DNA of 64,000 bases from Acidaminococcaceae bacterium (GTDB lineage: Bacteria; Bacillota; Negativicutes; Acidaminococcales; Acidaminococcaceae), in assembly GCA_022484685.1 (NCBI GenBank), contig JAKVKY010000004.1:1-64000 (forward strand), read 5' to 3'. The translations under genes and the position numbers were made by a program. Under the pieces are notes generated by a model that saw nothing but the letters and a program-made list of their open reading frames with translations, made no database searches and was not told the origin of the DNA. Positions 1 to 64,000 of the stretch are shown here, in pieces; position 1 is the stretch's first letter; the number at the start of each line of letters is the position of its first letter.

Positions 1-1051
1 TGAAATAATCTGGCAGGCGCAGGACTAAAAGGGCAATAACGGCAGCGCCAATGAAGCTGCCAATGTAAGGGTGCAAGCCCCAGGTTAATTCGCAATAGTT
101 ACGTAAAAGCACGCAAATGCTGCCACCAATAGCAGTAGGCAGAAGCAAACGTGGCGGAACATTAAAGATTACAGCAAAGCCTGCAGCAGCAACGGCGGCT
201 GCTAAACCTGGCACCAAGAAATGCTGGGACACGGCCATGCTGAGATTAGTAAAATCATGGACACCACCTACATTAATAGCTACGATAATGCCAAAGGTCA
301 TACTGCCGATAATGAGCAAGGCGTTCATAGCTCTGCCCGTGCCGCCAATAATAAAGTTATTCAGCAAATCGTCGACGGCATTGATTAAAGGAATGCCAGG
401 CACAATGAACAAGGAGCAGGCGATGACGGGATACAAAGGCACAGGGGAACTGCTGATGAGCGAAGTCAGCCAAGCAACTAAAGTAGCTACAAAAGCAGCG
501 ATGGACATAGAAGCGTACGAATTAATTTCCATGCGATTGCAGAGACGGCGTACCGTAAAACCACAGGCTGCAGCTAGTGCCGTGTAGAAAAATCCATACA
601 GGTCGCTGCCGAAAATTACGCAGAAACCGCCGCAAGCCAGTGCTGCACCCAAAGTGGAAATAACAGTATTGTAATGGGGAGGCAGATTCTTGATGCGCTC
701 CAATTCCTCGGCATAATCTGCTAAAGTAAAGTTTTGCGAAATGGCTTTCCAAGCCAGTTTGCTCACCGCACTGATGATGGTCATATTCACGCCCAAATTG
801 CGGCATTTGCACATACTGGTGTACGTGCGATTAGCATCGCTGACATTAATAATAATCGTAGTACTCATAATGTAGAGATGCAGTTTGCTTTCCGGAATGC
901 CCATATAAGCAGCAGATCTTTTCAGGTCTCTGGTAATACGGTTAGTCGTGGCGCGGCTCTCCATAAGGAGACGCCCCGTTTCCAAGAGCAAATGTATTTT
1001 TAGACCGATATCCTCATAAGTTGTACGAGCATTATTCACAGTTGCTAACAT
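1..1051 (-). CDS. ThrE-like threonine/serine exporter family protein (3' end outside window)
   Basis: This gene starts at ATG 1051 behind a GAGGAG ribosome site and runs off the left edge after about 350 codons. The translation begins MLATVNNARTTYEDIGLKIH. A soluble domain of about 130 residues, with the TTNRI and MSTTIIINVSDA stretches of the ThrE/DUF1212 family, is followed by many hydrophobic helices. It is a close paralogue of the complete protein at 10754-12064 and aligns with it almost without gaps. Family members are membrane proteins thought to export small amino acids such as threonine and serine; the substrate here is inferred. It is transcribed away from the HAD gene at 1156. Its codons are clearly more AT-rich than those of the paralogue. 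Confidence 0.85.
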   Translation of the reverse strand, partial: MLATVNNARTTYEDIGLKIHLLLETGRLLMESRATTNRITRDLKRSAAYMGIPESKLHLYIMSTTIIINVSDANRTYTSMCKCRNLGVNMTIISAVSKLAWKAISQNFTLADYAEELERIKNLPPHYNTVISTLGAALACGGFCVIFGSDLYGFFYTALAAACGFTVRRLCNRMEINSYASMSIAAFVATLVAWLTSLISSSPVPLYPVIACSLFIVPGIPLINAVDDLLNNFIIGGTGRAMNALLIIGSMTFGIIVAINVGGVHDFTNLSMAVSQHFLVPGLAAAVAAAGFAVIFNVPPRLLLPTAIGGSICVLLRNYCELTWGLHPYIGSFIGAAVIALLVLRLPDYF

Positions 1052-1155
1052 TATAGACTCCTCGCAATTTTTACTGTATAATTTAGCATAGGACAAAATA
1101 ATTAAAATGTCAAAATAATATAAGTTTAAGAGGCCTTAGGGCAGAAAGTAAAAAT

Positions 1156-1956
1156 ATGAATTACGAAGAAAAATTAGCAGAACTGCGTACCAAAAAAGGT
1201 ATCATCAGTGATATGGACGGAGTTATCTACCACGGCAACCAGCTCTTGCCGGGGGTAAGAGAGTTTGTGGATTGGCTCTATAAGGAAAAGAAGGAATTCT
1301 TATTCCTCACCAATGCCAGCGAGCGCACCCCTTTGGAATTAAAGCAAAAATTAGCCCGTCTGGGCTTGGATGTGGACGAGAGCCACTTTTATACCAGCGC
1401 CATGGCCACGGCTAAGTTTCTGGACCAACAAGCACCTGGTTGCAGCGCCTATGTTATTGGCAGCGCAGGGCTTCTCAATGCGCTCCACGATGTAGGCATT
1501 ACCATGAACGATGTGAACCCTGATTACGTAGTTGTGGGAGAAACCTCGGCTTATAATTTTATGATGCTGACCAAGGCTATGCAATTAGTAGAAGCTGGTG
1601 CCAAGCTCATCGCTACCAATTCAGATATAAGCGGTCCGGGAGAAACGGGCAATATTCCTGCGTGCAAAGCTTTAGTGGCACCACTGGAGTTAACCACAGG
1701 CAGGCACGCTTATTTTGTAGGGAAACCGAATCCGCTGATTATGCGTACAGGCTTAAAATTATTAGGTGTTCACTCTGCGGAAGCAGCTATGATTGGCGAT
1801 AATATGAATACGGACATTATTGCCGGTATTGAAACAGGCTTGATGAGCGTTTTGGTCTTGTCAGGCGTGAGCACCAAGGAAGGTATTAAAAATTATGCAT
1901 ATCAGCCGAACTTAATATTAAATAATGTGGGCGAGATCGTACCGAAAAAAGTCTAA
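1156..1956 (+). CDS. HAD-IIA family (NagD-like) phosphatase, copy 1
   Basis: A 266-residue cytosolic HAD hydrolase. Motif I is SDMDGVIYHG (nucleophile Asp about residue 19), motif II is FLTNAS, and the C-terminal motif is MIGDNMNTDIIAG, all typical of the NagD/PNPase-like subfamily IIA. These enzymes dephosphorylate nucleotides or sugar phosphates; the substrate cannot be read from sequence. By hand alignment about 36 of 266 residues differ from the second copy at 7667-8467. This copy uses many more A/T third positions, so the two may have arrived separately or diverged in different base-composition settings. The stop codon is followed directly by a copy of the CTGAG/CTCAGTACGG palindrome. 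Confidence 0.9.
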   Translation: MNYEEKLAELRTKKGIISDMDGVIYHGNQLLPGVREFVDWLYKEKKEFLFLTNASERTPLELKQKLARLGLDVDESHFYTSAMATAKFLDQQAPGCSAYVIGSAGLLNALHDVGITMNDVNPDYVVVGETSAYNFMMLTKAMQLVEAGAKLIATNSDISGPGETGNIPACKALVAPLELTTGRHAYFVGKPNPLIMRTGLKLLGVHSAEAAMIGDNMNTDIIAGIETGLMSVLVLSGVSTKEGIKNYAYQPNLILNNVGEIVPKKV

Positions 1957-1980
1957 AACTGAGCTGTGCCTCAGTACGGA
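1956..1980 (+). repeat. Palindromic intergenic element, copy 1 of 4
   Basis: An imperfect inverted repeat, ACTGAG then CCTCAGTACGG, right after the HAD stop codon and about 60 bases before ATG 2039. Its right half matches three other copies at 9151, 36801 and 57003. A TATAAT-like box follows within about 25 bases, so it may be an operator for the gene at 2039. It could also act as a weak terminator for the HAD gene. Confidence 0.6.
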
Positions 1981-2038
1981 ACTTATTTTTTCTAAGTTAT
2001 AATATAAATACAGGATAGGGCTAAAAGAGGTGATGGTT

Positions 2039-2569
2039 ATGCACAAGAAATTATCTGTTTGGCTACGTTTTGTATTGGTTGTTTTAGCAAGCTTATTTAT
2101 TTTGTTACCTGTAGCTTCCGCACATACCATGACAGCAGAGGACTTTGTTTTTGATGGCGTAGGTCCGGGGATGACCATGGGTGAGGTTAAGGCTGTCTTG
2201 GGCGAACCTGACAAAGTGGATGCTTTTACCGGGGACGGAATGCGTATGGTGACGTATATTTACGGCAAGTACAAAATTCCGAAGATGACGGTCTTGGGAC
2301 GTACGGGAGCCATGAATGAAGGGCCGGAAGCAGACATTAAGGTTTCAGGCATGACCATTTACAGCGGTTCCATTACCAACAGGAACGGAGTCCGCGTGGG
2401 TATCTATTATAAAGAAGTTGTAGCAAAGTATGGTGAAGGGGTAAAAGATGTAGATACTGATGGTAAAGTATCTTATATTTATGAAATTCCCAATACTGGC
2501 AGGTCCATGAGTATTACTCTGGGTGCAGAAAATATTATTAGGGAAATCTATGTAGCTACCGAAGCATAA
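2039..2569 (+). CDS. Secreted or periplasmic protein with BamE/SmpA-like fold, unknown function
   Basis: About 176 residues. I chose ATG 2039 because AGAGG at 2026-2030 is then 8 bases away; in-frame GTG 2030 and ATG 2033 sit on or next to the ribosome site. Residues 1-28 form a signal peptide (basic start, long hydrophobic core, then VASAHT). The mature protein has a segment, GVGPGMTMGEVKAVLGEPDK, that resembles the start of BamE/SmpA-type domains, and the rest looks like a small alpha/beta fold. No catalytic motif is visible. It stands alone, behind palindrome copy 1, with a bidirectional terminator after it. A structural role in the envelope is inference. Confidence 0.7.
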   Translation: MHKKLSVWLRFVLVVLASLFILLPVASAHTMTAEDFVFDGVGPGMTMGEVKAVLGEPDKVDAFTGDGMRMVTYIYGKYKIPKMTVLGRTGAMNEGPEADIKVSGMTIYSGSITNRNGVRVGIYYKEVVAKYGEGVKDVDTDGKVSYIYEIPNTGRSMSITLGAENIIREIYVATEA

Positions 2570-2588
2570 ACAAATTTAAGCAATAAAA

Positions 2589-2614
2589 AACCGGCTTTCT
2601 TACGAAAGCCGGTT
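2589..2614. terminator. Bidirectional intrinsic terminator between secreted-protein gene and tRNAs
   Basis: A perfect 11-bp stem (AACCGGCTTTC / GAAAGCCGGTT) with a 4-base loop. It has T-rich sequence on its right side and A-rich on its left, so it can end transcription from both the + strand gene and the - strand tRNAs. Confidence 0.85.
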
Positions 2615-2636
2615 AAATTATTTTTGGGCAAAAAAA

Positions 2637-2712
2637 TGGTGGGCGCTAACGGGTTCGAACCGCTGACATTCTGCTTGTAGGGCAGACGCTCTCCCAGCTG
2701 AGCTAAGCGCCC
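2637..2712 (-). tRNA. tRNA-Val (anticodon TAC)
   Basis: 76 bases including an encoded CCA. The acceptor stem is GGGCGCT/AGCGCCC, the D-stem GCTC/GAGC, the anticodon stem TCTGC/GCAGA and the T-arm AGCGG-TTCGAAC-CCGTT. The loop reads CCTACAA, giving anticodon TAC (Val) but with C at position 33, where nearly all tRNAs have U. It lies 3 bases downstream of tRNA-Lys on the same strand, so the two are probably cotranscribed. Confidence 0.93.
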
Positions 2713-2715
2713 ACA

Positions 2716-2791
2716 TGGTGATCCGCCGGAGGATCGAACTCCGGACACCCTGATTAAGAGTCAGGTGCTCTACCAGCTGAGCTAGCGGACC
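2716..2791 (-). tRNA. tRNA-Lys (anticodon CTT)
   Basis: 76 bases with encoded CCA. The acceptor stem is GGTCCGC/GCGGATC (one G-U pair), the anticodon stem CCTGA/TCAGG, and the loop CTCTTAA gives anticodon CTT. The T-loop is TTCGATC. It is the first gene of a two-tRNA unit with tRNA-Val. Confidence 0.94.
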
Positions 2792-3019
2792 AAATTCATG
2801 TTGCTTATACATATTACAAGAAAACAGGCTGTTTGTCAAGAGAATTTTATGGAAGCGCAGGAGAAAAATGTTCCCGGAAGGTCCGTGGGTTGTTAGGTAA
2901 TTTTATAAGTAAAAGCCGGAGTATTTATTTAAAAAAGCTTTTCCTAAATTTGGGTAAGTGTGATATAATAATTGCACTTCTAAACAAATTGTAGGAAAGT
3001 AGTATGGAGGAGTTTATTT

Positions 3020-5044
3020 ATGCGCGAACCGGAAGAGAAGGAAAATGTAGCAGGGCAGGCAGGAAAGACGGAACCAATCTTGGACCGGGAAATTGGCGGT
3101 GAACTGGACGAGAAAGCCCAGGCGCTGCTGGAAGAAAAAGAAGCGGATTCCCGGATGCGGACCTATCAGGGGCCGTTTGGCAAATTAATCGTGGTGCTCT
3201 TGTGTATCTGGGCGGTGTTCCAGTTATATTTCACCACCGTGGGCGCCATCAGCGCCATTAACTTAAGGGCGTTTCACTGTATCTTTTTACTGCTGTTTAC
3301 TTTTTTATTGTTCCCTACCTATAAAAAAGAAAAACGGGTGCGTACTTTACCGCCGGTGTGGGATATTTTAGGTATCGTCCTGTCGGCCAGTACGTTCGGT
3401 TATTTAATTTTAAATTATACCCGTATCGCCCAAAGCGGCGGGCGGGTAGACACTTTTGAGCTGGGTATCGCGGCCGTGGCGCTGCTGATGGTTTTTGAAG
3501 CAGCCAGACGCGCTTCGGGCAACCTGGCTATTTTGGCGTTAGTATTTTTAGGTTACAACTGGTTCGGCGAATATCTGCCGGGACTGTTGGGCCACAACGG
3601 TTTTACTTTAAAACGCGTCCTCATCACCCAGTTCTGGGGGACGGAAGGCGTGCTGGGTACAGGTATCGGCGTGTCGGCCACCTATATTTTCCTGTTCGTG
3701 CTCTTCGGCGCTTTTTTAAAGCACAGCGGGTTTTCCAAGTTCATCAACGACTTTTCGCTGACGCTGGTGGGCCAGACTTCCGGCGGTCCCGCCAAGGTGG
3801 CGGTAGTAGCTTCGGCACTGCTGGGCATGATTAACGGTTCCGCCATCGCCAACGTGGCCACCACGGGTACCATCACCATTCCTTTGATGAAGCGGACCGG
3901 CTACAAGAAAGAATTTGCCGGCGCGGTGGAAGCGGTGGCTTCTACCGGCGGTCAGTTCTGTCCGCCCATCATGGGCGCCGTAGGTTTCGTCATGGCGGAA
4001 TTTTTGAACATCAGTTACACCAAGGTAATGCTGGCGGCCATCGTGCCGGCGTTCCTCTATTACCTGGGGCTGCTTTTTTCCGTGCATTTTGAAGCTAAGC
4101 GCCTGGGCCTGTCCGGACTGGCGAAAGAAAATATTCCGGATGCCATGCTGGTTTTGAAAGAGCAGGGCCATCTGGTTATTCCTTTGTTCACTTTGATCGG
4201 ATTAATGTTCGCAGGTTTTACGCCGCTTTATTCCGCGGTCATCTCTATTTTTGCCACCATCGCGGCCAGCTGGATCCGACCGGAAACCCGCATGGGTTTT
4301 GGCAAGATCGTGGAAGCTACGGTGGAAGGCGCCAAGAGTGCCATCTCCGTCGGCGTGTGCTGCGTCATCATCGGTATCATCATCGGCACCGTGACTTTGA
4401 CCAGCATGGGTTTGAACATGGGTTATCTGATCCTGTCCGTGGTGGATAACAACAATATTTATTTCACCGGCCTCTTGGTCATGATCATGTCCACCATCCT
4501 GGGCATGGGCGTGCCGGGCGTGGCCGCCTACGTTATCGTACAGGCGGTGGCGGTGCCGGTTTTGATTAACGCCGGCTGCCTGCCTATCACTTCTCACATG
4601 TTCTGTTTAATCTACGCCTGCCTGTCCAACATTACGCCGCCGGTAGCCATGAGCGCCTATGTGGCCGCGGGCATCGCCGGGTCAGACCAGACCAAGACGG
4701 GTCTGTGGGCCGTGCGTCTGGGCCTGATTGGTTTTATCATCCCGTTCTTCTTCCTGGATAATCCGGTGCTTCTTATCGGCGTGGATACAACGGCCAGCCT
4801 GGCCACCACCTTGTGGGCGGTGTTCACGGCTTCCCTGGGTACCGTGGCGCTGGTTTCCGCTTTGGAAGGCTGGCTCATTCACAAGGATAATATTTTGGAA
4901 CGCGTAATTTTGTTAGCCGCAGCTCCGGCCATGATGTATCCCGGTATCCTGACGGATATCGCCGGTATCGTCTGCCTGGGCGGCGTGACCATCTATCAGT
5001 TCATCTGCCACCGCCGGGCGCAGAACCCGACGCTGCCGGCTTGA
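3020..5044 (+). CDS. TRAP transporter fused permease (DctQ-DctM type, TAXI class)
   Basis: A 674-residue inner-membrane protein. About 55 hydrophilic residues come first, then a small four-helix DctQ-like part (from about residue 58), then a large DctM-like permease with conserved segments such as GMINGSAIANVATTGTITIP and TGGQFCPPIMGAVGFVMAE. The length fits the 4TM/12TM fused permeases that work with TAXI binding proteins. GGAGG lies 9 bases before the ATG. The matching binding protein starts 30 bases downstream, so the two form an operon. TRAP-TAXI systems take up organic acids or amino acids using an ion gradient; the substrate is unknown. Confidence 0.93.
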   Translation: MREPEEKENVAGQAGKTEPILDREIGGELDEKAQALLEEKEADSRMRTYQGPFGKLIVVLLCIWAVFQLYFTTVGAISAINLRAFHCIFLLLFTFLLFPTYKKEKRVRTLPPVWDILGIVLSASTFGYLILNYTRIAQSGGRVDTFELGIAAVALLMVFEAARRASGNLAILALVFLGYNWFGEYLPGLLGHNGFTLKRVLITQFWGTEGVLGTGIGVSATYIFLFVLFGAFLKHSGFSKFINDFSLTLVGQTSGGPAKVAVVASALLGMINGSAIANVATTGTITIPLMKRTGYKKEFAGAVEAVASTGGQFCPPIMGAVGFVMAEFLNISYTKVMLAAIVPAFLYYLGLLFSVHFEAKRLGLSGLAKENIPDAMLVLKEQGHLVIPLFTLIGLMFAGFTPLYSAVISIFATIAASWIRPETRMGFGKIVEATVEGAKSAISVGVCCVIIGIIIGTVTLTSMGLNMGYLILSVVDNNNIYFTGLLVMIMSTILGMGVPGVAAYVIVQAVAVPVLINAGCLPITSHMFCLIYACLSNITPPVAMSAYVAAGIAGSDQTKTGLWAVRLGLIGFIIPFFFLDNPVLLIGVDTTASLATTLWAVFTASLGTVALVSALEGWLIHKDNILERVILLAAAPAMMYPGILTDIAGIVCLGGVTIYQFICHRRAQNPTLPA

Positions 5045-5074
5045 AAAATATTTTAGTAAGGGGAGGAAAGTAAC

Positions 5075-6094
5075 ATGCAACATTTATCAACATGGAAACG
5101 TATCTTGACTGTCACCCTGGCCGCTGCTTTAATGATCGGCGCGCTGTCTGGCTGCGGCGGCGCTAAAAAAGACGCCGGAGCTAAAGCTGCCCCTGTGGCA
5201 GCCGGTGCTAAAGTAAAAATTAATTTCCCGACGGCTTCGGCTTCCGGCGCTTTGTACGCCGTAGGCGCCGCCATTACCAATAACTGGAACAAGACCATCC
5301 CGACGGTGAACGCCTCCAGCCAGGCTTCTGCCGGCGGCATTGCCAACCTGAACATGGTGTCCGAGGGCGAGGCTCAGGTTTCCATCGCCATCAGCAGCAA
5401 CGTTTATCAGTGCCTGAACGGCACCGATAGTTTTAAGGGCCATGCTTACAAAGATTTAAAAGCTATCGCCGGTCTGTACATGAATCCTAACCAGGTAGTG
5501 GTTACTGATAAATCCGGTATTAAAACCCTGGTCGATGTGAAAGGCAAACATTTTGCCGTGGCTTCTGCCGGTTCCAGCGTCTATAACGAATGTGCGGCCC
5601 ACTTTACTACCGCCGGGTTAAAATTCCCCGACGATATGAAAGCGGAATATATTACTTTTACCGACGCGGCTGATATGCTGCAGAACGGTTCCATCGACGG
5701 CGCCTGGATCATGAGCGGCGCACCGGCGTCTGCCGTTGCTCAGGCCCTTACCGCCAAGTGCCATCTGATCGGCATCAGCGACGACCTGATCGCCAAACTG
5801 CAGGCCAAGTATCCCTGGTACGCCAAGTATACGATTCCGGCCGGCACTTATCCCAACCAGGATCAACCCGTGAACACTTCCGCCATTAAGATGGTCATGT
5901 TCTGCCGGGGTGATTTAAATGAAGACCTGGTTTATAAGATGACCAAGGCTTTCTGGGAAAATATTGACCAGCTGGGCAAATCTCAGAAGAACCTGAAGGG
6001 GTTAAAACCTGCCGATGCTGTTAAAGATATTGCTAACGTGCCCCTGCATCCGGGCGCCATTAAATATTATAAGGAAATCGGCGTGCTGAAATAA
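5075..6094 (+). CDS. TAXI family TRAP transporter solute-binding lipoprotein
   Basis: A 339-residue exported binding protein. The N-terminal hydrophobic segment ends in a lipobox, LSGCGG, so the mature protein is probably lipid-anchored. The body has TAXI hallmarks: INFPTASASGALYAVGAAI near the start, VSIAISSNVYQCLNG, and KHFAVASAGSSVYNECAAHF. It would capture substrate for the fused permease immediately upstream. A strong hairpin terminator follows 20 bases after the stop, ending the operon. Which ligand it binds (TAXI members are often linked to glutamate or other carboxylates) cannot be told. Confidence 0.92.
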   Translation: MQHLSTWKRILTVTLAAALMIGALSGCGGAKKDAGAKAAPVAAGAKVKINFPTASASGALYAVGAAITNNWNKTIPTVNASSQASAGGIANLNMVSEGEAQVSIAISSNVYQCLNGTDSFKGHAYKDLKAIAGLYMNPNQVVVTDKSGIKTLVDVKGKHFAVASAGSSVYNECAAHFTTAGLKFPDDMKAEYITFTDAADMLQNGSIDGAWIMSGAPASAVAQALTAKCHLIGISDDLIAKLQAKYPWYAKYTIPAGTYPNQDQPVNTSAIKMVMFCRGDLNEDLVYKMTKAFWENIDQLGKSQKNLKGLKPADAVKDIANVPLHPGAIKYYKEIGVLK

Positions 6095-6114
6095 ATTCGT
6101 GTTAACAAAAACTT

Positions 6115-6142
6115 TTTGGCTTCTCCTTGCGGGGAAGCCAAA
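6115..6142 (+). terminator. Intrinsic terminator after TRAP-TAXI operon
   Basis: A 12-bp stem TTTGGCTTCTCC / GGGGAAGCCAAA with loop TTGC, followed by a T-run. Almost the same hairpin recurs at 7551-7580, so near-identical terminators bracket the two GMAYRE-repeat genes. Confidence 0.88.
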
Positions 6143-6259
6143 TTTTTTTGCCGGTAAGAAAACTGTTAAGCAAAAGTATATTTTAGGAAAATAGTTAGAC
6201 AAATACCGGAGCGGGAGTATAATAATGGTAAGCAAAACAAGAAGAGGAGTGTGAGTGTG

Positions 6260-6901
6260 ATGCGTAAATTGATGCAAACTATTTCTACGGCGGCACTGGT
6301 AGCTGCTTTGAGTATTACTGCCGTGACGGCGGTGGCGGCTACGCCCCAGGGACAGGAAGGTATGGCGTACCGGGAAGCTCAGGACGCGGCTAACGGCCGC
6401 GGTACCGAAGGCATGGCCTACCGGGAAAAACAAGATGCAGCTAAGGCTGCTCAGGGCTCCGCAGGTATGGCATACCGGGAAGACCAGGGTCCCCAGAATG
6501 ATGTGCTGGGTCTGCGTAATCCCGACGGGACCATGGCTCAGGGACAGGAAGGTATGGCGATCCGGGAACATCCTATGTACGGCCGTTTCCCCTTTGACAC
6601 GCTGGCGAAGCTGACGGGTAAAAATGCCAACGAGCTTTATGCTCAGGCTTATCAGGAAAAACTGTGCGCCGCTGCTTTGGCGAAAAAGCTGGGCGTGTTT
6701 AAGGAATATCGTGCGGCCCGCCGGACGGCGTACAAAGAATCTTACCGTCCGCTGGTAAAACGGCATGTGATGTCTTATTTCCAGCTGGACCGGTTGATGC
6801 ACAAAGCTGATGTGCGTATCGGCAAGCTGCAGGCAGAACAGATTGATTGGGTCAAACCGGACAATAATGCCCTGAAACCGGTCGTGAACAAGAACGCGTA
6901 A
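6260..6901 (+). CDS. Secreted GMAYRE-repeat protein, copy 1, unknown function
   Basis: About 213 residues. ATG 6260 is preferred because AGGAG at 6245-6249 is 10 bases away. A signal peptide ends near TAVAA (about residue 27). Four degenerate repeats with core G-x-EGMAYRE follow (GQEGMAYRE, GTEGMAYRE, GSAGMAYRE, GQEGMAIRE), the third carrying the linker RNPDGTMAQ. The C-terminal half, from FPFDTLAKLTG on, is helical and basic and ends near EQIDWV. I recognise no catalytic motif or known family. The next gene encodes a shorter paralogue with two repeats, and the pair lies between near-identical terminators. Confidence 0.72.
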   Translation: MRKLMQTISTAALVAALSITAVTAVAATPQGQEGMAYREAQDAANGRGTEGMAYREKQDAAKAAQGSAGMAYREDQGPQNDVLGLRNPDGTMAQGQEGMAIREHPMYGRFPFDTLAKLTGKNANELYAQAYQEKLCAAALAKKLGVFKEYRAARRTAYKESYRPLVKRHVMSYFQLDRLMHKADVRIGKLQAEQIDWVKPDNNALKPVVNKNA

Positions 6902-6950
6902 ATAAAAGCGGCATAAAAACAGGAACGAAAAAGCTGGGGCGTAATAAATC

Positions 6951-7517
6951 ATGCGTACATTCTTCAAAGCTTTCACCATGGCGGCGTTAGTTGCCGCGGT
7001 TAGTTTGTCTTCCGTGACGGCGCTGGCTGCCACCAGTCCCAAGAGTACTATCCCGCAGGGCCGGGAAGGTATGGCGTACCGGGAAGAGGCCGGTCCTGAG
7101 AGCGATGTGTTCATGAAACGTAATCCGGACGGATCCGTGGCCCGGGGCAGTGAAGGTATGGCGGACCGGGAACATCCCCTGTACGGCGATTTTCCTTTTG
7201 ATACCTTGTCCCGGATGACCGGCCGCAGTTACGAAAACCTTTTTGCCGAAGCTTACCGGGATAAGCTGACCGCCGCCGGCCTGGCGAAAAAGCTGGGCCT
7301 CATTGATGAATATAAGGCCAACAGGATGGCGGCTTATAAAAAAGATTACCAGGTCTGGGTACAGCGGGGCTGGCTGACCCGTCCTGAGGTGGCACGTATC
7401 ATCTACCAGGCCCGGGTGCGTATCAATCATTTACGCGGCGAGCAGATTGACTGGGTAGAAACGGATGCCATGAGACAGGCTGCGAAAACGGCAACGCCCA
7501 AACGCAGCGGGATTTAA
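6951..7517 (+). CDS. Secreted GMAYRE-repeat protein, copy 2, unknown function
   Basis: 188 residues. A signal peptide ends near VTALAA. Two repeats follow (GREGMAYREEAGPESDV and GSEGMADREHPLYG) with the same RNPDGSVAR linker as copy 1. The C-terminal domain aligns with copy 1 throughout (FPFDTLSRMTG, LTAAGLAKKLG, EQIDWVE). It lies 49 bases after copy 1, so the pair is probably cotranscribed. It looks like a tandem duplication followed by repeat gain or loss. The many Glu, Arg and Tyr residues suggest surface or wall interaction, but this is a guess. Confidence 0.72.
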   Translation: MRTFFKAFTMAALVAAVSLSSVTALAATSPKSTIPQGREGMAYREEAGPESDVFMKRNPDGSVARGSEGMADREHPLYGDFPFDTLSRMTGRSYENLFAEAYRDKLTAAGLAKKLGLIDEYKANRMAAYKKDYQVWVQRGWLTRPEVARIIYQARVRINHLRGEQIDWVETDAMRQAAKTATPKRSGI

Positions 7518-7550
7518 AAATTACGAACCGAATTAGCTAACATAAAAATA

Positions 7551-7580
7551 AATTGGCTTCTCCATGTGGGGAAGCCAATT
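7551..7580 (+). terminator. Intrinsic terminator after GMAYRE gene pair
   Basis: Stem AATTGGCTTCTCC / GGGGAAGCCAATT with loop ATGT, then TTTTT. Its core is almost the same as the terminator at 6115. Confidence 0.88.
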
Positions 7581-7666
7581 TTTTATGTGTAAGGTGGTAA
7601 TCATTTTACGAACGGTGTTGCCAAAATTTTTCCGGCAAGACATTTGCACAACGGCGCTGCAATTTT

Positions 7667-8467
7667 TTATTGCGTAGCCGGTACGATGTCGCCTACACCG
7701 TTTAAGATTAAGTTAGGCTGGTAGGCATAATTTTTGCTGCCGTCCCGGGTGCTGACGCCGGATAAAACCAGCACGGTCATGAGGCCGGTTTCGATGCCGG
7801 CGATGATATCCGTGTTCATGTTGTCGCCAATCATGGCAGCATCGGCAGAATGGACGCCCAAAAGTTTCAGGCCCGTGCGCATGATGAGGGGATTCGGTTT
7901 GCCGACAAAATAAGCGGTGCGTCCCGTGGCTAACTCGATGGGAGCTACCAGCGCCTTACAGGCCGGAACCATGCCGTTCTCGCCGGGGCCGCTGATATCG
8001 GAATTGGTGGCGATAAGTTTGGCGCCCCGTTCGACAAGCTGCACCGCCTTGGTGAGCATCATGTAATTATAAGCCGGGGTTTCGCCCACCACCACGTAAT
8101 CCGGGTTCACGTCGTTCATGGTGATGCCCACATCGTGGAGTTCGTTCAATAAACCGGCGCCGCCGATAACATAAGCGCTGCAACCGGGCGCCTGCTGGGC
8201 CAAAAATTTAGCCGTGGCCATGGCGCTGGTGTAAAAATGATTTTCGTCTACTTCCAGTCCCAGCCGGGATAATTTTTGTTTTAATTCCCGGGGCGTCCGT
8301 TCGCTGGCGTTGGTCAGGAATAGAAAATCCTTCTTCTCCCTATACAACCAGTTTACAAATTCCCGTACGCCCGGCAAAATTTGGTTGCCGTGGTAGATGA
8401 CGCCGTCCATATCGCTGATGAAACCTTTTTTGTCCCGCAGCTCGGCTAATTTTTGTTGTTCGTTCAT
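7667..8467 (-). CDS. HAD-IIA family (NagD-like) phosphatase, copy 2
   Basis: 266 residues, the GC-rich paralogue of the HAD protein at 1156. It keeps SDMDGVIYHG, FLTNAS and MIGDNMNTDIIAG, so it should be active as a phosphatase on an unidentified phosphorylated metabolite. AAAGGT precedes the ATG. It starts 5 bases after the stop codon of the DUF6125-like gene, so the two are one transcription unit. With the ThrE-like gene at 10754 it repeats, in mirror order, the ThrE/HAD pair at 1-1956. Confidence 0.9.
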   Translation of the reverse strand: MNEQQKLAELRDKKGFISDMDGVIYHGNQILPGVREFVNWLYREKKDFLFLTNASERTPRELKQKLSRLGLEVDENHFYTSAMATAKFLAQQAPGCSAYVIGGAGLLNELHDVGITMNDVNPDYVVVGETPAYNYMMLTKAVQLVERGAKLIATNSDISGPGENGMVPACKALVAPIELATGRTAYFVGKPNPLIMRTGLKLLGVHSADAAMIGDNMNTDIIAGIETGLMTVLVLSGVSTRDGSKNYAYQPNLILNGVGDIVPATQ

Positions 8468-8472
8468 AGAGT

Positions 8473-9000
8473 TTACCTTTCTTTTTCTTTAATCCAAAAT
8501 TTCCAGGCGCAGCAGCAAGTGTCATCCGTGATATCCGGATAGCAGCTGACCGGCGCGCACTGAATCCTGTCGTCGATGGCCCGGGCAAAACCGGCGTATT
8601 CCACCAGGCCTACCGGTTTGCAGGGATGAAATTCCATGCCTTTACGTTCCCGCGCCCTTTGTACCCGGCAGTCCACGGAGCGGTAAATTAAAGCGCCGTC
8701 CTCCAGGAGAATCTCGTCCCGGTTCAGGTTGGCGTACAAACGATACTGCAGGGCCTGGGCCAAACCTTCCAGACCGGGATGCTCCGGCAGCTGCAAAAAT
8801 TCTTTGATGCGCTGGGCTTCCAGGATCGTAAACTTTTTCCAGATTTCCACGTCGTGCCACATGGCTTCGTCCATGCCCAGTTTTTTCTCTACGGACTGGA
8901 ACCAGACGCCGTCCATGGCCAGCCAGTTTTTGGCGCACATGTCGATGTATTTGAGGAGTTGCTCTTTAGATAATTGGCTCAGTCGTTCCGGATTCTGCAT
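8473..9000 (-). CDS. DUF6125-like cytosolic protein
   Basis: 175 residues, no signal peptide or membrane helix. The start ATG 9000 has a strong GGAGG. The N-terminal half is helical (WLAMDGVWFQSVEKKLG). The C-terminal half has the conserved pattern VDCRVQRARERKG, then HPCKPVGLVEYAGFARAID and two more Cys-containing stretches (CAPVSC, CCCAW), which fits the DUF6125 family as I recall it. The Cys-rich end suggests metal or cofactor binding, unproven. It overlaps nothing and is followed 5 bases later by the HAD phosphatase gene. Confidence 0.7.
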   Translation of the reverse strand: MQNPERLSQLSKEQLLKYIDMCAKNWLAMDGVWFQSVEKKLGMDEAMWHDVEIWKKFTILEAQRIKEFLQLPEHPGLEGLAQALQYRLYANLNRDEILLEDGALIYRSVDCRVQRARERKGMEFHPCKPVGLVEYAGFARAIDDRIQCAPVSCYPDITDDTCCCAWKFWIKEKER

Positions 9001-9333
9001 AGTATATCAGCCTCCTGCAAAATTTAGGTTAAGCGGTGATATGACCCGGGTAAAATATTGATAAATGTATTATAACATACCGGCCGCACGGCGGAAATAT
9101 GTTTAAGAAAGGCTTAAAAATTTGCCGGGACTAAAGGTGAATTTTTACTGGTACTGAGGTCAGCCTCAGTACTAAAAAAAAGTAGGCAATGTATAATAAT
9201 ACTGATATAATATGTTTGTTCATAAAATATGGTGACAGCCGGAAAAATTTAAAAGAGGAAACTAGGCAACTCGCTTTAAAAAAATCCTCCTGTTAACAAT
9301 ATTTTATGATAAGAATTTAGGGAGGGGATTTAT
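9001..9333 (+). promoter_or_regulatory. Intergenic promoter region of ompM-like gene
   Basis: 333 bases without a gene. It holds palindrome copy 2 (9151-9172), then AT-rich sequence with TATAAT-like boxes (about 9190-9215) that probably include the promoter of the OmpM gene. A long 5' leader of about 100 bases would follow. The left end holds the ribosome site of the divergent DUF6125-like gene. Confidence 0.5.
9151..9172 (+). repeat. Palindromic intergenic element, copy 2 of 4
   Basis: A perfect 9-bp inverted repeat, GTACTGAGG-TCAG-CCTCAGTAC, upstream of the OmpM-like gene. Copies at 1956, 36801 and 57003 share the same sequence and orientation. Confidence 0.75.
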
Positions 9334-10566
9334 ATGCAAAAATCTTTAGTAGTAGCTCTGGCTTTGGCCATGGGGGTCAGCGCAACGGCGTTGGCGGCCA
9401 ATCCGTTCAGCGATGTACCGGCAGGCCACTGGGCTTACGGCAGCATCGCCAAGTTAGCGGCGGCAGGCATCGTGGACGGTTACGGCGACGGCACTTATCG
9501 GGGCGACCGCCTGATGACCCGTTACGAGATGGCGCAGATTGTGGCCCGGGCCATGGCCAAGGGCGCTAATGTGGACCGTCTGGCCAGCGAGTTTGCTGAC
9601 GAGCTGGACAGCCTGGGCGTACGGGTAGCCAAGCTGGAAAAGAAGAGCGACAACGTCAAGATTACCGGTCAGGGGCGTTATTCTTACCAGGATATCACCT
9701 TTAAAGGCGATTTTGCGGATGCGCATGCTTATTCTCAGGTCCTGCGGTCCCGCATCTGGTTTACCGGCGCGGTCAATGACAACTGGAATTATGTAGGCAT
9801 GCTGCAAAATATCCAGGACTTTAATGATAACAAAGGCAATGAGACTACCGATTTCCAGCGTGCTTATCTGCAGGGACGTTTGGGCGGCGCCCAAATTACC
9901 GCCGGCCGCCAGGATTTTACCATCGTAGACGGCAACCTGTACGATACCCGTATGGACGGCATCAAAGCCGAATACGGTGATAAGGTGAAAGTAGGCGCCT
10001 ATTACGGACGTCCTACCGATCAGGAAAGTTGGTTTACTTATCAAAAATTCTGGGGCGCTTATGCCAGCGGCGATTTGGGTAAGCTCAACCTGAGCGCAGG
10101 CTATAATAGGTTTGTGGATGGTTATGAAACCGATACGTCCCTTGCTACGACAACTATTGATGATAAATTAGCAGATAGCGATACCGTGTGGAATGTAGGC
10201 GCCAAATATGATTTTGGCAAAGCTTCCCTGGGCGCCATCTTCATGAAGACTAATATCACGCAGCCGGATACGTCCAATACCGACAAGGCCTTGATTGTTA
10301 CCGGCACCTTGCTGGGGGCCGATGCAGCGAAACCTGGTAGCTGGGGTCTGTGGGCCAAGTACTACAACCAGGGTTACGGTACGGTGATTGCGCATACCAT
10401 GAACGGTATTTATAGCCTAAACGGGTTCCAGGGCTGGGGCACCGGCGTAAATTACACGCTGGCTAAGAACATGGTGGCCGGTTTTGAGTACTATGATCTG
10501 AACCCGAAAGGTTCCTCTACCCAAGCTTACAAAACACTGTGGAGCGAATTGGTAGTAACGTTCTAA
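9334..10566 (+). CDS. OmpM-like outer-membrane porin with SLH domain
   Basis: 410 residues. A signal peptide of about 21 residues ends at ALAA. One S-layer homology domain follows (about 22-75: NPFSDVPAGHWAYGSIAKL, then GTYRGDRLMTRYEMAQIV). A short coiled segment (about 85-110) comes next, then a beta-barrel with alternating aromatic and polar residues ending in Phe (SELVVTF). This layout is the hallmark of Negativicutes OmpM, which tethers the outer membrane to cell-wall peptidoglycan polyamines through the SLH domain and forms a pore. A strong GGAGGGG lies before the ATG. It stands alone between its promoter region and a terminator. Confidence 0.93.
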   Translation: MQKSLVVALALAMGVSATALAANPFSDVPAGHWAYGSIAKLAAAGIVDGYGDGTYRGDRLMTRYEMAQIVARAMAKGANVDRLASEFADELDSLGVRVAKLEKKSDNVKITGQGRYSYQDITFKGDFADAHAYSQVLRSRIWFTGAVNDNWNYVGMLQNIQDFNDNKGNETTDFQRAYLQGRLGGAQITAGRQDFTIVDGNLYDTRMDGIKAEYGDKVKVGAYYGRPTDQESWFTYQKFWGAYASGDLGKLNLSAGYNRFVDGYETDTSLATTTIDDKLADSDTVWNVGAKYDFGKASLGAIFMKTNITQPDTSNTDKALIVTGTLLGADAAKPGSWGLWAKYYNQGYGTVIAHTMNGIYSLNGFQGWGTGVNYTLAKNMVAGFEYYDLNPKGSSTQAYKTLWSELVVTF

Positions 10567-10638
10567 AAATTGCCGGAGGATTGCAAGTAACGCCGCCGGA
10601 AAAATAATTGCTAAAATTGCACAGGTTAAAAAAATTAA

Positions 10639-10664
10639 GCTGGCCTCTCCAAAGAGAGGCCGGC
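10639..10664 (+). terminator. Intrinsic terminator after ompM-like gene
   Basis: An 11-bp stem GCTGGCCTCTC / GAGAGGCCGGC with a short loop followed by seven T. Confidence 0.9.
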
Positions 10665-10753
10665 TTTTTTTGCGACCGGACCGGCGGCTTTGACATTTCC
10701 CCGCCGGTAAGTTATCCTTAATTTAGATTTTATGTTGAAAGAAGCGTGTCAGG

Positions 10754-12064
10754 ATGCCAACAAAGATTACGGCTGCGCAAGATGCTTATGCCGATATCGG
10801 TTTAAAAATACATTTACTGCTGGAGACGGGCCGGCTGCTCATGGAAAGCCGCGCTACTACCAACCGTATCACCCGGGATTTGCAACGGGCGGCGGCGTAT
10901 ATGGGTATCCCGGAAGAAAAACTGCATCTGTACATGATGAGCACTACCATCATCGTTAATGTCAGCGACGCGGACCGGACGTACACCAGCATGTGCAAGT
11001 GCCGCAACCAGGGCGTGAACATGACGGTCATTAGCGCCGTGAGCAAATTGTCCTGGAAGGCCCGGGCCCAGAATTTTACTTTGGCGGACTATCAGGCGGA
11101 ACTGGAACGGATCAAACATCTGCCCCAGCATTATAATACGGCTTTAGCTACCCTGGGCGCCGCTCTGGCCTGCGGCGGTTTCTGTGTTTTGTTTGGCGGC
11201 GACCTGTACGGCTTTTTCTTTACGGCCCTGGCCGCGGCCTGCGGTTTTACGGTGCGGCGTCTCTGCACCCGGTGGGAATTTAATTCTTACGCCGCTATCG
11301 CCATCGCGGCTTTCGTGGCTACCTGCATCGCCTGGCTGACCAGTCTGGTCAGTCCTTCCCCCTCGCCGCTCTATCCGGTTATCGCCTGCTCGCTCTTTAT
11401 CGTGCCGGGCATCCCGCTCATTAACGCGGTGGACGACTGGCTGAACAATTTTATCATGGGCGGGACCATCCGGGCCATGAACGCACTTTTGATTATCGGC
11501 AGCATGACTTTTGGTATCATCGTGGCTATCCACCTGGGCGGCGTCCAGGATTTTAGCAGCCTCAGCGTGGCGCCGGCTCAGTTGTATGTGCTGCCAATTT
11601 TGGCGGCGGCGGTAGCCGCGGTTGGTTTCGCCGTTATTTTTAACGTGCCGCCCCGCCTGCTTGTGCCGACGGCCATCGGCGGCAGCCTCTGTGTGGCAAT
11701 CCGCAACTACTGCGAGCTGGCCTGGAATGTGCATCCGTACATCGGCAGTTTTTTAGGCGCGGCGGTAATCGCGCTGCTGGTTTTGCGCCTGCCGGATTAT
11801 TTCCGGGCGCCTACCCACGTTATCGCCACCCCGGCTGTCATTCCTCTCATCCCCGGCGTTTTGCTGTACCGGTTGCTGTTCGCCATCATCAACATCAAAG
11901 CTTTGACCTCGGCGGCTTTTATCAGCGCGGTACAAAACGGCGTGGAAGCCATCCTGATTATTTTTGGCATCACCGTCGGCGTAGCTATCCCCAATATTTT
12001 TGCCCACCGTTACCTGGATAAAAAGAAAAAATTACACTGGGAAGAGTTAAACGAACAAGAATAA
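10754..12064 (+). CDS. ThrE-like threonine/serine exporter family protein (complete copy)
   Basis: 436 residues. A soluble domain (about 1-130, with TTNRITRDLQRAAAYMG and MSTTIIVNVSDADRTY) is followed by about ten hydrophobic helices, including the repeated half typical of ThrE/ThrE_2 fused proteins. The membrane part has FIVPGIPLINAVDDWLNNF, a family signature. The role is probably export of small amino acids, inferred from family. The ATG lacks a strong ribosome site; I keep it because the N-terminus aligns with the paralogue at 1-1051. It lies downstream of the OmpM terminator and has its own terminator. Confidence 0.87.
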   Translation: MPTKITAAQDAYADIGLKIHLLLETGRLLMESRATTNRITRDLQRAAAYMGIPEEKLHLYMMSTTIIVNVSDADRTYTSMCKCRNQGVNMTVISAVSKLSWKARAQNFTLADYQAELERIKHLPQHYNTALATLGAALACGGFCVLFGGDLYGFFFTALAAACGFTVRRLCTRWEFNSYAAIAIAAFVATCIAWLTSLVSPSPSPLYPVIACSLFIVPGIPLINAVDDWLNNFIMGGTIRAMNALLIIGSMTFGIIVAIHLGGVQDFSSLSVAPAQLYVLPILAAAVAAVGFAVIFNVPPRLLVPTAIGGSLCVAIRNYCELAWNVHPYIGSFLGAAVIALLVLRLPDYFRAPTHVIATPAVIPLIPGVLLYRLLFAIINIKALTSAAFISAVQNGVEAILIIFGITVGVAIPNIFAHRYLDKKKKLHWEELNEQE

Positions 12065-12072
12065 TTATGCTG

Positions 12073-12092
12073 ATCCCTGCTGTTGCAGGGAT
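12073..12092 (+). terminator. Intrinsic terminator after ThrE-like gene
   Basis: A perfect 8-bp stem ATCCCTGC-TGTT-GCAGGGAT followed by eight T. Confidence 0.9.
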
Positions 12093-12202
12093 TTTTTTTG
12101 AGATGTGACAGAAGCTGTAAAGTTATGATATAATACAAATAGTTAGTGAATTAATAAATTATAGTAATTAATAATTTTTTATAGAAATCCAGGTATAATT
12201 TT

Positions 12203-14002
12203 ATGTATTTCAAAGAACTGAACATTTTAATCTGTTCCCCGGACGGGAAAATGGAAGAGCAGCTGCGCCAGGTCAAACCCCTGGAACGGTTTGGCCACAA
12301 ATTTACAACGATTATATACAAGCCGGCAGGACAGATGGAATTTGAAGCGGCCTGTGTCGATGCCGATGTCATTATCCTGGATGTGCCGACAGCGGAAATT
12401 CAGGAGAGCCTGCCCTATCTGTCTGCCACTTTGCACCCGCGGTTTGTGTACTGCCAGCGCAGTGAGGCGGACACGCTGACCTCACCCGAACAGTTAGAGG
12501 TTTTCACCGCCGTGTGGGCGGCGCCTTTGACAACAGAACGGCTGCAATTTTATTTTGCCAGGTTGCTGCGGGATATCAAAAATGAATATGATTTGCGTCT
12601 GAGCCGCACCTGTCTGGATACTACCATCGATAGTCTGCCGGACTTGATTTGGTTTAAGGATGCCCGGGGCGCCCACTTGAAAGTCAACAACAGTTTCTGC
12701 CAGCTGGTGGGTAAGACTAAGGAGCAATGCCAGGGACGGGGACACTATTATATCTGGAACATGGACGCCGAAGAATACGGTAAGGGCGAATATGTGTGCC
12801 TGGAATCCGAAGAAACAGTGATGAAGGTTAAGAAGACCTGCGTTTTTGATGAGAAATTAAAAGGCCTGAACGGTCATATGTTACAGTTCAGGACTTATAA
12901 ATCACCTATTTTTGATGAAGACAAGAAAGTTATCGGTACCATGGGAGTGGCCCGGGACGTCAGTGACCTGCATAAATTGTCCCAGGAACTGAACCTGATC
13001 CTGGACAGCATCCCGACCCCGGCGCTCTTAACAGATGCCGAGGGCGTTATCATTAATGTCAATAAATCTCTGCAGAACTTAACCGGGACGAAAGAACAAG
13101 ACCTGGTGGGCAAAGTTTATGACGTCTGGAAAAGGCAGGCTCTGCATTTTAACAAAAAATTGGTTTCAGGTGAGCATTTGCAGCTGGCGCATCAGACTGA
13201 GACGGGGAACACTTTGCAGCTGGATATCAGCGAGGAACCTGTGTACGATGTGTTCCACGATATTATCGGCTGCTTCTGTCTGTTCCGTGATGTTACGGAA
13301 CATTTAAACCATGTGAACCTGCTCCTTAATTATCAGAAGCAGCTGGAAAAAGACGTTAATGCCAAAACGGCTGAGATTCAGAAAATGCAGCAGCAGCTGT
13401 TGATTAGTTTTGCCGATTTAATTAACAGCCGGGATAATATTACGGGTGACCACATTAAGAATACCAGTAAATATGTGCACATTATCGCTGACAAACTGCG
13501 CAGCCAGCATATTTTTAAGGAACTTGATGATGAAACTTTTTATCAGAACGTCGTGCGTTCAGCAACCATGCATGATATCGGTAAGATTGCCATTCCGGAT
13601 GTGATCCTGAATAAGCCGGGACGTTTTGAACCGGCAGAATATGAAATCATGAAACGTCATGCCGCCCTGGGTGGCGAAATTTTGGACCAGGTTCTGGCCG
13701 GCATGGGTAACCCCGCTTATTACAAGGTGGCCCGCAATATGGCGGTCTATCATCACGAGAAATGGGATGGTACCGGTTATCCGGAAGGTAAAAAGGGTGA
13801 GGAGATTCCTCTCTGTGCCCGGATCATGGCGGTAGCGGATGTGCTTGACGCCCTGATTTCCGTGCGGCCTTACAAAAAGGCTTTTCCATTGGATGAGGCG
13901 TATGCCATTATTGACAAAGAAGCAGGGCACCAGTTTGATGCCCGGGTAGTGCAAGCTTTTGATCTGGCGCGGCCGGACATTGAGAAGGCACAGAAGCATT
14001 AG
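12203..14002 (+). CDS. PAS-PAS-HD-GYP cyclic-di-GMP phosphodiesterase-like protein
   Basis: 599 residues, cytosolic. An N-terminal receiver-like region (1-115, ADVIILDVP) lacks the full phosphoacceptor pattern. Two PAS domains follow (about 130-270 and 272-385), then a short coiled coil and an HD-GYP domain (about 405-595). The metal and catalytic residues are present: H457-D458 in MHDIGK, then H517-H518-E519, and the G525-Y526-P527 triad. HD-GYP proteins hydrolyse cyclic di-GMP or related dinucleotides, here controlled by whatever the PAS domains sense. A TATAAT-like box lies at about 12127. The PAS-only protein starts 28-31 bases downstream, probably in the same operon. Confidence 0.9.
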   Translation: MYFKELNILICSPDGKMEEQLRQVKPLERFGHKFTTIIYKPAGQMEFEAACVDADVIILDVPTAEIQESLPYLSATLHPRFVYCQRSEADTLTSPEQLEVFTAVWAAPLTTERLQFYFARLLRDIKNEYDLRLSRTCLDTTIDSLPDLIWFKDARGAHLKVNNSFCQLVGKTKEQCQGRGHYYIWNMDAEEYGKGEYVCLESEETVMKVKKTCVFDEKLKGLNGHMLQFRTYKSPIFDEDKKVIGTMGVARDVSDLHKLSQELNLILDSIPTPALLTDAEGVIINVNKSLQNLTGTKEQDLVGKVYDVWKRQALHFNKKLVSGEHLQLAHQTETGNTLQLDISEEPVYDVFHDIIGCFCLFRDVTEHLNHVNLLLNYQKQLEKDVNAKTAEIQKMQQQLLISFADLINSRDNITGDHIKNTSKYVHIIADKLRSQHIFKELDDETFYQNVVRSATMHDIGKIAIPDVILNKPGRFEPAEYEIMKRHAALGGEILDQVLAGMGNPAYYKVARNMAVYHHEKWDGTGYPEGKKGEEIPLCARIMAVADVLDALISVRPYKKAFPLDEAYAIIDKEAGHQFDARVVQAFDLARPDIEKAQKH

Positions 14003-14030
14003 GATAAATTTTCAGCAGGAAACAGGAGGC

Positions 14031-15575
14031 ATGATGATGCTAACCGCAGAGAAGCTACGTTTCTATCAAAAAGTTTTTGATGACGCACCGGTGGCTTATG
14101 CCATCATGGAACTGCAGCTGGGCGAGCATCAAAAACCTCAAGATATAATTTTCCGGTATGTGAATCAGGCTTTCGCCTCCATGTACAAATTTACAGTAGC
14201 AGAGTTTTTGGGTAAAACTTACAACAGGGTGATGCACAAAGAAACCAGCTGGCTGCAGACTTTTGCTGTTACGGCCACGACGGGTAAAGCGACGCATTTT
14301 AGTTTGCTGCTGCAGGAACACAACCTGTATGTACATGTGGATTGTTATCAGCTGGAGTTGGGATTATGCGGCTGCCTGGTCACGGATATTTCGTCAGAAG
14401 GTAATATGTCCCAGCAGCTGCTGATGGAGCAGGAAAGTTTTGAAGCAGCTTTAAATAGCACCGGCCTGCACCACTGGGTGTACGACATCCAGCATCAGCG
14501 TTCGTTGCAGTCCATGAGTTCCCAGCGTGAGCTGGGCTTGTCCGGCGTGATGGAAAATTATCCCCAGTCCTTCCTGGATACGGGGATGATCCTGCCCAAA
14601 TACTGGAACCTGTATCTGGACATGCATAAAAAGGTACGGGAAGGGGCCAAAGAAGTTACAGGCGAGTATCAGATCTGGCCGCCTTCCGAACCATATCCTC
14701 ACTGGGAAAAGCTGGTTTATAAGACTATCTTTAACGAGAAGGGCGAACCGGTGAAAGCGGTGGGTACGGCTATCAACGTCTCGGACCGCAAATATCTGGA
14801 AGAACGGTTCCGGGATTTCCTCATGCACCATCGCCGGGTACTGCAGTCCAGGACGGACGCCTTCCGGCTTAATATTTCCAAAGATACCATTGTCCCTCTG
14901 AAGGATCAGATGGGCTTTTTTAAAAGCCATGGCCGTATGACTATGAACCATTTCTTTGAACTTTCGGCCCAAAATATCCAGGATGAGGTCAGCTTAAGAC
15001 GCTACCAGAAATTGTTCAGCCAGGACAGTCTGCTGGAGATTTATAAGAAGGGTGTTAAAAAGGCAGATTTAATTTGCTATTACGATATTCCGGAAAGCGG
15101 TAAAAAATGGCTGCGCATCTGCGTGGACATGACTCGTGATCCGGCTACCAGCGATATCATTGGCATTACCTATTCACAGGATCTGACAGAAATAAAATTA
15201 AATGAACTGGCTCTGGAGCTGATGATTGGCAGTACCTATGAACTGATGCTGCGGGCCGATTATAAGACGGGCAAGTACGTAATCTTTGTCTACGACGGTA
15301 CCGTGCAGAAGGTGACCAAGCGCGGCAATGATATTTTCTCCTATCTGCATTTAGGAGAACACCGGTATCTGGGCTGGAGTGACGAAGATGTATCCCTGGC
15401 CGGTATCTGGAAACGTTTACAGGAGAACAAAGAATTTCGTGCTTATTACGAAACCAGGGACGGCAAGGTTAACCGGGTCAAGAAATTACATTTTTATCTT
15501 TTGGACGCGGCCGCCGGACAATTTTGTTTGGGATGCCGCGATGTTACCTACGAAGTTTATGGGGTTAAGAATTAA
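14031..15575 (+). CDS. Multi-PAS sensor protein without output domain
   Basis: About 514 residues. ATG 14031, 14034 and 14037 are all possible; AGGAGG at 14024-14029 favours the later ones. There is no membrane helix. PAS-like domains fill the protein: one at about 10-130 (VFDDAPVAYAIMEL), one at about 150-270 (HHWVYDIQ), and further segments to the end (TYELMLRADYKTGKYVIF, YLLDAAAGQFCLGCRDV). No GGDEF, EAL, HD-GYP or kinase domain is visible, and translation stops after the last sensor segment. Several blocks (the ENYPQSF region, the SLLEIYKKG region) parallel the sensor half of the hybrid kinase at 26692. It may act as a partner of the HD-GYP protein upstream. Confidence 0.75.
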   Translation: MMMLTAEKLRFYQKVFDDAPVAYAIMELQLGEHQKPQDIIFRYVNQAFASMYKFTVAEFLGKTYNRVMHKETSWLQTFAVTATTGKATHFSLLLQEHNLYVHVDCYQLELGLCGCLVTDISSEGNMSQQLLMEQESFEAALNSTGLHHWVYDIQHQRSLQSMSSQRELGLSGVMENYPQSFLDTGMILPKYWNLYLDMHKKVREGAKEVTGEYQIWPPSEPYPHWEKLVYKTIFNEKGEPVKAVGTAINVSDRKYLEERFRDFLMHHRRVLQSRTDAFRLNISKDTIVPLKDQMGFFKSHGRMTMNHFFELSAQNIQDEVSLRRYQKLFSQDSLLEIYKKGVKKADLICYYDIPESGKKWLRICVDMTRDPATSDIIGITYSQDLTEIKLNELALELMIGSTYELMLRADYKTGKYVIFVYDGTVQKVTKRGNDIFSYLHLGEHRYLGWSDEDVSLAGIWKRLQENKEFRAYYETRDGKVNRVKKLHFYLLDAAAGQFCLGCRDVTYEVYGVKN

Positions 15576-15650
15576 CTGGCTCCTCACCGGTTTTTACGGC
15601 TGCAGGTTGCACCAGGTTTTGCATAAAAAATATCATTTTTATAAAAATAG

Positions 15651-15675
15651 CAGGGTGGCTCCGCAGGCCACCCTG
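15651..15675 (+). terminator. Intrinsic terminator after PAS protein
   Basis: A 9-bp stem CAGGGTGGC / GCCACCCTG followed by a T-run. It closes the HD-GYP/PAS operon. Confidence 0.87.
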
Positions 15676-15767
15676 TTTTTTATCAGAGAGGGAAAAACCG
15701 CTTTTTATGGTTGGAAGTGTTATAATATTTTCAGAAGCTTGGAGAAAATTTTGTACCGGGAGGCGTG

Positions 15768-16829
15768 ATGATGATTAGATATAAATATTTATTAATGGTG
15801 ATGTTGGTCCTCTTAGGCATGGGCGGTACGGCAGGTGCGGCGGCTAAAACTGCGGCGCCGGCCAAGACTCCCTGGCAGGAAATTCCTTTTAACACTATCG
15901 AAGGCGTGCGTACCGGCAGCGTGGAAGATAACCAGGGGAAGACCGGCGTGACGGCGCTGTTATTTACTCCGGGGGCCCGGGGCGGTATCGATATCAGCGG
16001 CGGCGGTCCGGCTTCCCGGGAAACACCGCTCCTTAATCCTATGACGGCGGAGACACCGGTAAATGCTTTGCTGCTGTCCGGCGGCAGCGCTTTTGGTCTT
16101 GCAGCTTCTACGGGAGCTATGACTTATCTGCGGGAACATGACCAGGGCGTGGATACGGGTTATGCCAAAGTCCCCATCGTGTGCCAGTCCTGTATTTTTG
16201 ATTTAAGTTACGGCAGCAACACGGCGTATCCGGATGCGGCGCTGGGATATGCGGCCTGTGTGAAGGCCGAGGCTAACGATCCTAAAAGTGGTAATTTTGG
16301 CGCGGGCACCGGCGCTACCGTAGGCAAATTTATTTCTATGAAGCAGTCCATGAAAGGCGGCCTGGGTTTTTATGCGGTACAGGTAGGTACCTTAAAGATT
16401 GGCGCCGTGGTGGTAGTAAATGCTTTCGGCGATATTTACGATCCGGAGACCGGCGCGAAGATTGCCGGTTTGAAAACTCCGGACCGGCAGGAATTTTTAG
16501 ACGGACCGGCGGAGTTTTATAAGAACATCCAGCCCCGCAATTTATTCAAAGGTAACACTACTATCGGCGCCATCGTGACCAACGGCGATTTTAGCAAGGC
16601 CGAGCTGAATAAGCTGGCCTCCATGACCAGGGGCGCTTACTCCCGCTGTATTAAACCGGTGGGCACTATGATTGACGGCGACAGCATTTATGCTTTCAGC
16701 TGCGGCAAAGTCAAAGCCGATGTGAACGTGGCCGGGACCTTGGCGGCAGAAGTTATGGCCCAGGCTATCGCCACCGCCGTAAAGTCCTCCCAGCTTCCGG
16801 ATGCGGAATTTTTGCCATATTGCCGGTAA
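15768..16829 (+). CDS. Secreted P1 family (S58, DmpA-like) peptidase
   Basis: About 353 residues. GGGAGG lies just before clustered starts GTG 15765, ATG 15768 and ATG 15771; the ATGs fit best. A signal peptide ends around GTAGAAA. The rest matches the P1/S58 family: ISGGGPASRETPLL, VNALLLSGGSAFGLAA, FGAGTGATVGK, GAIVTNGDFSKAEL, and MIDGDSIYAFSCG. These enzymes are N-terminal nucleophile hydrolases that cut themselves into two chains and act as aminopeptidases or amidases. The usual cleavage site would lie near the IVTN segment. Most relatives are cytosolic, so the export signal is notable. It is monocistronic. Confidence 0.85.
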   Translation: MMIRYKYLLMVMLVLLGMGGTAGAAAKTAAPAKTPWQEIPFNTIEGVRTGSVEDNQGKTGVTALLFTPGARGGIDISGGGPASRETPLLNPMTAETPVNALLLSGGSAFGLAASTGAMTYLREHDQGVDTGYAKVPIVCQSCIFDLSYGSNTAYPDAALGYAACVKAEANDPKSGNFGAGTGATVGKFISMKQSMKGGLGFYAVQVGTLKIGAVVVVNAFGDIYDPETGAKIAGLKTPDRQEFLDGPAEFYKNIQPRNLFKGNTTIGAIVTNGDFSKAELNKLASMTRGAYSRCIKPVGTMIDGDSIYAFSCGKVKADVNVAGTLAAEVMAQAIATAVKSSQLPDAEFLPYCR

Positions 16830-16890
16830 GGAACGGATGTAAAAAATAATTTATTTTACAACGGCTGCAAAATTATTTTGCTAAAAATCA

Positions 16891-16924
16891 AAGCGGTTCT
16901 TCGAAATTAATCGGAGAACCGCTT
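16891..16924. terminator. Convergent bidirectional terminator
   Basis: A 14-bp stem AAGCGGTTCTTCGA / TCGGAGAACCGCTT between the converging peptidase genes. A similar hairpin lies at 22243. Confidence 0.85.
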
Positions 16925-16927
16925 GTT

Positions 16928-18412
16928 TTAATGCGCGTCATTGCTGCCGGCCGTGTGCTTGCTTTTACCATCCTGTACCGTGCTGAGCATGAAGGCGGTC
17001 CAGGTTTTTTGGAAGAGAGCGTCCGCAGTGTTCAAGGCTTTGTTCGCTACGTCGCCGCACAATTTGTTGGCGGCCTGGCTGGTGGAACCGGCGGCCCGGT
17101 ACTGAGCGTCCAGGTCCGGCATGTCTTGAATCAGGTTCAGTTCCATCTTTCGCCAGGCGCTGCGTACTGCCTGGCCGTAGCCGGTACGGTTTTGCACCGC
17201 CAGAGCGGATAAGCTCCGGAATTTCCAGTAGGCGCTGTCTTTATTATAAGTGGCGGCATCCAGGGTAAAAGCCTCCGGCATTTGGGTAACATTACCATAA
17301 AGGGGCAGGAAGATACTCATCTCCGGGTTAGCCAGCGCTACCCACATGACCTGGGGCTTATCATCACGCAGCCAGAATATATGAGCTGCCGCCGTTCTGT
17401 TGATACCGATGGCCCGGTTGTCCGGATGCGTGTTGACATTGTAGGCCGTGTCTTCGTAACGGTAGCGGAATAAGTCCATGGCCTCGGCCAGACTGATCTT
17501 GTGGTCCGGCTTTTGCAGCAGCCCATAGGTGGTGCGTACATCATAATCCCGGGCCTGGGAAGGAGAGAGTTTCCTTTGGGCGGCCCAGATGCGCAGCTGG
17601 CTGTAATCACGGCGTGGGGCGCCATAGGTGTGCGCCACATGGATCTGTCCGTTATTTTCCTGGAGGAAATGGTGTTCCCGGGCCAGTTTAACCAGGTTGG
17701 GAGAAATTCTCACGTTGGCCGTATCTGTCACATCAATATTGTCCAACATACCGTCGTTGGCAATTACAGCATAGCGGTCTTCCGGAAAACGGATAGCCGC
17801 CCACTGATGCCCGGTATAAATTTCCATGTACCAGGTTTCTCTGGCATCGGCAAAAACTAAGGCGTTGCCTTCCGCCGAACCGTATTGGGCCACCAGGTTG
17901 CCTAAAAATTCCACGCCTTCCAGAGCCGTGCTCACATAGGGAATGACGATGGTAGGCAGGATGCTTTCGTCGATACCGTTTTTCACATAAGGATCCGCGG
18001 CTAAAGCCTTGGAATTAGCATAGATGGATTCCGTGGCCGTCAGGCAAACCTGATGATCGTTAAGCACCGCTTCATCCCAGGTGCCGTAGCCGGGTTTAAG
18101 ACCGGCGCTGGGCAGAGCCAGGTAACTATAACCCCGGGCCGGCAGCTGGGCCGTAAAGTTGGTTTCGGCAGAGGTAAAAGTCCAGGAACCCTGCTTGTTA
18201 AAGGCAGGCCTCCTGACAATTTTGATCACATCCAGGCCGTCGGAGTCATTGCTGCGGCCGAAGATGCGGCTGCCGTCCGTGGTCACAGCGCGTCCGGCAA
18301 TAAAAGTAGTGCAGGCTAAAACTGTAATGGCGCTGACCAGGCTCAAAGTAAAAATGGTCAGCGTGCTCAGGATAATTTTACCGGTTTTCCGGGAACTAAA
18401 AATTTTTTTCAT
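16928..18412 (-). CDS. Secreted C69 family dipeptidase (PepD-like)
   Basis: 494 residues. An N-terminal hydrophobic segment (residues 11-33) is followed directly by Cys34 in VLACTTFIAG. In C69 peptidases this Cys becomes the N-terminal nucleophile after processing; here the position also resembles a lipobox, so signal cleavage and activation may coincide. Family landmarks include GRSNDSDG, then GYGTWDEAVLNDHQV, ATESIYAN and NDGMLDNIDV. The family hydrolyses a range of dipeptides. It is single, convergent with the P1 peptidase and divergent from the TetR gene. GAGGATG lies before the start. Confidence 0.9.
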   Translation of the reverse strand: MKKIFSSRKTGKIILSTLTIFTLSLVSAITVLACTTFIAGRAVTTDGSRIFGRSNDSDGLDVIKIVRRPAFNKQGSWTFTSAETNFTAQLPARGYSYLALPSAGLKPGYGTWDEAVLNDHQVCLTATESIYANSKALAADPYVKNGIDESILPTIVIPYVSTALEGVEFLGNLVAQYGSAEGNALVFADARETWYMEIYTGHQWAAIRFPEDRYAVIANDGMLDNIDVTDTANVRISPNLVKLAREHHFLQENNGQIHVAHTYGAPRRDYSQLRIWAAQRKLSPSQARDYDVRTTYGLLQKPDHKISLAEAMDLFRYRYEDTAYNVNTHPDNRAIGINRTAAAHIFWLRDDKPQVMWVALANPEMSIFLPLYGNVTQMPEAFTLDAATYNKDSAYWKFRSLSALAVQNRTGYGQAVRSAWRKMELNLIQDMPDLDAQYRAAGSTSQAANKLCGDVANKALNTADALFQKTWTAFMLSTVQDGKSKHTAGSNDAH

Positions 18413-18491
18413 AACGCTTCACATCCTCGCCTTCGGTAGATTATTTTTATTATAACATATTTGGCAGCGCTGTTAGTAAATTGAGTGCCGC

Positions 18492-18555
18492 TTGACAAGT
18501 TTTATTTTTGTGCCTATAATAAATCAAACGATTGATTTAATCAAATGATTTAAAA
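18492..18555 (+). promoter_or_regulatory. Promoter and operator of the TetR-export operon
   Basis: TTGACA at 18492-18497 and TATAAT at 18515-18520, exactly 17 bases apart. Right after the -10 box is a perfect inverted repeat, AAATCAA-ACGA-TTGATTT (18521-18538), then a second, AATCA-AA-TGATT. This is where a TetR-type autoregulator would be expected to bind. Confidence 0.8.
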
Positions 18556-18571
18556 AAGCGGAGGCACGATC

Positions 18572-19180
18572 ATGGAAAAAGATGCGAAAGAAAAGTTACT
18601 GGCGGCGGCGCTGCCTTTGTTCCCCCAATATGGTTATGCCGGCGTGTCTATCCGGGCCATCGCGGAAGCGGCCGGGGTCAACAGCGCGGCGATTTCTTAT
18701 TATTTTGGCGGCAAGGAAGGTTTATACGGCGCCGTCCTGGAGCGACTCTTTGTTCCGGTGGATAAAGTGGTGGCCGCCAAACCGCATTGCCAAAATGGCG
18801 CGGACTTTGTCCATCTTTTTGCGGAACGGGCCGTGGCCATGCATAAAGAAAATCCCTATTTAGTAAAATATATGTACATGGAAATGATTAACCCGACCAA
18901 ATTTTGTGACAGCATCGTCAAAAAACATTTAAACGGGGTCTACCAATTTTTGTCTGCCGGCGTGCAACAGGCCGTGGACCAGGGCGAATTTCGCCCGGAT
19001 CTGGATGTGGGTTACGCGGCCTTTTCCCTGTCGGCCCTCATCAATATGTTTTTTGTGGTAAAGCCGATTCGGGAACGGGTAATTAAACGTCCCGGCACCG
19101 AGGTTGCTTATGTGGAACAGGCGGTGTCCATCTTTTTGCAGGGAGTAAGGGGGCAGGAACATGTCTCTCAACATACCTAA
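18572..19180 (+). CDS. TetR/AcrR family regulator (CecR-like)
   Basis: 202 residues. The N-terminal helix-turn-helix (about 10-55: LLAAALPLFPQYGYAGVSIRAIAEAAGVNSAAISYYFGGKEGLYGAV) is classical TetR. The C-terminal ligand-binding part is helical. It heads an operon with a membrane fusion protein, an ABC ATPase and an ABC permease, the same order as E. coli cecR-ybhG-ybhF-ybhS, where the regulator controls drug-export genes. It overlaps the next gene by 20 bases. The palindromes just behind the promoter suggest autorepression. The inducer is unknown. Confidence 0.9.
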   Translation: MEKDAKEKLLAAALPLFPQYGYAGVSIRAIAEAAGVNSAAISYYFGGKEGLYGAVLERLFVPVDKVVAAKPHCQNGADFVHLFAERAVAMHKENPYLVKYMYMEMINPTKFCDSIVKKHLNGVYQFLSAGVQQAVDQGEFRPDLDVGYAAFSLSALINMFFVVKPIRERVIKRPGTEVAYVEQAVSIFLQGVRGQEHVSQHT

Positions 19181-20144
19181 ACGCATCATTATCGCCATAG
19201 TGATCCTCATCCTTTTGGCCGGCGCGGCCATCTACAAAGTTTACCGGCCGCAAAGTCAGGGCATCACCGCTACCGGCACTATTGAAGTCACCAAGGCGGA
19301 TATTACGCCGAAAGTGAGCGGTTATATCCGGGGCTTAAAGTTTGACGTGGGCACCAAGGTACAGGCCGGTCAGACGGTGTTAACCATTGAGCGGAAAGAT
19401 TTGGCGGCCCAGCTGGTGCGGGATCAGGCCTCCTTAGCCAAAGCCAAGACGCAGCTGCGGGAACTGGAAAACGGTTCCCGGAGCCAGGAAGTCCTGGAAG
19501 CGGAGGCGGCGGTGCAATCTGCAGAAGCGGTAGCGGCCAACGCCCGGAAAGATTATAACCGGTACGCCACTTTGTACAGCCAGGGCGCCATTGCCGCCCA
19601 GCAAATGGATACGGCCCGGCTGAACAAAGAAGTAGCCGACCGGTCTTTGAAAACAGCGCAAGCCAAACTGAGTCTGGTGCAGGAAGGTAACCGCAGCGAA
19701 ACCATCCAGGCCCAGCGACAGGAAGTGGAACAGGCCCAGGCGGTGCTGGAGGCCAGCCGCAGCCAGGTGGCCGACACGGTGGTAACTTGTCCGGCGGACG
19801 GTTTGATTTTGAGCAAGAATTTTGAAGACGGTGAATATGTGACCGCCGGCGCGCCTATCGCCACTTTGGGCGAGATGCAGGATTGCTGGGTCAAAGTGTA
19901 CGTGGATTCCGGCAGTCTGGGAAAAATTCAGGTGGGGCAGGCGGTAGAGGTGCGGGTGGATGCTTTCCCCGACCGCAAATTTACCGGCAAGATTAAAGAA
20001 ATCAGTCAGAACGCCGAGTACACGCCCCGGCAAAGTATTACCAAACGGGAAAGAGCCAACATGGTTTTTGCCGTCAAGGTAAAACTGGATAACAGGGAGG
20101 GCATCTTTAAACCGGGTATGCCGGCGGATGTGGTAATTTTATGA
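19161..20144 (+). CDS. HlyD/YbhG-like membrane fusion protein
   Basis: 327 residues. One N-terminal membrane helix (about 8-24, IIIAIVILILLAGAAIYKV) anchors the protein. A biotinyl-lipoyl-like half follows (TPKVSGYIRGLKFDVGTKVQAGQTVL), then a long helical hairpin (about 80-200, rich in Ala, Gln and Glu) and the second lipoyl half (ADGLILSKNFEDGEYV). It links the inner-membrane ABC exporter to the outer envelope. It overlaps the TetR gene by 20 bases and the ATPase gene by 4, so translation is coupled. Confidence 0.92.
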   Translation: MSLNIPKRIIIAIVILILLAGAAIYKVYRPQSQGITATGTIEVTKADITPKVSGYIRGLKFDVGTKVQAGQTVLTIERKDLAAQLVRDQASLAKAKTQLRELENGSRSQEVLEAEAAVQSAEAVAANARKDYNRYATLYSQGAIAAQQMDTARLNKEVADRSLKTAQAKLSLVQEGNRSETIQAQRQEVEQAQAVLEASRSQVADTVVTCPADGLILSKNFEDGEYVTAGAPIATLGEMQDCWVKVYVDSGSLGKIQVGQAVEVRVDAFPDRKFTGKIKEISQNAEYTPRQSITKRERANMVFAVKVKLDNREGIFKPGMPADVVIL

Positions 20145-21058
20145 AGCCGGAACTTTTAGCTATCGAGACCAAGGGACTGACCCGGCGTTTCGGGACCCGG
20201 ACGGCGGTGGACCATGTGAACCTGGCCATCAGGCCCAAAAGTATCTACGGTTTTTTAGGTTCCAACGGCGCCGGTAAATCTACCATGATCCGGATGCTGT
20301 GCGGCCTCTTGCTGCCGGATGAGGGTACGGGCACCATCATGGGGCAGGATATTGTCAAAGACCGGGACGCCATCCGCTACCAGATTGGCTACATGTCCCA
20401 AAAATTCAGCCTCTATCCGGACCTGACGGTTTTGGAAAACCTGAATTTTTATGCCGGCATGTACGGCTTAACCGGCCCGGTGAAAAAAGAACGGATTGAG
20501 GCCATGTTGGTCATGTCTGACCTTACGGACAGAGAAAATCAGCTGGCGGGAACCTTGTCCGGCGGCTGGCGGCAGCGTCTGGCTTTGGGCTGCGCTATTT
20601 TGCACAGACCCCAGGTGTTATTTTTGGACGAACCTACCGGGGGCGTGGATCCCATGGCCCGCCGTTTATTCTGGGAAATCATCAGCGAGCTGGCGGAAGC
20701 CGGGACCACGGTTTTGGTGACCACGCACCTGATGGATGAGGCGGAACGCTGCGACAAGGTGGGTTTCCTTTTTGACGGCAAGCTGATGGTGGACGATGCG
20801 CCGGCCAAGTTAAAACAAACTTTGCAGGGCGTGCTGCTGGAAATTAAAACCAATCAGCCGCTGCTGTTAAAAAAACAGCTGCAGGAACAGCATGCGCCGG
20901 CCCGGGATCTATATCCCTACGGCACGGCTTTGCATGTACTGGCGGCGCCGGCGGACCTGCCGGCTTTTGCCGCGTATCATCCGGAGCAGATCCGGCCCAC
21001 GCTGGAAGATGTGTTCGTGTATTATCTGCGGCAGTTTAGAGGGGAGGAGCAGGCATGA
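20141..21058 (+). CDS. ABC exporter ATP-binding protein (YbhF-like)
   Basis: 305 residues. Walker A is GSNGAGKST (about 44-52), the signature is LSGGWRQRLALG, Walker B is VLFLDEPTGGVD, and the switch His is in VTTHLMDEAERC. A C-terminal extension of about 80 residues follows, as in ATPases of ABC-2 type exporters. There is one nucleotide-binding domain, whereas E. coli YbhF has two. It powers export through the permease encoded next, with 4-base ATGA overlaps on both sides. Confidence 0.93.
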   Translation: MKPELLAIETKGLTRRFGTRTAVDHVNLAIRPKSIYGFLGSNGAGKSTMIRMLCGLLLPDEGTGTIMGQDIVKDRDAIRYQIGYMSQKFSLYPDLTVLENLNFYAGMYGLTGPVKKERIEAMLVMSDLTDRENQLAGTLSGGWRQRLALGCAILHRPQVLFLDEPTGGVDPMARRLFWEIISELAEAGTTVLVTTHLMDEAERCDKVGFLFDGKLMVDDAPAKLKQTLQGVLLEIKTNQPLLLKKQLQEQHAPARDLYPYGTALHVLAAPADLPAFAAYHPEQIRPTLEDVFVYYLRQFRGEEQA

Positions 21059-22179
21059 TCCGTTTAAAGGCGCTGCTCGTTAAAGAATTTTTGCAGATGC
21101 AGCGGGACAAGGCGGTTATCTTTATGATGATCCTGATTCCCGTGATTCAGCTGCTGCTTTTTGGTTTCGCCATCAACACCGACGTGAAACATCTGCCCAC
21201 CATTGTTTTTGACCAGTGCCTGCAGGAAGAGAGCCGGGATTTATTATCTTCGTTCACGGCCAGCGGGTATTTTGACGTGAAGGAAGTAGCCACAAGTTAC
21301 GACCAGGTGAATGCCGCGGTAGATTCCGGCCGCGCCAAGGTGGGCATCAGCATCCCACCGGATTTTGCGGAAAACTTAAAACACGGGCGCACGGCGGCGG
21401 TACAGGTCATCGTGGATGCCTCGGATTCCATGACGGCGTCTTCCGCCATCAGCGCGGCGCAAGTCATCGGGCAGCTAAAATCCCAGAACATTATTTTTAG
21501 CCGCTACCAGCAGCTGACCGGGCAGAAATTACAAACGCCCTACGATATCCGTATCCGTCCCTGGTACAATCCGGATTTTGTGTCCGCTTATTATATGGTT
21601 CCCGGTATCTTGGGCATCGTCCTCACCATGACCATGGTCATGGTAACTTCCATGGCCATCGTGCGGGAACGGGAAGTGGGCACCCTGGAGCAGCTTTTGG
21701 TAACGCCCATGAAATCCCACGAGCTGATGCTGGGCAAGATTATTCCCTACGTTTTCGTAGGTTACATCCAGGCTATCATCGCCCTGTCCGTAGGCGTGCT
21801 GGTTTTTGACCTGCCTATTAACGGCAGCCTGGGCTTGTTATTTATCCTGACCACGCCGTTCATCGTGGCCTCTTTGGCCTTGGGAATTTTAATTTCTACG
21901 GTGGCCCGGACCCAGATGCAGGCCATGCAGCTGTCCTTTTTCGTGCTGCTCCCCAGCGTACTGCTTTCCGGTTTCATGTTCCCCCGGGAAGCCATGCCCA
22001 CCTTTTTCTATTACATCGGCGATTTAATCCCCGCCACGTATTTTCTGGAAATCATGCGGGGCATAATCCTGAAAGGTATCGGCATCACGTACCTGTGGTC
22101 CCAGGCGCTGTCGCTGTTAGCTTTTATTCTGGGCGCTTTTATCGTCAGCATGTTAAAATTCCAGGACAAGGTGGCGTAA
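21055..22179 (+). CDS. ABC-2 type exporter permease (YbhS/YbhR-like)
   Basis: 374 residues. The first helix (about 22-42) is followed by a large extracytoplasmic domain (about 45-170) and five more helices, the usual ABC2_membrane_3 layout. The conserved segments VREREVGTLEQLLVTPMKSHELMLGKIIPY and PREAMPTFFYYIGDLIPATYFLEIMRGI are visible. Only one permease gene is present, so it would act as a homodimer, unlike the YbhS/YbhR pair in E. coli. Drug or envelope-component export is inferred. It is the last gene of the operon, followed by a convergent terminator. Confidence 0.92.
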   Translation: MIRLKALLVKEFLQMQRDKAVIFMMILIPVIQLLLFGFAINTDVKHLPTIVFDQCLQEESRDLLSSFTASGYFDVKEVATSYDQVNAAVDSGRAKVGISIPPDFAENLKHGRTAAVQVIVDASDSMTASSAISAAQVIGQLKSQNIIFSRYQQLTGQKLQTPYDIRIRPWYNPDFVSAYYMVPGILGIVLTMTMVMVTSMAIVREREVGTLEQLLVTPMKSHELMLGKIIPYVFVGYIQAIIALSVGVLVFDLPINGSLGLLFILTTPFIVASLALGILISTVARTQMQAMQLSFFVLLPSVLLSGFMFPREAMPTFFYYIGDLIPATYFLEIMRGIILKGIGITYLWSQALSLLAFILGAFIVSMLKFQDKVA

Positions 22180-22242
22180 AAGTTTTACCGGCGGTGGTTT
22201 AAAAATAAATTTGCTGCAAGCGTTAGCTTGTGGAAAAAATAG

Positions 22243-22276
22243 AAGCGGTCCTCCGATTTTTTTCGGAGAACCGCTT
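22243..22276. terminator. Convergent bidirectional terminator
   Basis: A 14-base stem AAGCGGTCCTCCGA / TCGGAGAACCGCTT (one or two mismatches) between the ABC permease and the MurT-like gene, closely similar to the hairpin at 16891. Confidence 0.8.
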
Positions 22277-22280
22277 TGGC

Positions 22281-23474
22281 TTATTTTTGCCAAAAATCTT
22301 TTACGAAGCCCTGACGGGCCAAAAAATTCCGGAAGCCCATCATGCAGGAATAGTTGAGCAGGAGGAAAACGGGGGCATCGCTGCTCTTGATAAGTTCTAA
22401 CAGCTGGGGAAAAGCGGCGGCGTGTTGGATGTCTGCTTCCGGCAGCCCCGCTTTTTGTAAGTGCGCGGCCACCTGCGGGGCGCCGTCGCCTAAGACGATG
22501 GCCCGGCCCAAAAGCGGACGGTATTTTTTAAATTCCACTTTGTCCAGCCAGGTCAAATCCCGGCCGTCTTCGCCGTGATTGTTAATGCCAAAAGCCAGCC
22601 GGTATTTGATCGGCGCTGCGGCCAGGTAGGCCAGGGTCAGATTCAGGCCGGTGGCATTCTTGGTCAGGTTCATGGTTATCTCGGCGCCGTCCAGACTAAT
22701 TTTTTCCATCCGGCCGTAGGGCGGCGTAACTTTTTGTACAGCCTGTACCGCTGCGGTCAGCGGTAAGTTTAACGCTGCGGCGGCGGCACAAGCTGCGGCG
22801 GCGTTGTGCAGGTTATAAGTGCCGGGCATGGCCAGCTGCACCGGGTACGCCTGACCGTTGACTAAAATTTTATGCTCCCGGACGGCGTAAGTGAAGACGC
22901 GCCCGGAGTTTTCTGTAGTCTGCAGGGCGGCCGTGTAAGGATTGTCCAGATTGAGGCACAGCAGGGCGGGAACCCGGGCCGTAACTTTTTTAAACAGCTG
23001 GCCGATATGCGCTGCCGTTCCCAGACGGTCGACCTGATCTGCCACGATGGTGGTAAAAACCAGTACCTGTGGCTGTACCAGCCGGCAAATTTTGGCCAGA
23101 TACAGTTCGTCACATTCGATGACGGCCAGTTTTTGAGGAGCGCGGCGCAGCAGATTATTTTTGAGAACGAAGGTAGAGGTTATGCCCAGTTCTGTGTTGG
23201 CGCCTTCCGTATTGGCAAAATACGGCAGTCCCAAACTTGCCAGGATGCCGGCGATCATCCTGACAGTGGTGCCTTTGCCGTTACTGCCGGTGACGATGAT
23301 AGTTTTTACACCGGCGGCCCGGCGCGTCAGGATATCCGGACAAATTTTGCGGGCCAGCTTGCCGGGGAAAGCCGTGCCGCCCGTATGCCGGCGCCGGCAG
23401 CCCCATAAAGCTGCGTAAGCAGCCAGGTTAGCCACGATTTCTTTACAGTAGTTTAACATTTTTATAACCAGCAC
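22281..23474 (-). CDS. MurT-like Mur ligase family protein
   Basis: About 397 residues. The N-terminal part has a Mur ligase ATP-binding loop (TGSNGKGTTVRMIAGIL, about 62-78) and VIECDELYLAKI. The C-terminal domain has MurT-type features: GRMEKI, NLTKNATGLNLTL and NNHGEDGRDLTWLDKVEF. MurT pairs with the amidotransferase GatD to amidate lipid II glutamate, but no gatD is adjacent, and I see none of the four-Cys zinc ribbon found in S. aureus MurT. The start is uncertain: GTG 23474 or ATG 23459, neither with a clear ribosome site. A short palindrome, ACAAGTT-TGT-AACTTGT, lies at the start (23473-23489). It could be a MurT variant or another Mur-ligase-like enzyme. Confidence 0.75.
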   Translation of the reverse strand: MLVIKMLNYCKEIVANLAAYAALWGCRRRHTGGTAFPGKLARKICPDILTRRAAGVKTIIVTGSNGKGTTVRMIAGILASLGLPYFANTEGANTELGITSTFVLKNNLLRRAPQKLAVIECDELYLAKICRLVQPQVLVFTTIVADQVDRLGTAAHIGQLFKKVTARVPALLCLNLDNPYTAALQTTENSGRVFTYAVREHKILVNGQAYPVQLAMPGTYNLHNAAAACAAAAALNLPLTAAVQAVQKVTPPYGRMEKISLDGAEITMNLTKNATGLNLTLAYLAAAPIKYRLAFGINNHGEDGRDLTWLDKVEFKKYRPLLGRAIVLGDGAPQVAAHLQKAGLPEADIQHAAAFPQLLELIKSSDAPVFLLLNYSCMMGFRNFLARQGFVKDFWQK

Positions 23475-23532
23475 AAGTTTGTAACTTGTAAATTAAGGAC
23501 GCACGTACAGAATTTAGGGTGCGAGTCGCTCT

Positions 23533-23979
23533 TTAAAAATTCCGCCACAGGATTAGGGAGCTTAACTGAAAACCGTATTTTTCGTAGAGCTTGATGGCCG
23601 GGTTGCCCGCCACCACTTTGACCATCATCAGTTTAACGTTGCGTTTCTGGAAACTGGCAATGGCCCAGTCCATCAAAAGTTTGCCCAAACCACGGCCCCG
23701 GTATTTGCCCAGGACGATTAAAATATCTAAAGTGCCATCCGTGCCTGCAAAATTTAATTTACAAAAGCCGGCGATTTCCCCTGCTTCTTCCACCACCCCG
23801 ATCAAGGATTTATGTTCATCCAGATCTTCCTTGAACCAGACGAGACGGTCGTCGTCCGTGCCCCGGGGGTACGCGCCTTTAAAATGCAGCGACACCTTGT
23901 TGTGATACGCTGCCAAATCCTGCAGACACGGACGTAATCGGTCCACCTCGTCCGCCCTTATCTCTCGTACTACTGCCAT
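23533..23979 (-). CDS. GNAT family N-acetyltransferase
   Basis: 148 residues, a single GNAT domain. The acetyl-CoA loop is GKYRGRGLGKLLMDWAI (about 88-105), with a preceding strand TLDILIVL and the usual C-terminal KLYEKYGF. The acceptor is unknown. Its ATG overlaps the stop codon of the upstream LysR gene by one base, so the two are cotranscribed and translationally coupled. Confidence 0.88.
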   Translation of the reverse strand: MAVVREIRADEVDRLRPCLQDLAAYHNKVSLHFKGAYPRGTDDDRLVWFKEDLDEHKSLIGVVEEAGEIAGFCKLNFAGTDGTLDILIVLGKYRGRGLGKLLMDWAIASFQKRNVKLMMVKVVAGNPAIKLYEKYGFQLSSLILWRNF

Positions 23980-24917
23980 CAGTATCCTTCCTCCTTCCGA
24001 AGTGTTACTTGTCCATCAGTCCCTGTTTGTTCCGCATGATTATTGGCCTCCACATAATCCACAAATTTCTGCACCAGGCTGGGCAGAATTTTTTTCTTTA
24101 AGGTATAAATCTTCTGCTCGATATACAAACTCTTTTCGTCCAAGCGCACGGCGAAACAACCTTCCGGCGCTTCTTCCGGACCTTCCAGGTTTACCACCGC
24201 CAGGGCCAGACCACAGGACGCTAACGCCAGCGGCGTGTTGCGGGTAGTGGCGCCCAGCAGTATCCGGGGCACAAAATCGTAAGCCTCGCAGGCTTCGGTA
24301 ATCAAAGGCTGGCTCACAAAGTTGGCGCACAAAGGCGCATCCCGTAAATCCCGGCAGGTATAGGTTTCCGCCTGGCCGTTCAGCCAGGGATTATTTTTGC
24401 GGCCCACCACATAAAAACTTTGCTGGGTCCGGGCCAGGATCCTAAACTGATGCGGTTCCGGCAAAGGCGCATTGGCTACGCCTACATCCGCCATACCTTC
24501 GTTCAGCTGCCGGATCTGGTCCAGCACCGGCGCTTCGTAAACCTGGTAGCGTACCTGGGGATAAAGTTTGATAAAACCCTGCAGGTCATGGCGGACAAAA
24601 TGGGGCGCCAGGGCGGTAGAAACGCTCAGCTTGAGCAGTCCTGCCAGACCGGCGGCGCAGTTTTTAATTTCCGTGCGGGTGGTATCTTCCACCGCGCACA
24701 AATATTGCGCCTGCTTAAAAAAGACACGGCCCGCATCGGTCAGGTCCAGGGTCCGCTGACCCCGTCCCATTAAAAGCAGCTTGGCGCCGTACTCTTCTTC
24801 CAGGTGGCGCACCTGGTTGCTGAGCGCCGACTGCGCCAGACATAATTTCTCGGCTGCCGCGGACAGGCTGCCCGTTTCTACGATGACCACAAAATTCCGG
24901 TAGTAACTAAAATCCAT
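23979..24917 (-). CDS. LysR family transcriptional regulator
   Basis: 312 residues. The N-terminal winged helix (FRNFVVIVETGSLSAAAEKLCLAQSALSNQVRHLEEEYGAKLL, about 6-50) and a substrate-binding-like C-terminal domain are typical of LysR. It is divergent from the SLC13 transporter gene at 25072, and the 154-base gap holds two inverted repeats, so it probably controls that transporter in response to its substrate or a derivative. It shares a transcript with the GNAT gene. Confidence 0.9.
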   Translation of the reverse strand: MDFSYYRNFVVIVETGSLSAAAEKLCLAQSALSNQVRHLEEEYGAKLLLMGRGQRTLDLTDAGRVFFKQAQYLCAVEDTTRTEIKNCAAGLAGLLKLSVSTALAPHFVRHDLQGFIKLYPQVRYQVYEAPVLDQIRQLNEGMADVGVANAPLPEPHQFRILARTQQSFYVVGRKNNPWLNGQAETYTCRDLRDAPLCANFVSQPLITEACEAYDFVPRILLGATTRNTPLALASCGLALAVVNLEGPEEAPEGCFAVRLDEKSLYIEQKIYTLKKKILPSLVQKFVDYVEANNHAEQTGTDGQVTLRKEEGY

Positions 24918-24935
24918 GACGGAGCCCCCTTTAAT

Positions 24936-25014
24936 AAATATCTCCCTTAAAGATATTTTATCACAAAAACAAATATTTTACATATATTTCTTTTGGCCTT
25001 ATACTTGTATAAGG
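24936..25014. promoter_or_regulatory. Operator candidates between LysR and SLC13 transporter genes
   Basis: Two inverted repeats lie in the divergent promoter region: AAATATCT-CCCTTAA-AGATATTT (24936-24958) and CCTTATAC-TT-GTATAAGG (24997-25014). The first has the spacing of a LysR T-N11-A type site. The second overlaps the likely promoter of the transporter. Confidence 0.6.
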
Positions 25015-25071
25015 AGCTTACTGACCTTTTTGGAGCAGCTCCGCTAGCGAAAAAAGAAAGCGGGTCTTGAT

Positions 25072-26502
25072 ATGGCTTCTCAGCAACACAGTAAAGGGCG
25101 GCACACCCTGGCCGTCATTGCCGGACCGGCAGCATTTGCCTTAATCCTTCTGGCCGGACAAAATTTATTTGGCTTTAAACAGGCGGCGGCTTTGGGTACC
25201 ATCGTCTGGATGGGTTTGTGGTGGATCACCACGCCGGTGCATATTTCTGTGACGGCGCTGCTGCCCATCGTGGTCAATGCGTTTTTTAATCTGGTTCCTA
25301 TGGGCGGCGTGGTCTCCCAGTATTTCTCCGAGATCATCGTGCTGCTGTTAGGCGCCGATTTAATTTGTTTAACCTGGACCGTCACCGGTTTGGATAAAAG
25401 GTTGTCCCTGAAGACTCTGTGTCTCATCGGACCTTCCTTGAAACAGCAGATCCTGGTGTGGCTCTTTGCCTCAACCATCCTTTCCATTTTCCTGCCCAAC
25501 GCCGTGGTCTGCACCATCATGCTGCCGGTGGCGGTTTCCATGTTAAAATTCGTCGGTGAAAAAGATATGCAAACTTCCAAACTCGCCGTGCCCATCCTCC
25601 TGGCTATTACCTGGGGCGCCGGTATCGGCGGGTTTGGCTCCCCCTTAGGCGGCGCCGCCAACCTGGTAGGCATCAGCTACATCGAGCAGCTCACCGGCCG
25701 GGAGTTCATGTACATCGAATGGGTCATCCGTTTCCTGCCCATCCTTTTCGTCATCATGCTGGTCAACCTTTTTTACTTGTATTCCATCAAATTACCGGTG
25801 GACCATGTGAGCGGTACCAAATCTTATTTTAAAGAAACTTACGATAAGCTGGGGAAGATGGGCCGGGGCGAAATGCTCAGCCTGATCCTCTTTGTCTCTG
25901 CTACGGTCTTAGCCTTCGTCCGTCCCTTGTACGCAGGAATTTTACCGGGTATGAAACCGGCTTACGTGTTCCTGACCTTGGGCCTGGTTGCTTTTCTGAT
26001 CAAGGATGAAAAAGATGAACCTTTGATTACCTGGCCCCAGGCAGTAAGCGGGGTCATGTGGGGTATGTTCATCCTCTTCGGCGGCGGCCTGGCCCTGGGC
26101 AAGATTGTCACCGATACCGGCGCGGCGGCCAAACTGGCCGAGCTTATCGCGCAGACGAATTTGACCGGCGGTCTGGGCACGGTGGCCCTCTTCGTAGTTT
26201 TCTCCTGCGGCCTCTCCGAAATTTCCAGCAACACCGGCGCCGCAGCTATCTGCTGCCCGGTGGTTATCAGTATCGCCAAGGCGCTGGGCTTGAACCCGCT
26301 GCCGTATTTGTTCGTCACCATCATCGGCTTTAACAACGCCTACATCCTACCGGTTTCCATCCGTGCCATCACCGTGGGTTACGGACTCAGCCCGGCCGTG
26401 ATGATGAAACACGGCGTGCGTCTGGCGCTGTGCACCATGACCGTCATCACCCTGTTAAGTTACGTGCTCATCAATTACTGGCCGTTATTTAATAAGGTGT
26501 GA
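25072..26502 (+). CDS. SLC13/DASS family anion permease
   Basis: 476 residues with about eleven to twelve hydrophobic helices. Two repeated halves carry the SN(T)-like motifs of DASS transporters: FGSPLGGAANLVGISYIEQLTG in the first half and SEISSNTGAAAICCPVVISIA in the second. Relatives import di- or tricarboxylates (succinate, citrate, malate) or sulfate with sodium. A carboxylate substrate is likely in an anaerobe of this group but is inferred. It is controlled by the divergent LysR gene, if context is a guide. A strong terminator follows. Confidence 0.88.
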   Translation: MASQQHSKGRHTLAVIAGPAAFALILLAGQNLFGFKQAAALGTIVWMGLWWITTPVHISVTALLPIVVNAFFNLVPMGGVVSQYFSEIIVLLLGADLICLTWTVTGLDKRLSLKTLCLIGPSLKQQILVWLFASTILSIFLPNAVVCTIMLPVAVSMLKFVGEKDMQTSKLAVPILLAITWGAGIGGFGSPLGGAANLVGISYIEQLTGREFMYIEWVIRFLPILFVIMLVNLFYLYSIKLPVDHVSGTKSYFKETYDKLGKMGRGEMLSLILFVSATVLAFVRPLYAGILPGMKPAYVFLTLGLVAFLIKDEKDEPLITWPQAVSGVMWGMFILFGGGLALGKIVTDTGAAAKLAELIAQTNLTGGLGTVALFVVFSCGLSEISSNTGAAAICCPVVISIAKALGLNPLPYLFVTIIGFNNAYILPVSIRAITVGYGLSPAVMMKHGVRLALCTMTVITLLSYVLINYWPLFNKV

Positions 26503-26514
26503 ACTTAAAACTAA

Positions 26515-26566
26515 AACCTCCGGTGCGACTACCTGCTTGGGGCAGGAAAATTCGCAGCCGGAGGTT
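26515..26566 (+). terminator. Intrinsic terminator after SLC13 gene
   Basis: Long stem AACCTCCGG...TGCGA / TCGCA...CCGGAGGTT, with a smaller CCTGC/GCAGG hairpin inside the loop and a T-run after it. Confidence 0.85.
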
Positions 26567-26691
26567 TTTTTATTAAGAAGTTGCGATAAAGTAAATCATA
26601 ATTATTTTACTTATTATTCTTTAATGTAGTATAATAATTTAAAACCTATAAAAGTAGATAATAAAATAGGAATACGCGAGGAAAGCTGACC

Positions 26692-29187
26692 ATGGAAAAA
26701 AATAGCACCGCCGCAGAAAAACTTCAAACCGCCAACGCCCGTATTCAAGAACTAGAGGATAAGCTACAGGAAAAGGAGCACTCTTTCCGGGAACTTTTAA
26801 GTTATTCGGAAATCTCCTATTTTGTGTATTACCCCCGTTTGCACCGTTACGAAGCGCCCTTGATGCCGGAGATGATTAAGGAAGTCCCGACCAGCATGGA
26901 CAATTATCCGGAAACCTTCATGGAGTATACGGAATTATCGCCGCAAGACCGCCGGATTTACAGCGAGATGGTCCAAAAAATAGATGCGGGCGCTCCGGAA
27001 GCCGAATGTACCGTGCGTATGAAATACCAGGGAGTTTATTACTGGTTCCACGTCCATCTGCAGAACCGTCTGGATAATCAGGGTAAACCGCTGAAAGCTT
27101 TGGGTTATGCCGTGCTGGTAGATCAGCTGAAGGCCGCAGAAAAAATGCTGACCCAGGAACGTTTAAAGATGCAGTACCTGGCCGGGGACATTCTGGCCAG
27201 TTCCTGTTTCAGTGTCAGCCGTGATTATAATAAAAGCATCAATACTAATGAGTACTTAAAATATGCGCCGCAAGTTTCTGAGGCCATCATGGCCGAAGCC
27301 TTGCAGGTAGAGCCGGAAATTGCCAAGCAAAATCCGCAAACCCGGGCTATCCTGCTGGCAGCCGCGGCACAGGTTCCGGATGCGGAGCAGCGCCAGCAGT
27401 TCCTCAAGAAATTCAGCCACGCCGGCATGTTAAAAATATATAGTGCCGGCACCCGGGAAATCAATCTGGAATACAGGCGTCAAACCGGTAAGGGTCTCAT
27501 CTGGGTCCATACCCAGGTTGTCCTGCTGCCCGATCCGGATAGCGGAGATATCCTGGCCTTTTACTATACCCGGGATATTGACGAAGAAAAAATCCTGCGG
27601 GAAGTCATGTCCAGCCTGATTACCTTCGGTTTTGACAATGCGGCGTATGCCGACCTGCAGACGGAAACGGTCCGCCTGGTTAAAACACGGCCCGAAGCTT
27701 TGGCCCAGCCGGCGGAAACCTGTATGTTCCGGGATATTGTCGGTTTCTATGTGCCGCATTATGTTTATCAGGAAGACCAGGAACGCTGTCGTTCTGAATT
27801 TACTTTAAAAAATATCCGGGAGCAGTTAGAAAAGACCTCAACCTATTCCGTTTATTTTCGCCTGAACGATGACCGCATGCCGAAAGAAAAACCTTACCGG
27901 TACATGCGCATGTTATTCTTTTACTTAAATACCGAAAAACGTTATTTGGTTTTCTGCCGGTCAGATATTACTGAGCAAATTGAAAAAGAACAGCAGCAGC
28001 GCTTAAAGTTAGCACAATCCATGCGGCAGGCAGAGATGGCCAATGCGGCCAAGACTAATTTCCTGGCCCGTATGAGCCACGATATCCGTACGCCTTTAAA
28101 CGGCATCATGGGTATGACCAGCCTGGCCCTGGACGAAAAACTGCCGGACGCCGCCCGGGAATATCTGCACAAGATTGATGCCAGCAGTCATTTTTTACTG
28201 GCGCTCATTAATGACATCCTGGATATGTCTAAGGTGGAAAGCGGCAAATTAGAACTGCATCCGGAACATTACGAGAACCAGGAGCTTAACCGGTACCTGG
28301 AGGCGGTAATCGTACCGCTATGCCAGGCTAAAGATATTACTTTTAAGGTACAGCATCCTATTACCAGTTATACGCTGCTCCTGGATAAATTGCGCTTTAA
28401 CCAGATTTTATTTAACCTGTTATCCAATGCCGTCAAGTTCACACCTAAAGGGGGACATGTCAGTCTGGTCTTTCATACGTATGAGATTACGCCCACCAGT
28501 TTAAAAATGGATGTCACGGTGACGGATAACGGCATCGGTATCGATAAAGCTTTCCAGAAAAAACTTTTCCAGCCGTTTGAACAGGAGTCTGCCAGCAATA
28601 ATTCGGCGCGCACCGGTTCCGGCCTCGGTTTATCCATCGTCAAAAGCCTGGTGGAACTTATGGGCGGCACCATCACGGTTCACAGCAGCAAAGGTCGCGG
28701 TTCGGAATTCAAGATTCAGCATTTGCCCTGTGCCATCGTGCCTGCCGTGGCAGAACCTGTGGCCCCCCAAAGCTGCTCCGTTTCCCTGCAGGGAAAACAA
28801 ATCCTGTTAGCGGAAGATAATGCCATCAATGCGGAGATTATGACGCGTTTGTTAGAAAAGAAGGGCGCCCAGGTCACCGTGGCTTCGGACGGCCTGCTGG
28901 TGGTGAAGCAATATGCGGATTCTGAACAATATACTTATGATGCGATCCTGATGGACGTGCAGATGCCGAATCAGGATGGATTAGCTGCCACGCAAGCTAT
29001 TCGCAGTTTGAATCGTCCGGATGCGCACACCGTACCCATCATCGCCCTGACTGCTAATGCTTATGACGATGATGTCCGTGCTTGTTTAAAGGCCGGCATG
29101 GACGACCATCTGGCTAAACCGGTGGCCACGGAGGTACTCTATGAGACTTTGCAAAAATGGGTTAGCAATACGGCCCCGAAAAAATAA
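26692..29187 (+). CDS. Hybrid sensor histidine kinase with receiver domain
   Basis: 831 residues, no membrane helix seen. A short coiled coil (1-35) and PAS-like sensor segments (about 40-430) precede HisKA (FLARMSHDIRTPLNGIMG, phospho-acceptor His463) and the ATPase domain (NLLSNAVKFTPKGG, DNGIGID, GSGLGLSIV). A receiver domain ends the protein (ILLAEDNAINAEI, phospho-acceptor Asp755 in AILMDVQMPNQDG, then TANAY and KP). The ligand is unknown. There is no separate response regulator nearby, so output may go through a distant phosphotransfer partner. The sensor half resembles the PAS-only protein at 14031. Confidence 0.92.
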   Translation: MEKNSTAAEKLQTANARIQELEDKLQEKEHSFRELLSYSEISYFVYYPRLHRYEAPLMPEMIKEVPTSMDNYPETFMEYTELSPQDRRIYSEMVQKIDAGAPEAECTVRMKYQGVYYWFHVHLQNRLDNQGKPLKALGYAVLVDQLKAAEKMLTQERLKMQYLAGDILASSCFSVSRDYNKSINTNEYLKYAPQVSEAIMAEALQVEPEIAKQNPQTRAILLAAAAQVPDAEQRQQFLKKFSHAGMLKIYSAGTREINLEYRRQTGKGLIWVHTQVVLLPDPDSGDILAFYYTRDIDEEKILREVMSSLITFGFDNAAYADLQTETVRLVKTRPEALAQPAETCMFRDIVGFYVPHYVYQEDQERCRSEFTLKNIREQLEKTSTYSVYFRLNDDRMPKEKPYRYMRMLFFYLNTEKRYLVFCRSDITEQIEKEQQQRLKLAQSMRQAEMANAAKTNFLARMSHDIRTPLNGIMGMTSLALDEKLPDAAREYLHKIDASSHFLLALINDILDMSKVESGKLELHPEHYENQELNRYLEAVIVPLCQAKDITFKVQHPITSYTLLLDKLRFNQILFNLLSNAVKFTPKGGHVSLVFHTYEITPTSLKMDVTVTDNGIGIDKAFQKKLFQPFEQESASNNSARTGSGLGLSIVKSLVELMGGTITVHSSKGRGSEFKIQHLPCAIVPAVAEPVAPQSCSVSLQGKQILLAEDNAINAEIMTRLLEKKGAQVTVASDGLLVVKQYADSEQYTYDAILMDVQMPNQDGLAATQAIRSLNRPDAHTVPIIALTANAYDDDVRACLKAGMDDHLAKPVATEVLYETLQKWVSNTAPKK

Positions 29188-29256
29188 GTGACTCTTCCTA
29201 GTTAGCTCTTGACTAAATGCCTAAAAATGTGGATAATATTATAGTAACTTAATAGT

Positions 29257-29332
29257 GCCACTATAGCTCAGTTGGTAGAGCATCGCATTCGTAATGCGAG
29301 GGTCGCAGGTTCAAATCCTGTTGGTGGCTCCA
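29257..29332 (+). tRNA. tRNA-Thr (anticodon CGT)
   Basis: 76 bases with encoded CCA. The acceptor stem is GCCACTA/TGGTGGC (one G-T), the anticodon stem TCGCA/TGCGA, and the loop TTCGTAA gives anticodon CGT at 29290-29292. The T-arm is GCAGG-TTCAAAT-CCTGT. Its 3' half plus the following terminator is repeated imperfectly at 33253-33343, marking this tRNA as a likely integration site. Confidence 0.95.
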
Positions 29333-29378
29333 ATAAAAATTAACGGGTTTCCGAGATTGCGGGAACCCGTTTTTTGTG
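29287..29378 (+). repeat. Left copy of tRNA-Thr 3'-half direct repeat (attL-like)
   Basis: It starts at ATTCGTAATGCGAGGG in the anticodon arm and runs through the tRNA end and its hairpin terminator (AACGGGTTTCCG / CGGGAACCCGTT). About 80 of 92 positions match the copy at 33253-33343 by hand alignment. This copy belongs to the intact tRNA. Confidence 0.8.
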
Positions 29379-29430
29379 CTTGGCTTTTTAGTTCCTTATG
29401 GAGTTGGCATGAGCTAGTACAAGTTAGCTA

Positions 29431-29760
29431 TCATTCTTTAAACGTACCTGCCATATGGGTACGGCCCCAGTCACAAATAGCATTGATAACAGGTGCTAAG
29501 CTGGTGCCGCGTTCAGTCAGGGAATATTCTGTCTTAGGCGGAACAACGGGATAAACCTTGCGAATAATATATTGCCCGGCTTCTAATTCCCTAAGCTGTT
29601 GTGATAACATTTTGGGCGTTGCCTGAGGTAAGTATTTTTGCAATTCATGGAAACGGAGAACTTTGTCTTCCAGAAGATGGTAAAGGATAATAGCTTTGTA
29701 TTTACCACCAATCTGACTGATGGTGGCCTCTACAGGACAATTATAAAGTTCTTTGTTCAT
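29431..29760 (-). CDS. HxlR family winged-helix regulator
   Basis: 109 residues from ATG 29760, chosen because GGAGG is 8 bases upstream; an upstream in-frame start at 29775 overlaps that site. The sequence fits HxlR: CPVEATISQIGGKYKAIILYHL, then FHELQKYLPQATPKMLSQQLRELE and PPKTEYSLTERG. HxlR proteins are small dimeric repressors or activators that respond to aldehydes, redox change or drugs. It is divergent from the MATE gene and probably controls it. An inverted repeat around ACTATCTTTTTAGGTAGT in the gap is a candidate site. Confidence 0.88.
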   Translation of the reverse strand: MNKELYNCPVEATISQIGGKYKAIILYHLLEDKVLRFHELQKYLPQATPKMLSQQLRELEAGQYIIRKVYPVVPPKTEYSLTERGTSLAPVINAICDWGRTHMAGTFKE

Positions 29761-29890
29761 AATATATTCCTCCATTTTATACTATCTTTTTAGGTAGTAT
29801 ATATCTAAAAAGTGCATTCTAGCATTTTTTATATTTTGCGTTATAATAATACCACAGAAGGTTTGTTGACGCAATATCAGAGGCAATACA

Positions 29891-31294
29891 ATGACGTTAA
29901 ATATAAAAAATATGGCCAAGCCAAATAAAATGGCGACTATGCCGGTACATAGTCTGCTTCTGGATATGGCAGGACCAATGATGATTTCTATGTTGGGACA
30001 GGCACTTTACAATGTGGTAGACAGTTATTTCGTTTCCCACATGCCTGATACTGCTGTTATTACTGCGGTGGGAGACAAAGCTGTTAATGCCCTGACGCTA
30101 GCTTTTCCCATTCAGATGCTGATGATAGCTGCCTGCGTTGGGACAGGTGTTGGTATAAATGCCGGACTGGCAAGAAGTTTTGGTAAGGGTGACAGAGAGA
30201 AAGCCAGCTATACGGCTGGGAATGCCATTTTTGTAAGTTGCTGCTATTATATCGCCTGTTTGCTTTTTGGTTTGTGGGGGACAAAGGCATTTATTTTAAC
30301 CCAGACCAATAATCCGATTATCGGCAATATGGCAGTGGACTATTTACGAATTGTTACCATCTGGTCCATGGGGACAATCTTGTATATGTGTCTGGAAAAA
30401 ATAATCATGGCTACTGGGAATACGGTAATTACAATGACGGCACAACTAGCCGGTGCTATTACTAATATTATTCTTGATCCAATTATGATTTATGGCCTGT
30501 ATGGCTGTCCGATATTAGGTATCAAGGGAGCAGCCATTGCCACCGTCATGGGACAGTTTGTTTCGTTAATTATCATCCTGCATTTTTACTTTACACGCAC
30601 CCTGCCTTTTGATAAGGCATGGCATTGTTTGGAACCAAGAGCTGATATCCTTAAAAATATCTACGTCGTTGGTGCTCCAGCTATCCTGATGCAGATTTTA
30701 GCCCCTTGCATGACTTACGGTATGAATTTAATCTTGGGTTCTATCTCCACTTCAGCTGTAACTGCCTATGGCATTTATTATAAATTGCAGAATTTTATTT
30801 TTATGCCAGCTTATGGATTGAATAACGCTTCTATACCTGTAATCTCTTACAATTATGGAGCAAAAGAAATTAGACGTGTGCGTGATAGCATTAAATACGC
30901 ACTTATCATGGTTACAGTCATCATGGTGGCCGGCTTTGTGATCTTACAACTTCTGACCATGCGCATCTTGGGTCTCTTTTCCTTAGCGGCAGCATCTATC
31001 AGTTTGTGCGTGCTGGCGGTGCGGATCACAACATGGAGCTTTTTATTTGCGGGTTTTAATATCATTCTGCAAGGAGTTTGTCAGGCTTTAGGCAACGGTT
31101 TCTATTCCCTGGTAATTTCCCTTTTAAGGATGATAGTTATAGTGTTGCCGCTGGCTTGGATTTTTTCTTTGCTGCCTCAGGCTAGTACCGTTGTTTGGTT
31201 TTCGCTGGCGTTGGCAGAAGCTATTGCTTGTGTGGTAGCAATTTATTTTACCAGGCGTCTGTTCAAGATGGTCAAAGGCGATTATGTCAAGTAA
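29891..31294 (+). CDS. MATE family efflux transporter
   Basis: 467 residues with about twelve membrane helices. Typical MATE segments are visible, such as LLLDMAGPMMISMLGQALYNVVDSYFVSHM near the start and NPIIGNMAVDYLRI. MATE proteins export cationic drugs and metabolites using sodium or proton gradients. AGAGG lies before the ATG. It is AT-rich like its islet neighbours and divergent from hxlR. The flavin reductase gene follows after 41 bases, so the islet genes may form one operon. Confidence 0.9.
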   Translation: MTLNIKNMAKPNKMATMPVHSLLLDMAGPMMISMLGQALYNVVDSYFVSHMPDTAVITAVGDKAVNALTLAFPIQMLMIAACVGTGVGINAGLARSFGKGDREKASYTAGNAIFVSCCYYIACLLFGLWGTKAFILTQTNNPIIGNMAVDYLRIVTIWSMGTILYMCLEKIIMATGNTVITMTAQLAGAITNIILDPIMIYGLYGCPILGIKGAAIATVMGQFVSLIIILHFYFTRTLPFDKAWHCLEPRADILKNIYVVGAPAILMQILAPCMTYGMNLILGSISTSAVTAYGIYYKLQNFIFMPAYGLNNASIPVISYNYGAKEIRRVRDSIKYALIMVTVIMVAGFVILQLLTMRILGLFSLAAASISLCVLAVRITTWSFLFAGFNIILQGVCQALGNGFYSLVISLLRMIVIVLPLAWIFSLLPQASTVVWFSLALAEAIACVVAIYFTRRLFKMVKGDYVK

Positions 31295-31335
31295 GTTACT
31301 AGTTTATAAATATTTAAAAGAAAAGGAGAAAAAAT

Positions 31336-31896
31336 ATGCAAAAAGATGTTGGCGCTATTATGGGTTTATACCCCACACCGGTTACGGTGGTAGGAACGGT
31401 TGTAGATGGGAGGGTTAATTTCTTAACTATTGCGCATGTAGGAGTCGTAGAGCATGGAACATTTTTAATTAGTGTTGATAAGGTTCACGAGTTTTCTGAT
31501 AGAGGTATTCGTGACAACAAGACGGTTTCTGTAAGTCTGGTTAATCAGGATATGCTGGTTGCTGCTGATTATTGCGGTATTGCAAAAGGTGCTAAGACGG
31601 ATAAATCGGAAGTTTTTAAATATCATTTTGACGAAGTAAAAAATGCGCCAATCGTTGATGTGGCACCAATTTCCATGACCTGTAAGGTGCTGAGTAAGTT
31701 TACGGTAGGTAATTTTACAAATTATATTTTAAAACCTGTACATACCTATGTACAGGAAGAAGTGCTCAACGATAAAGGTAAAATTGATTATGTAAAGGCA
31801 AGCCCCATCCTTTTTGAATTCCAGAATGCTCAGTATCTGAGCCTGGGCAAGGTTGTGGGACAGTGCTGGAATTACGGAAAAGGATTTCGCAATTAA
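31336..31896 (+). CDS. Flavin reductase-like FMN-binding protein
   Basis: 186 residues, cytosolic. The pattern LYPTPVTVVGTVVDGRVNFLTIAHVGVV, followed by ISVDKVHEFSDRGIRDNKTVSVSLV, matches the flavin reductase-like (FMN-binding split barrel) family common in anaerobes. Substrates are unknown; some relatives reduce flavins, others bind FMN for unknown redox work. A strong AAAGGAG is present. It overlaps the likely upstream region of the VOC gene, consistent with one transcript. Confidence 0.87.
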   Translation: MQKDVGAIMGLYPTPVTVVGTVVDGRVNFLTIAHVGVVEHGTFLISVDKVHEFSDRGIRDNKTVSVSLVNQDMLVAADYCGIAKGAKTDKSEVFKYHFDEVKNAPIVDVAPISMTCKVLSKFTVGNFTNYILKPVHTYVQEEVLNDKGKIDYVKASPILFEFQNAQYLSLGKVVGQCWNYGKGFRN

Positions 31897-31916
31897 AAAA
31901 GGATGGCATGGCGATT

Positions 31917-32282
31917 ATGAAATTTGAGTTTGCACATAATAATTTTAATGTTTTGGATTTAAAAAAGAGTTTAGCCTTTTATAAAGAAGCACTAAAATTA
32001 AAAGTTAAACGTACATATGAAGCCCCGGACGGAAGTTTTGCTTTAGCTTATCTTAGTGATGGGGTGACTTCTCATGAATTGGAACTGACCTGGCTTAAAG
32101 ATAGAAAAGAAGCATATAATTTGGGAGATAATGAATTTCACCTGGCTTTTCGAGTGGATGATTTTAAAGCGGCTCATAATAAGCATAAAGAAATGGGTTG
32201 TATAGTATATGAAAATGAGGCTATGGGTATTTATTTTATTGCTGACCCTGATGGTTATTGGTTGGAAATAATTCCTGGTTGA
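31917..32282 (+). CDS. VOC family (glyoxalase-like) protein
   Basis: About 121 residues from ATG 31917 (MKFEFAHNNFNVLD); ATG 31908 would add three residues and is equally possible. The four-stranded VOC repeats are seen: FAHNNFNVLDLKKSLAFYKEAL in the first half, and FHLAFRVDD and FIADPDGYWLEIIPG in the second. The metal ligands expected for glyoxalase I (His near the start, Glu in LELTW, His in FHLAF, Glu in LEIIPG) can be placed, so it may be a lactoylglutathione lyase-like enzyme. Glutathione itself may be absent in this organism. Part of the islet operon. Confidence 0.85.
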   Translation: MKFEFAHNNFNVLDLKKSLAFYKEALKLKVKRTYEAPDGSFALAYLSDGVTSHELELTWLKDRKEAYNLGDNEFHLAFRVDDFKAAHNKHKEMGCIVYENEAMGIYFIADPDGYWLEIIPG

Positions 32283-32318
32283 GTTTTTAAAGTAAATTTT
32301 ATATTATTTTTAAAGGAA

Positions 32319-33170
32319 ATGGATGATAAGATGAAAAAAATAGTAGTTTTTATTATTATGGCTATGGTTGTATTGGCTAGCGTAACTGCATTTGCAGCGA
32401 CCCCTTCTAAAGGGAAAATTTTATTGGTAGCTTCTAGTGAGAATACCATGGAATTACAAGATCATAGTAAGATGGCTGTAGGTTTTTATTTAAATGAATT
32501 AGCTGTTCCAGCGCAATATTTAGCTAAACAAGGATATGAGATTGTGATGGCAACCCCTTCTGGAGCTAAACCAATTATGGACATTGGTTCTAATAGTGCT
32601 AAGTTTTTTAATAATAATGAAAAGCAGAGACAAGAAGCACTATATTTTGTAGATAACCTAAAACCAATTTCACTGCATGAGGCCGTCAATGAACTAGATA
32701 GCTTTGCTGGTATTTTTGTTCCGGGTGGTCATGCACCTATGACTGATTTAATGCAGGATAAAGATCTTTATCTAGCTTTACGCTATTTTCATGCGCAGGG
32801 TAAACCTACGGCTATGATTTGTCACGGTCCAGTAGCTTTACTAGCGGCGCTACCTCAGGCAACTGAATTCAGAAAAGCTATGGTAGCAGGGAATATTCGT
32901 GCTGCTATGGCAGCTAGTAAAGATTGGCAGTATGCTGGCTATAAAATGACAATTCTTTCCAATCCTGAAGAATTGCCCGGTGAACTTGCCAAACATACGC
33001 AAATGCCTTTCCATGTAGAAGATGCATTGCAGGTTGCTGGTGGAGCTGTAGTAGAGCAAGGCATATATACCAGCCATGTAGTCCGTGATCGTGAACTTAT
33101 TACAGGGCAGAATCCAGCTTCTGACATTGCCCTTGCCAAAGAATTTGTTAAAGCATTACAGGGAAAATAA
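32319..33170 (+). CDS. Exported DJ-1/PfpI (Hsp31-like) family protein
   Basis: 283 residues. Starts are ATG 32319 or 32331; from 32331 the protein begins with a signal peptide, MKKIVVFIIMAMVVLASVTAFAA. The class I glutamine amidotransferase-like fold is shown by GIFVPGGHAPMTDL and the nucleophile elbow AMICHGPVALLAA (catalytic Cys and neighbouring His). Hsp31-like relatives are glutathione-independent glyoxalases or deglycases, which fits the VOC neighbour and suggests a reactive-aldehyde defence islet. An exported form is unusual. Confidence 0.85.
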   Translation: MDDKMKKIVVFIIMAMVVLASVTAFAATPSKGKILLVASSENTMELQDHSKMAVGFYLNELAVPAQYLAKQGYEIVMATPSGAKPIMDIGSNSAKFFNNNEKQRQEALYFVDNLKPISLHEAVNELDSFAGIFVPGGHAPMTDLMQDKDLYLALRYFHAQGKPTAMICHGPVALLAALPQATEFRKAMVAGNIRAAMAASKDWQYAGYKMTILSNPEELPGELAKHTQMPFHVEDALQVAGGAVVEQGIYTSHVVRDRELITGQNPASDIALAKEFVKALQGK

Positions 33171-33252
33171 GTTTTTTCTAAGAACAACTGTCCAGCCAAC
33201 AATCATGCGGTTTGGCAAAGATAAGCTAAAAACTGCAAAACAGATTCAAAAA

Positions 33253-33343
33253 ATTCGTAATGCGAGGGCCTGTGGTTCAAATCCTGTTCGTGGCTCCAAA
33301 AAAATTAACGGGTTTCCGAAATTTCGGAAGCCCGCTTTTTGTG
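33253..33343 (+). repeat. Right copy of tRNA-Thr 3'-half repeat (attR-like tRNA remnant)
   Basis: ATTCGTAATGCGAGGG through the tRNA CCA end (GTGGCTCCA) and a hairpin AACGGGTTTCCG / CGGAAGCCCG, matching 29287-29378. The T-stem no longer pairs well and there is no 5' half, so it is a tRNA remnant. It marks the right end of the AT-rich islet. Confidence 0.8.
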
Positions 33344-33357
33344 TTTAAAAATTTTGC

Positions 33358-33388
33358 TTGACTTGGAGTTACTCCAAGGATATATACT
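33358..33388 (+). promoter_or_regulatory. MerR-type promoter of flavodoxin gene
   Basis: TTGACT (33358-33363) and TATACT (33383-33388) are 19 bases apart, the stretched spacing typical of MerR-controlled promoters. Between them sits a perfect inverted repeat, CTTGGAGT-T-ACTCCAAG. No merR gene is near, so the regulator would be encoded elsewhere. Confidence 0.8.
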
Positions 33389-33468
33389 CACAGCAAGAGG
33401 TCAAGACATTATAAAAATAAAACTTATCTCGTAAACTAAATCATGTTTATTTAAAAGGAGAATAAAAA

Positions 33469-33894
33469 ATGGCAAAGAAATTGGTGGCGTATTTTTCAGC
33501 AAGCGGGGTAACCAAGAGAGCAGCAGAGAAACTGGCCAAGCAGGAAGGCGCGGATCTTTTTGCAATCAGGCCGGTTCAGCCTTATTCGCAGGCAGATCTT
33601 GATTGGACGAATAAAAAAAGCCGTAGCACAATCGAGATGCAGGATAAAAAATCCCGGGTGGAGATTGCAGACAAGGTCAAGGATATGAGTCAGTATGATG
33701 AAATCTTTCTGGGATTTCCTATCTGGTGGGGCGTTGCGCCGCACATCATCAACTCCTTCCTTGAGCAGTATGATCTTACAGGAAAGACTATCTCTCCGTT
33801 TGCAACGTCCGGCGGCAGCGGCTATGGACGTAGTAATAACGCACTGGAGGTATCTGCCCCGGGAGCAAAGTTCCATCCCGGCAGGATGATGTAG
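33469..33894 (+). CDS. Flavodoxin-like protein, C-terminally short
   Basis: 141 residues. The N-terminus KLVAYFSASGVTKRAAEKLA is the FMN phosphate loop, FLGFPIWWGVAPHIINSFLE the first FMN ring loop, and ATSGGSGYGRSN the second. Related flavodoxins continue for roughly 25 residues after the point where this one stops (FHPGRMM), so the last helix is missing; I cannot tell whether it still folds. AAAGGAG lies before the ATG. Expression probably follows the MerR-type promoter about 80 bases upstream. An electron-transfer or quinone-reductase role is inferred. Confidence 0.8.
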   Translation: MAKKLVAYFSASGVTKRAAEKLAKQEGADLFAIRPVQPYSQADLDWTNKKSRSTIEMQDKKSRVEIADKVKDMSQYDEIFLGFPIWWGVAPHIINSFLEQYDLTGKTISPFATSGGSGYGRSNNALEVSAPGAKFHPGRMM

Positions 33895-33926
33895 CTATTT
33901 AGCAATACCCACACTGATACTTTTTC

Positions 33927-33955
33927 TTGACAATTCTAAATAATGGTGTTAACAT
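33927..33955 (+). promoter_or_regulatory. Promoter of T-box/trpD transcript
   Basis: TTGACA (33927-33932) and TAACAT (33950-33955), 17 bases apart, about 30 bases before the T-box leader. Confidence 0.6.
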
Positions 33956-33984
33956 TTGTTCATAACTTCATAAACCTTTAAAAC

Positions 33985-34240
33985 CGTTGAGGTGGAGATA
34001 ACGTCAGAAGATGTGCTTACAGAGAGTCCGGGAGGATGGGAACCGGATAGCGGCAGTCAGGCAAATGGACCACCGAGGGTGCAGTGAAATCAGGGAACTG
34101 AAAGTATCCTGCAACGTGACACTTGCGTTAAAAGCGAGGAATGTGTTAGCATTCTGCTCAACCTGCACAGCTTTGTGCAGTACAAGGTGGTACCGCAGAT
34201 CTTATGACGTCTGTCCTTGCAAGGGACAGGCGTTTTTTTA
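33985..34240 (+). ncRNA. T-box leader, predicted tryptophan-specific
   Basis: A T-box riboswitch upstream of trpD. An AGAGAGT AG-bulge motif is at 34021. The proposed specifier codon TGG (Trp) is at 34066-34068, followed by a purine. The antiterminator T-box AAGGTGGTACCGC lies at 34184-34196. A terminator CGTCTGTCC / GGGACAGGCG with a T-run ends at about 34239. Uncharged tRNA-Trp should stabilise the antiterminator and switch on trpD. The specifier choice rests on position and the downstream gene. Confidence 0.92.
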
Positions 34241-34318
34241 TGGGGTTACGGTTATCCATAGTTCGGCACATGCTAACATGGGTAACCGTAATTTTTTTTA
34301 AATGAGGAGGAAAAGAAA

Positions 34319-35344
34319 ATGATCAGACAGGCCATTGAAAAGATTGTGAACAAAGAGGATTTGACTTACAACGAAGCGTACACGGTGATGAATGAGATTA
34401 TGAGCGGGGAAACTTCGGCCACGCAAAACGCCGCGTTCCTGGCGGCGTTATCCACGAAGAGCACCAAGGCGGAGACGATTGTGGAAATCGCGGGCTGCGC
34501 TGCGGCCATGCGGGAACATGCTACGAAAGTGGTTACGGATTTGCCGGTTTTTGAAATCGTGGGTACCGGCGGCGATGGCGCCCACAGTTTTAATATTTCC
34601 ACTACGGCGGCTTTGATTTGTGCGGCGGGCGGCATGAAGGTAGCTAAACATGGTAACCGGGCCGCTTCTTCCCAATGCGGCACGGCCGACTGCCTGGAAG
34701 CCCTGGGGGTTAATTTGCAGCAAAGCCCCAAAAAATGCGTGGAACTGTTAAACAAGGTGGGCATGTGTTTCCTCTTTGCCCAAAAGTATCACACCTCCAT
34801 GAAATATGTGGGCGCCATCCGCAGGGAATTAGGTTTCCGCACCGTGTTTAATATTTTGGGGCCCTTAACCAATCCTGCTTCTCCGAAAACTATTTTATTA
34901 GGCGTGTATGATGAATATCTGGTAGCTCCTTTGGCGCAGGTGCTGATGAACCTGGGTGTCACCAGAGGCATGGTGGTCTATGGCCAGGATAAGCTGGATG
35001 AGATTTCGGCCAGCGCGCCTACCACGATTTGCGAATTTAAAGATGGCTGGAGCAAAACTTATACGGTGAAGCCGGAAGATTTTGGCTTTACCCGTTGTAC
35101 CAAGGCAGACTTAAAAGGCGGCGAGCCTAAGGAAAACGCCAAGATCCTCCGGGATATCCTGCAGGGAACCAAGGGACCCAAGCGGGTGGCGGCGGTGCTC
35201 AATGCGGGCGCGGCGCTGTATTTGGGCGGTAAGGCGGCCACCATGCAGGAAGGTATCGCTTTGGCGGAAAAAATAATCGCGTCCGGCAAGGCCACCCAGG
35301 TCCTGGAAAAATTTATTGAGATAAGCAACAGCCCGGAAATTTAA
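34319..35344 (+). CDS. trpD: Anthranilate phosphoribosyltransferase
   Basis: 341 residues, close to the usual TrpD length. The PRPP loop is [18 protein letters not shown] (about 81-98), then [21 protein letters not shown] and [23 protein letters not shown]. It transfers phosphoribose to anthranilate in tryptophan synthesis. AGGAGG-like sequence is present. It is preceded by a Trp T-box and followed by a terminator, so it is a single-gene unit with no other trp gene in the window. Either the rest of the pathway is elsewhere, or the enzyme serves another purpose. Confidence 0.93.
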
Positions 35345-35363
35345 AAGCGGATCCAAGCAAAGC

Positions 35364-35393
35364 AAAAGAGGTTTCCTGGGGGGAACCTCTTTT
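35364..35393 (+). terminator. Intrinsic terminator after trpD
   Basis: Stem AAAGAGGTTTCC / GGGAACCTCTTT with a G-rich loop, followed by TTTT. Confidence 0.85.
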
Positions 35394-35409
35394 TAATGTT
35401 TGTAAAAAT

Positions 35410-35560
35410 GCGCTAGGTCTAAAAGCCATAAGACCGCATGGTTATGCTGTTTGCAGGGGTGGTTTACACCCTAAACTCACAGGAGGCCCATAGACGTGTT
35501 TTAAAGCCTCAGGGTATACCTGGATACCTGAAAAACCGTTCTGGCGCGTCTAGTGACAGT
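35410..35560 (+). ncRNA. Candidate structured RNA, family not recognised
   Basis: No convincing gene lies between trpD and the beta-helix gene (35394-35782), but several pairings are clear. These are hairpin GGTCT/AGACC (35416-35435), hairpin GGGTG/CACCC (about 35457-35471), a long-range stem TAGACGTG/CGCGTCTA (about 35491 with 35552), and inside it a hairpin CAGGGTAT/ATACCTG. The strand is unproven. It may instead be the remnant of a mobile element. The rest of the stretch to 35782 holds a small hairpin (GGAGCA/TGCTCC) and nothing else I can name. Confidence 0.4.
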
Positions 35561-35782
35561 GGACACAAAAAACGAAGGCATGGGGCTAGAGCCAAAGTAA
35601 GGACTTTTTGTCCACAAAATAAGGACAGAAAATGTTAAAAATGTTACACTTTTGCCAAATTTAGGGCTAAAAACACTACTTTTTTGAGGGTGCGGAAAAG
35701 GGAGCATTCAGCGCTGCTCCATCCCTATTTTTTACCTTTAAAACGCCTGAAAAATTGTTTTTCCATAGTCTGGCCATCATTT

Positions 35783-36658
35783 TTACAGGTCCCGTAATTC
35801 CAGCTTACAATTTACAAAGGTGGTGCCGTATTTTTTCAGGCGTGTTACTTCCAAAGGATTGACATTCTCGAAAGTGCAGTCCTTAAAGGTAACCTGCTGG
35901 TTGACCCACCAGTTCTGGTCATAATTTTGGGCGGCCAGGGAATATTTGGCGGCGTAATCCGCCGGGTCGCCTTTGAGGTAAGTATGAACTTTACGGGTGG
36001 GGTCCACGCTGATCTGGCAGTTGTCAAACTCCAGGCCCTGGATCTTATCGCTGGTGTTCAGGACGCTGAAATTCCCGTTATGCACAAATTTAGTCCCCAC
36101 GAATTTAGTGTGGGTGACTTCGGACAGGTCTAAAAGATTATAGGTGCAGTGGTGGATATAAGAATCCTTGACTTCTAACTGATCCACGTATCTTAAGGTC
36201 AATCCGTTTTCGCCGCAGCCGTAGATATCCATCCTGTCAAATTTTATTTTTTCCGAAGCCTCCATGCGCAGCGCGTCGCCCTCGCAGCCTTTAGGCTGCT
36301 GTACGTGGCCGATGCTGAAATTTTGTAATTCCAGGTCGCTGCAGTCTTTGATCAAAAGGACGTCGCTGTCAGAGTAAGGAGAAAGCAGTTCCGTCTTGCC
36401 GGGACCGGTGGCGATAATTTTTAAATTATGCACGCCGGTGATGTACATGCGCCGTTCGTAAATATTTTTGGCGTTGCGGCTGGTAAAACCCAGAGCGTCG
36501 CTCAGTTTATAAACGCCCGGCGTCAGGAAGATGATCCTGTCGGAGCCGATACTATTTAACAGTTCCACCATGCTGGAGACGGTTATTTTTTCCACGGCCC
36601 CGGCGGTGCTGCCGCTCACAAACAGCAGCGTCAGTAACAAAACCAAAAACTTGGACAT
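35783..36658 (-). CDS. Exported right-handed beta-helix protein
   Basis: 291 residues from ATG 36658, chosen for GAGGAG 7 bases upstream and the signal peptide that starts there (SKFLVLLLTLLFVSGSTAGA). The body is a parallel beta-helix: repeated short strands with turns, such as LKIIATGPGKTELLSPYSDSDVLLIKDCSDLELQNFSIGHV. Asn ladders and a GxxG pattern are seen. Such proteins are often pectate-lyase-like or bind surface sugars, but I see no clear catalytic triad. It stands alone, convergent with trpD. Confidence 0.75.
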   Translation of the reverse strand: MSKFLVLLLTLLFVSGSTAGAVEKITVSSMVELLNSIGSDRIIFLTPGVYKLSDALGFTSRNAKNIYERRMYITGVHNLKIIATGPGKTELLSPYSDSDVLLIKDCSDLELQNFSIGHVQQPKGCEGDALRMEASEKIKFDRMDIYGCGENGLTLRYVDQLEVKDSYIHHCTYNLLDLSEVTHTKFVGTKFVHNGNFSVLNTSDKIQGLEFDNCQISVDPTRKVHTYLKGDPADYAAKYSLAAQNYDQNWWVNQQVTFKDCTFENVNPLEVTRLKKYGTTFVNCKLELRDL

Positions 36659-36800
36659 GGCCTGCTCCTCCCTTCGGTTACTTCTTAAAAAGGTTAACTT
36701 GTAAAAAATGTTAATCCCTAAAAATAAATAGCGGTAGAAACCTGCCCGCGGCGGCAGGTTTTTCTTTGTCATCTTCATTATAACCGCAAAGAAATCTGGC

Positions 36801-36824
36801 CGTACTGAGGCTGTCCTCAGTACG
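36801..36824 (+). repeat. Palindromic intergenic element, copy 3 of 4
   Basis: The longest copy: a perfect 10-bp inverted repeat, CGTACTGAGG-CTGT-CCTCAGTACG, about 75 bases before the GTG start of the Ydj-like operon. A TATACT box (about 36843) follows shortly after. Confidence 0.8.
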
Positions 36825-36898
36825 GTCTTTACTTTTTTATTTTATACTAAGCTTGAAGGAAAGTAACGAGCTGCGTAATTTTTTAGGAGGTGAGTACA

Positions 36899-38014
36899 GT
36901 GGCTGATACTTCTGTTAGCTACAAATGCCCTAAGTGCGGCGCGCCCCTCAGTTTTTTGCCGGGGCACGACAAGGTTACCTGCGAATTCTGCGGTAGCGAA
37001 TATACTACTGCCGAGATGGAGCAGCTGTTTGCTGCTAAAGACAATCAGGCCGCGGCTGCCGGGGCTAAAGAAGCCGCCGGCGGTTCCGGGTGGGATACCA
37101 GTCAGGCGGGTACGGAGTGGCAGGCAGGCGAGACGGAGAAATTCCAAACTTTCGTATGCTCCTCCTGCGGCGCCGAACTGGTCACCGATGGCAACACCAT
37201 GGCCACCGAATGTGTGTACTGCGGCAATCCGACCATGCTGCCGCAACGTTTTGACGGTTCCCTGAAACCGGATTTTATCATTCCTTTTAAAAAGACCAAG
37301 GAAGAAGCCGTGGCGGCTTTGAAAGCTTTTTACGAAGGCAAGAAGCTGCTGCCGGATGCTTTTACCGCCCATAACCGGGTGGAAGCCATCCAGAGTTTGT
37401 ACGTGCCGTTCTGGCTGTTTGATTCTCAGGTCCATGCCCTGTTCCATTATGACGCCGCCAACGTGAAAATGTATCAGGAAGGCAACGACGACGTCAAGGA
37501 AACGGAACATTATAACTGCGTGCGGGAAGCCGACATCCAGTTTAAAAAGATTCCCGCCGACGGCAGCAAGAAGATGGACGACGACTACATGGACAGCATC
37601 GAGCCCTTCAATTACGAAGAGATGGTGCCCTTTACCACCGCGTATCTGACCGGCCATCTGGCGGATAAATACGACGTGACCGCGGAAGAAAGTGCGGTCC
37701 GCGCCGAGGCCCGGGTCAATGCCAGCACCAAGGCTATCATGGACGCCAGCGTGGAATTTGATACCGTTAATGTTACGGACAGCAAGATTGACAAGACCGG
37801 CGGCGACGTGAAGTACGCCATGGTGCCGGTGTGGATCCTGACCACCAAGTATGACGGTAAACCGTATACTTTTATGATGAACGGCCAGACGGGCAAATTT
37901 ATCGGCAGCCTGCCTACGGATAAAGGCAAGGAAAATAAATATATGGCCATGGCTTTTGGCGCCGTGCTGGTAGCCGCGGTCATCATCATTAACGTCGTCA
38001 GCAGATTATTATAA
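36899..38014 (+). CDS. YdjG-like zinc-ribbon membrane protein
   Basis: About 371 residues from GTG 36899, preferred because AGGAGG at 36885-36890 is 8 bases away; an upstream in-frame GTG overlaps the ribosome site. Two zinc ribbons open the protein: CPKCGAPL with CEFCGS (about 9-35), and CSSCGAEL with CVYCGN (about 85-110). A soluble alpha/beta region follows (IIPFKKTKEEAVAAL, QSLYVPFWLFDSQV, VPVWILTTKYDGKPYTFMMNGQTGKFIG), then one C-terminal membrane helix. B. subtilis YdjG has this type of build and works with YdjH, YdjI and PspA at the membrane. It is first in an operon and is related to the N-terminal part of the sensor protein at 44409. Confidence 0.85.
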   Translation: MADTSVSYKCPKCGAPLSFLPGHDKVTCEFCGSEYTTAEMEQLFAAKDNQAAAAGAKEAAGGSGWDTSQAGTEWQAGETEKFQTFVCSSCGAELVTDGNTMATECVYCGNPTMLPQRFDGSLKPDFIIPFKKTKEEAVAALKAFYEGKKLLPDAFTAHNRVEAIQSLYVPFWLFDSQVHALFHYDAANVKMYQEGNDDVKETEHYNCVREADIQFKKIPADGSKKMDDDYMDSIEPFNYEEMVPFTTAYLTGHLADKYDVTAEESAVRAEARVNASTKAIMDASVEFDTVNVTDSKIDKTGGDVKYAMVPVWILTTKYDGKPYTFMMNGQTGKFIGSLPTDKGKENKYMAMAFGAVLVAAVIIINVVSRLL

Positions 38015-38028
38015 AGGAGGTGGCAGAC

Positions 38029-38871
38029 ATGAAGAAACTTTGGAAAATCATCGCTTTAACCCTCGTAGTTGTTTTCGCAGTAGCTGCCATCGCCGCAGCT
38101 GCTCCGATTCCCATCGTGGATCCCAATAACGCCCTGACCAAGGCGGACACCAAGTCCCTGGAAGGACGCATCAAGGAACTGGAACGCAAGCATAATATCA
38201 ATATCGGCGTGCTGCTGCTCACCGTACCTAACGGCAAGCAAAGCGGCGCCGTGGCCTCCGGTTATCTGACCCAGAACGGCTACGCCAATGCCGTGAACGG
38301 CGGCGTGGTTTTACTGCTGGATTTGCAAAATCACGGCTGGTACGTGGCCACCGATAAAAAGATGGAGAAGGCCATTACCGCCGAGTACGGCGTCAAACGT
38401 CTGGGTACCAATATCGTGGCCAACATGAAAAGCAGTAGTAGTCCGGCGCCGGCCATCAGAAGTTTTTTAACCGGCGTGGATGAACTGTACGGTTATTATA
38501 AAACTAACGGCAAGGCCATGACCAAGGCCAACGAAACGGCAGCCGGCGCTGCCAAACAGGAGAGCGCGGCGGCTCAGGATAAATCCCCGGGCATTTTCAG
38601 CTACCTGGCCGGACTGGTGGCTTCCGTGGCCGCTGCCTTTGGTTATCGCAGCAACCTGCGGAGCAAGATGAGCAACGTAGCTACGGCCAATACCGCGACA
38701 GAATATGTGGATGAGGAAGGCTTGAACATGACCACGTCCACGGATGAATTTGACCATACGGATCTGGTACGTACGCCCCGGGCTAACAGTAAACCCCAGG
38801 AAACCAGGGACGATGTGGTGACGGAATCTCATAACGATGACAAGAGCAGTGGCGGCGGCGGTAAATGGTAA
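38029..38871 (+). CDS. TPM-domain (YdjH/YgcG-like) membrane protein
   Basis: 280 residues from ATG 38029 (AGGAGG 8 bases upstream). A signal or membrane helix (about 6-23) is followed by a TPM domain (about 28-150: IVDPNNALTKADTKSLEGRIKELERKHNINIGVLLLTV, then GVVLLLDLQNHGWYVATDKKMEKAIT). A second hydrophobic segment, near FSYLAGLVASVAAAFGY, precedes a polar tail ending in a glycine cluster, GGGGKW. TPM proteins are membrane-anchored and often sit with SPFH proteins or YdjG. It starts 15 bases after the YdjG-like gene. Confidence 0.85.
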   Translation: MKKLWKIIALTLVVVFAVAAIAAAAPIPIVDPNNALTKADTKSLEGRIKELERKHNINIGVLLLTVPNGKQSGAVASGYLTQNGYANAVNGGVVLLLDLQNHGWYVATDKKMEKAITAEYGVKRLGTNIVANMKSSSSPAPAIRSFLTGVDELYGYYKTNGKAMTKANETAAGAAKQESAAAQDKSPGIFSYLAGLVASVAAAFGYRSNLRSKMSNVATANTATEYVDEEGLNMTTSTDEFDHTDLVRTPRANSKPQETRDDVVTESHNDDKSSGGGGKW

Positions 38872-38914
38872 GCACGGCCCCGCCCATATCTTAAGACTAA
38901 GGAGGCGAATTCCT

Positions 38915-39994
38915 ATGCGAACCGGTAAACTTTTAGTGTTGACCTTGTTACTATGTTTGTTAAGCTGCATGCCTCTGCACAGTGAGGCGAAAGAAGCTGT
39001 GATCTTGGACACGGACATGGTGGACCTTTTTGATGACGGCGTGGCCATGTTGATGTTAGCCAAGTCGCCCCAGATTGATTTACTGGGCGTGACCATCGTC
39101 ATCGGCAACACCTGGGTGGAAACGGGTACGGCCAGCGCCATCCGGCAGCTGGAAGGCATCAACCGCCTGGATATTCCGGTAGCGGTAGGACTGAACCGGT
39201 TGACCCGGGCCGGACGGATTGAACATATGGCCACGGAGAAAAAGATGTTTGGCCGGGGCGCGGACCCCCATCTGGGCGCAGCCGGCTATCCGGAACCAAC
39301 GTCCTGGCAGGCGGCCTACCGGGCTAATTACCATGCCGAGCCTAAAGGACAACCCGTTAACGAACACGGCGTGGATTTTTTGATCAGGAACATTAAGGCC
39401 CGTCCCCACGAAATTACTATCGTTTCCATCGGCACCAGCGCCAACCTGGCGGCAGCTATCCGTCGGGCGCCCGAAATTGTGCCGTTAGTAAAACGGGTAG
39501 TTTATATGGGCGGCGCATTCTTCCAGCAGGGCAACGTGATGCCGGCGGCGGAATTTAATTTCTGGTTTGACCCGGAAGCCGCACGTACCGCACTGCGCGC
39601 TCCCTTTAAAGAACAAATCATTTTCCCGCTGGACGTGTGCGAAAAGATTCATTTTACCGCGGCCCGTTACCAGGAAGTCAAGAGTCACCTGCGTAACCCC
39701 CTGTTCCAGGAGATGTTCGCGCACCACTGGACCAAGGCGGCTTTTGACCAGGATAAAAATTATTACACCTTTGTCTGGGACGTACTGACGGCGGCCATGC
39801 TGGCCGATCCGACCCTGGTAACCGAAGCGCGCAGCTACCCGGTAGATGTAGATACCACCTACGGTCCTTCTTACGGACAATCCCTGGCTTTCAGGGGTTA
39901 CGGTCCTGAAGGCACCCAGACGGCCAAGATCGTTTTCAGCGTCGACCAGGATAAATTGTGGAAGATGATTGATAATCTCTGCGAGAGTTTATAG
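38915..39994 (+). CDS. Lipoprotein nucleoside hydrolase
   Basis: 359 residues from ATG 38915 (AGGAGG 9 bases upstream). The N-terminus has a hydrophobic run and lipobox LLSC, so it is probably an exported lipoprotein. The calcium-binding motif is the variant DTDMVDLFDDGVA, with extra residues compared with the usual DTDPGxDD. Further family features are VTIVIGNTWVETG, GADPHLGAAGYP, VYMGGAFFQQGN and AEFNFWFDPEAA. It should cleave the N-glycosidic bond of nucleosides outside the cytoplasm. It sits between YdjH-like and 5'-nucleotidase genes, so the two enzymes could take external nucleotides to free base. Confidence 0.88.
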   Translation: MRTGKLLVLTLLLCLLSCMPLHSEAKEAVILDTDMVDLFDDGVAMLMLAKSPQIDLLGVTIVIGNTWVETGTASAIRQLEGINRLDIPVAVGLNRLTRAGRIEHMATEKKMFGRGADPHLGAAGYPEPTSWQAAYRANYHAEPKGQPVNEHGVDFLIRNIKARPHEITIVSIGTSANLAAAIRRAPEIVPLVKRVVYMGGAFFQQGNVMPAAEFNFWFDPEAARTALRAPFKEQIIFPLDVCEKIHFTAARYQEVKSHLRNPLFQEMFAHHWTKAAFDQDKNYYTFVWDVLTAAMLADPTLVTEARSYPVDVDTTYGPSYGQSLAFRGYGPEGTQTAKIVFSVDQDKLWKMIDNLCESL

Positions 39995-40012
39995 TAAAGG
40001 CAGGAGGCAAAC

Positions 40013-41578
40013 ATGATGCGCAAACTTGTACAAAGTTTTTTACTCCTGGTCCTGGTACTGCTAAATTCCCTGGGCCTGGCCGCCGGTCTGGAACCGCTCA
40101 GTTTGCAGTTCCTGCTGGTCAATGATTTTCACGGCCAGATCCGCCAGGACGCGGAGGCGCCCGGAGCTTTAAAACTTCTGACCACGGCGGATATTTTGGT
40201 AAAAACTAATCCGGAAGGCAGTATCCTTATCGGCGGCGGCGATATGTTGTCCGGTACTTTGGACAGCAATGAATTTAGGGGACGCCCTGCCCTCGAAATG
40301 ATGAACGCCATGGGTTTTGTGGCGGATGCCTGCGGCAATCATGCTTTTGATAATAACGGCAAGGTGATCCGCCAGCAGGCTCACTGGGCCAAGTTCCCCT
40401 TCCTGGCCGCCAACATCAGGGACCGGGAGGGTAATTATGCCAAGCCGTTCCAGCCTTCCGTCCTGGTGACGAAAAAAGGCGTGAAGGTTGGCATCGTGGG
40501 ACTGGCCACCATGGAAACGCCGGTAAAAGCCACGCAGAGTAACATGGAAGGTTTTGTCTTTACGGATCCGGTGAAGGAAGGCAACGCGGCCATCGCCGCT
40601 TTGAGAAAGCAAGGCGCCCAGGTCATAGTTCTGGTGGCGCATATGGCTACCTCCCAGGCGAAAGATGGCAAGATTACCGGCGCTGAACTTCTGCCGCTGG
40701 TAGAAAAACTGGATCCGGTAGACGTGATCCTCAGTGGCCACAGCCATGAAGTAGTGGCCGGGTTTGTGACTGTTAACGGACGGCAGGTGCCGCTGGTACA
40801 ATCCGGCTGGGCCGGCAATAATGTGGCCGGCGTCAGAGCTGTGTACGCTCCGGATTTGCAGGCCCTGACCCAGGTGCAGCCGTTTATGCAGGGCACTGCT
40901 AACACGGTACCCGCGGTGGATCCCAAACTGCAAAAACGCTTAGAGAGTTTCTTGACCTCGGTGGATAAAAAATACCGGACGCCGCTGGCGACCAACGTCA
41001 GCACTTTAGTCAGCGACCGCTGGGATCCCCAGGCTTCTGCCTGCGCCGATGTCTTTATGGATCTGCTGCGCCAGGAAACCGGCGCCCAGGTGGCGCTGTA
41101 TAATGGCGGCGGTTTCAGGTCCGAGCTGCCCGCAGGCGACGTGACCCAGGTCAGCATCATGAATGTCTTCCCGTTTAACGGCGTAGTGTATACCGCCGAG
41201 CTGAAAGGCAGCGACCTGAGAAAAGCCGTGGAACACGGGCTGGACAATAAGAAATATGGTTTCCTGCGTTTTTCCGGCCTCCAAGTAATTGGCAGGGTGG
41301 ACCTGCCCGAAGGCCAGCGCATCGTGGACTTGAAGCTCAGCGATGGCACGGAGGTAAAAGATGACCAGCTGTATAAGATCAGTACCAACGATTTTCTGCT
41401 CAGCGGCGGTGATGATTACAGCATGGTGAAAAATGCCACGCAGGTGGTGAAAAAAGGTTTGGAAGTGCCGTTCATGAAGAAGGCGCTGCAGAAAAAGCAG
41501 AAGCTGGATTATCATCCGGATAACCGGTTGCAGATCGTCGGCGGCAGTACCGCTGGTTCTGTGCAGCATCATAAGTAA
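40013..41578 (+). CDS. Exported 5'-nucleotidase/UshA-like metallophosphatase
   Basis: 521 residues (start ATG 40013 or 40016, both near AGGAGG). A signal peptide covers about 1-25. The metallophosphatase domain has FLLVNDFHGQI, GGGDMLSG, GNHAFDNNG and LSGHSHEVVAG (about 35-265). The C-terminal nucleotide-binding domain has YNGGGFRSELPAGDV, VFPFNGVVYTAEL and TNDFLLSGGDDYSMV. It removes phosphate from extracellular nucleotides. The product nucleosides suit the hydrolase encoded 18 bases upstream. Both lie inside the Ydj-like operon. Confidence 0.92.
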   Translation: MMRKLVQSFLLLVLVLLNSLGLAAGLEPLSLQFLLVNDFHGQIRQDAEAPGALKLLTTADILVKTNPEGSILIGGGDMLSGTLDSNEFRGRPALEMMNAMGFVADACGNHAFDNNGKVIRQQAHWAKFPFLAANIRDREGNYAKPFQPSVLVTKKGVKVGIVGLATMETPVKATQSNMEGFVFTDPVKEGNAAIAALRKQGAQVIVLVAHMATSQAKDGKITGAELLPLVEKLDPVDVILSGHSHEVVAGFVTVNGRQVPLVQSGWAGNNVAGVRAVYAPDLQALTQVQPFMQGTANTVPAVDPKLQKRLESFLTSVDKKYRTPLATNVSTLVSDRWDPQASACADVFMDLLRQETGAQVALYNGGGFRSELPAGDVTQVSIMNVFPFNGVVYTAELKGSDLRKAVEHGLDNKKYGFLRFSGLQVIGRVDLPEGQRIVDLKLSDGTEVKDDQLYKISTNDFLLSGGDDYSMVKNATQVVKKGLEVPFMKKALQKKQKLDYHPDNRLQIVGGSTAGSVQHHK

Positions 41579-41613
41579 GGCGGCACATAAATTTCTTTGA
41601 AGGAGGCAGCAAG

Positions 41614-43011
41614 ATGGGACTTATTAAAGCGATTCAGGGAGCTGTGGGCGGCGTCTTATCCGACCAATGGCGTGAGTACTTTTACTGTGAGGGCATGGGT
41701 GCGGATGTGCTGGTCATGAAGGGCATGAAGCGGATCAGCAGCAAGGACCGCAGTTCCAATACCAGCGGCGAAGATAATATTATCAGCAACGGCTCCATCA
41801 TTGCCGTGAACGACGGCCAGTGCATGATTATCGTGGAACAGGGCAAGGTGGTGGAAGTGTGCGCCGAACCCGGCGAATTTACCTATGATAAATCCACCGA
41901 GCCGACCGTACTGTACGGTGATTTGGGCCAGAACGTGGTGGACGTGTTCAAGAAGATCGGGAAACGTTTTACCATGGGCGGCGACACCGGCAAGGACCAG
42001 AGAATTTATTTCTTCAACACCAAGGAAATTGTGGGGAATAAATACGGCACCCCCAGCGCGGTACCGTATCGGGTCGTAGACAGGAACGTAGGCCTGGATG
42101 TGGATATTGCCATTAAATGTTTCGGCGAGTACAGCTACAAGGTTATCAACCCCATCCTCTTTTATACCAATGTGTGCGGCAACGTGGAGGAAGATTACCG
42201 CCGGGACCAGATTGACAGCCAGCTGAAGACGGAACTGTTGACTTCCCTGCAGGCGGCTTTCGCCAAGATTTCCGACCTGGGCATCCGTTACAGCGCGCTG
42301 CCGGGACACACCACGGAAATTGCCGACGCGCTGAACCAGGTTTTGAGCGCCAAATGGAAAGATCTCCGCGGCCTGCAGATTGTTTCTTTCGGCGTCAGCA
42401 GCGTCAAGGCCAGCGACGAAGACGAAAAGATGATTAAGGAGCTGCAACGCAGCGCAGCTTTCAGAGATCCCACCCTGGCGGCGGCCAACCTGACCGCGGC
42501 CCAGGCGGATGCAATGAAGCTGGCAGCGCAGAACAGCGGCGGCATGGGCGCAGCCTTTGGCTTTATGGGTATGAACATGGCGCAGCAGGCCGGGGGCATG
42601 AATGCCCAGCAGCTGTATAACATGGGTCGTCCGCAAGGCGGCGGTCCGGGACCGGGTATGCCCGGCGGCGCACCTCAGGGCGGCGCTCCGGCTCCTCAGG
42701 GTGGTTACGGTATGGCGGCCGGTGGTGCGGCGGGCGGTTGGGATTGTGCCTGTGGCCAGAAAAATAACACGGGCAAATTCTGCAGCTCCTGCGGCAAACC
42801 GAAACCGGAAGCGGTTCAAGGCTGGACCTGTCCGAAATGCGGCGCGGTGAACCAGGGTAAATTCTGCCAGCAATGCGGCACGCCTAAACCGGCAGGGGAA
42901 CCTTTGTATAAATGTGATAAGTGCGGCTGGCTGCCGCCGGATCCCCATCATCCGCCCAAGTTCTGTCCGCAGTGCGGCGATCCCTTTGATGATAACGACG
43001 TGCAAAAATAA
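41614..43011 (+). CDS. YdjI-like SPFH protein with C-terminal zinc ribbons
   Basis: 465 residues, no signal peptide. The first about 290 residues form an SPFH/virion-core-like domain (MGLIKAIQGAVGGVLSDQWREYFYCE, then ISNGSIIAVNDGQCMIIVEQGKVVEVCAEPGEF). A Gly/Ala/Met/Gln-rich linker (about 310-370) leads to three zinc ribbons (CACGQKNNTGKFCSSCG, CPKCGAVNQGKFCQQCG, CDKCGW...FCPQCG). B. subtilis YdjI is an SPFH protein of this type, needed to place YdjG, YdjH and PspA at the membrane. It ends the Ydj-like operon; a stem-loop follows. Confidence 0.87.
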   Translation: MGLIKAIQGAVGGVLSDQWREYFYCEGMGADVLVMKGMKRISSKDRSSNTSGEDNIISNGSIIAVNDGQCMIIVEQGKVVEVCAEPGEFTYDKSTEPTVLYGDLGQNVVDVFKKIGKRFTMGGDTGKDQRIYFFNTKEIVGNKYGTPSAVPYRVVDRNVGLDVDIAIKCFGEYSYKVINPILFYTNVCGNVEEDYRRDQIDSQLKTELLTSLQAAFAKISDLGIRYSALPGHTTEIADALNQVLSAKWKDLRGLQIVSFGVSSVKASDEDEKMIKELQRSAAFRDPTLAAANLTAAQADAMKLAAQNSGGMGAAFGFMGMNMAQQAGGMNAQQLYNMGRPQGGGPGPGMPGGAPQGGAPAPQGGYGMAAGGAAGGWDCACGQKNNTGKFCSSCGKPKPEAVQGWTCPKCGAVNQGKFCQQCGTPKPAGEPLYKCDKCGWLPPDPHHPPKFCPQCGDPFDDNDVQK

Positions 43012-43025
43012 GCAGTAAGTACTTC

Positions 43026-43066
43026 GCAGCCGCAGCCGGAACGGTTATGCTTCCGACTGTGGCTGC
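43026..43066 (+). terminator. Probable terminator after Ydj-like operon
   Basis: Long interrupted stem GCAGCC...CGGAA / TTCCG...GGCTGC followed by a weak T-rich stretch. Confidence 0.65.
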
Positions 43067-43257
43067 AGGTTTTGTGGCGGTAGGCGGTCTTTCCGGGCCC
43101 GGGATTTCTTCCTGTACTTTTAAATTAAAAACGGTTGTTTAGAAAGCCCATCCTGTATTAAAAAAATTACAAGTATAGCATAATCTAAATAGTATAGTAT
43201 AATATGAATAAGAGAAGTCAAGAGCAACAGAAAAATAAAATACAGGGGGGAAGCATT

Positions 43258-44355
43258 ATGTTACGACACCAGGGGAGGCGTCTGACAGCGGCGGTCGTGA
43301 CCGCAGCACTACTGGCAGGTTTTGGGGCGGTGGGCATGGCCGCAGCAGCGGAAGTGCAGCCGGAGGAACAGGAAGATCCTCCAACGGCGGTGGTGGAGAA
43401 AAATGTGCACGGCTTTACCGTGGACGGTAGTTTCCGTTATCTGTACGGGCAGGGACATTTTGAAGGGGAAAGTTTAGCGCGTACAGCGGGCGGGAAATAT
43501 GCCATGACTCCTTTCAAGGAAATGATGATCATGCAGACCCTGCGGACGCGGCTCTATGCCAACTATCATTTTGATAAGAACTGGAAATTTATCACCGGTG
43601 TGGAAGACAACCGGGTGTTAAACGACCAGTCCTTGACGGATACGGCGCATATTTTCCGGTTCTTTGCCGAAGGCACGTATCCCCATGCCAAATACCGGGC
43701 GGGGCGCTTTGGCTACAAGGTGGAAGACGGTAATACCCTGGATACCACCGTGGATGGCGTCCGGGTCGGTTTTGGTCCGGAGGAAAAACGGGCTTCTGTT
43801 TTCTGGGGCCGGCTGGGTTCCAGCTTTAACCGCCGGGAAGGCGTGATCGTGGATGCGTACCGGGAATGGGAAAAATGGTACGCCACCGCCAGCTATTTTA
43901 ATTTCCGCAATCATGCTCACGATGCGGGGAGCTGGGATAAGCAGGAAGTTTTTTCCGAAAGCCTGAACTATAAATTTACCCCGGATATTTCTACCGGCAT
44001 CGAATTTTTGCAGGCTAACGGCAGCGACCGGAACGAGGATGTGGGCCACGACCATGGTTTTGTCTGGGCCCTGCGTTATAAAAATTATGATTATCACAAA
44101 CCCGGCACCTACAGGATCCAGCTGCGCTACTATCGGGAACCTGCCGCTGCCGTTATTACCCATACCATGAACGCCTGGCCCGGCTATTTCCGCCACATGG
44201 GTTTTGAAGGCGCCGGCGCCAGCTTCGAGTACGTGCTTTTTAAGGGCGGACTTTTGACGGTAGAAGGTTATGATCTGTGCAATTACCGGGACCAGCAGTA
44301 TCTGAGCGACTTCCGGCAAAAAGTTTTAGGCGCGACGCTGACCCTGGGATTTTAA
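43258..44355 (+). CDS. Outer-membrane porin-like beta-barrel protein
   Basis: 365 residues from ATG 43258 (GGGGGG upstream). A signal peptide ends near MAAAAE (about 30). The rest is beta-barrel with alternating residues and many Tyr, Arg and Gly, e.g. FTVDGSFRYLYGQGHF and LRTRLYANYHFDKNWKF. It ends in Phe (LGATLTLGF), the outer-membrane insertion signature. Unlike the OmpM gene it has no SLH domain. A TATAAT box (about 43196-43201) shows its own promoter after the YdjI-like gene. The sensor gene starts 53 bases later, so they may share a transcript. Confidence 0.85.
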   Translation: MLRHQGRRLTAAVVTAALLAGFGAVGMAAAAEVQPEEQEDPPTAVVEKNVHGFTVDGSFRYLYGQGHFEGESLARTAGGKYAMTPFKEMMIMQTLRTRLYANYHFDKNWKFITGVEDNRVLNDQSLTDTAHIFRFFAEGTYPHAKYRAGRFGYKVEDGNTLDTTVDGVRVGFGPEEKRASVFWGRLGSSFNRREGVIVDAYREWEKWYATASYFNFRNHAHDAGSWDKQEVFSESLNYKFTPDISTGIEFLQANGSDRNEDVGHDHGFVWALRYKNYDYHKPGTYRIQLRYYREPAAAVITHTMNAWPGYFRHMGFEGAGASFEYVLFKGGLLTVEGYDLCNYRDQQYLSDFRQKVLGATLTLGF

Positions 44356-44408
44356 AGAAGAACACCGGATTTTTTCCGGAGCTGGCAGCAGTTAGGGGGG
44401 AGCAAGTC

Positions 44409-47400
44409 ATGGGGACGATAGAGACGCTGGCCCTGCAGTGTGAAAAATGCGGCGGCGCCATGTATGCCGACCAAAAAACTGCCAGTTACCACTGTCCTTA
44501 CTGCGGCAGCTCCGTGCCCTGGAGTGACGAAAATTATTACCGGGCGCTGCCGGTGGGTTTCCGGCATCAACCGGTCCAAGTTATCGACGGCCTGTTAAAG
44601 CTGGGCCATGTGGAAATCGCCCGGCCGCTGCCGCAAGTTTTTCCGCAGCTGCTGAGTAAGGAATACCGGCTGCTGAGCGTGGCAGAAAAATTAGCTTTGT
44701 GGGATACGACGACCGCTCAGGCTTTTGCCGGCGCCTTTACCCTGAAATTTAACTGTCCGGCGTGCGGCGCTGCGGTTACGGGAGATTCTACCCAGAATAT
44801 TTTTACCTGTCCCGCCTGCGGTAATAAGTTCGGCCTGGCCGAAGCTCTCAAGCCGGGGGCGTATAAAAAGGAATACGTGATGGGCGTAGGCGCGGAAAGC
44901 GTTCCCGCCCGGGCTATCCCTTTCAGGATCACGCCGGGAGAAGCGCAAAGTGCCGCCCGGGAACTGGTGCATACGTACCCGGATATTTTGGGCGGGCAGG
45001 ATTTGGAAGCAAGGATTGCCCAAGATATGACGGCGGTGTACCTGCCTTTTTCCCTGGCCGATTTGAGTTTAAAGGTAAATGTGGACAGTAACCGGGGCGC
45101 CTTTATGACCTATCAGGAAATTCTGGACTGGGCCTGCCCGGAGACGACATTGTATGATGTGCGGCTTTTAGATTATCTGGATCCCTGGGATTTTAGCCAG
45201 GTGACAGCTTTTGATCCGGCTTTTGCGGAAGGCGTCTTTAAGGTGGCGGCTACCGCCCATAATGTTTCCCGGCCGGAGGTTATGGATTATGTACTGGCGG
45301 GCCGCATCCCGCAAACCCTGCAGGAAACTTTTAAATTAACGAAGACAGAAATTACGGCTTGTGCCCGGGATTTCCGGCAGCATAAATCCGGTTCGCTCCT
45401 GCTGCCCGTCTATTTTGTAGATAATGATTCCGGGAACAGGGACCAGGATAAACAGGTACGCCTGGCGGTTAACGGCCAGACCGGCAAAGCTGCGGCGGTG
45501 GTCTTGCAGAACGCAGCCGGCAAGTCTTCCTTGCTGGGAGACGTGGCCGGTGCTTTGCTGCGCCGCTCTGATACCGAAGTTTATCGTACCGTGACGCCTA
45601 AAAATCACCAGCGCCTGTCCGCGGAAAGTACCATCCGCATGGCACCGGTACCGGTACGCAAGATAAAAGCACCGTTCCTGCATCAGGTGCTGCCTTTAGA
45701 ACAGGCTGTGCAAAAACACGGCTTAGCCAAACTGTGGGGCCTGCTGCAAAGTTGTTTGCTCATCGTGCTGCTGACCCTGGTTAATCTTTGGCTGCCGGCC
45801 CAGACTTTAGGCGCGCCGGCACCGCTCCTTTATTATGACAACGTACGGGGAGACAGTTATGCTGACGTGATCAAGGAAACGGTGACCCTGCCGCTGACGC
45901 TGCAGCCGCGCAGCTCCCGCTTTATCAGTACCCTGACGCAGGATGCCTTTGGGATTGAAGCTTTTGGCCCTCAGGCCCTGATACTGAAGCAGGATAATGA
46001 TTATTTCTGGTATCCTCAGTATCAGGCTACGGTAGCTTTGGCTGTCCGGGAAGATATCGGCGCCATTACCGGCTGGGAAGATGTGCTGAAAAGTAATAAC
46101 AGGGTGGCGCTTACGGAAAGGCAGCCCTTTTTTGCCTACCTGCTCATGGGCCTGACCTACGGTTTGTCCGGGACCTGGGATACCGGCGCCGCCATGGACT
46201 ATCTGCAGAAGTTACAGCAGGAAGGGCGGCTGGACATAGACAGCCGTTATGGTAATAGGTCCATTTTAGGACCGGGGCGGCATCAGGCTCAGGCGCCTAT
46301 CCGGATCATGTTTGACTATGAGATCGCCCAGTTAAACCAGGCGGACGGGCATTATAAAATCGTCATCCCCAGGGAAGGAACCTTAACTTTTACCAAAGGT
46401 TTGCTGACCAAGAAACCTTTATATTTTAATAACCATAAACTAGCTGCCAGTCTGGTAGCACATGGTTTTAGGCCGGTGCCCGCCCTGCAGGCTCTGCTTC
46501 CGGACCAGGTCAGTCCCCTGTACCCGAAAGACAGCGCTTACCATGTGGCTTCCAACATTACGGATCCGGAAGAATTCCATAATATTGCCGACAATCTCAA
46601 CGCCCAGGTCCGGCGTCAGGTGTACGGCCTGCGCCTTTTTGCCACGGCGGACGGTTTTGAACACTATTTTTCCTATTACGTTTTGTTAGCCGTGACCGTA
46701 CTGCTTTTCTCGGCGTTTATTCCCAACATCCTGCAGCCCGGCGTGCGCCACGGGCTCATGGGTTTGTGCCTGACCATCGTCCTGCTCATCGTCATCCGCG
46801 TCATGAAGCTGGGCTTTAGCTCTGATTACGAGCATTTAGTCCGCTGGTGCTGGTACGCTTATTATTTAGGCTTCGACCTGTTGGGCTTATTCCTGCTGTG
46901 GATCGCCTGGGACATGGATAAACCGGCGGAAGTTTACCGGCCGCCCCGGTGGTGGTACGGTCTGGCCGTCCTGGCCGGTCTGGTGCAGCTGTTTGTTTTC
47001 ACCAACGACTACCACCAGCTGATCTGGCAGTTCCAGCCGGGGTTCGTGGACAGTAACGATATTTATACTTCCAGCTGGCTGCTCTACGCGATTAGTATTT
47101 TCTATCTGGCCATGATGGCGGCGGCCACCGGTCTTTTAATCTATAAGGCTTTACGCAATACTTTTTTCCGTACCAAAGTGATTCTGCCGGTAACTGTACT
47201 TTTAGGTTATTTCTTTTACATGTATGGTTACAACAGATGGCTGTTTTTCCAACAGACGGAACTTATTTTTACCACCTGTCTCGTCCTGGACCTGTTTGCC
47301 TTGTGCGGCGCGCTCACCGGTCTCTTTACGGTGAATAAGAACTATGTGGGTATTTTTAAGGCCGCTTCCCTGGGCATGCAGATTGCAGATGCGGATGGTA

Positions 47401-48188
47401 AGATTGTGTATGCTTCCGGCAAGGTGGCGCCTGCCGGTCCTGATGTGGTCATCCACCGGCAGGAAATTACCGCCGGCCAGGTCATCTGGTATGAGGACGT
47501 GAAAGAACTGAATGAGCTGAAGCGCCGGCTCCGGCTGACCACGGAGGCTCTGCAGCGTTCCCAGATGCTGCTGGCCCGGGAAGGCCAGATTCGCGGTTCG
47601 TACCTGGAACTGCGCATGCGCAACCAGCTATATGACGAACTGGAACGGATTTTGGCTACCAAAAATAAAGATATCCTCAGCGACCTGCACGCCTTAAAAG
47701 ATACGGCCATCTCGCCGGAGCTAAGAAGGGCGTCGGTGTGTCACTTAAATATCCTGGCCTGCTTTTTAAAGAAAAAATGCGTCATGCTGCTGCACGGCAA
47801 AACCGGTAATATGGTGGACACCGCTTATCTGACCAACGCCCTGACGGAATCCTGCCGCTATGCCACTCAGGCCGGACTGGGCACCGCCCTGAAGACGGCG
47901 GTAATTTCCCAGACCTGTGGCAGCCTGCGGGCCATGTTCCTGTACGATGTTTTTGAAGAAATCCTGGAAACGGCTGTAAGCCGACAGGCGGAAAATTTGT
48001 TGGTACAACTGACGGAACAGCCGGATAAAACCATGAACTTAAGTTGTTATGTGGACGGGGACCGGGAAAAATTACTGGCCGCCTTGCAGGATCTGGCCGC
48101 CGGCACCCTGGCGGTGCTGAATAAAGCCGGCGCCCGTATCCAGGTCAAAGATCTGGATGACGCGGTTTCCCTGACGGTAAGCGTGTAA
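44409..48188 (+). CDS. YdjG-type zinc-ribbon/seven-helix sensor fusion protein
   Basis: 1259 residues from ATG 44409 (strong GGGGGG upstream). Order: zinc ribbon 1 (C11, C14, C29, C32); zinc ribbon 2 (C116, C119, C134, C137); a soluble region to about 420 that parallels the YdjG-like protein at 36899 (IPFRITPGEAQSAAREL, VYLPFSLADLSLKV, LPVYFVDN, VNGQTGKAAAVV); a membrane helix (about 443-463); an extracytoplasmic domain (about 470-745); seven helices (about 757-975) with NDYHQLIWQF, as in HisKA_7TM sensors; a PAS-like stretch; a coiled coil; and a kinase-like C-terminus. No ATP-binding N, G1 or G2 motifs are seen, so it is probably not a working kinase alone. A kinase and response regulator follow. 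I know of no described protein with this layout. Confidence 0.75.
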   Translation: MGTIETLALQCEKCGGAMYADQKTASYHCPYCGSSVPWSDENYYRALPVGFRHQPVQVIDGLLKLGHVEIARPLPQVFPQLLSKEYRLLSVAEKLALWDTTTAQAFAGAFTLKFNCPACGAAVTGDSTQNIFTCPACGNKFGLAEALKPGAYKKEYVMGVGAESVPARAIPFRITPGEAQSAARELVHTYPDILGGQDLEARIAQDMTAVYLPFSLADLSLKVNVDSNRGAFMTYQEILDWACPETTLYDVRLLDYLDPWDFSQVTAFDPAFAEGVFKVAATAHNVSRPEVMDYVLAGRIPQTLQETFKLTKTEITACARDFRQHKSGSLLLPVYFVDNDSGNRDQDKQVRLAVNGQTGKAAAVVLQNAAGKSSLLGDVAGALLRRSDTEVYRTVTPKNHQRLSAESTIRMAPVPVRKIKAPFLHQVLPLEQAVQKHGLAKLWGLLQSCLLIVLLTLVNLWLPAQTLGAPAPLLYYDNVRGDSYADVIKETVTLPLTLQPRSSRFISTLTQDAFGIEAFGPQALILKQDNDYFWYPQYQATVALAVREDIGAITGWEDVLKSNNRVALTERQPFFAYLLMGLTYGLSGTWDTGAAMDYLQKLQQEGRLDIDSRYGNRSILGPGRHQAQAPIRIMFDYEIAQLNQADGHYKIVIPREGTLTFTKGLLTKKPLYFNNHKLAASLVAHGFRPVPALQALLPDQVSPLYPKDSAYHVASNITDPEEFHNIADNLNAQVRRQVYGLRLFATADGFEHYFSYYVLLAVTVLLFSAFIPNILQPGVRHGLMGLCLTIVLLIVIRVMKLGFSSDYEHLVRWCWYAYYLGFDLLGLFLLWIAWDMDKPAEVYRPPRWWYGLAVLAGLVQLFVFTNDYHQLIWQFQPGFVDSNDIYTSSWLLYAISIFYLAMMAAATGLLIYKALRNTFFRTKVILPVTVLLGYFFYMYGYNRWLFFQQTELIFTTCLVLDLFALCGALTGLFTVNKNYVGIFKAASLGMQIADADGKIVYASGKVAPAGPDVVIHRQEITAGQVIWYEDVKELNELKRRLRLTTEALQRSQMLLAREGQIRGSYLELRMRNQLYDELERILATKNKDILSDLHALKDTAISPELRRASVCHLNILACFLKKKCVMLLHGKTGNMVDTAYLTNALTESCRYATQAGLGTALKTAVISQTCGSLRAMFLYDVFEEILETAVSRQAENLLVQLTEQPDKTMNLSCYVDGDREKLLAALQDLAAGTLAVLNKAGARIQVKDLDDAVSLTVSV

Positions 48189-48256
48189 AGTTTTTCTCGC
48201 GGTTTTTGGTTAGCCGTAACGCCGGTTAAGTTTGGCTTAAGAAAGGAGGAAGCAAG

Positions 48257-49669
48257 ATGCTGGGTTTGTATAAGCTGGGTAATCTGGCCCAGGTTGCTTT
48301 TATTGTCCTGGCTCTGGCCACCTTATTCCTCCACTGCTGTTTTTACCAGACAGCTTTGCCTTTGCGCCACCGTGATCCCTACCGGCATAAGTTCCTGGAA
48401 CTTTCCATCATGCTGCTGACCTTCGCCCTGTGTATGACCGTAAGCGCGCCCGTTAACCAGCTGGTTTTTGCCATGCCCGCCGCTACGAAATATGCGGAGC
48501 TGCGCTATATCGCCGGCGCTATTACCATAGTTCAGGCCTTGAGCTGGTACCACCGGCATGTGGGCGCGGAGCTGATCCTGCCCGCCGGCATTTTAATGCT
48601 GCCTGCCTGCGACGGGTTATCCCCCTGGAATTTGCTGGCAGCCATGGTGCTGTTAGCCGCCCGCAGTATCTACGGTATCCCCCGGGCCCGGGAACGCCTG
48701 CGCCACGAAGTGAGCAACGACAGTATTCATGAGGCTCTTAATACTCTGCCCACCGGCATCATGTTTGCCGACGGCAACGGCAGCATCATTTTAACCAATA
48801 CCCGGATGCTGGCGTTGATGCAGCGCTATTCCGGCAAACAGTTCCGCAATGCCAACACTTTGTGGCAGCAGCTGGAAAAGATTCGTTTTCCTTTGCTGCA
48901 GAAGCGGTGGGTGGGCGAGAAAATGTTGTTCCGGGTGCAGAACGGCCCCAGCTATCTGGCGGCCCGGCAAAAGATCAAGGCAGGGATGGACACGTATCAG
49001 CAGCTGACCATCACGGATGTGACGGACGAGGACCGCAGCGCCTTAAAACTGGAAGCGCAGTTAGAAACTTTACGGGCCGGCAGCAAGCAGCTGCGCGCAA
49101 CCCTGGACAACCTGGAAGCTTTGCAAAAACAGCAGACCCTGGCGGAAGTTACCAGCCAGATTCATGATCTGTTAGGCCAGCGTATCACCATCCTGCAGCA
49201 GCTTTTGAATAACCAGGATGCGCATAATTATGAGGATATGATCCCGCTGATGCAGAATGTGATGCAGGATCTGCGCAACGATGTGCGGGAAGACGCCCAT
49301 GTGACCCTGGAAAATATTGTGGCCACTTATGCCGCCATCGGGGTGACCATTACCCTGGCCGGCGAGCTGCCGGCGGAAAGAGAGATGGCGCAGGCTTTTG
49401 TCAGCATCATCCGGGAAGCGGCCACCAATTCGGTGCGGCACAGTCATGCGGACCTGATCCAGATCGTCATGACCCGGCAAAAAGGCAGACAGTATCTGCA
49501 GACCACGGATAACGGCATCGCCCCGGCGGGGGAGGTGCATTTTAGCACAGGACTGAACGGCATCCAACACCGTATCGAAAGATTAGGCGGCACCTTGACG
49601 GTGCAGGCCAAACCCAGATTTACCCTGCTTATAGAAGTTCCTGTACCCCGGACCGGGACCCAGGCATAG
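48257..49669 (+). CDS. NarL-type sensor histidine kinase
   Basis: 470 residues. Six or so N-terminal helices (about 10-150) are followed by a PAS-like domain (about 160-265) and a dimerisation helix with the HDLLGQR motif (His303). The ATPase domain has IIREAATNSVRHSHAD and DNGIAPAGEVHFSTGLNGIQHRIERLGGTL. Strong AAGGAGG precedes the ATG. It sits 68 bases after the sensor fusion gene and 59 before the response regulator, so it is the likely kinase of a three-part system. It has no large extracytoplasmic domain of its own. Confidence 0.88.
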   Translation: MLGLYKLGNLAQVAFIVLALATLFLHCCFYQTALPLRHRDPYRHKFLELSIMLLTFALCMTVSAPVNQLVFAMPAATKYAELRYIAGAITIVQALSWYHRHVGAELILPAGILMLPACDGLSPWNLLAAMVLLAARSIYGIPRARERLRHEVSNDSIHEALNTLPTGIMFADGNGSIILTNTRMLALMQRYSGKQFRNANTLWQQLEKIRFPLLQKRWVGEKMLFRVQNGPSYLAARQKIKAGMDTYQQLTITDVTDEDRSALKLEAQLETLRAGSKQLRATLDNLEALQKQQTLAEVTSQIHDLLGQRITILQQLLNNQDAHNYEDMIPLMQNVMQDLRNDVREDAHVTLENIVATYAAIGVTITLAGELPAEREMAQAFVSIIREAATNSVRHSHADLIQIVMTRQKGRQYLQTTDNGIAPAGEVHFSTGLNGIQHRIERLGGTLTVQAKPRFTLLIEVPVPRTGTQA

Positions 49670-49728
49670 CACCCGGTGCCGGAAAATTTGCAAAGGAGGC
49701 AGCGGCTGACGGCAAAGCTGCGCACACA

Positions 49729-50349
49729 ATGGTTAGACTTTTAATCGTGGACGACCAGAAGATACTTTTAGATGCCCTGACCAATGCTTTAAGCAAAGAA
49801 AAGGAAATTACTATCGTAGGCAGCCTGACGGTAGCCGACGTGGCGGACGTGGCCTGCGCCCGTTTGCGTCCCAACCTGGTCCTGATGGATATTTGCACGG
49901 AAGGAAAAGTCAGCGGCATCTTTGCCGCCGACCGCATCAAAAAAAAATATCCGGACATCAAGGTCATGCTGATGACCGGATTTCCGGAACTGAGTTTTAT
50001 CAAACGCGCCAAGGAAGTGGGCGTGGATAGTTTTATTTATAAAAATAGTTCGATGGCAGAATTTGTACAGTGTATCTTTGCCACCATGGCCGGGAAGGGC
50101 ACTTTCCCGGAAGCGGACACCAGCCACGGTTTTGGCGACGGGGAATGTCCTTTGACGCCCCGGGAGCTGGAAATCCTGCGGCTGTTCTGCAGCAACCATT
50201 CCCGCAAGGAGATGGCCGAAGCTTTGCATATTACTACCAGCACTATTAACTATCATATCAATAATATGCTGACGAAAACCGGCTATAAGAATCTGATGAG
50301 CCTGGCCATGGAAGCTACGAATAAAGGCTATATCAAAGCCGGCATCTGA
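49729..50349 (+). CDS. NarL/LuxR-type response regulator
   Basis: 206 residues. The receiver domain starts MVRLLIVDDQKI, with phospho-acceptor Asp54 (NLVLMDICTEG) and Lys near SFIYKNSS. The C-terminal LuxR helix-turn-helix (about 140-200) has LTPRELEILRLFCSNHSRKEMAEALHITTSTINYHINNM. It should be phosphorylated by the kinase upstream; targets are unknown, but the porin and Ydj-like operon are the obvious candidates. The ribosome site AAAGGAGG is about 30 bases before the ATG, and a GCAGC/GCTGC hairpin lies between them. Confidence 0.9.
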   Translation: MVRLLIVDDQKILLDALTNALSKEKEITIVGSLTVADVADVACARLRPNLVLMDICTEGKVSGIFAADRIKKKYPDIKVMLMTGFPELSFIKRAKEVGVDSFIYKNSSMAEFVQCIFATMAGKGTFPEADTSHGFGDGECPLTPRELEILRLFCSNHSRKEMAEALHITTSTINYHINNMLTKTGYKNLMSLAMEATNKGYIKAGI

Positions 50350-50353
50350 GATT

Positions 50354-51586
50354 TTATTTGGCTGCGAAGGTAAACTTGCGGCCCGGCGTAATTTTTTTCA
50401 ACAGCGGCAGCCCCTTAGGTAAAACCTGGGCTACCAGGTTGGTACGCGGGTCGGGATTTTGGGGGCCGGTTAAAATCTGCAGTTCCCCCATGTAGCGTAA
50501 ATATCTTTTGTTGTCCAGGGTGACGGCGCCGGCAGGTTTGGGCAGCGCCGTGGTTGCATCCGGTTCTACCACCAGGCCGCCTAAAAGACTGCGGCTTTCC
50601 TGGGTGCGGAGCGCATCCTGGGCCACGTCCAGCCGGGCGGTAAAAGTCTGCCGCAAAAATTTTTGCAGCTTGGTGTTCCTGGTTATAATTTGTACCGGCA
50701 CAGAAATTACAGCGCCGTCCGTGGTGGACGCGGCTAAATTTTGGGCGCCGGTTAAATTTTGGATTACCGTTTTTTGCGCGTCAGTTAAATTTTGCGTGAG
50801 GATTTTTTGAGCGCCGTCCTTCGGGGCGGCGTTCATTTTTTGTGGGGCGCGGGAAATTTCCTTAGCCGTAAATTTTTGCGCCACCGCCACCAGCGCTTGC
50901 AATTCTTCCAAGTCGGGCGCGTCGTCGCCGATGAAAATACTGTCGGCGCCGAGCCTGGCTAAGGATGCCGCCGCTTTAGCAACCGTCAGTTCCCGGTGCT
51001 TTTCCAAAGTGGGCAGTCCGGCAAAGAGAGGACCGCGCCTGCCGGTACGGCTGGCTACAAAAGCGCCCACGCTTACACCCTGGTCGTGTAAAAATTGGGT
51101 CTGCTGCTGAAAATATTTAACGCTCAGTCCCGTATGTGTCCGGGGATAAAAATTATGCAGGGCGTCCAGGTTGGCAAAATTAGCGCCGGCGCTGCGCAGT
51201 TCCTGTAAAAAATCCGGCGTCAGGGTGCTGGCGTTCAGCTGCACCCGCATTTTTTGGCTAAAAGCTGCCAGTTCCCGGGGCGTAAAACCGGCATCGCCCC
51301 GCAGGGTGGTGATACCGATTTTTTGCAGCGCGGCCGCGGTCAGTGCCGGCAGCGCCATAAGTTTTTGTGTGGCCGGGGACACATCGGCGCACACGTCCAG
51401 CTGCAGCTTGCGGGCGGCGCCTAAAAGTTCCGTCAGCTCCTGCCGGAAGACGGTGGTATCCGTCTCCGGAATTTGCAGGGACGTAAAGACACGGCTGATG
51501 CCTAAGGCCGCCGCCGTTTGTAACAGTGCTAAATTTTGGGAAGCGCTGCGGTTAAGGCCGCAGTACAAACTGATACCCGTGCGCAT
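50354..51586 (-). CDS. mupG: MupG-like 6-phospho-N-acetylmuramidase (DUF871)
   Basis: 410 residues. The N-terminal TIM barrel (GISLYCGLN, VFTSLQIPE, DVCADVSP, TLRGDAGF, NFYPRTHTGLS, FVASRTGRRGPLF) and C-terminal beta domain match MupG/DUF871. MupG splits MurNAc-6P-GlcNAc from cell-wall turnover. Context supports this: the PTS transporter and murQ lie upstream on the same strand. Between the domains is an unusual insert rich in Ala, Gln and Thr with a repeated QNLT(D/G)AQ (about 255-295). Downstream it converges on the response regulator gene. Confidence 0.88.
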   Translation of the reverse strand: MRTGISLYCGLNRSASQNLALLQTAAALGISRVFTSLQIPETDTTVFRQELTELLGAARKLQLDVCADVSPATQKLMALPALTAAALQKIGITTLRGDAGFTPRELAAFSQKMRVQLNASTLTPDFLQELRSAGANFANLDALHNFYPRTHTGLSVKYFQQQTQFLHDQGVSVGAFVASRTGRRGPLFAGLPTLEKHRELTVAKAAASLARLGADSIFIGDDAPDLEELQALVAVAQKFTAKEISRAPQKMNAAPKDGAQKILTQNLTDAQKTVIQNLTGAQNLAASTTDGAVISVPVQIITRNTKLQKFLRQTFTARLDVAQDALRTQESRSLLGGLVVEPDATTALPKPAGAVTLDNKRYLRYMGELQILTGPQNPDPRTNLVAQVLPKGLPLLKKITPGRKFTFAAK

Positions 51587-51589
51587 GGT

Positions 51590-53101
51590 TCACACCTCTT
51601 CCGGATCGTCAAACCCCAGCAGCCAGGTGGCGATGAAACCTGCCACATAGGCTACGCCCAGTCCGGCCAGATATACCAGCATCTTGTCGGTGCTGGCTAC
51701 TAACGGCAGGCCGGAGATGCCCATGGTGAAAGCGCCCACCACGAAGATGGCCTGGACCACGCCGCCGCAGGCGCCGCCGATGCAGGCGCCGATAAAAGGT
51801 TTGCCCAGGGGGAAGGTGACGCCGTAAATTAACGGCTCGCCCACACCCATGATGCCGATAGGTAAAGCTACGGCCACCGTTTTTTTCAGGGCCGCGTTTT
51901 TGGTTTTACAGTAGACAGCCAGCGCCGCTCCGACCTGACCGCAGCCGGCCATGGCCTGGATGGGCAGCAGGATGTCGATGCCGAAATGATTGAGCAGTTC
52001 CGCGTGGATAGGGGTCATGCCCTGATGGATGCCCAGCATGACTAAAGGCAGCCAGCAGCCGCCCATGATGAAACCGGTGAGAGCGCCGCCCTTGTTCACG
52101 GCGGTGGTAGCCGCGGCGCCGATTACCTCGGAGAGAAAACTACCCACGGGCTGGCAGACGCCGATGGCCACGAAAGTGGACAGCAGCACTACCAGGAAAG
52201 GCGTTAAAAATAAATCCAGGATCTCCGGTACATGTTTGTGCAGCCATTTTTCTAATTCCGCCGCAAAGAAAGCAATTAAAAGGACGGCGATGATGCCGCC
52301 CCGTCCGGGGAACAGTTTGGCACCGAAGAGGGTGATGTTGGCCAGGCCCGGATGGGAGATGACCGCCGCCATGACGCCGCCTAAAATGGGCGAGCCGCCG
52401 AATTCCTTAGCGGTGTTAAAACCAACGAAAAGGTTCATGCCCCAGAAGATGGCGTTGCCTGCCACGGCTAAAACCTGCAGGGCCGGGATCTGGGCCAGGG
52501 CCGGATTAAATTTAAAACAGAGGCTGAGGATACTGGTGATGAGGCCGCAGCCGATAAAAGCCGGCACCAGGGGCACGAAGATGTTAGCGATGCGTTTTAA
52601 GAGCAGCTTGCCCGGGGTGGCGTTGCGTTTACGGATCGCGTTGTGCAGGTCCTGACCGTCGCCAATCTTGGCGTGCTGCTGCAGGTCGGTGAAACTGGGA
52701 GCGCCGGCAGCTTGAGCTGACGCTGTCGTAGCGGCAGCAGCTTCGGACGTATTTTTAGTTGTGTCAGTCGCCGTCGTCTTCTTAGTCGCGTCCGCGGTAG
52801 CAGTTGCTTCAGCAGTTGTTGCCGTGGCGCCGGCAACTTTCTCAGCGGCCTGTCCTTCTGCTACCAGGGCGTTAAAAGCCGTCGTGACATTGGTGGCCTT
52901 ACCGGGACCCAGCACAATTTGCCATTCGTCGTCGCTCTTATTGGTTCCCAGCACGCCGGGGATTTTTTTGAGCGCCTCCGCCGTAAAAGTTTCCCGGCGC
53001 ACATGCAGACGCAGCCGCGTCATACAGTTGTGCGCCTCGATCACGTTGGCGGCGGGGCCGACTACCTCTAAAATCTTTTGGGCCAGTTCCTGGTTGTTCA
53101 T
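51590..53101 (-). CDS. PTS transporter EIIBC, MurNAc/disaccharide type (MurP-like)
   Basis: 503 residues. The EIIB domain comes first (about 1-85), with the phospho-Cys in NCMTRLRLHV (about residue 26). A low-complexity Ala/Thr linker (about 90-140) leads to an EIIC domain of about ten helices (GVGEPLIYGVTFPLGKPF; LGIHQGMTPIHAELLN). No EIIA domain is present, as in MurP, which borrows EIIA-Glc. Between murQ and mupG, it most likely imports and phosphorylates MurNAc or MurNAc-GlcNAc. The linker is longer than I expect for the family. Confidence 0.9.
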   Translation of the reverse strand: MNNQELAQKILEVVGPAANVIEAHNCMTRLRLHVRRETFTAEALKKIPGVLGTNKSDDEWQIVLGPGKATNVTTAFNALVAEGQAAEKVAGATATTAEATATADATKKTTATDTTKNTSEAAAATTASAQAAGAPSFTDLQQHAKIGDGQDLHNAIRKRNATPGKLLLKRIANIFVPLVPAFIGCGLITSILSLCFKFNPALAQIPALQVLAVAGNAIFWGMNLFVGFNTAKEFGGSPILGGVMAAVISHPGLANITLFGAKLFPGRGGIIAVLLIAFFAAELEKWLHKHVPEILDLFLTPFLVVLLSTFVAIGVCQPVGSFLSEVIGAAATTAVNKGGALTGFIMGGCWLPLVMLGIHQGMTPIHAELLNHFGIDILLPIQAMAGCGQVGAALAVYCKTKNAALKKTVAVALPIGIMGVGEPLIYGVTFPLGKPFIGACIGGACGGVVQAIFVVGAFTMGISGLPLVASTDKMLVYLAGLGVAYVAGFIATWLLGFDDPEEV

Positions 53102-53131
53102 GAACGCATACGACCTTTCCCAGTATAGTTC

Positions 53132-54034
53132 TTACATTAAAGTTAAAGCTTTGCCTAAGAAACCGCCGGCCACAGCCAGACGCTGGCGCGCGGCTTCCGG
53201 CGTAATATTCAGCACGGCCACCAGGCAGGCTTCCTTGGCGTTGCCCTGGGCTGCGGTCAAAGCCTGTACCGCTTTGTCCCGTTTACATTCCGCCACGGCC
53301 ATGACAATCTGCACGGCCCGTTCCTGTAATTTTTCGTTGGCGCATTTCACATCTACCATCAGGTTGCCGTAGACTTTGCCCAGCTTGACCATGGCGCCGG
53401 TGGAAAGCATGTTCAACAGCATTTTTTCCGCCGTGCCGGCCTTCATCCGGGTGGAACCGGTGATAACTTCGGGGCCCACCAGGGCGCACAAGTTAATATC
53501 GGCCTGCCGGCTGATGGCGGCATTTTCGGTGCAGCAGATGGCAATGGTAGCGGCGCCGACTTTTTGCCGGGCATAGGTGAGGGCGCCCACCACATAGGGA
53601 GCGCGGCCGCTGGCCGAAAGACCTACCACCACGTCCCGGTTGGTAACGCTGCGGGCCGCTAAATCTTTGGCGCCCTGCTCCGGATTATCTTCCACATCTT
53701 CCTGGGCCCGGAACATGGCTTTTTCGCCGCCGGCCAGGAGGCCCTGGACCAATTCGGGGCTGGTGCTAAACGTAGGGGGACATTCGGCGGCGTCCAAAAT
53801 TCCCAGCCGGCCGCTGGTACCGCAGCCTACATAAAAGAGCCGGCCGCCCCGGTGCAGATGGCTGGCGGTCACATCAATCGCTGCTGCCACCTGAGGCAGG
53901 ATCTTATGGATCGCGTCCGCTACTTTGTGGTCCTCGTCGTTCATGATCTGAACCAGTTCCAAGGTGGTGGCGTCGTCAATATTTTTGGTTTTGGCATTGC
54001 TTTGTTCCGTGGCTAAATTTTTTAAGTCGATCAT
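53132..54034 (-). CDS. murQ: N-acetylmuramic acid 6-phosphate etherase
   Basis: 300 residues from ATG 54034 (AAGGGTG upstream); an upstream in-frame start adds eight residues. The SIS fold and MurQ signatures are visible: LATEQSNAKTKNIDDATTLE, FYVGCGTSGRLGILDAAECPPTFS, VGLSASGRAPYVVGAL and GSTRMKAGTAEKMLLNMLST. It removes the lactyl ether from MurNAc-6P to give GlcNAc-6P and lactate. Its ATG overlaps the LysR stop codon by 4 bases, so it is translated together with the regulator. Confidence 0.95.
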   Translation of the reverse strand: MIDLKNLATEQSNAKTKNIDDATTLELVQIMNDEDHKVADAIHKILPQVAAAIDVTASHLHRGGRLFYVGCGTSGRLGILDAAECPPTFSTSPELVQGLLAGGEKAMFRAQEDVEDNPEQGAKDLAARSVTNRDVVVGLSASGRAPYVVGALTYARQKVGAATIAICCTENAAISRQADINLCALVGPEVITGSTRMKAGTAEKMLLNMLSTGAMVKLGKVYGNLMVDVKCANEKLQERAVQIVMAVAECKRDKAVQALTAAQGNAKEACLVAVLNITPEAARQRLAVAGGFLGKALTLM

Positions 54035-54942
54035 AAAATCACCCTTTCCGACCAATTCTTAGTTTTATTATACCGCGCCAGGTGCTCTATCGCAAAGTCC
54101 AAAAAACATTGCACGGCCCGGGAGGCGCGTTTTTTATTTTTCAGGGCCAGGGCGATCCGGCGGGAGTAAGGCGGATCGGTTTCCCGGATGGCGATGCGGT
54201 AGCTGTTATGAAGCAGCACCAGCTCCGCCAGGATGGCGATGCCCAGTCCGTTTTCCACCATGCTCATGATGGTGTAGTCGTCCTCAGTCCGGTACTCGAT
54301 TTCCGGCGTGATCTTATTCTGCCGGAACATTTCCGGCACTTCTTTGTGGTTGCCTTCTTCCAGGAGGATGACCGGTTCCTGACCAAAAATTTTAAGGGGT
54401 ACCCGCTCCGCCTTGGCGTACGGATGATTCAGGGGCAGCACGGCCAGCATCCTGTCTTCCAGCAGCGGATACACTTCCAGGTCCTTCGGCGCCGGCAGGG
54501 CCACGAAACCTAAATCCACGCTGCCTTCCTGGATCCAGGTCTCGGTATCTTTGTAGTTGCCCGGATGCAGCTCGAACTTGATGCGGGGATGGATGACCCG
54601 GAAATCTTTCAGGAGCGGCGCCAGGATGGTACTGGAAATACTGGAAAAGCTGCCGATGCGGATGAGGCCGCTTTCGATGCCCAGCAGCTCGGCATTTTTC
54701 TCGGACAGTTCCTCGTAGGCATGGCTCAGCTGCCGCACGTACGGGAGCAGCTGCTCCCCGTCGCTGGTGAGGGAGACGCCGGCGTGGTTGCGGTTCAGTA
54801 GCGTCACGCCCAGTTCTTCTTCCAGGGAGGCCACAATCTGGCTCACCGCGGACTGGGAATAGTTACAATACGTGGCCGCCCGGGACAGGCTGCCGTATTC
54901 GATGATCTTCATGAAGACTTCGTATTTGGATTTTTTCATCAC
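54031..54942 (-). CDS. LysR family regulator of MurNAc operon
   Basis: 303 residues. The N-terminal winged helix (VFMKIIEYGSLSRAATYCNYSQSAVSQIVASLEEELGVTLL) and the LysR effector domain are clear. It is the first gene of the operon LysR-murQ-PTS-mupG on the minus strand, joined to murQ by an ATGA overlap. MurNAc genes are normally controlled by an RpiR-type MurR, so a LysR regulator cotranscribed with them is unusual. MurNAc-6P or a related sugar phosphate could be the effector. Confidence 0.9.
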   Translation of the reverse strand: MMKKSKYEVFMKIIEYGSLSRAATYCNYSQSAVSQIVASLEEELGVTLLNRNHAGVSLTSDGEQLLPYVRQLSHAYEELSEKNAELLGIESGLIRIGSFSSISSTILAPLLKDFRVIHPRIKFELHPGNYKDTETWIQEGSVDLGFVALPAPKDLEVYPLLEDRMLAVLPLNHPYAKAERVPLKIFGQEPVILLEEGNHKEVPEMFRQNKITPEIEYRTEDDYTIMSMVENGLGIAILAELVLLHNSYRIAIRETDPPYSRRIALALKNKKRASRAVQCFLDFAIEHLARYNKTKNWSERVIL

Positions 54943-55012
54943 GTCACCGCCTATAAGAAAATATAAAGTACAATATTAAATAAATTCACTTTCCTTATAT
55001 TATAAGTTCGGT

Positions 55013-55147
55013 TATAATAAGAGTCAAGAAACAAAACAAGTGGTCAGCTCCGTGTCGGTTTACTTCACCGGTTCAGGTTAACCACTTGCCCCCAATATAA
55101 ACCCACCTTGGCCGTAAGGAGAAGTCCTTACGGCTCCTTTTTTTATG
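55013..55147 (+). ncRNA. Probable small RNA with own promoter and terminator
   Basis: A TATAAT box at 55013-55018 (-35 weak) is followed by about 118 bases with strong structure and no coding potential. A 7-bp stem AAGTGGT/ACCACTT (about 55038 with 55084) encloses a CGGT/ACCG hairpin. A 10-bp terminator stem GCCGTAAGGA / TCCTTACGGC (55111-55134) with a T-run closes it. It lies between the LysR gene and aspA and points away from LysR. I do not recognise the family; it lacks the GGAA loop of SRP RNA. Confidence 0.55.
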
Positions 55148-55326
55148 GGCGAAAAATTACGGCGCTTAAAATGGGGGCCGCCGCTGTTCATAAAAAAATC
55201 ACCCTGTCCTGTGGGGGCCTTACGACAGATAGTCGTAGCGTTCCAGGTCCGGCGCAGGGCAGGGAGATTAGCAAAAGTGAAAACGTACAGGCAAACCGGC
55301 AGGCGAGTGGGAGCCGGACTTCAGCT

Positions 55327-56697
55327 TCAGGCTTCTTTAGCCAGTTTCTGTTTGGCAGTCACGGTGACCGTGGCTGCTTTTTTTACCAGCAGGGCGTCCA
55401 AAATCTTTTTGGCTTCCACCGGCGTATGGGTCTTCAAAATATGGCTGACCGTATCGTAACCCAGTCTGCCGGTATAAGCGGTGCCGAAAGCGGCGGAGGC
55501 GGTCAGGTGCTTTAAGCAGTTGCCTTCGTCCGCGGTTAAAACTTCAATGCATCTGGTGCGGCAGATGACCACGGCCCGGGTCAAAAGGTCCAGGCTTTCC
55601 AACAGTCCGTCCGCCATCAGCGGGAAGAAAGCGTTCAGTTCAAATTCGCCGTGAGCGGCGGCCATGGTGACGGCCAGGTCGTTAGCCATGACGCGCATGG
55701 CGCACTGCACCAGCATCTCGGGGATGACGGGGTTAACCTTGCCCGGCATGATGCTGCTGCCCTGCTGCAAAGGTTTTAAATGGATCTCGCCCAAAGCGCC
55801 GTCCGGACCGGCGTTCATCAGGCGCAGGTCATTGGCCATCTTCATCAAATCCACGGCCAGGGTTTTCAAGGCGCCGGAAACTTCTACCAGCACGTCGTTA
55901 TTCTGGGTGGCGTCTACTAAATCAGCAGCCGGACGCAGGGGCAGGCCGGTGACTTCCTGTAAATGGGCGTATACGCCTTCCCGGTAAGCGGGAGTGGCGG
56001 TGTTGCACATGCCGATGGCGGTGCCGCCTAAATTTACGGTCAGCAGATCTTCCTGCATGCGGGTCAGGCGTACGCAGTCACGGTACAAGGCGTGAGCGTA
56101 CGCGCCAAACTCCCGGCCCAAAGTTACGGGCACGGCGTCTTCCAGTTCGGTGCGGCCCAGTTTCTGGATGTGGGCGTAGGCGGCAGCTTTAGCTTTCAGC
56201 GCCGTCTGCAGCTCCGTGCAGCCCCGGACCAGTTCCTGCAGCATCTTGATCAGGGTAATGTGCAGGGCGGTAGGTACGGAATCATTGGTCGACTGGCCCC
56301 GGTTCACGTCGTCCACCGGATGGATGACGGCGTAACTGCCGGCGGGTTTGCCTAAAAAGTTCAGGGCCACGTTGGCTACGACTTCATCCACATTGAGGTT
56401 GGTCGAGGTGCCAGCGCCGCCCTGTAAGGTTTCGGTGGGGAAATATGCATCATAGGAACCGGTTAAAATTTCATCGCAGGCTTGGGCGATGGTAGCGTAA
56501 AGACCTTTTTCCCGGACGCCCAGGTCTTCGTAAGTCAGGGCCGCCGCCTTTTTTACCAAAACCAGGTCGTGGATCAGCCGCAGGCTGACGCGTTTGTGCT
56601 GAAGGGGAAAATTTTCTACGGCGCGCTGCGTGTTGATGCCGTACATAACCGTGTCATTTAATTTTACGGTGCCTAAGTTGTCTTGTTCCATTCTCAT
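55327..56697 (-). CDS. aspA: Aspartate ammonia-lyase (fumarase/aspartase superfamily)
   Basis: About 456 residues from ATG 56697 (GAGGAGG upstream); a longer in-frame start at 56748 is less likely. Superfamily motifs are present: GGAGTSTNLNVDEV, VNRGQSTNDSVPTALH, GGTAIG and the catalytic loop GSSIMPGKVNPVIPE. The N-terminal MRMEQDNLGTVKLND and overall sequence fit aspartase better than fumarase, though the two are hard to separate by eye. It would deaminate aspartate to fumarate, feeding fumarate or succinate metabolism common in this group. A terminator lies between its promoter and the gene. Confidence 0.85.
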   Translation of the reverse strand: MRMEQDNLGTVKLNDTVMYGINTQRAVENFPLQHKRVSLRLIHDLVLVKKAAALTYEDLGVREKGLYATIAQACDEILTGSYDAYFPTETLQGGAGTSTNLNVDEVVANVALNFLGKPAGSYAVIHPVDDVNRGQSTNDSVPTALHITLIKMLQELVRGCTELQTALKAKAAAYAHIQKLGRTELEDAVPVTLGREFGAYAHALYRDCVRLTRMQEDLLTVNLGGTAIGMCNTATPAYREGVYAHLQEVTGLPLRPAADLVDATQNNDVLVEVSGALKTLAVDLMKMANDLRLMNAGPDGALGEIHLKPLQQGSSIMPGKVNPVIPEMLVQCAMRVMANDLAVTMAAAHGEFELNAFFPLMADGLLESLDLLTRAVVICRTRCIEVLTADEGNCLKHLTASAAFGTAYTGRLGYDTVSHILKTHTPVEAKKILDALLVKKAATVTVTAKQKLAKEA

Positions 56698-56837
56698 AAT
56701 TGATTTTTCCTCCTCATCACTAAAAAAATTCATCTCTAAAAAATTCATTCCTCAAAATTCGTTCTTCAAAATTTTGCGTGGATAAAAAGTAATTTACCGC
56801 GTCCTGGCCGGGGACGGGAAAATTGTCTGGAAAAATA

Positions 56838-56872
56838 AAAAAGGCGGAAGCACTTTGCTTTCGCCTTTGAAA
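56838..56872 (-). terminator. Promoter-proximal terminator (attenuator candidate) of aspA
   Basis: On the minus strand, stem AAGGCGAAAGCA / TGCTTCCGCCTT with a 3-base loop is followed by TTTTTTATTTTT. It lies about 20 bases after the predicted transcription start and about 140 bases before aspA. No minus-strand gene precedes it, so it would end the aspA transcript early unless bypassed. Confidence 0.75.
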
Positions 56873-56884
56873 TCTACAAGACCG

Positions 56885-56912
56885 ATTATACTCCAAATAA
56901 AAGTTTTGTAAA
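56885..56912 (-). promoter_or_regulatory. Predicted aspA promoter
   Basis: On the minus strand, TTTACA (56907-56912) and TATAAT (56885-56890), 16 bases apart, point towards aspA. The terminator begins shortly after. The rest of 56913-57147 holds palindrome copy 4 and the leader of the next gene. Confidence 0.65.
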
Positions 56913-57002
56913 GAGGTTTTGTATACAAAAAACAAAAATATTTTAGTTAAAACGTCCCGGCCGGGCGAAAATCGGCCCGCTGCCGTTGCTAAAAATTTTT
57001 TA

Positions 57003-57026
57003 AAACTGAGGCCGCCCTCAGTACGG
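57003..57026 (+). repeat. Palindromic intergenic element, copy 4 of 4
   Basis: ACTGAGG-CCGC-CCTCAGT followed by ACGG, matching the copies at 1956, 9151 and 36801 in sequence and orientation. It lies about 120 bases before the secreted protein gene at 57148. Confidence 0.75.
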
Positions 57027-57147
57027 AATCCTGGAAAGGGGCGTATAGTGAAAGTGAAGGAAAGTCTCAACAAGCCGGCGGCAATTTTTAAGGTAAGGCC
57101 GGCCGGCGGGCACGGTAAAAATTGGGAACGATAAAGGGGGAAGGAAG

Positions 57148-57684
57148 ATGAAACTTTACAGGAAACTGGCTCTCACGGTGTGTGCCGTGTCGCTGCTGAC
57201 CCTGACGGCGCAGCCGGTGGCTCAGGCAGGCTTTAATATCGGCGGGATCCTGAACAAGCTTCCCGGCGTCTCCACGGAAAAGGGTACTGCCGGCAGCCAG
57301 GGCAAGAGCGGTAACCGCTACGAGGCGGCTACGTACAAGGAACCCCAGATGGTGAAAAAAGACAGCATGGGTTACAGCGCCAGCGGTCCCGGCAGGCTCT
57401 TCGGCCATGTCTATTATGAAGGTGGTAAACCGGGAGCCAACGTCAAATTGCTGCTGACCTCGGAAAATGTGGATATCGATGGGAATATCTGCCGGAACGA
57501 TGCTTATTATGTGACGACCACTAACGGTAACGGTGATTTCAGCATCCCGGTGAAGACCGGCTTGTACGGCATCGTGGCCTGGAGCGGCACCTGGATCGGC
57601 ACGGTCAACCATTATTCCGCGGATGATACGGCGGCGGACTGCAAACTGACGGACCGGAAGAAAGAGATTGTCTTTGAACATTAA
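57148..57684 (+). CDS. Small secreted protein with GFNIGG motif, copy 1
   Basis: 178 residues. AAGGGGGAAGG lies before the ATG. A signal peptide ends near AQAG (about 27), giving a mature start GFNIGGILNKLPGVS. A Gly/Ser/Lys-rich stretch leads to a beta-sandwich-like region (GRLFGHVYYEGGKPGANVKLLL, then TTTNGNGDFSIPVKTGLYGIVAW), which resembles carboxypeptidase-regulatory or transthyretin-like folds. Function unknown. It is followed at once by a paralogue with a frame break. Palindrome copy 4 lies upstream. Confidence 0.7.
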   Translation: MKLYRKLALTVCAVSLLTLTAQPVAQAGFNIGGILNKLPGVSTEKGTAGSQGKSGNRYEAATYKEPQMVKKDSMGYSASGPGRLFGHVYYEGGKPGANVKLLLTSENVDIDGNICRNDAYYVTTTNGNGDFSIPVKTGLYGIVAWSGTWIGTVNHYSADDTAADCKLTDRKKEIVFEH

Positions 57685-57707
57685 CAGCTAACGAGCGAGA
57701 GGAGTGA

Positions 57708-58237
57708 TTGATGATGAAAAAAATGACCGGGCTGGCAGCTATCCTGCTGGCAACCCTGATGATCGCGGCGCCCCTGACGGCAGATGCCGGCTTTAATATC
57801 GGCGGGGTGCTGAACAAGATTCCCGGCGTATCCATAGATAAAGGCAAGACACCCAGCGTGCCGTCTAAAACGGGCGGCGGCACTAACGGCGCCGGCGAAA
57901 CCATCGAGAAAAATGCGGACCGTCCCATGGCGGGAACAGTGCTGGCGAACGGAGCTCCGGCGCAACATTTTGGCGTTTATGTAGGGGCCCGGGCGTGAAG
58001 GTAGAGGTAGTGAACAATACCGTGGTCATCCACGGGGAAACCCATAGTGAAGGGGCTACGGATGCTAACGGCAGCCTGAAGGAACTGGTTGTGCCTAACG
58101 GCAAGACCTACACTTTCATTATCTGGAGCGCCGGCTATGATCCCATCGTGAAATATAATGTGACCGCTCCCAGCGATCTGGGACGCATGACTACCAGCAG
58201 CTCCGGCGTAAAGTTTATCGATTTCAGGAATTACTGA
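57708..58237 (+). pseudogene. Small secreted protein with GFNIGG motif, copy 2, frameshifted
   Basis: Two overlapping frames together match copy 1. Frame one (57708-57998) gives a signal peptide, GFNIGGVLNKIPGVS and the first strand (MAGTVLANGAPAQHFGVYVGARA), then stops. Frame two (57995-58237) begins at a GTG and gives the rest of the domain (VKVEVVNNTVVIHG, DANGSLKELVVPNGKTYTFIIW). The break lies in a G/C-run region (GGGGCCCGGGC). It may be a real inactivating frameshift, programmed slippage or a sequencing error. The second part alone has no signal peptide. Confidence 0.6.
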
Positions 58238-58362
58238 GAAATTTGGCTGGGCTAAATTTTAGCAGTGTCTGAAAAATTGGTCACGCCAAATTTTAGCAAC
58301 GTCTAAAAATGGTTGTGCAAAATTTTTACGACGCATAAAATTTTAACTTCACAAAAATTTCA

Positions 58363-58389
58363 GCCGCGGGGAAAGTTTTTCCTCGCGGC
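58363..58389 (+). terminator. Probable terminator upstream of glutaredoxin-like gene
   Basis: Stem GCCGCG-GGGAAA / TTTCCTCGCGGC with a short loop and TTTT close after. It closes the pair of small secreted protein genes. The bases 58244-58350 before it hold about three degenerate repeats of about 35 bases around CTAAATTTTAGCA. Confidence 0.65.
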
Positions 58390-58452
58390 ATTTTCTCGTT
58401 TCTATGGTATAATAGAGGCAACAAAATAAAAGTTCTCAAAGGAGTGAGCGAG

Positions 58453-58728
58453 ATGGATTTAAAATTTTTCTATATGCCCGGTTGTCCGTACTGCCAGCGT
58501 GCGGCTGGTGTGATCGCGGAACTGGAACAGGAGCATCCGGAATACAAAAAGATTAAGATTGATAAGATTAACGAAGTCCTGCATCCGCTGGAAGCGAAGA
58601 AGTACGATTATTATTATGTGCCGGCTTTCTTTGACGGCCAGAAAAAATTGTACGAAGCTCAGCCCGGCGACGACGCCGAAAAGATGCGCCAGATTTTAGG
58701 CGACATCCTGGCCGCGGCCGCCAAATAA
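58453..58728 (+). CDS. Small thioredoxin/glutaredoxin-like protein
   Basis: 91 residues from ATG 58453 (AAAGGAG about 8 bases upstream; GTG 58444 is less likely). A thioredoxin fold with active site GCPYCQR near the N-terminus and the cis-proline segment YVPAFFDG. It is probably a cytosolic dithiol reductant. The thioesterase gene starts 28 bases downstream, in what may be one operon. Confidence 0.85.
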   Translation: MDLKFFYMPGCPYCQRAAGVIAELEQEHPEYKKIKIDKINEVLHPLEAKKYDYYYVPAFFDGQKKLYEAQPGDDAEKMRQILGDILAAAAK

Positions 58729-58756
58729 ATTTTACAACGAAAAGGGGCATCCGGTA

Positions 58757-59191
58757 GTGGATAAGCAGACTTGTCTGGAGTTTGTAAGGAAAGTTTACAG
58801 CATCAATAATTTTGTCAAGCTGTGCGACATTCAGTTCGACGACATGGAATGCGGTCAGGCCACCCTGAGCATGGTCATCGATCCCAATAAGCACACTAAT
58901 TTGTATGGCATCGTCCACGGCGGTGCCCTGGAATCTTTAGCCGATACGGCCATCGGCGCGGTGTGCGCCACGGTGGGCGCCCGGGTCATGACGTTGAGCA
59001 TCACCACCAACTTTATTAAAAATATTCATCCCGGCGAAAAAGCGGTATGCGTGGCCAAGATCCGTCACCACGGCCGCACCACCATCATCGTGGACGCGGA
59101 CATGTACAACCCGCAAAAACAATTGATGTGCCGGACCTTAGCCACCATGTTCGTACGGGGTTCCTTCCCGGAAGTTCCGGCTAAGTGGTAA
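58757..59191 (+). CDS. PaaI family hotdog-fold thioesterase
   Basis: 144 residues from GTG 58757. The hotdog fold is shown by HTNLYGIVHGGALESLADTAIGAV, containing the HGG and acid-residue pattern of PaaI-type acyl-CoA thioesterases, and by ITTNFIKNIHPGE. The acyl-CoA substrate is unknown. AAAGGGG lies before the start. A bidirectional terminator follows. Confidence 0.88.
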   Translation: MDKQTCLEFVRKVYSINNFVKLCDIQFDDMECGQATLSMVIDPNKHTNLYGIVHGGALESLADTAIGAVCATVGARVMTLSITTNFIKNIHPGEKAVCVAKIRHHGRTTIIVDADMYNPQKQLMCRTLATMFVRGSFPEVPAKW

Positions 59192-59263
59192 GCAAACCGG
59201 ATTTGTTGTGAGCAACAGTTGGGCGTAAATTTGTAGGCGTTGGCATAAGTTTAAACAAAAAAT

Positions 59264-59312
59264 AAAACCTGCAACTTGGAAGTGCGAGGCACTTTGCGGT
59301 TGCAGGTTTTTT
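59264..59312. terminator. Convergent bidirectional terminator
   Basis: Stem AAAACCTGCAAC / GTTGCAGGTTTT with an inner AAGTGC/GCACTT hairpin. It serves the thioesterase and NrdD genes, which converge here. Confidence 0.88.
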
Positions 59313-59356
59313 GTTGTCTAAAATTACTTGTTGGGAAAATGGTGCGGTGCAGTTTT

Positions 59357-61795
59357 TTAGTTCTGCGCTTGTTCTACCATTTGCCGGATATCGGCCAGGC
59401 CCGTGATGCGGGTGGGCTGATCATCTTTCATGACCACGATGGTGGGCGCCATCTGGATGCCGTACTGTTCTGCCAGTTCCGGTTTTTCTTCGGCTACCAC
59501 GGTGGTGTAAGCCAGGCCCGCTTTTTGCAGCATGTCCTTGGCGGCTTTGCAGTTAGGACAGGTCCGGGTGGTGAAGAGCAGCATCCGGCTGTCTTCGTTC
59601 CGGTTGGCAGCGGCTGCCGCCTGCACCTGAGTTTTCACAGCGGCGGAGGCTTGATGAGGCTCCGTCTTTACTTCCGCCTTGGGGGCGGGCGCTGCTACTT
59701 TCTGGGTGTTGGCAAAGCTGGCGCCGGCAGCATAAACTTTGCGCTGCTTAAATTCCTGCAGCTTGCCGTCGTTCCAGTTCTGCACCGGCCGGTAGTAACC
59801 GGTGATGCGGCTGTAAACTTCCGTCTTGGCATGGCATTTAGGACATTCGTACTGCTCGCCGTTCAGATAACCGTGCTCCGGGCAGATGGAATACGTGGGG
59901 CTCAAAGTATAATAAGGCAGCTTGTAGTTGTAAGCAATCTTCTTCACCAGTTTGGCGGCGGCGTGCCAGTCGTTGAGGCGCTCGCCTAAGAAAGCGTGGA
60001 ATACGGTGCCGCTGGTGTACAAAGTCTGCAGCTGGTCCTGGATATCCAGGGCGGAGAAAACATCTTCCGTATAACCTACGGGCAGATGGCTGCTGTTGGT
60101 GTAGTAAGGCGTGCCGTTCTTTTCCGCGGCGGTGATGATGTCGGGGAACTGAGCCACGTCGTGCTTGGCCAGACGGTAAGCGGTGGATTCTGCCGGCGTA
60201 GCTTCCAGATTGTACAGATCGCCGTACTCTTCCTGGTAATCGCTGAGGCGTTCCCGCATATGGTTCAGCACTTCCTGGCTGAACTTCTGAGTGGCGGGAT
60301 GGGTCATGTCCTGACGGATCCATTTCGCGTTAAGGCCGGCTTCGTTCATGCCCACCAGTCCGATGGTGGAGAAGTGGTGCTCGAAGGTGCCCAGGTAATG
60401 TTTGGTGTAAGGATAGAGACCGGCATGCAAAAGCTTGGTGATGACGGTACGTTTGATCTTTAAGGAACGGGCCGCGATGTCCATCAGTCTGTCCAGACGG
60501 CGGTAGAAATCCTGCTCGTCGTCGGCTAAATAAGCAAGGCGGGGCATGTTCAAAGTGACCACGCCGATGGAGCCGGTGCTTTCGCCGCTGCCGAAGAAGC
60601 CGCCGGTTTTCTTGCGCAGCTCCCGCAGGTCCAGACGCAGGCGGCAGCACATGCTGCGTACATCGCTGGGCTGCATGTCGCTGTTAATGTAGTTGCTGAA
60701 ATACGGGGTGCCGTATTTGGCGGTCATCTCGAATAATAATTTATTGTTCTCACTTTCGGACCAGTCAAAGTCCTTGGTGATAGAATACGTAGGAATGGGA
60801 TACTGGAAGCCGCGGCCGTTGGCGTCGCCCTCGATCATGATCTCGATGAAGGCTTTGTTCACCATATCCATTTCCTGCTGGCAGTCCTTGTACTTGAAAG
60901 GCATTTCCCTGCCGCCAACCAGCGCCGGCAGTTCAGCCATGTCCTGCGGCACGGTCCAGTCCAGGGTGATGTTGGTGAAAGGCGCCTGGCTGCCCCAGCG
61001 GGACGGGGTGTTCACACCGTAAATAAAGGACTCGATGCATTTCTTGGCCTGGTCGTAGGTCAGGTGGTCCGCCTTAATGAAAGGCGCCAGGTAGGTATCG
61101 AAGGAAGAGAACGCCTGGGCGCCGGCCCATTCGTTCTGCATGATGCCTAAGAAGTTGACCATCTGGTTGCAGAGGGTAGCCAGGTGGCTGGCCGGGGCGG
61201 AAGTAATCTTGCCGGGGATGCCGCCGAGACCGTTCTGGATTAACTGTTTTAAGGACCAGCCGGCACAGTAACCGGTGAGCATGGACAGATCGTGAATATG
61301 CATCTCCGCGTTGCGGTGGGCATTGGCAATCTCGTCGTCATAAATTTCGCTCAGCCAGTAGTTGGCCGTGATGGCGCCGCTGTTGGAAAGGATCAGGCCG
61401 CCTACGGAATAGGTGACGGTGGAATTTTCCTTGACGCGCCAGTCGCTGACTTTCAAATAATTGTCGATGACCTGTTTGTAATCCACCATGGTGGAATTTA
61501 AGGCGCGCAGTTTGGCCCGCTGACGGCGGTACAAAATGTAGGCTTTGGCCACGTCGGAATAACCGGCCTGGCTCAAAACGCTTTCCACGCTGTCCTGAAT
61601 ATCTTCCACGGCGATGAGGCCGCCCTTAATCTTGCTTTCAAAATCAGCGGTGGTTTTTAAAGCCAGCAGATCGATGACCGAACTGTGGTACTTTTTATCC
61701 ATCGCATCAAAAGCTTTGGTAATGGCGTCGACGATTTTTTTGATATCAAAATCGACCACATGGCCGTTACGTTTTGTGACCTTGTACATATCCAT
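59357..61795 (-). CDS. nrdD: Anaerobic ribonucleotide reductase NrdD fused to thioredoxin-like domain
   Basis: 812 residues. An ATP-cone opens the protein (MYKVTKRNGHVVDFDIKKIVDAI). The catalytic barrel follows, with HDLSMLTGYCAGWSL. The C-terminal zinc site (CPEHGYLNGEQYECPKC) and glycyl-radical region (RITGYYRPVQNWNDGKLQEF) are present. After about 710 a linker rich in Ala and Lys leads to a thioredoxin/glutaredoxin-like domain (about 735-812) with TCPNCKAAKDML and MAPTIVV. It makes dNTPs under anaerobic conditions. The fused domain could deliver electrons. NrdR boxes lie upstream. Confidence 0.93.
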   Translation of the reverse strand: MDMYKVTKRNGHVVDFDIKKIVDAITKAFDAMDKKYHSSVIDLLALKTTADFESKIKGGLIAVEDIQDSVESVLSQAGYSDVAKAYILYRRQRAKLRALNSTMVDYKQVIDNYLKVSDWRVKENSTVTYSVGGLILSNSGAITANYWLSEIYDDEIANAHRNAEMHIHDLSMLTGYCAGWSLKQLIQNGLGGIPGKITSAPASHLATLCNQMVNFLGIMQNEWAGAQAFSSFDTYLAPFIKADHLTYDQAKKCIESFIYGVNTPSRWGSQAPFTNITLDWTVPQDMAELPALVGGREMPFKYKDCQQEMDMVNKAFIEIMIEGDANGRGFQYPIPTYSITKDFDWSESENNKLLFEMTAKYGTPYFSNYINSDMQPSDVRSMCCRLRLDLRELRKKTGGFFGSGESTGSIGVVTLNMPRLAYLADDEQDFYRRLDRLMDIAARSLKIKRTVITKLLHAGLYPYTKHYLGTFEHHFSTIGLVGMNEAGLNAKWIRQDMTHPATQKFSQEVLNHMRERLSDYQEEYGDLYNLEATPAESTAYRLAKHDVAQFPDIITAAEKNGTPYYTNSSHLPVGYTEDVFSALDIQDQLQTLYTSGTVFHAFLGERLNDWHAAAKLVKKIAYNYKLPYYTLSPTYSICPEHGYLNGEQYECPKCHAKTEVYSRITGYYRPVQNWNDGKLQEFKQRKVYAAGASFANTQKVAAPAPKAEVKTEPHQASAAVKTQVQAAAAANRNEDSRMLLFTTRTCPNCKAAKDMLQKAGLAYTTVVAEEKPELAEQYGIQMAPTIVVMKDDQPTRITGLADIRQMVEQAQN

Positions 61796-61916
61796 GGTAA
61801 AAGCCTCCCTAAAAGTAAGGTGTCAGGTACAGCGTGTGAGAGCAGTAATTTTTCCGGACGCCGTCTCATTTAACAAATAAGAAATATTCCTGATAACCGT
61901 TGGTAGAATTATCTTA

Positions 61917-61964
61917 GCACAATATATAGGTGGTGTCAACTAAATTGTCCACAATATGTTGATA
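61917..61964 (-). promoter_or_regulatory. Two NrdR-box-like sites upstream of nrdD
   Basis: Two 16-base sites, GCACAATATATAGGTG (61917-61932) and CCACAATATGTTGATA (61949-61964), resemble the NrdR consensus ACACWATATAKWGTGT. They are 32 bases apart, about three helical turns, as expected for cooperative NrdR binding that represses ribonucleotide reductase genes. Confidence 0.7.
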
Positions 61965-62072
61965 AATTTGGCTTTAACCTGTGTGTAAGCTGTGGATAAG
62001 ATGTAGAAATTACTTACTCCCGGAGAGGTAAAAAGAGGCTTAAGCCGCGAACGGTGCGCCTGGGAGCTTGTG

Positions 62073-62102
62073 CATAAAAAAAGCACCGCGGGCAGCGGTG
62101 CT
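62073..62102 (-). terminator. Intrinsic terminator after nrdG
   Basis: On the minus strand, AGCACCGC-TGCCC-GCGGTGCT followed by TTTTTTT, about 75 bases after the nrdG stop. It separates nrdG from the nrdD promoter. Confidence 0.85.
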
Positions 62103-62177
62103 GTGGATAACTTTGGGGTGGACCGGCCCAACCGCGCCGGTGTTTGGGGTGTTGTCTTTACAGGGTTAATCCTAACT

Positions 62178-62936
62178 TTATTGTACGCCCCGGAGTTCGG
62201 CCCGGGGGCAATATTTTTGGGCGGTGGCCAGCATCCGTTCCAAAGCTTCCCGGGGGAAGGCGGACAGGTGGCGGCCGTCGATCACGTCGCCGGAATCCAC
62301 GTAACTTTGTAAAAAGTAGGGCTGCGGTCCGGCAATCCATTTTGCCAAAGGTTCCAGATCGGCTTCCTGGTGGATGCCTTTTACCAAAGTGGTGCGCAGT
62401 TCAAAGGGCACGCCGCTTTGACGGAGCAGAGCCAGGCTGAGCTCGATGCGGGGCACCGGGGAAAGCGCGTCGCTGCTGGTGGCATCATGGACCGCGGTGG
62501 GATTATGGGAAGCGCCGCTGGCATAATAATGGCCGATGGCGCTGGCATATTTGGAGGGGCAGTGCTTGATATCCATGGCCACGTAATCTACTAATTTAGC
62601 GGCCAGGATTTTTTCCAGGGCGCCGGGAAAACTGCCGTTGGTGTCTAATTTGATCAGGTAGCCCAGGTCTTTAATTTTGTGCAGGAAGGGGACAAGGTCG
62701 TCCTGGAGAAGCGGTTCGCCGCCGCTGATGACCACGCCGTCTAAAAGGCCCCGGCGTTTTTCCAGGTAGGCAAAGATTTCCGCCTCCGTGGGCGCAGGAA
62801 CCGCCGGCGCATGGACTACCAGGCCGGCGTTGTGGCAGAATGGACAGCAAAAATTACAGCCGGCGGTGAAGAGGATGCAGGCCACCTGGCCGGGAAAATC
62901 TAAGAGCGTCAGTTTTTGAAAACCACCGATATGCAT
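62178..62936 (-). CDS. nrdG: Anaerobic ribonucleotide reductase activating enzyme (radical SAM)
   Basis: 252 residues. The radical SAM cluster motif is CNFCCPFC (C-x3-C-x2-C) in FTAGCNFCCPFCHNAG, followed by GGEPLLQDD and KLDTNGSFPG. The length and start (MHIGGFQKLTLLDFPGQ) fit the NrdG-type activases of anaerobic ribonucleotide reductase class III. It generates the glycyl radical on NrdD. An insert around YYASGASHNPTAVHDATSSD (about 137-156) looks unlike the family core. It lies upstream of nrdD on the same strand but with its own terminator, the reverse of the usual nrdD-nrdG order. Confidence 0.9.
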   Translation of the reverse strand: MHIGGFQKLTLLDFPGQVACILFTAGCNFCCPFCHNAGLVVHAPAVPAPTEAEIFAYLEKRRGLLDGVVISGGEPLLQDDLVPFLHKIKDLGYLIKLDTNGSFPGALEKILAAKLVDYVAMDIKHCPSKYASAIGHYYASGASHNPTAVHDATSSDALSPVPRIELSLALLRQSGVPFELRTTLVKGIHQEADLEPLAKWIAGPQPYFLQSYVDSGDVIDGRHLSAFPREALERMLATAQKYCPRAELRGVQ

Positions 62937-63006
62937 AAGCGCCTCCGGAAAGTCGGCGGCAGGACGGAAAATTTTTTCGTCCGCGCCGTCAGGATTTTTA
63001 TTTTTC

Positions 63007-63031
63007 TATTATAACACGTCATGTTATAATA
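63007..63031 (+). promoter_or_regulatory. Palindromic operator candidate between nrdG and hydE
   Basis: A perfect inverted repeat, TATTATAACA-CGTCA-TGTTATAATA, with 10-bp arms. It contains a TATAAT-like -10 box on each strand, so a protein bound here could control both divergent genes. It does not match Fnr or Rex consensus. Confidence 0.6.
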
Positions 63032-63055
63032 AAAAGGTAGCAATGAGGTGTGACT

Positions 63056-64000
63056 ATGGCTATGGAAAAAATTTTACAAAAAACGCAGCTTACCCGGGAC
63101 GATTTAATCGCGCTCTTAAGCGTGACGGAGCCGGCCGAGCTGCAAAAATTATACGCGGCGGGTTACGCGCAAAAACTTAAGGTCAGCGGCAATTTTGATT
63201 ATTACCGGGGCCTGATTGAGTTTTCCAACCGCTGCATCAAAAATTGTTTGTACTGCGGCATCCGCCGGGACAATACGGAAGTGCAAAGGTTCGACACCAC
63301 CCTGCAGGATATTTTGACCCAGGCCCGGTGGATTTACGAGCAGAACTTCGGTTCCATCGTTTTGCAGTCCGGGGAACGGCAGGATCCGGAGTTCATAACT
63401 TTTGTGGAAACGGTGCTGCGGGAAATTAAAAAACTTTCCCACGGGGAGCTGGGCATCACCCTGTGCGTGGGCGAAGAAACGGAGGCAACGTACCGGCGCT
63501 GGTTTGAGGCGGGGGCGCACCGGTATCTGCTGCGCATAGAAAGCAGCAAGCCGGAGCTGTACCAAACTTTGCATCCCCAGGACGGGCATCATGTCTGGCA
63601 GGTGCGGAAGCATTGTCTGGAACTGCTGCGCCAGATTGGCTACCAGGTAGGCACCGGCGTGATGATCGGTCTGCCGGGACAGACCGTGGCGGATCTGGCG
63701 GACGATATTCTTTTTTACCGGGACATGGACATCGACATGATCGGCATGGGACCCTACGTGGTTCATCACAACACGCCCCTGGGCAAACAGGTGGTGGCGG
63801 CCGGTCTGGATTCCAAGGAAGAACAACAGCGGCGGCTGGAATTATCCCTGAAGATGATCGCGGTGACGCGGTTATTCTTAAAAGATGTGAACATTGCGGC
63901 CACCACGGCGCTGCAGGCCCTGCATCCCCTGGGACGGGAACTGGGACTGAAGGCCGGGGCCAACGTGCTCATGCCGGTGGCCACGCTGCCGGAGTTTCGC
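63056..64000 (+). CDS. hydE: [FeFe] hydrogenase H-cluster maturase HydE (3' end outside window)
   Basis: At least 315 residues, open at the right edge. Starts ATG 63056 or 63062; GAGGTG fits. The radical SAM motif is CIKNCLYCGI (C-x3-C-x2-C), with ESGERQ-like LQSGERQDPEF, then LRIESSKPELY, GTGVMIGLPGQTVADLADDI and MIGMGPYVVHHNTPLG, all typical of HydE. It helps make the dithiolate ligand of the hydrogenase H-cluster. This implies an [FeFe] hydrogenase elsewhere in the genome. Divergent from nrdG across a perfect palindrome. Confidence 0.93.
   Translation, partial: MAMEKILQKTQLTRDDLIALLSVTEPAELQKLYAAGYAQKLKVSGNFDYYRGLIEFSNRCIKNCLYCGIRRDNTEVQRFDTTLQDILTQARWIYEQNFGSIVLQSGERQDPEFITFVETVLREIKKLSHGELGITLCVGEETEATYRRWFEAGAHRYLLRIESSKPELYQTLHPQDGHHVWQVRKHCLELLRQIGYQVGTGVMIGLPGQTVADLADDILFYRDMDIDMIGMGPYVVHHNTPLGKQVVAAGLDSKEEQQRRLELSLKMIAVTRLFLKDVNIAATTALQALHPLGRELGLKAGANVLMPVATLPEFR

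Follow-up and report, generated by a model that had tools for sequence, protein, structure and literature searches.

A pseudokinase receptor, a HisKA_3 kinase and a NarL-type regulator probably form a three-component system controlling a Ydj-like membrane module

The window analyzed here, a 64,000-nucleotide stretch of DNA from an Acidaminococcaceae bacterium, encodes a receptor with a predicted pseudokinase tail, a histidine kinase and a NarL-type response regulator (the trio), which probably constitute a three-component system that activates the Ydj-like module through a palindromic operator. The membrane receptor, with a binding-protein-like part outside, seven helices and a pseudokinase inside, would read an envelope or periplasmic cue and control, most likely through pairing, the catalytically complete HisKA_3 kinase, which would then phosphorylate the regulator. 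We infer that the regulator is the protein that binds the palindrome, whose centre lies some 43 nt before transcription starts with a -10 box but lacking a -35 box, and that it activates rather than represses; its targets would be the SPFH, YdjG-like and TPM genes of the module, the exported nucleotidase and nucleosidase, the porin and other secreted proteins. The promoter-linked palindrome at the trio and Ydj genes is a new finding of this analysis, and no published description of the arrangement was found in the open-access literature. The receptor is part of a fusion protein, and the features of the trio are as follows.

44409-48188, + strand: open frame of 1259 codons encoding the fusion protein
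44409-45746, + strand: cytoplasmic YdjG-like double-zinc-ribbon part, residues 1-446 (alignment, profile-profile match)
44439-44504, + strand: zinc ribbon 1 (C11 C14 C29 C32), invariant in alignment
44754-44819, + strand: zinc ribbon 2 (C116 C119 C134 C137), invariant in alignment
45732-45788, + strand: signal anchor, residues 442-460, with the fusion joint at its start (hydropathy, alignments)
45819-46613, + strand: extracytoplasmic type-II periplasmic-binding-protein-like domain, about residues 471-735 (Pfam, PDB profile)
46677-47318, + strand: seven-helix region, residues 757-970 (hydropathy)
47406-48185, + strand: PAS-like linker and predicted pseudokinase tail without the phospho-His and N-box residues (alignments)
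48257-49669, + strand: HisKA_3/NarL-type histidine kinase with H303 (H-box), N391, D418-N-G and G-rich motifs (domain searches, alignments)
49729-50349, + strand: NarL-family response regulator, recognition helix TSTINYHINN (domain searches)

The kinase matches HATPase_c (E 8e-5) and the UhpB model, with H-box, N-box and G boxes present, and the regulator combines a receiver domain with a GerE helix-turn-helix (E 8e-15 and 2e-12). All 20 aligned partner kinases retain the H-D pair and the N-box Asn, and the D/N-x-G motif is found in nearly all of them, one being obscured by masked bases. The receptor tail matches the start of the DHp/ATPase region of the neighbouring kinase with an E value of 5e-4 in one comparison (probability 33 %). 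It has Tyr at the phospho-His position, lacks Asn in the N-box and shows no recognizable G1 motif. In 32 of 32 aligned receptor relatives, drawn from several families of the class and from elsewhere in the phylum, Y, S, F or some other residue stands in place of the phospho-His, and the Asn of the N-box is absent. Since both boxes are lost throughout these relatives while the partner kinases keep them, the alignments identify the tail as a pseudokinase by descent rather than by local decay.

Upstream of the trio lies an operon of Ydj type, preceded by the operator and, on the other side of it, by a divergent gene.

35783-36778, - strand: secreted beta-helix protein whose transcription runs away from the 36804 operator; its start is probably further in
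36804-36821, no strand assigned: operator ACTGAGGCTGTCCTCAGT (ACTGAGG-CTGT-CCTCAGT), upstream of the YdjG, TPM, hydrolase, nucleotidase and SPFH genes, accompanied on each strand by a -10 box at a distance of 21 nt
36899-38014, + strand: stand-alone YdjG-like zinc-ribbon membrane protein (profile-profile match)
38020-38871, + strand: YdjH-like TPM-domain protein (PF04536, E 5e-11)
38837-39994, + strand: nucleoside hydrolase, apparently exported (domain search)
40013-41578, + strand: 5'-nucleotidase, apparently exported (domain search)
41614-43011, + strand: YdjI-like SPFH/Band-7 protein with C-terminal zinc ribbons (domain search)
43204-44355, + strand: putative outer-membrane barrel, called a porin in the initial annotation; its homologues adjoin the trio in most relatives, and it has no Pfam match

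YdjG-like genes are encoded together with SPFH and TPM proteins both in the window and in the loci of relatives. The pspA-ydjGHI operon of Bacillus subtilis is a membrane-stress module in which YdjG has two zinc ribbons, YdjH a TPM domain and YdjI an SPFH domain with a zinc finger (PMC8581546, PMC11237479), and which brings PspA to membranes (PMC8581546). The domain types of YdjG, YdjH and YdjI are alike in the two systems, whereas here an exported nucleotidase and nucleosidase are inserted in the operon, and no match to the PspA/IM30 family was found in the 82 %-complete genome in a search with positive controls. Control also differs, being assigned to sigma-W for pspA-ydjGHI and here, as proposed, to a three-gene signalling system. 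The nucleoside hydrolase and 5'-nucleotidase genes (38837-41578) lie inside the Ydj-like operon and have the same operator in other genera. An Rfam search of positions 34000-64000 returned nothing.

The pattern ACTGAGG-N4-CCTCAGT occurs four times in the window, against 0.1 expected. The three further copies, found by pattern search, are each followed by a gene for an exported protein.

1958-1975, + strand: operator with 1 mismatch, before a secreted BamE-like protein (2036-2569)
9153-9170, + strand: operator before an SLH-porin (9334-10566)
57005-57022, + strand: operator before a secreted protein (57148-57684)

At all four sites (1958, 9153, 36804 and 57005) a -10 box lies 21-22 nt downstream, and the -35 position reads GTACGG or GTACTA, with no -35 box. 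The 36804 palindrome was also considered as a terminator; this was ruled out because the flanking genes diverge and -10 boxes stand 21 nt away on both sides. A whole-genome search for the palindrome with a -10 box at fixed distance gave 10 strand-matches at eight places, and the reversed-pattern control gave 0. Further copies of the palindrome lie on contigs C2, C3, C5 and C6 of the same genome, and the genes downstream of the sites in this genome encode mostly exported proteins. The four promoter-linked palindromes in the window, taken as 1957-1976, 9152-9171, 36803-36822 and 57004-57023, define a candidate regulon of exported proteins. No operator was found directly before the fusion gene. 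The SLH-porin has a match in Sporomusa.

Candidate cues for the receptor are the state of the envelope or a ligand of its outside domain, the latter suggested by the nucleotidase and porin genes in the predicted regulon. By hydropathy the fusion has a single helix (442-460), an outside loop of about 296 residues and seven helices at 757-970. The outside domain spans about 265 residues. The copy in the window protein gives a weak SBP_bac_6 match (E 0.0015-0.003), and a profile of the family retrieves sulfate-binding proteins from the PDB (1sbp, E 4e-5). HisKA_7TM (PF16927) is matched by 3 of 26 receptor family members (best E 4e-5) and not by the window protein; no MASE3 was found in the window's own genome. 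With an outside domain that resembles sulfate- and iron-binding proteins, and with a 5'-nucleotidase, a nucleoside hydrolase and a porin in the same predicted regulon, the system might sense a nutrient (a nucleotide, an oxyanion or a similar ligand) instead of envelope damage, the Ydj module being co-induced for transport or outer-membrane remodelling. We regard this reading as plausible though somewhat doubtful: several lineages that keep the trio, the operator and the Ydj module have only a shortened binding-protein domain or none, so it is not essential.

For the cytoplasmic N-terminus, hhalign of fusion residues 1-446 with the YdjG-like protein at 36899 gave 99.6 % and E 1e-23 over 316 columns. 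The IPF..T, Y.PF.L.D and NGQTGK blocks and both ribbons are in register between the two proteins, and both CxxC...CxxC ribbons are invariant across 14 homologues. Judged by these profiles, the homology between residues 1-446 and the YdjG-like protein extends over the full length. The alignment showed no C-terminal transmembrane segment in the stand-alone homologues of this part, and the first helix that follows it in the fusion belongs to the receptor half. Single-sequence structure prediction gave pLDDT 38 for residues 448-1259, and pLDDT 35 for residues 1-447 together with the window YdjG-like protein, both too low for a usable model. The initial annotation had described a 1259-residue protein joining two zinc ribbons and a YdjG-like soluble region, with blocks parallel to those of the 36899 protein, to an extracytoplasmic domain, a seven-helix module and a kinase-like tail without ATP-binding motifs, directly followed by a NarL-type kinase and a response regulator. 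Its description stands in each of these parts: the YdjG match it placed in residues 1-420 is recovered by sequence profile, the kinase and regulator are at 48257 and 49729, and the normal ATPase domain that it named as the alternative for the C-terminus is lacking, the tail being a predicted pseudokinase throughout the family.

In all relatives found, the N-terminal part is a separate gene of about 400-450 codons, with up to 54 % identity, and the receptor half is a gene of 520-860 codons. The separately encoded YdjG-like protein would here have become the cytoplasmic N-terminus of the receptor, through which the state of the module may be fed back. In relatives it is encoded apart but under the same operator, which precedes its stand-alone genes in five trio genomes, a pattern that usually marks a functional link; the fusion, for its part, preserves the zinc ligands and the NGQTGK block. 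Both points weigh against the N-terminal part being a passive relic of fusion with no role in signalling, which we consider unlikely even though many relatives, and indeed most trio systems, do without any such part and the fusion is unique to this genome. A further extension is tentative and also unlikely to hold in full: that a class-wide pseudokinase-receptor system controls a PspA-free module, and that in at least one lineage the YdjG-like protein absorbed by the receptor docks on this module and signals its occupancy, so that a feedback loop would close within a single molecule.

The fusion is known from one draft genome only, of 58 contigs and 82 % completeness, and no other protein joining both halves was found among 300 class, 59 family and 398 phylum genomes, samples that overlap; it is therefore not the general form of the system. 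This rarity, and a possible signal-peptidase site (PAQTLGA) after the internal helix, would fit an assembly or sequence artefact, or a cleaved product, with the halves separate in the cell as in relatives. Such an origin is nonetheless quite improbable, given that a single frame stays open across the joint, with a codon-position composition that is continuous and normal and with the two other frames interrupted by stops, and that in the alignments one parent naturally ends at the joint and the signal peptide of the other begins there. Second, longer zinc-ribbon YdjG-like proteins of 550-640 aa are encoded in L050 (2050-3738) and other genomes of genus g10 in family f1.

The trio itself recurs as a unit. 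Receptor, kinase and regulator are found together in nearly every receptor-bearing locus, also elsewhere in the phylum, and a gene-neighbour survey of the class showed that SPFH, YdjG-like and TPM genes usually lie beside them. Genes for a nucleoside hydrolase, a 5'-nucleotidase and a barrel protein are frequent neighbours there, barrel-protein homologues lying next to the trio in most relatives. No receptor relatives were found in viral contigs or in a plasmid search, and a search of genome contigs for relatives gave one distant match only. Trios outside the class (L195-L202) stand next to genes for large secreted proteins of up to 2341 aa, with SPFH and YdjG-like genes also close by in one case (L200).

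Across these genomes, a palindrome with a -10 box 20-23 nt downstream of it is found at Ydj-module, stand-alone N-terminal-part, nucleotidase, nucleosidase and secreted-protein genes. In other lineages the same place is taken by palindromes of a CCTGT...ACAGG class (CTGTCATttATGACAG, ACCTGTAgtaaatTACAGGT and CTGTACTttAGTACAG). Allowing up to 2 mismatches and a -10 box at 20-23 nt, sites were found in 26 of 29 trio loci and in 2 of 36 trio-less Ydj loci, with reversed patterns in 0 of 65, a count that is partly circular because the patterns were derived from trio loci. The tests that follow are less circular. In one family (f15), all eight trio genomes have 4-8 sites genome-wide (control 0), and of the 12 trio-less genomes ten have 0, one has a single site and another has three; two of the 12 share a genus with the eight trio genomes, and both have 0. 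In genome G191, a Ydj module about 200 kb from the trio still has the operator (L155). The operator also stands before the stand-alone N-terminal-part genes given above, and before nucleosidase or 5'-nucleotidase genes. In family f1 a looser motif search came near background, and two loci fell short of the threshold, with a half site only (L089) or a site only at 3 mismatches (L090). Perfect or near-perfect ACTGAGG palindromes also occur at L137:472 (G126) and G168:C7:48763, where no trio receptor was detected.

The operator class follows the recognition helix of the trio regulator. Where the operator is of the ACTGAGG class, the regulator carries Asn in the place of window N178 (HIN[NK]ML), and where it is of the CCTGT class, Ser or Gly; the residue before T in the helix is S in the former and mostly R in the latter. 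In this putative helix-operator code, the operator contrasted with the ACTGAGG class is CTGTCATTTATGACAG. Both helix states are present in family f1, each with the matching operator class. One prediction from this code failed: locus L044, expected from its Asn-type helix to carry ACTGAGG, has neither class. On the distribution of sites in trio and trio-less genomes and the covariation of helix and operator, the Ydj-like module is most likely an output of the trio system. The initial annotation had tied the signalling genes to the Ydj-like operon, proposing that the fusion would sense the same envelope state; the tie is supported, much more strongly than gene neighbourhood could do by itself, by the shared operator, the natural absence controls and the helix covariation, and its direction is refined, the operon most likely being under the system's control. 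That the palindrome belongs to another regulator, such as a repressor encoded elsewhere, with the trio merely travelling with the regulon, would suit the trio locus without a site but is very improbable, as site presence tracks the trio even within one genus, site sequence tracks the trio regulator's recognition helix, and placement at -43 without a -35 box suits an activator.

Several known systems resemble the proposed one. In UhpC/UhpB/UhpA of E. coli, a HisKA_3 kinase and a NarL-type regulator likewise answer to a separate membrane receptor, but UhpC is a transporter-like receptor whereas the window receptor is a predicted pseudokinase. RetS of Pseudomonas aeruginosa likewise combines seven helices with a periplasmic domain, and GacA belongs to the NarL family of regulators. 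In RetS/GacS/GacA, a kinase-like protein with a degenerate ATPase regulates a second, active kinase (PMC5992135). RetS keeps its H-box and receiver domains, whereas the window receptor has lost the phospho-His and N-box and has no receivers, and here receptor, kinase and regulator are in one gene cluster. FasBCA of group A Streptococcus comprises two sensor-kinase-like proteins and one regulator encoded together, and by two-hybrid assay FasB and FasC pair with each other and not with themselves (PMC12675982). The Fas kinases have six helices, no binding-protein domain and no zinc-ribbon fusion, and their target differs.

SPFH/zinc-ribbon/TPM modules are widespread and tied to membrane repair, and beyond sigma-W in Bacillus no control of them was established in the literature examined. 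The present analysis names a candidate receptor, kinase, regulator and short DNA site, each directly testable, in outer-membrane bacteria, a setting where envelope-stress control has been little studied. It adds a large natural set of predicted receptor pseudokinases, each paired with an intact kinase, in which a dead kinase may steer a live one. In one genus, a second, paralogous trio has the operator directly before its receptor gene (L091:8908 and L092:666), which suggests self-regulation.
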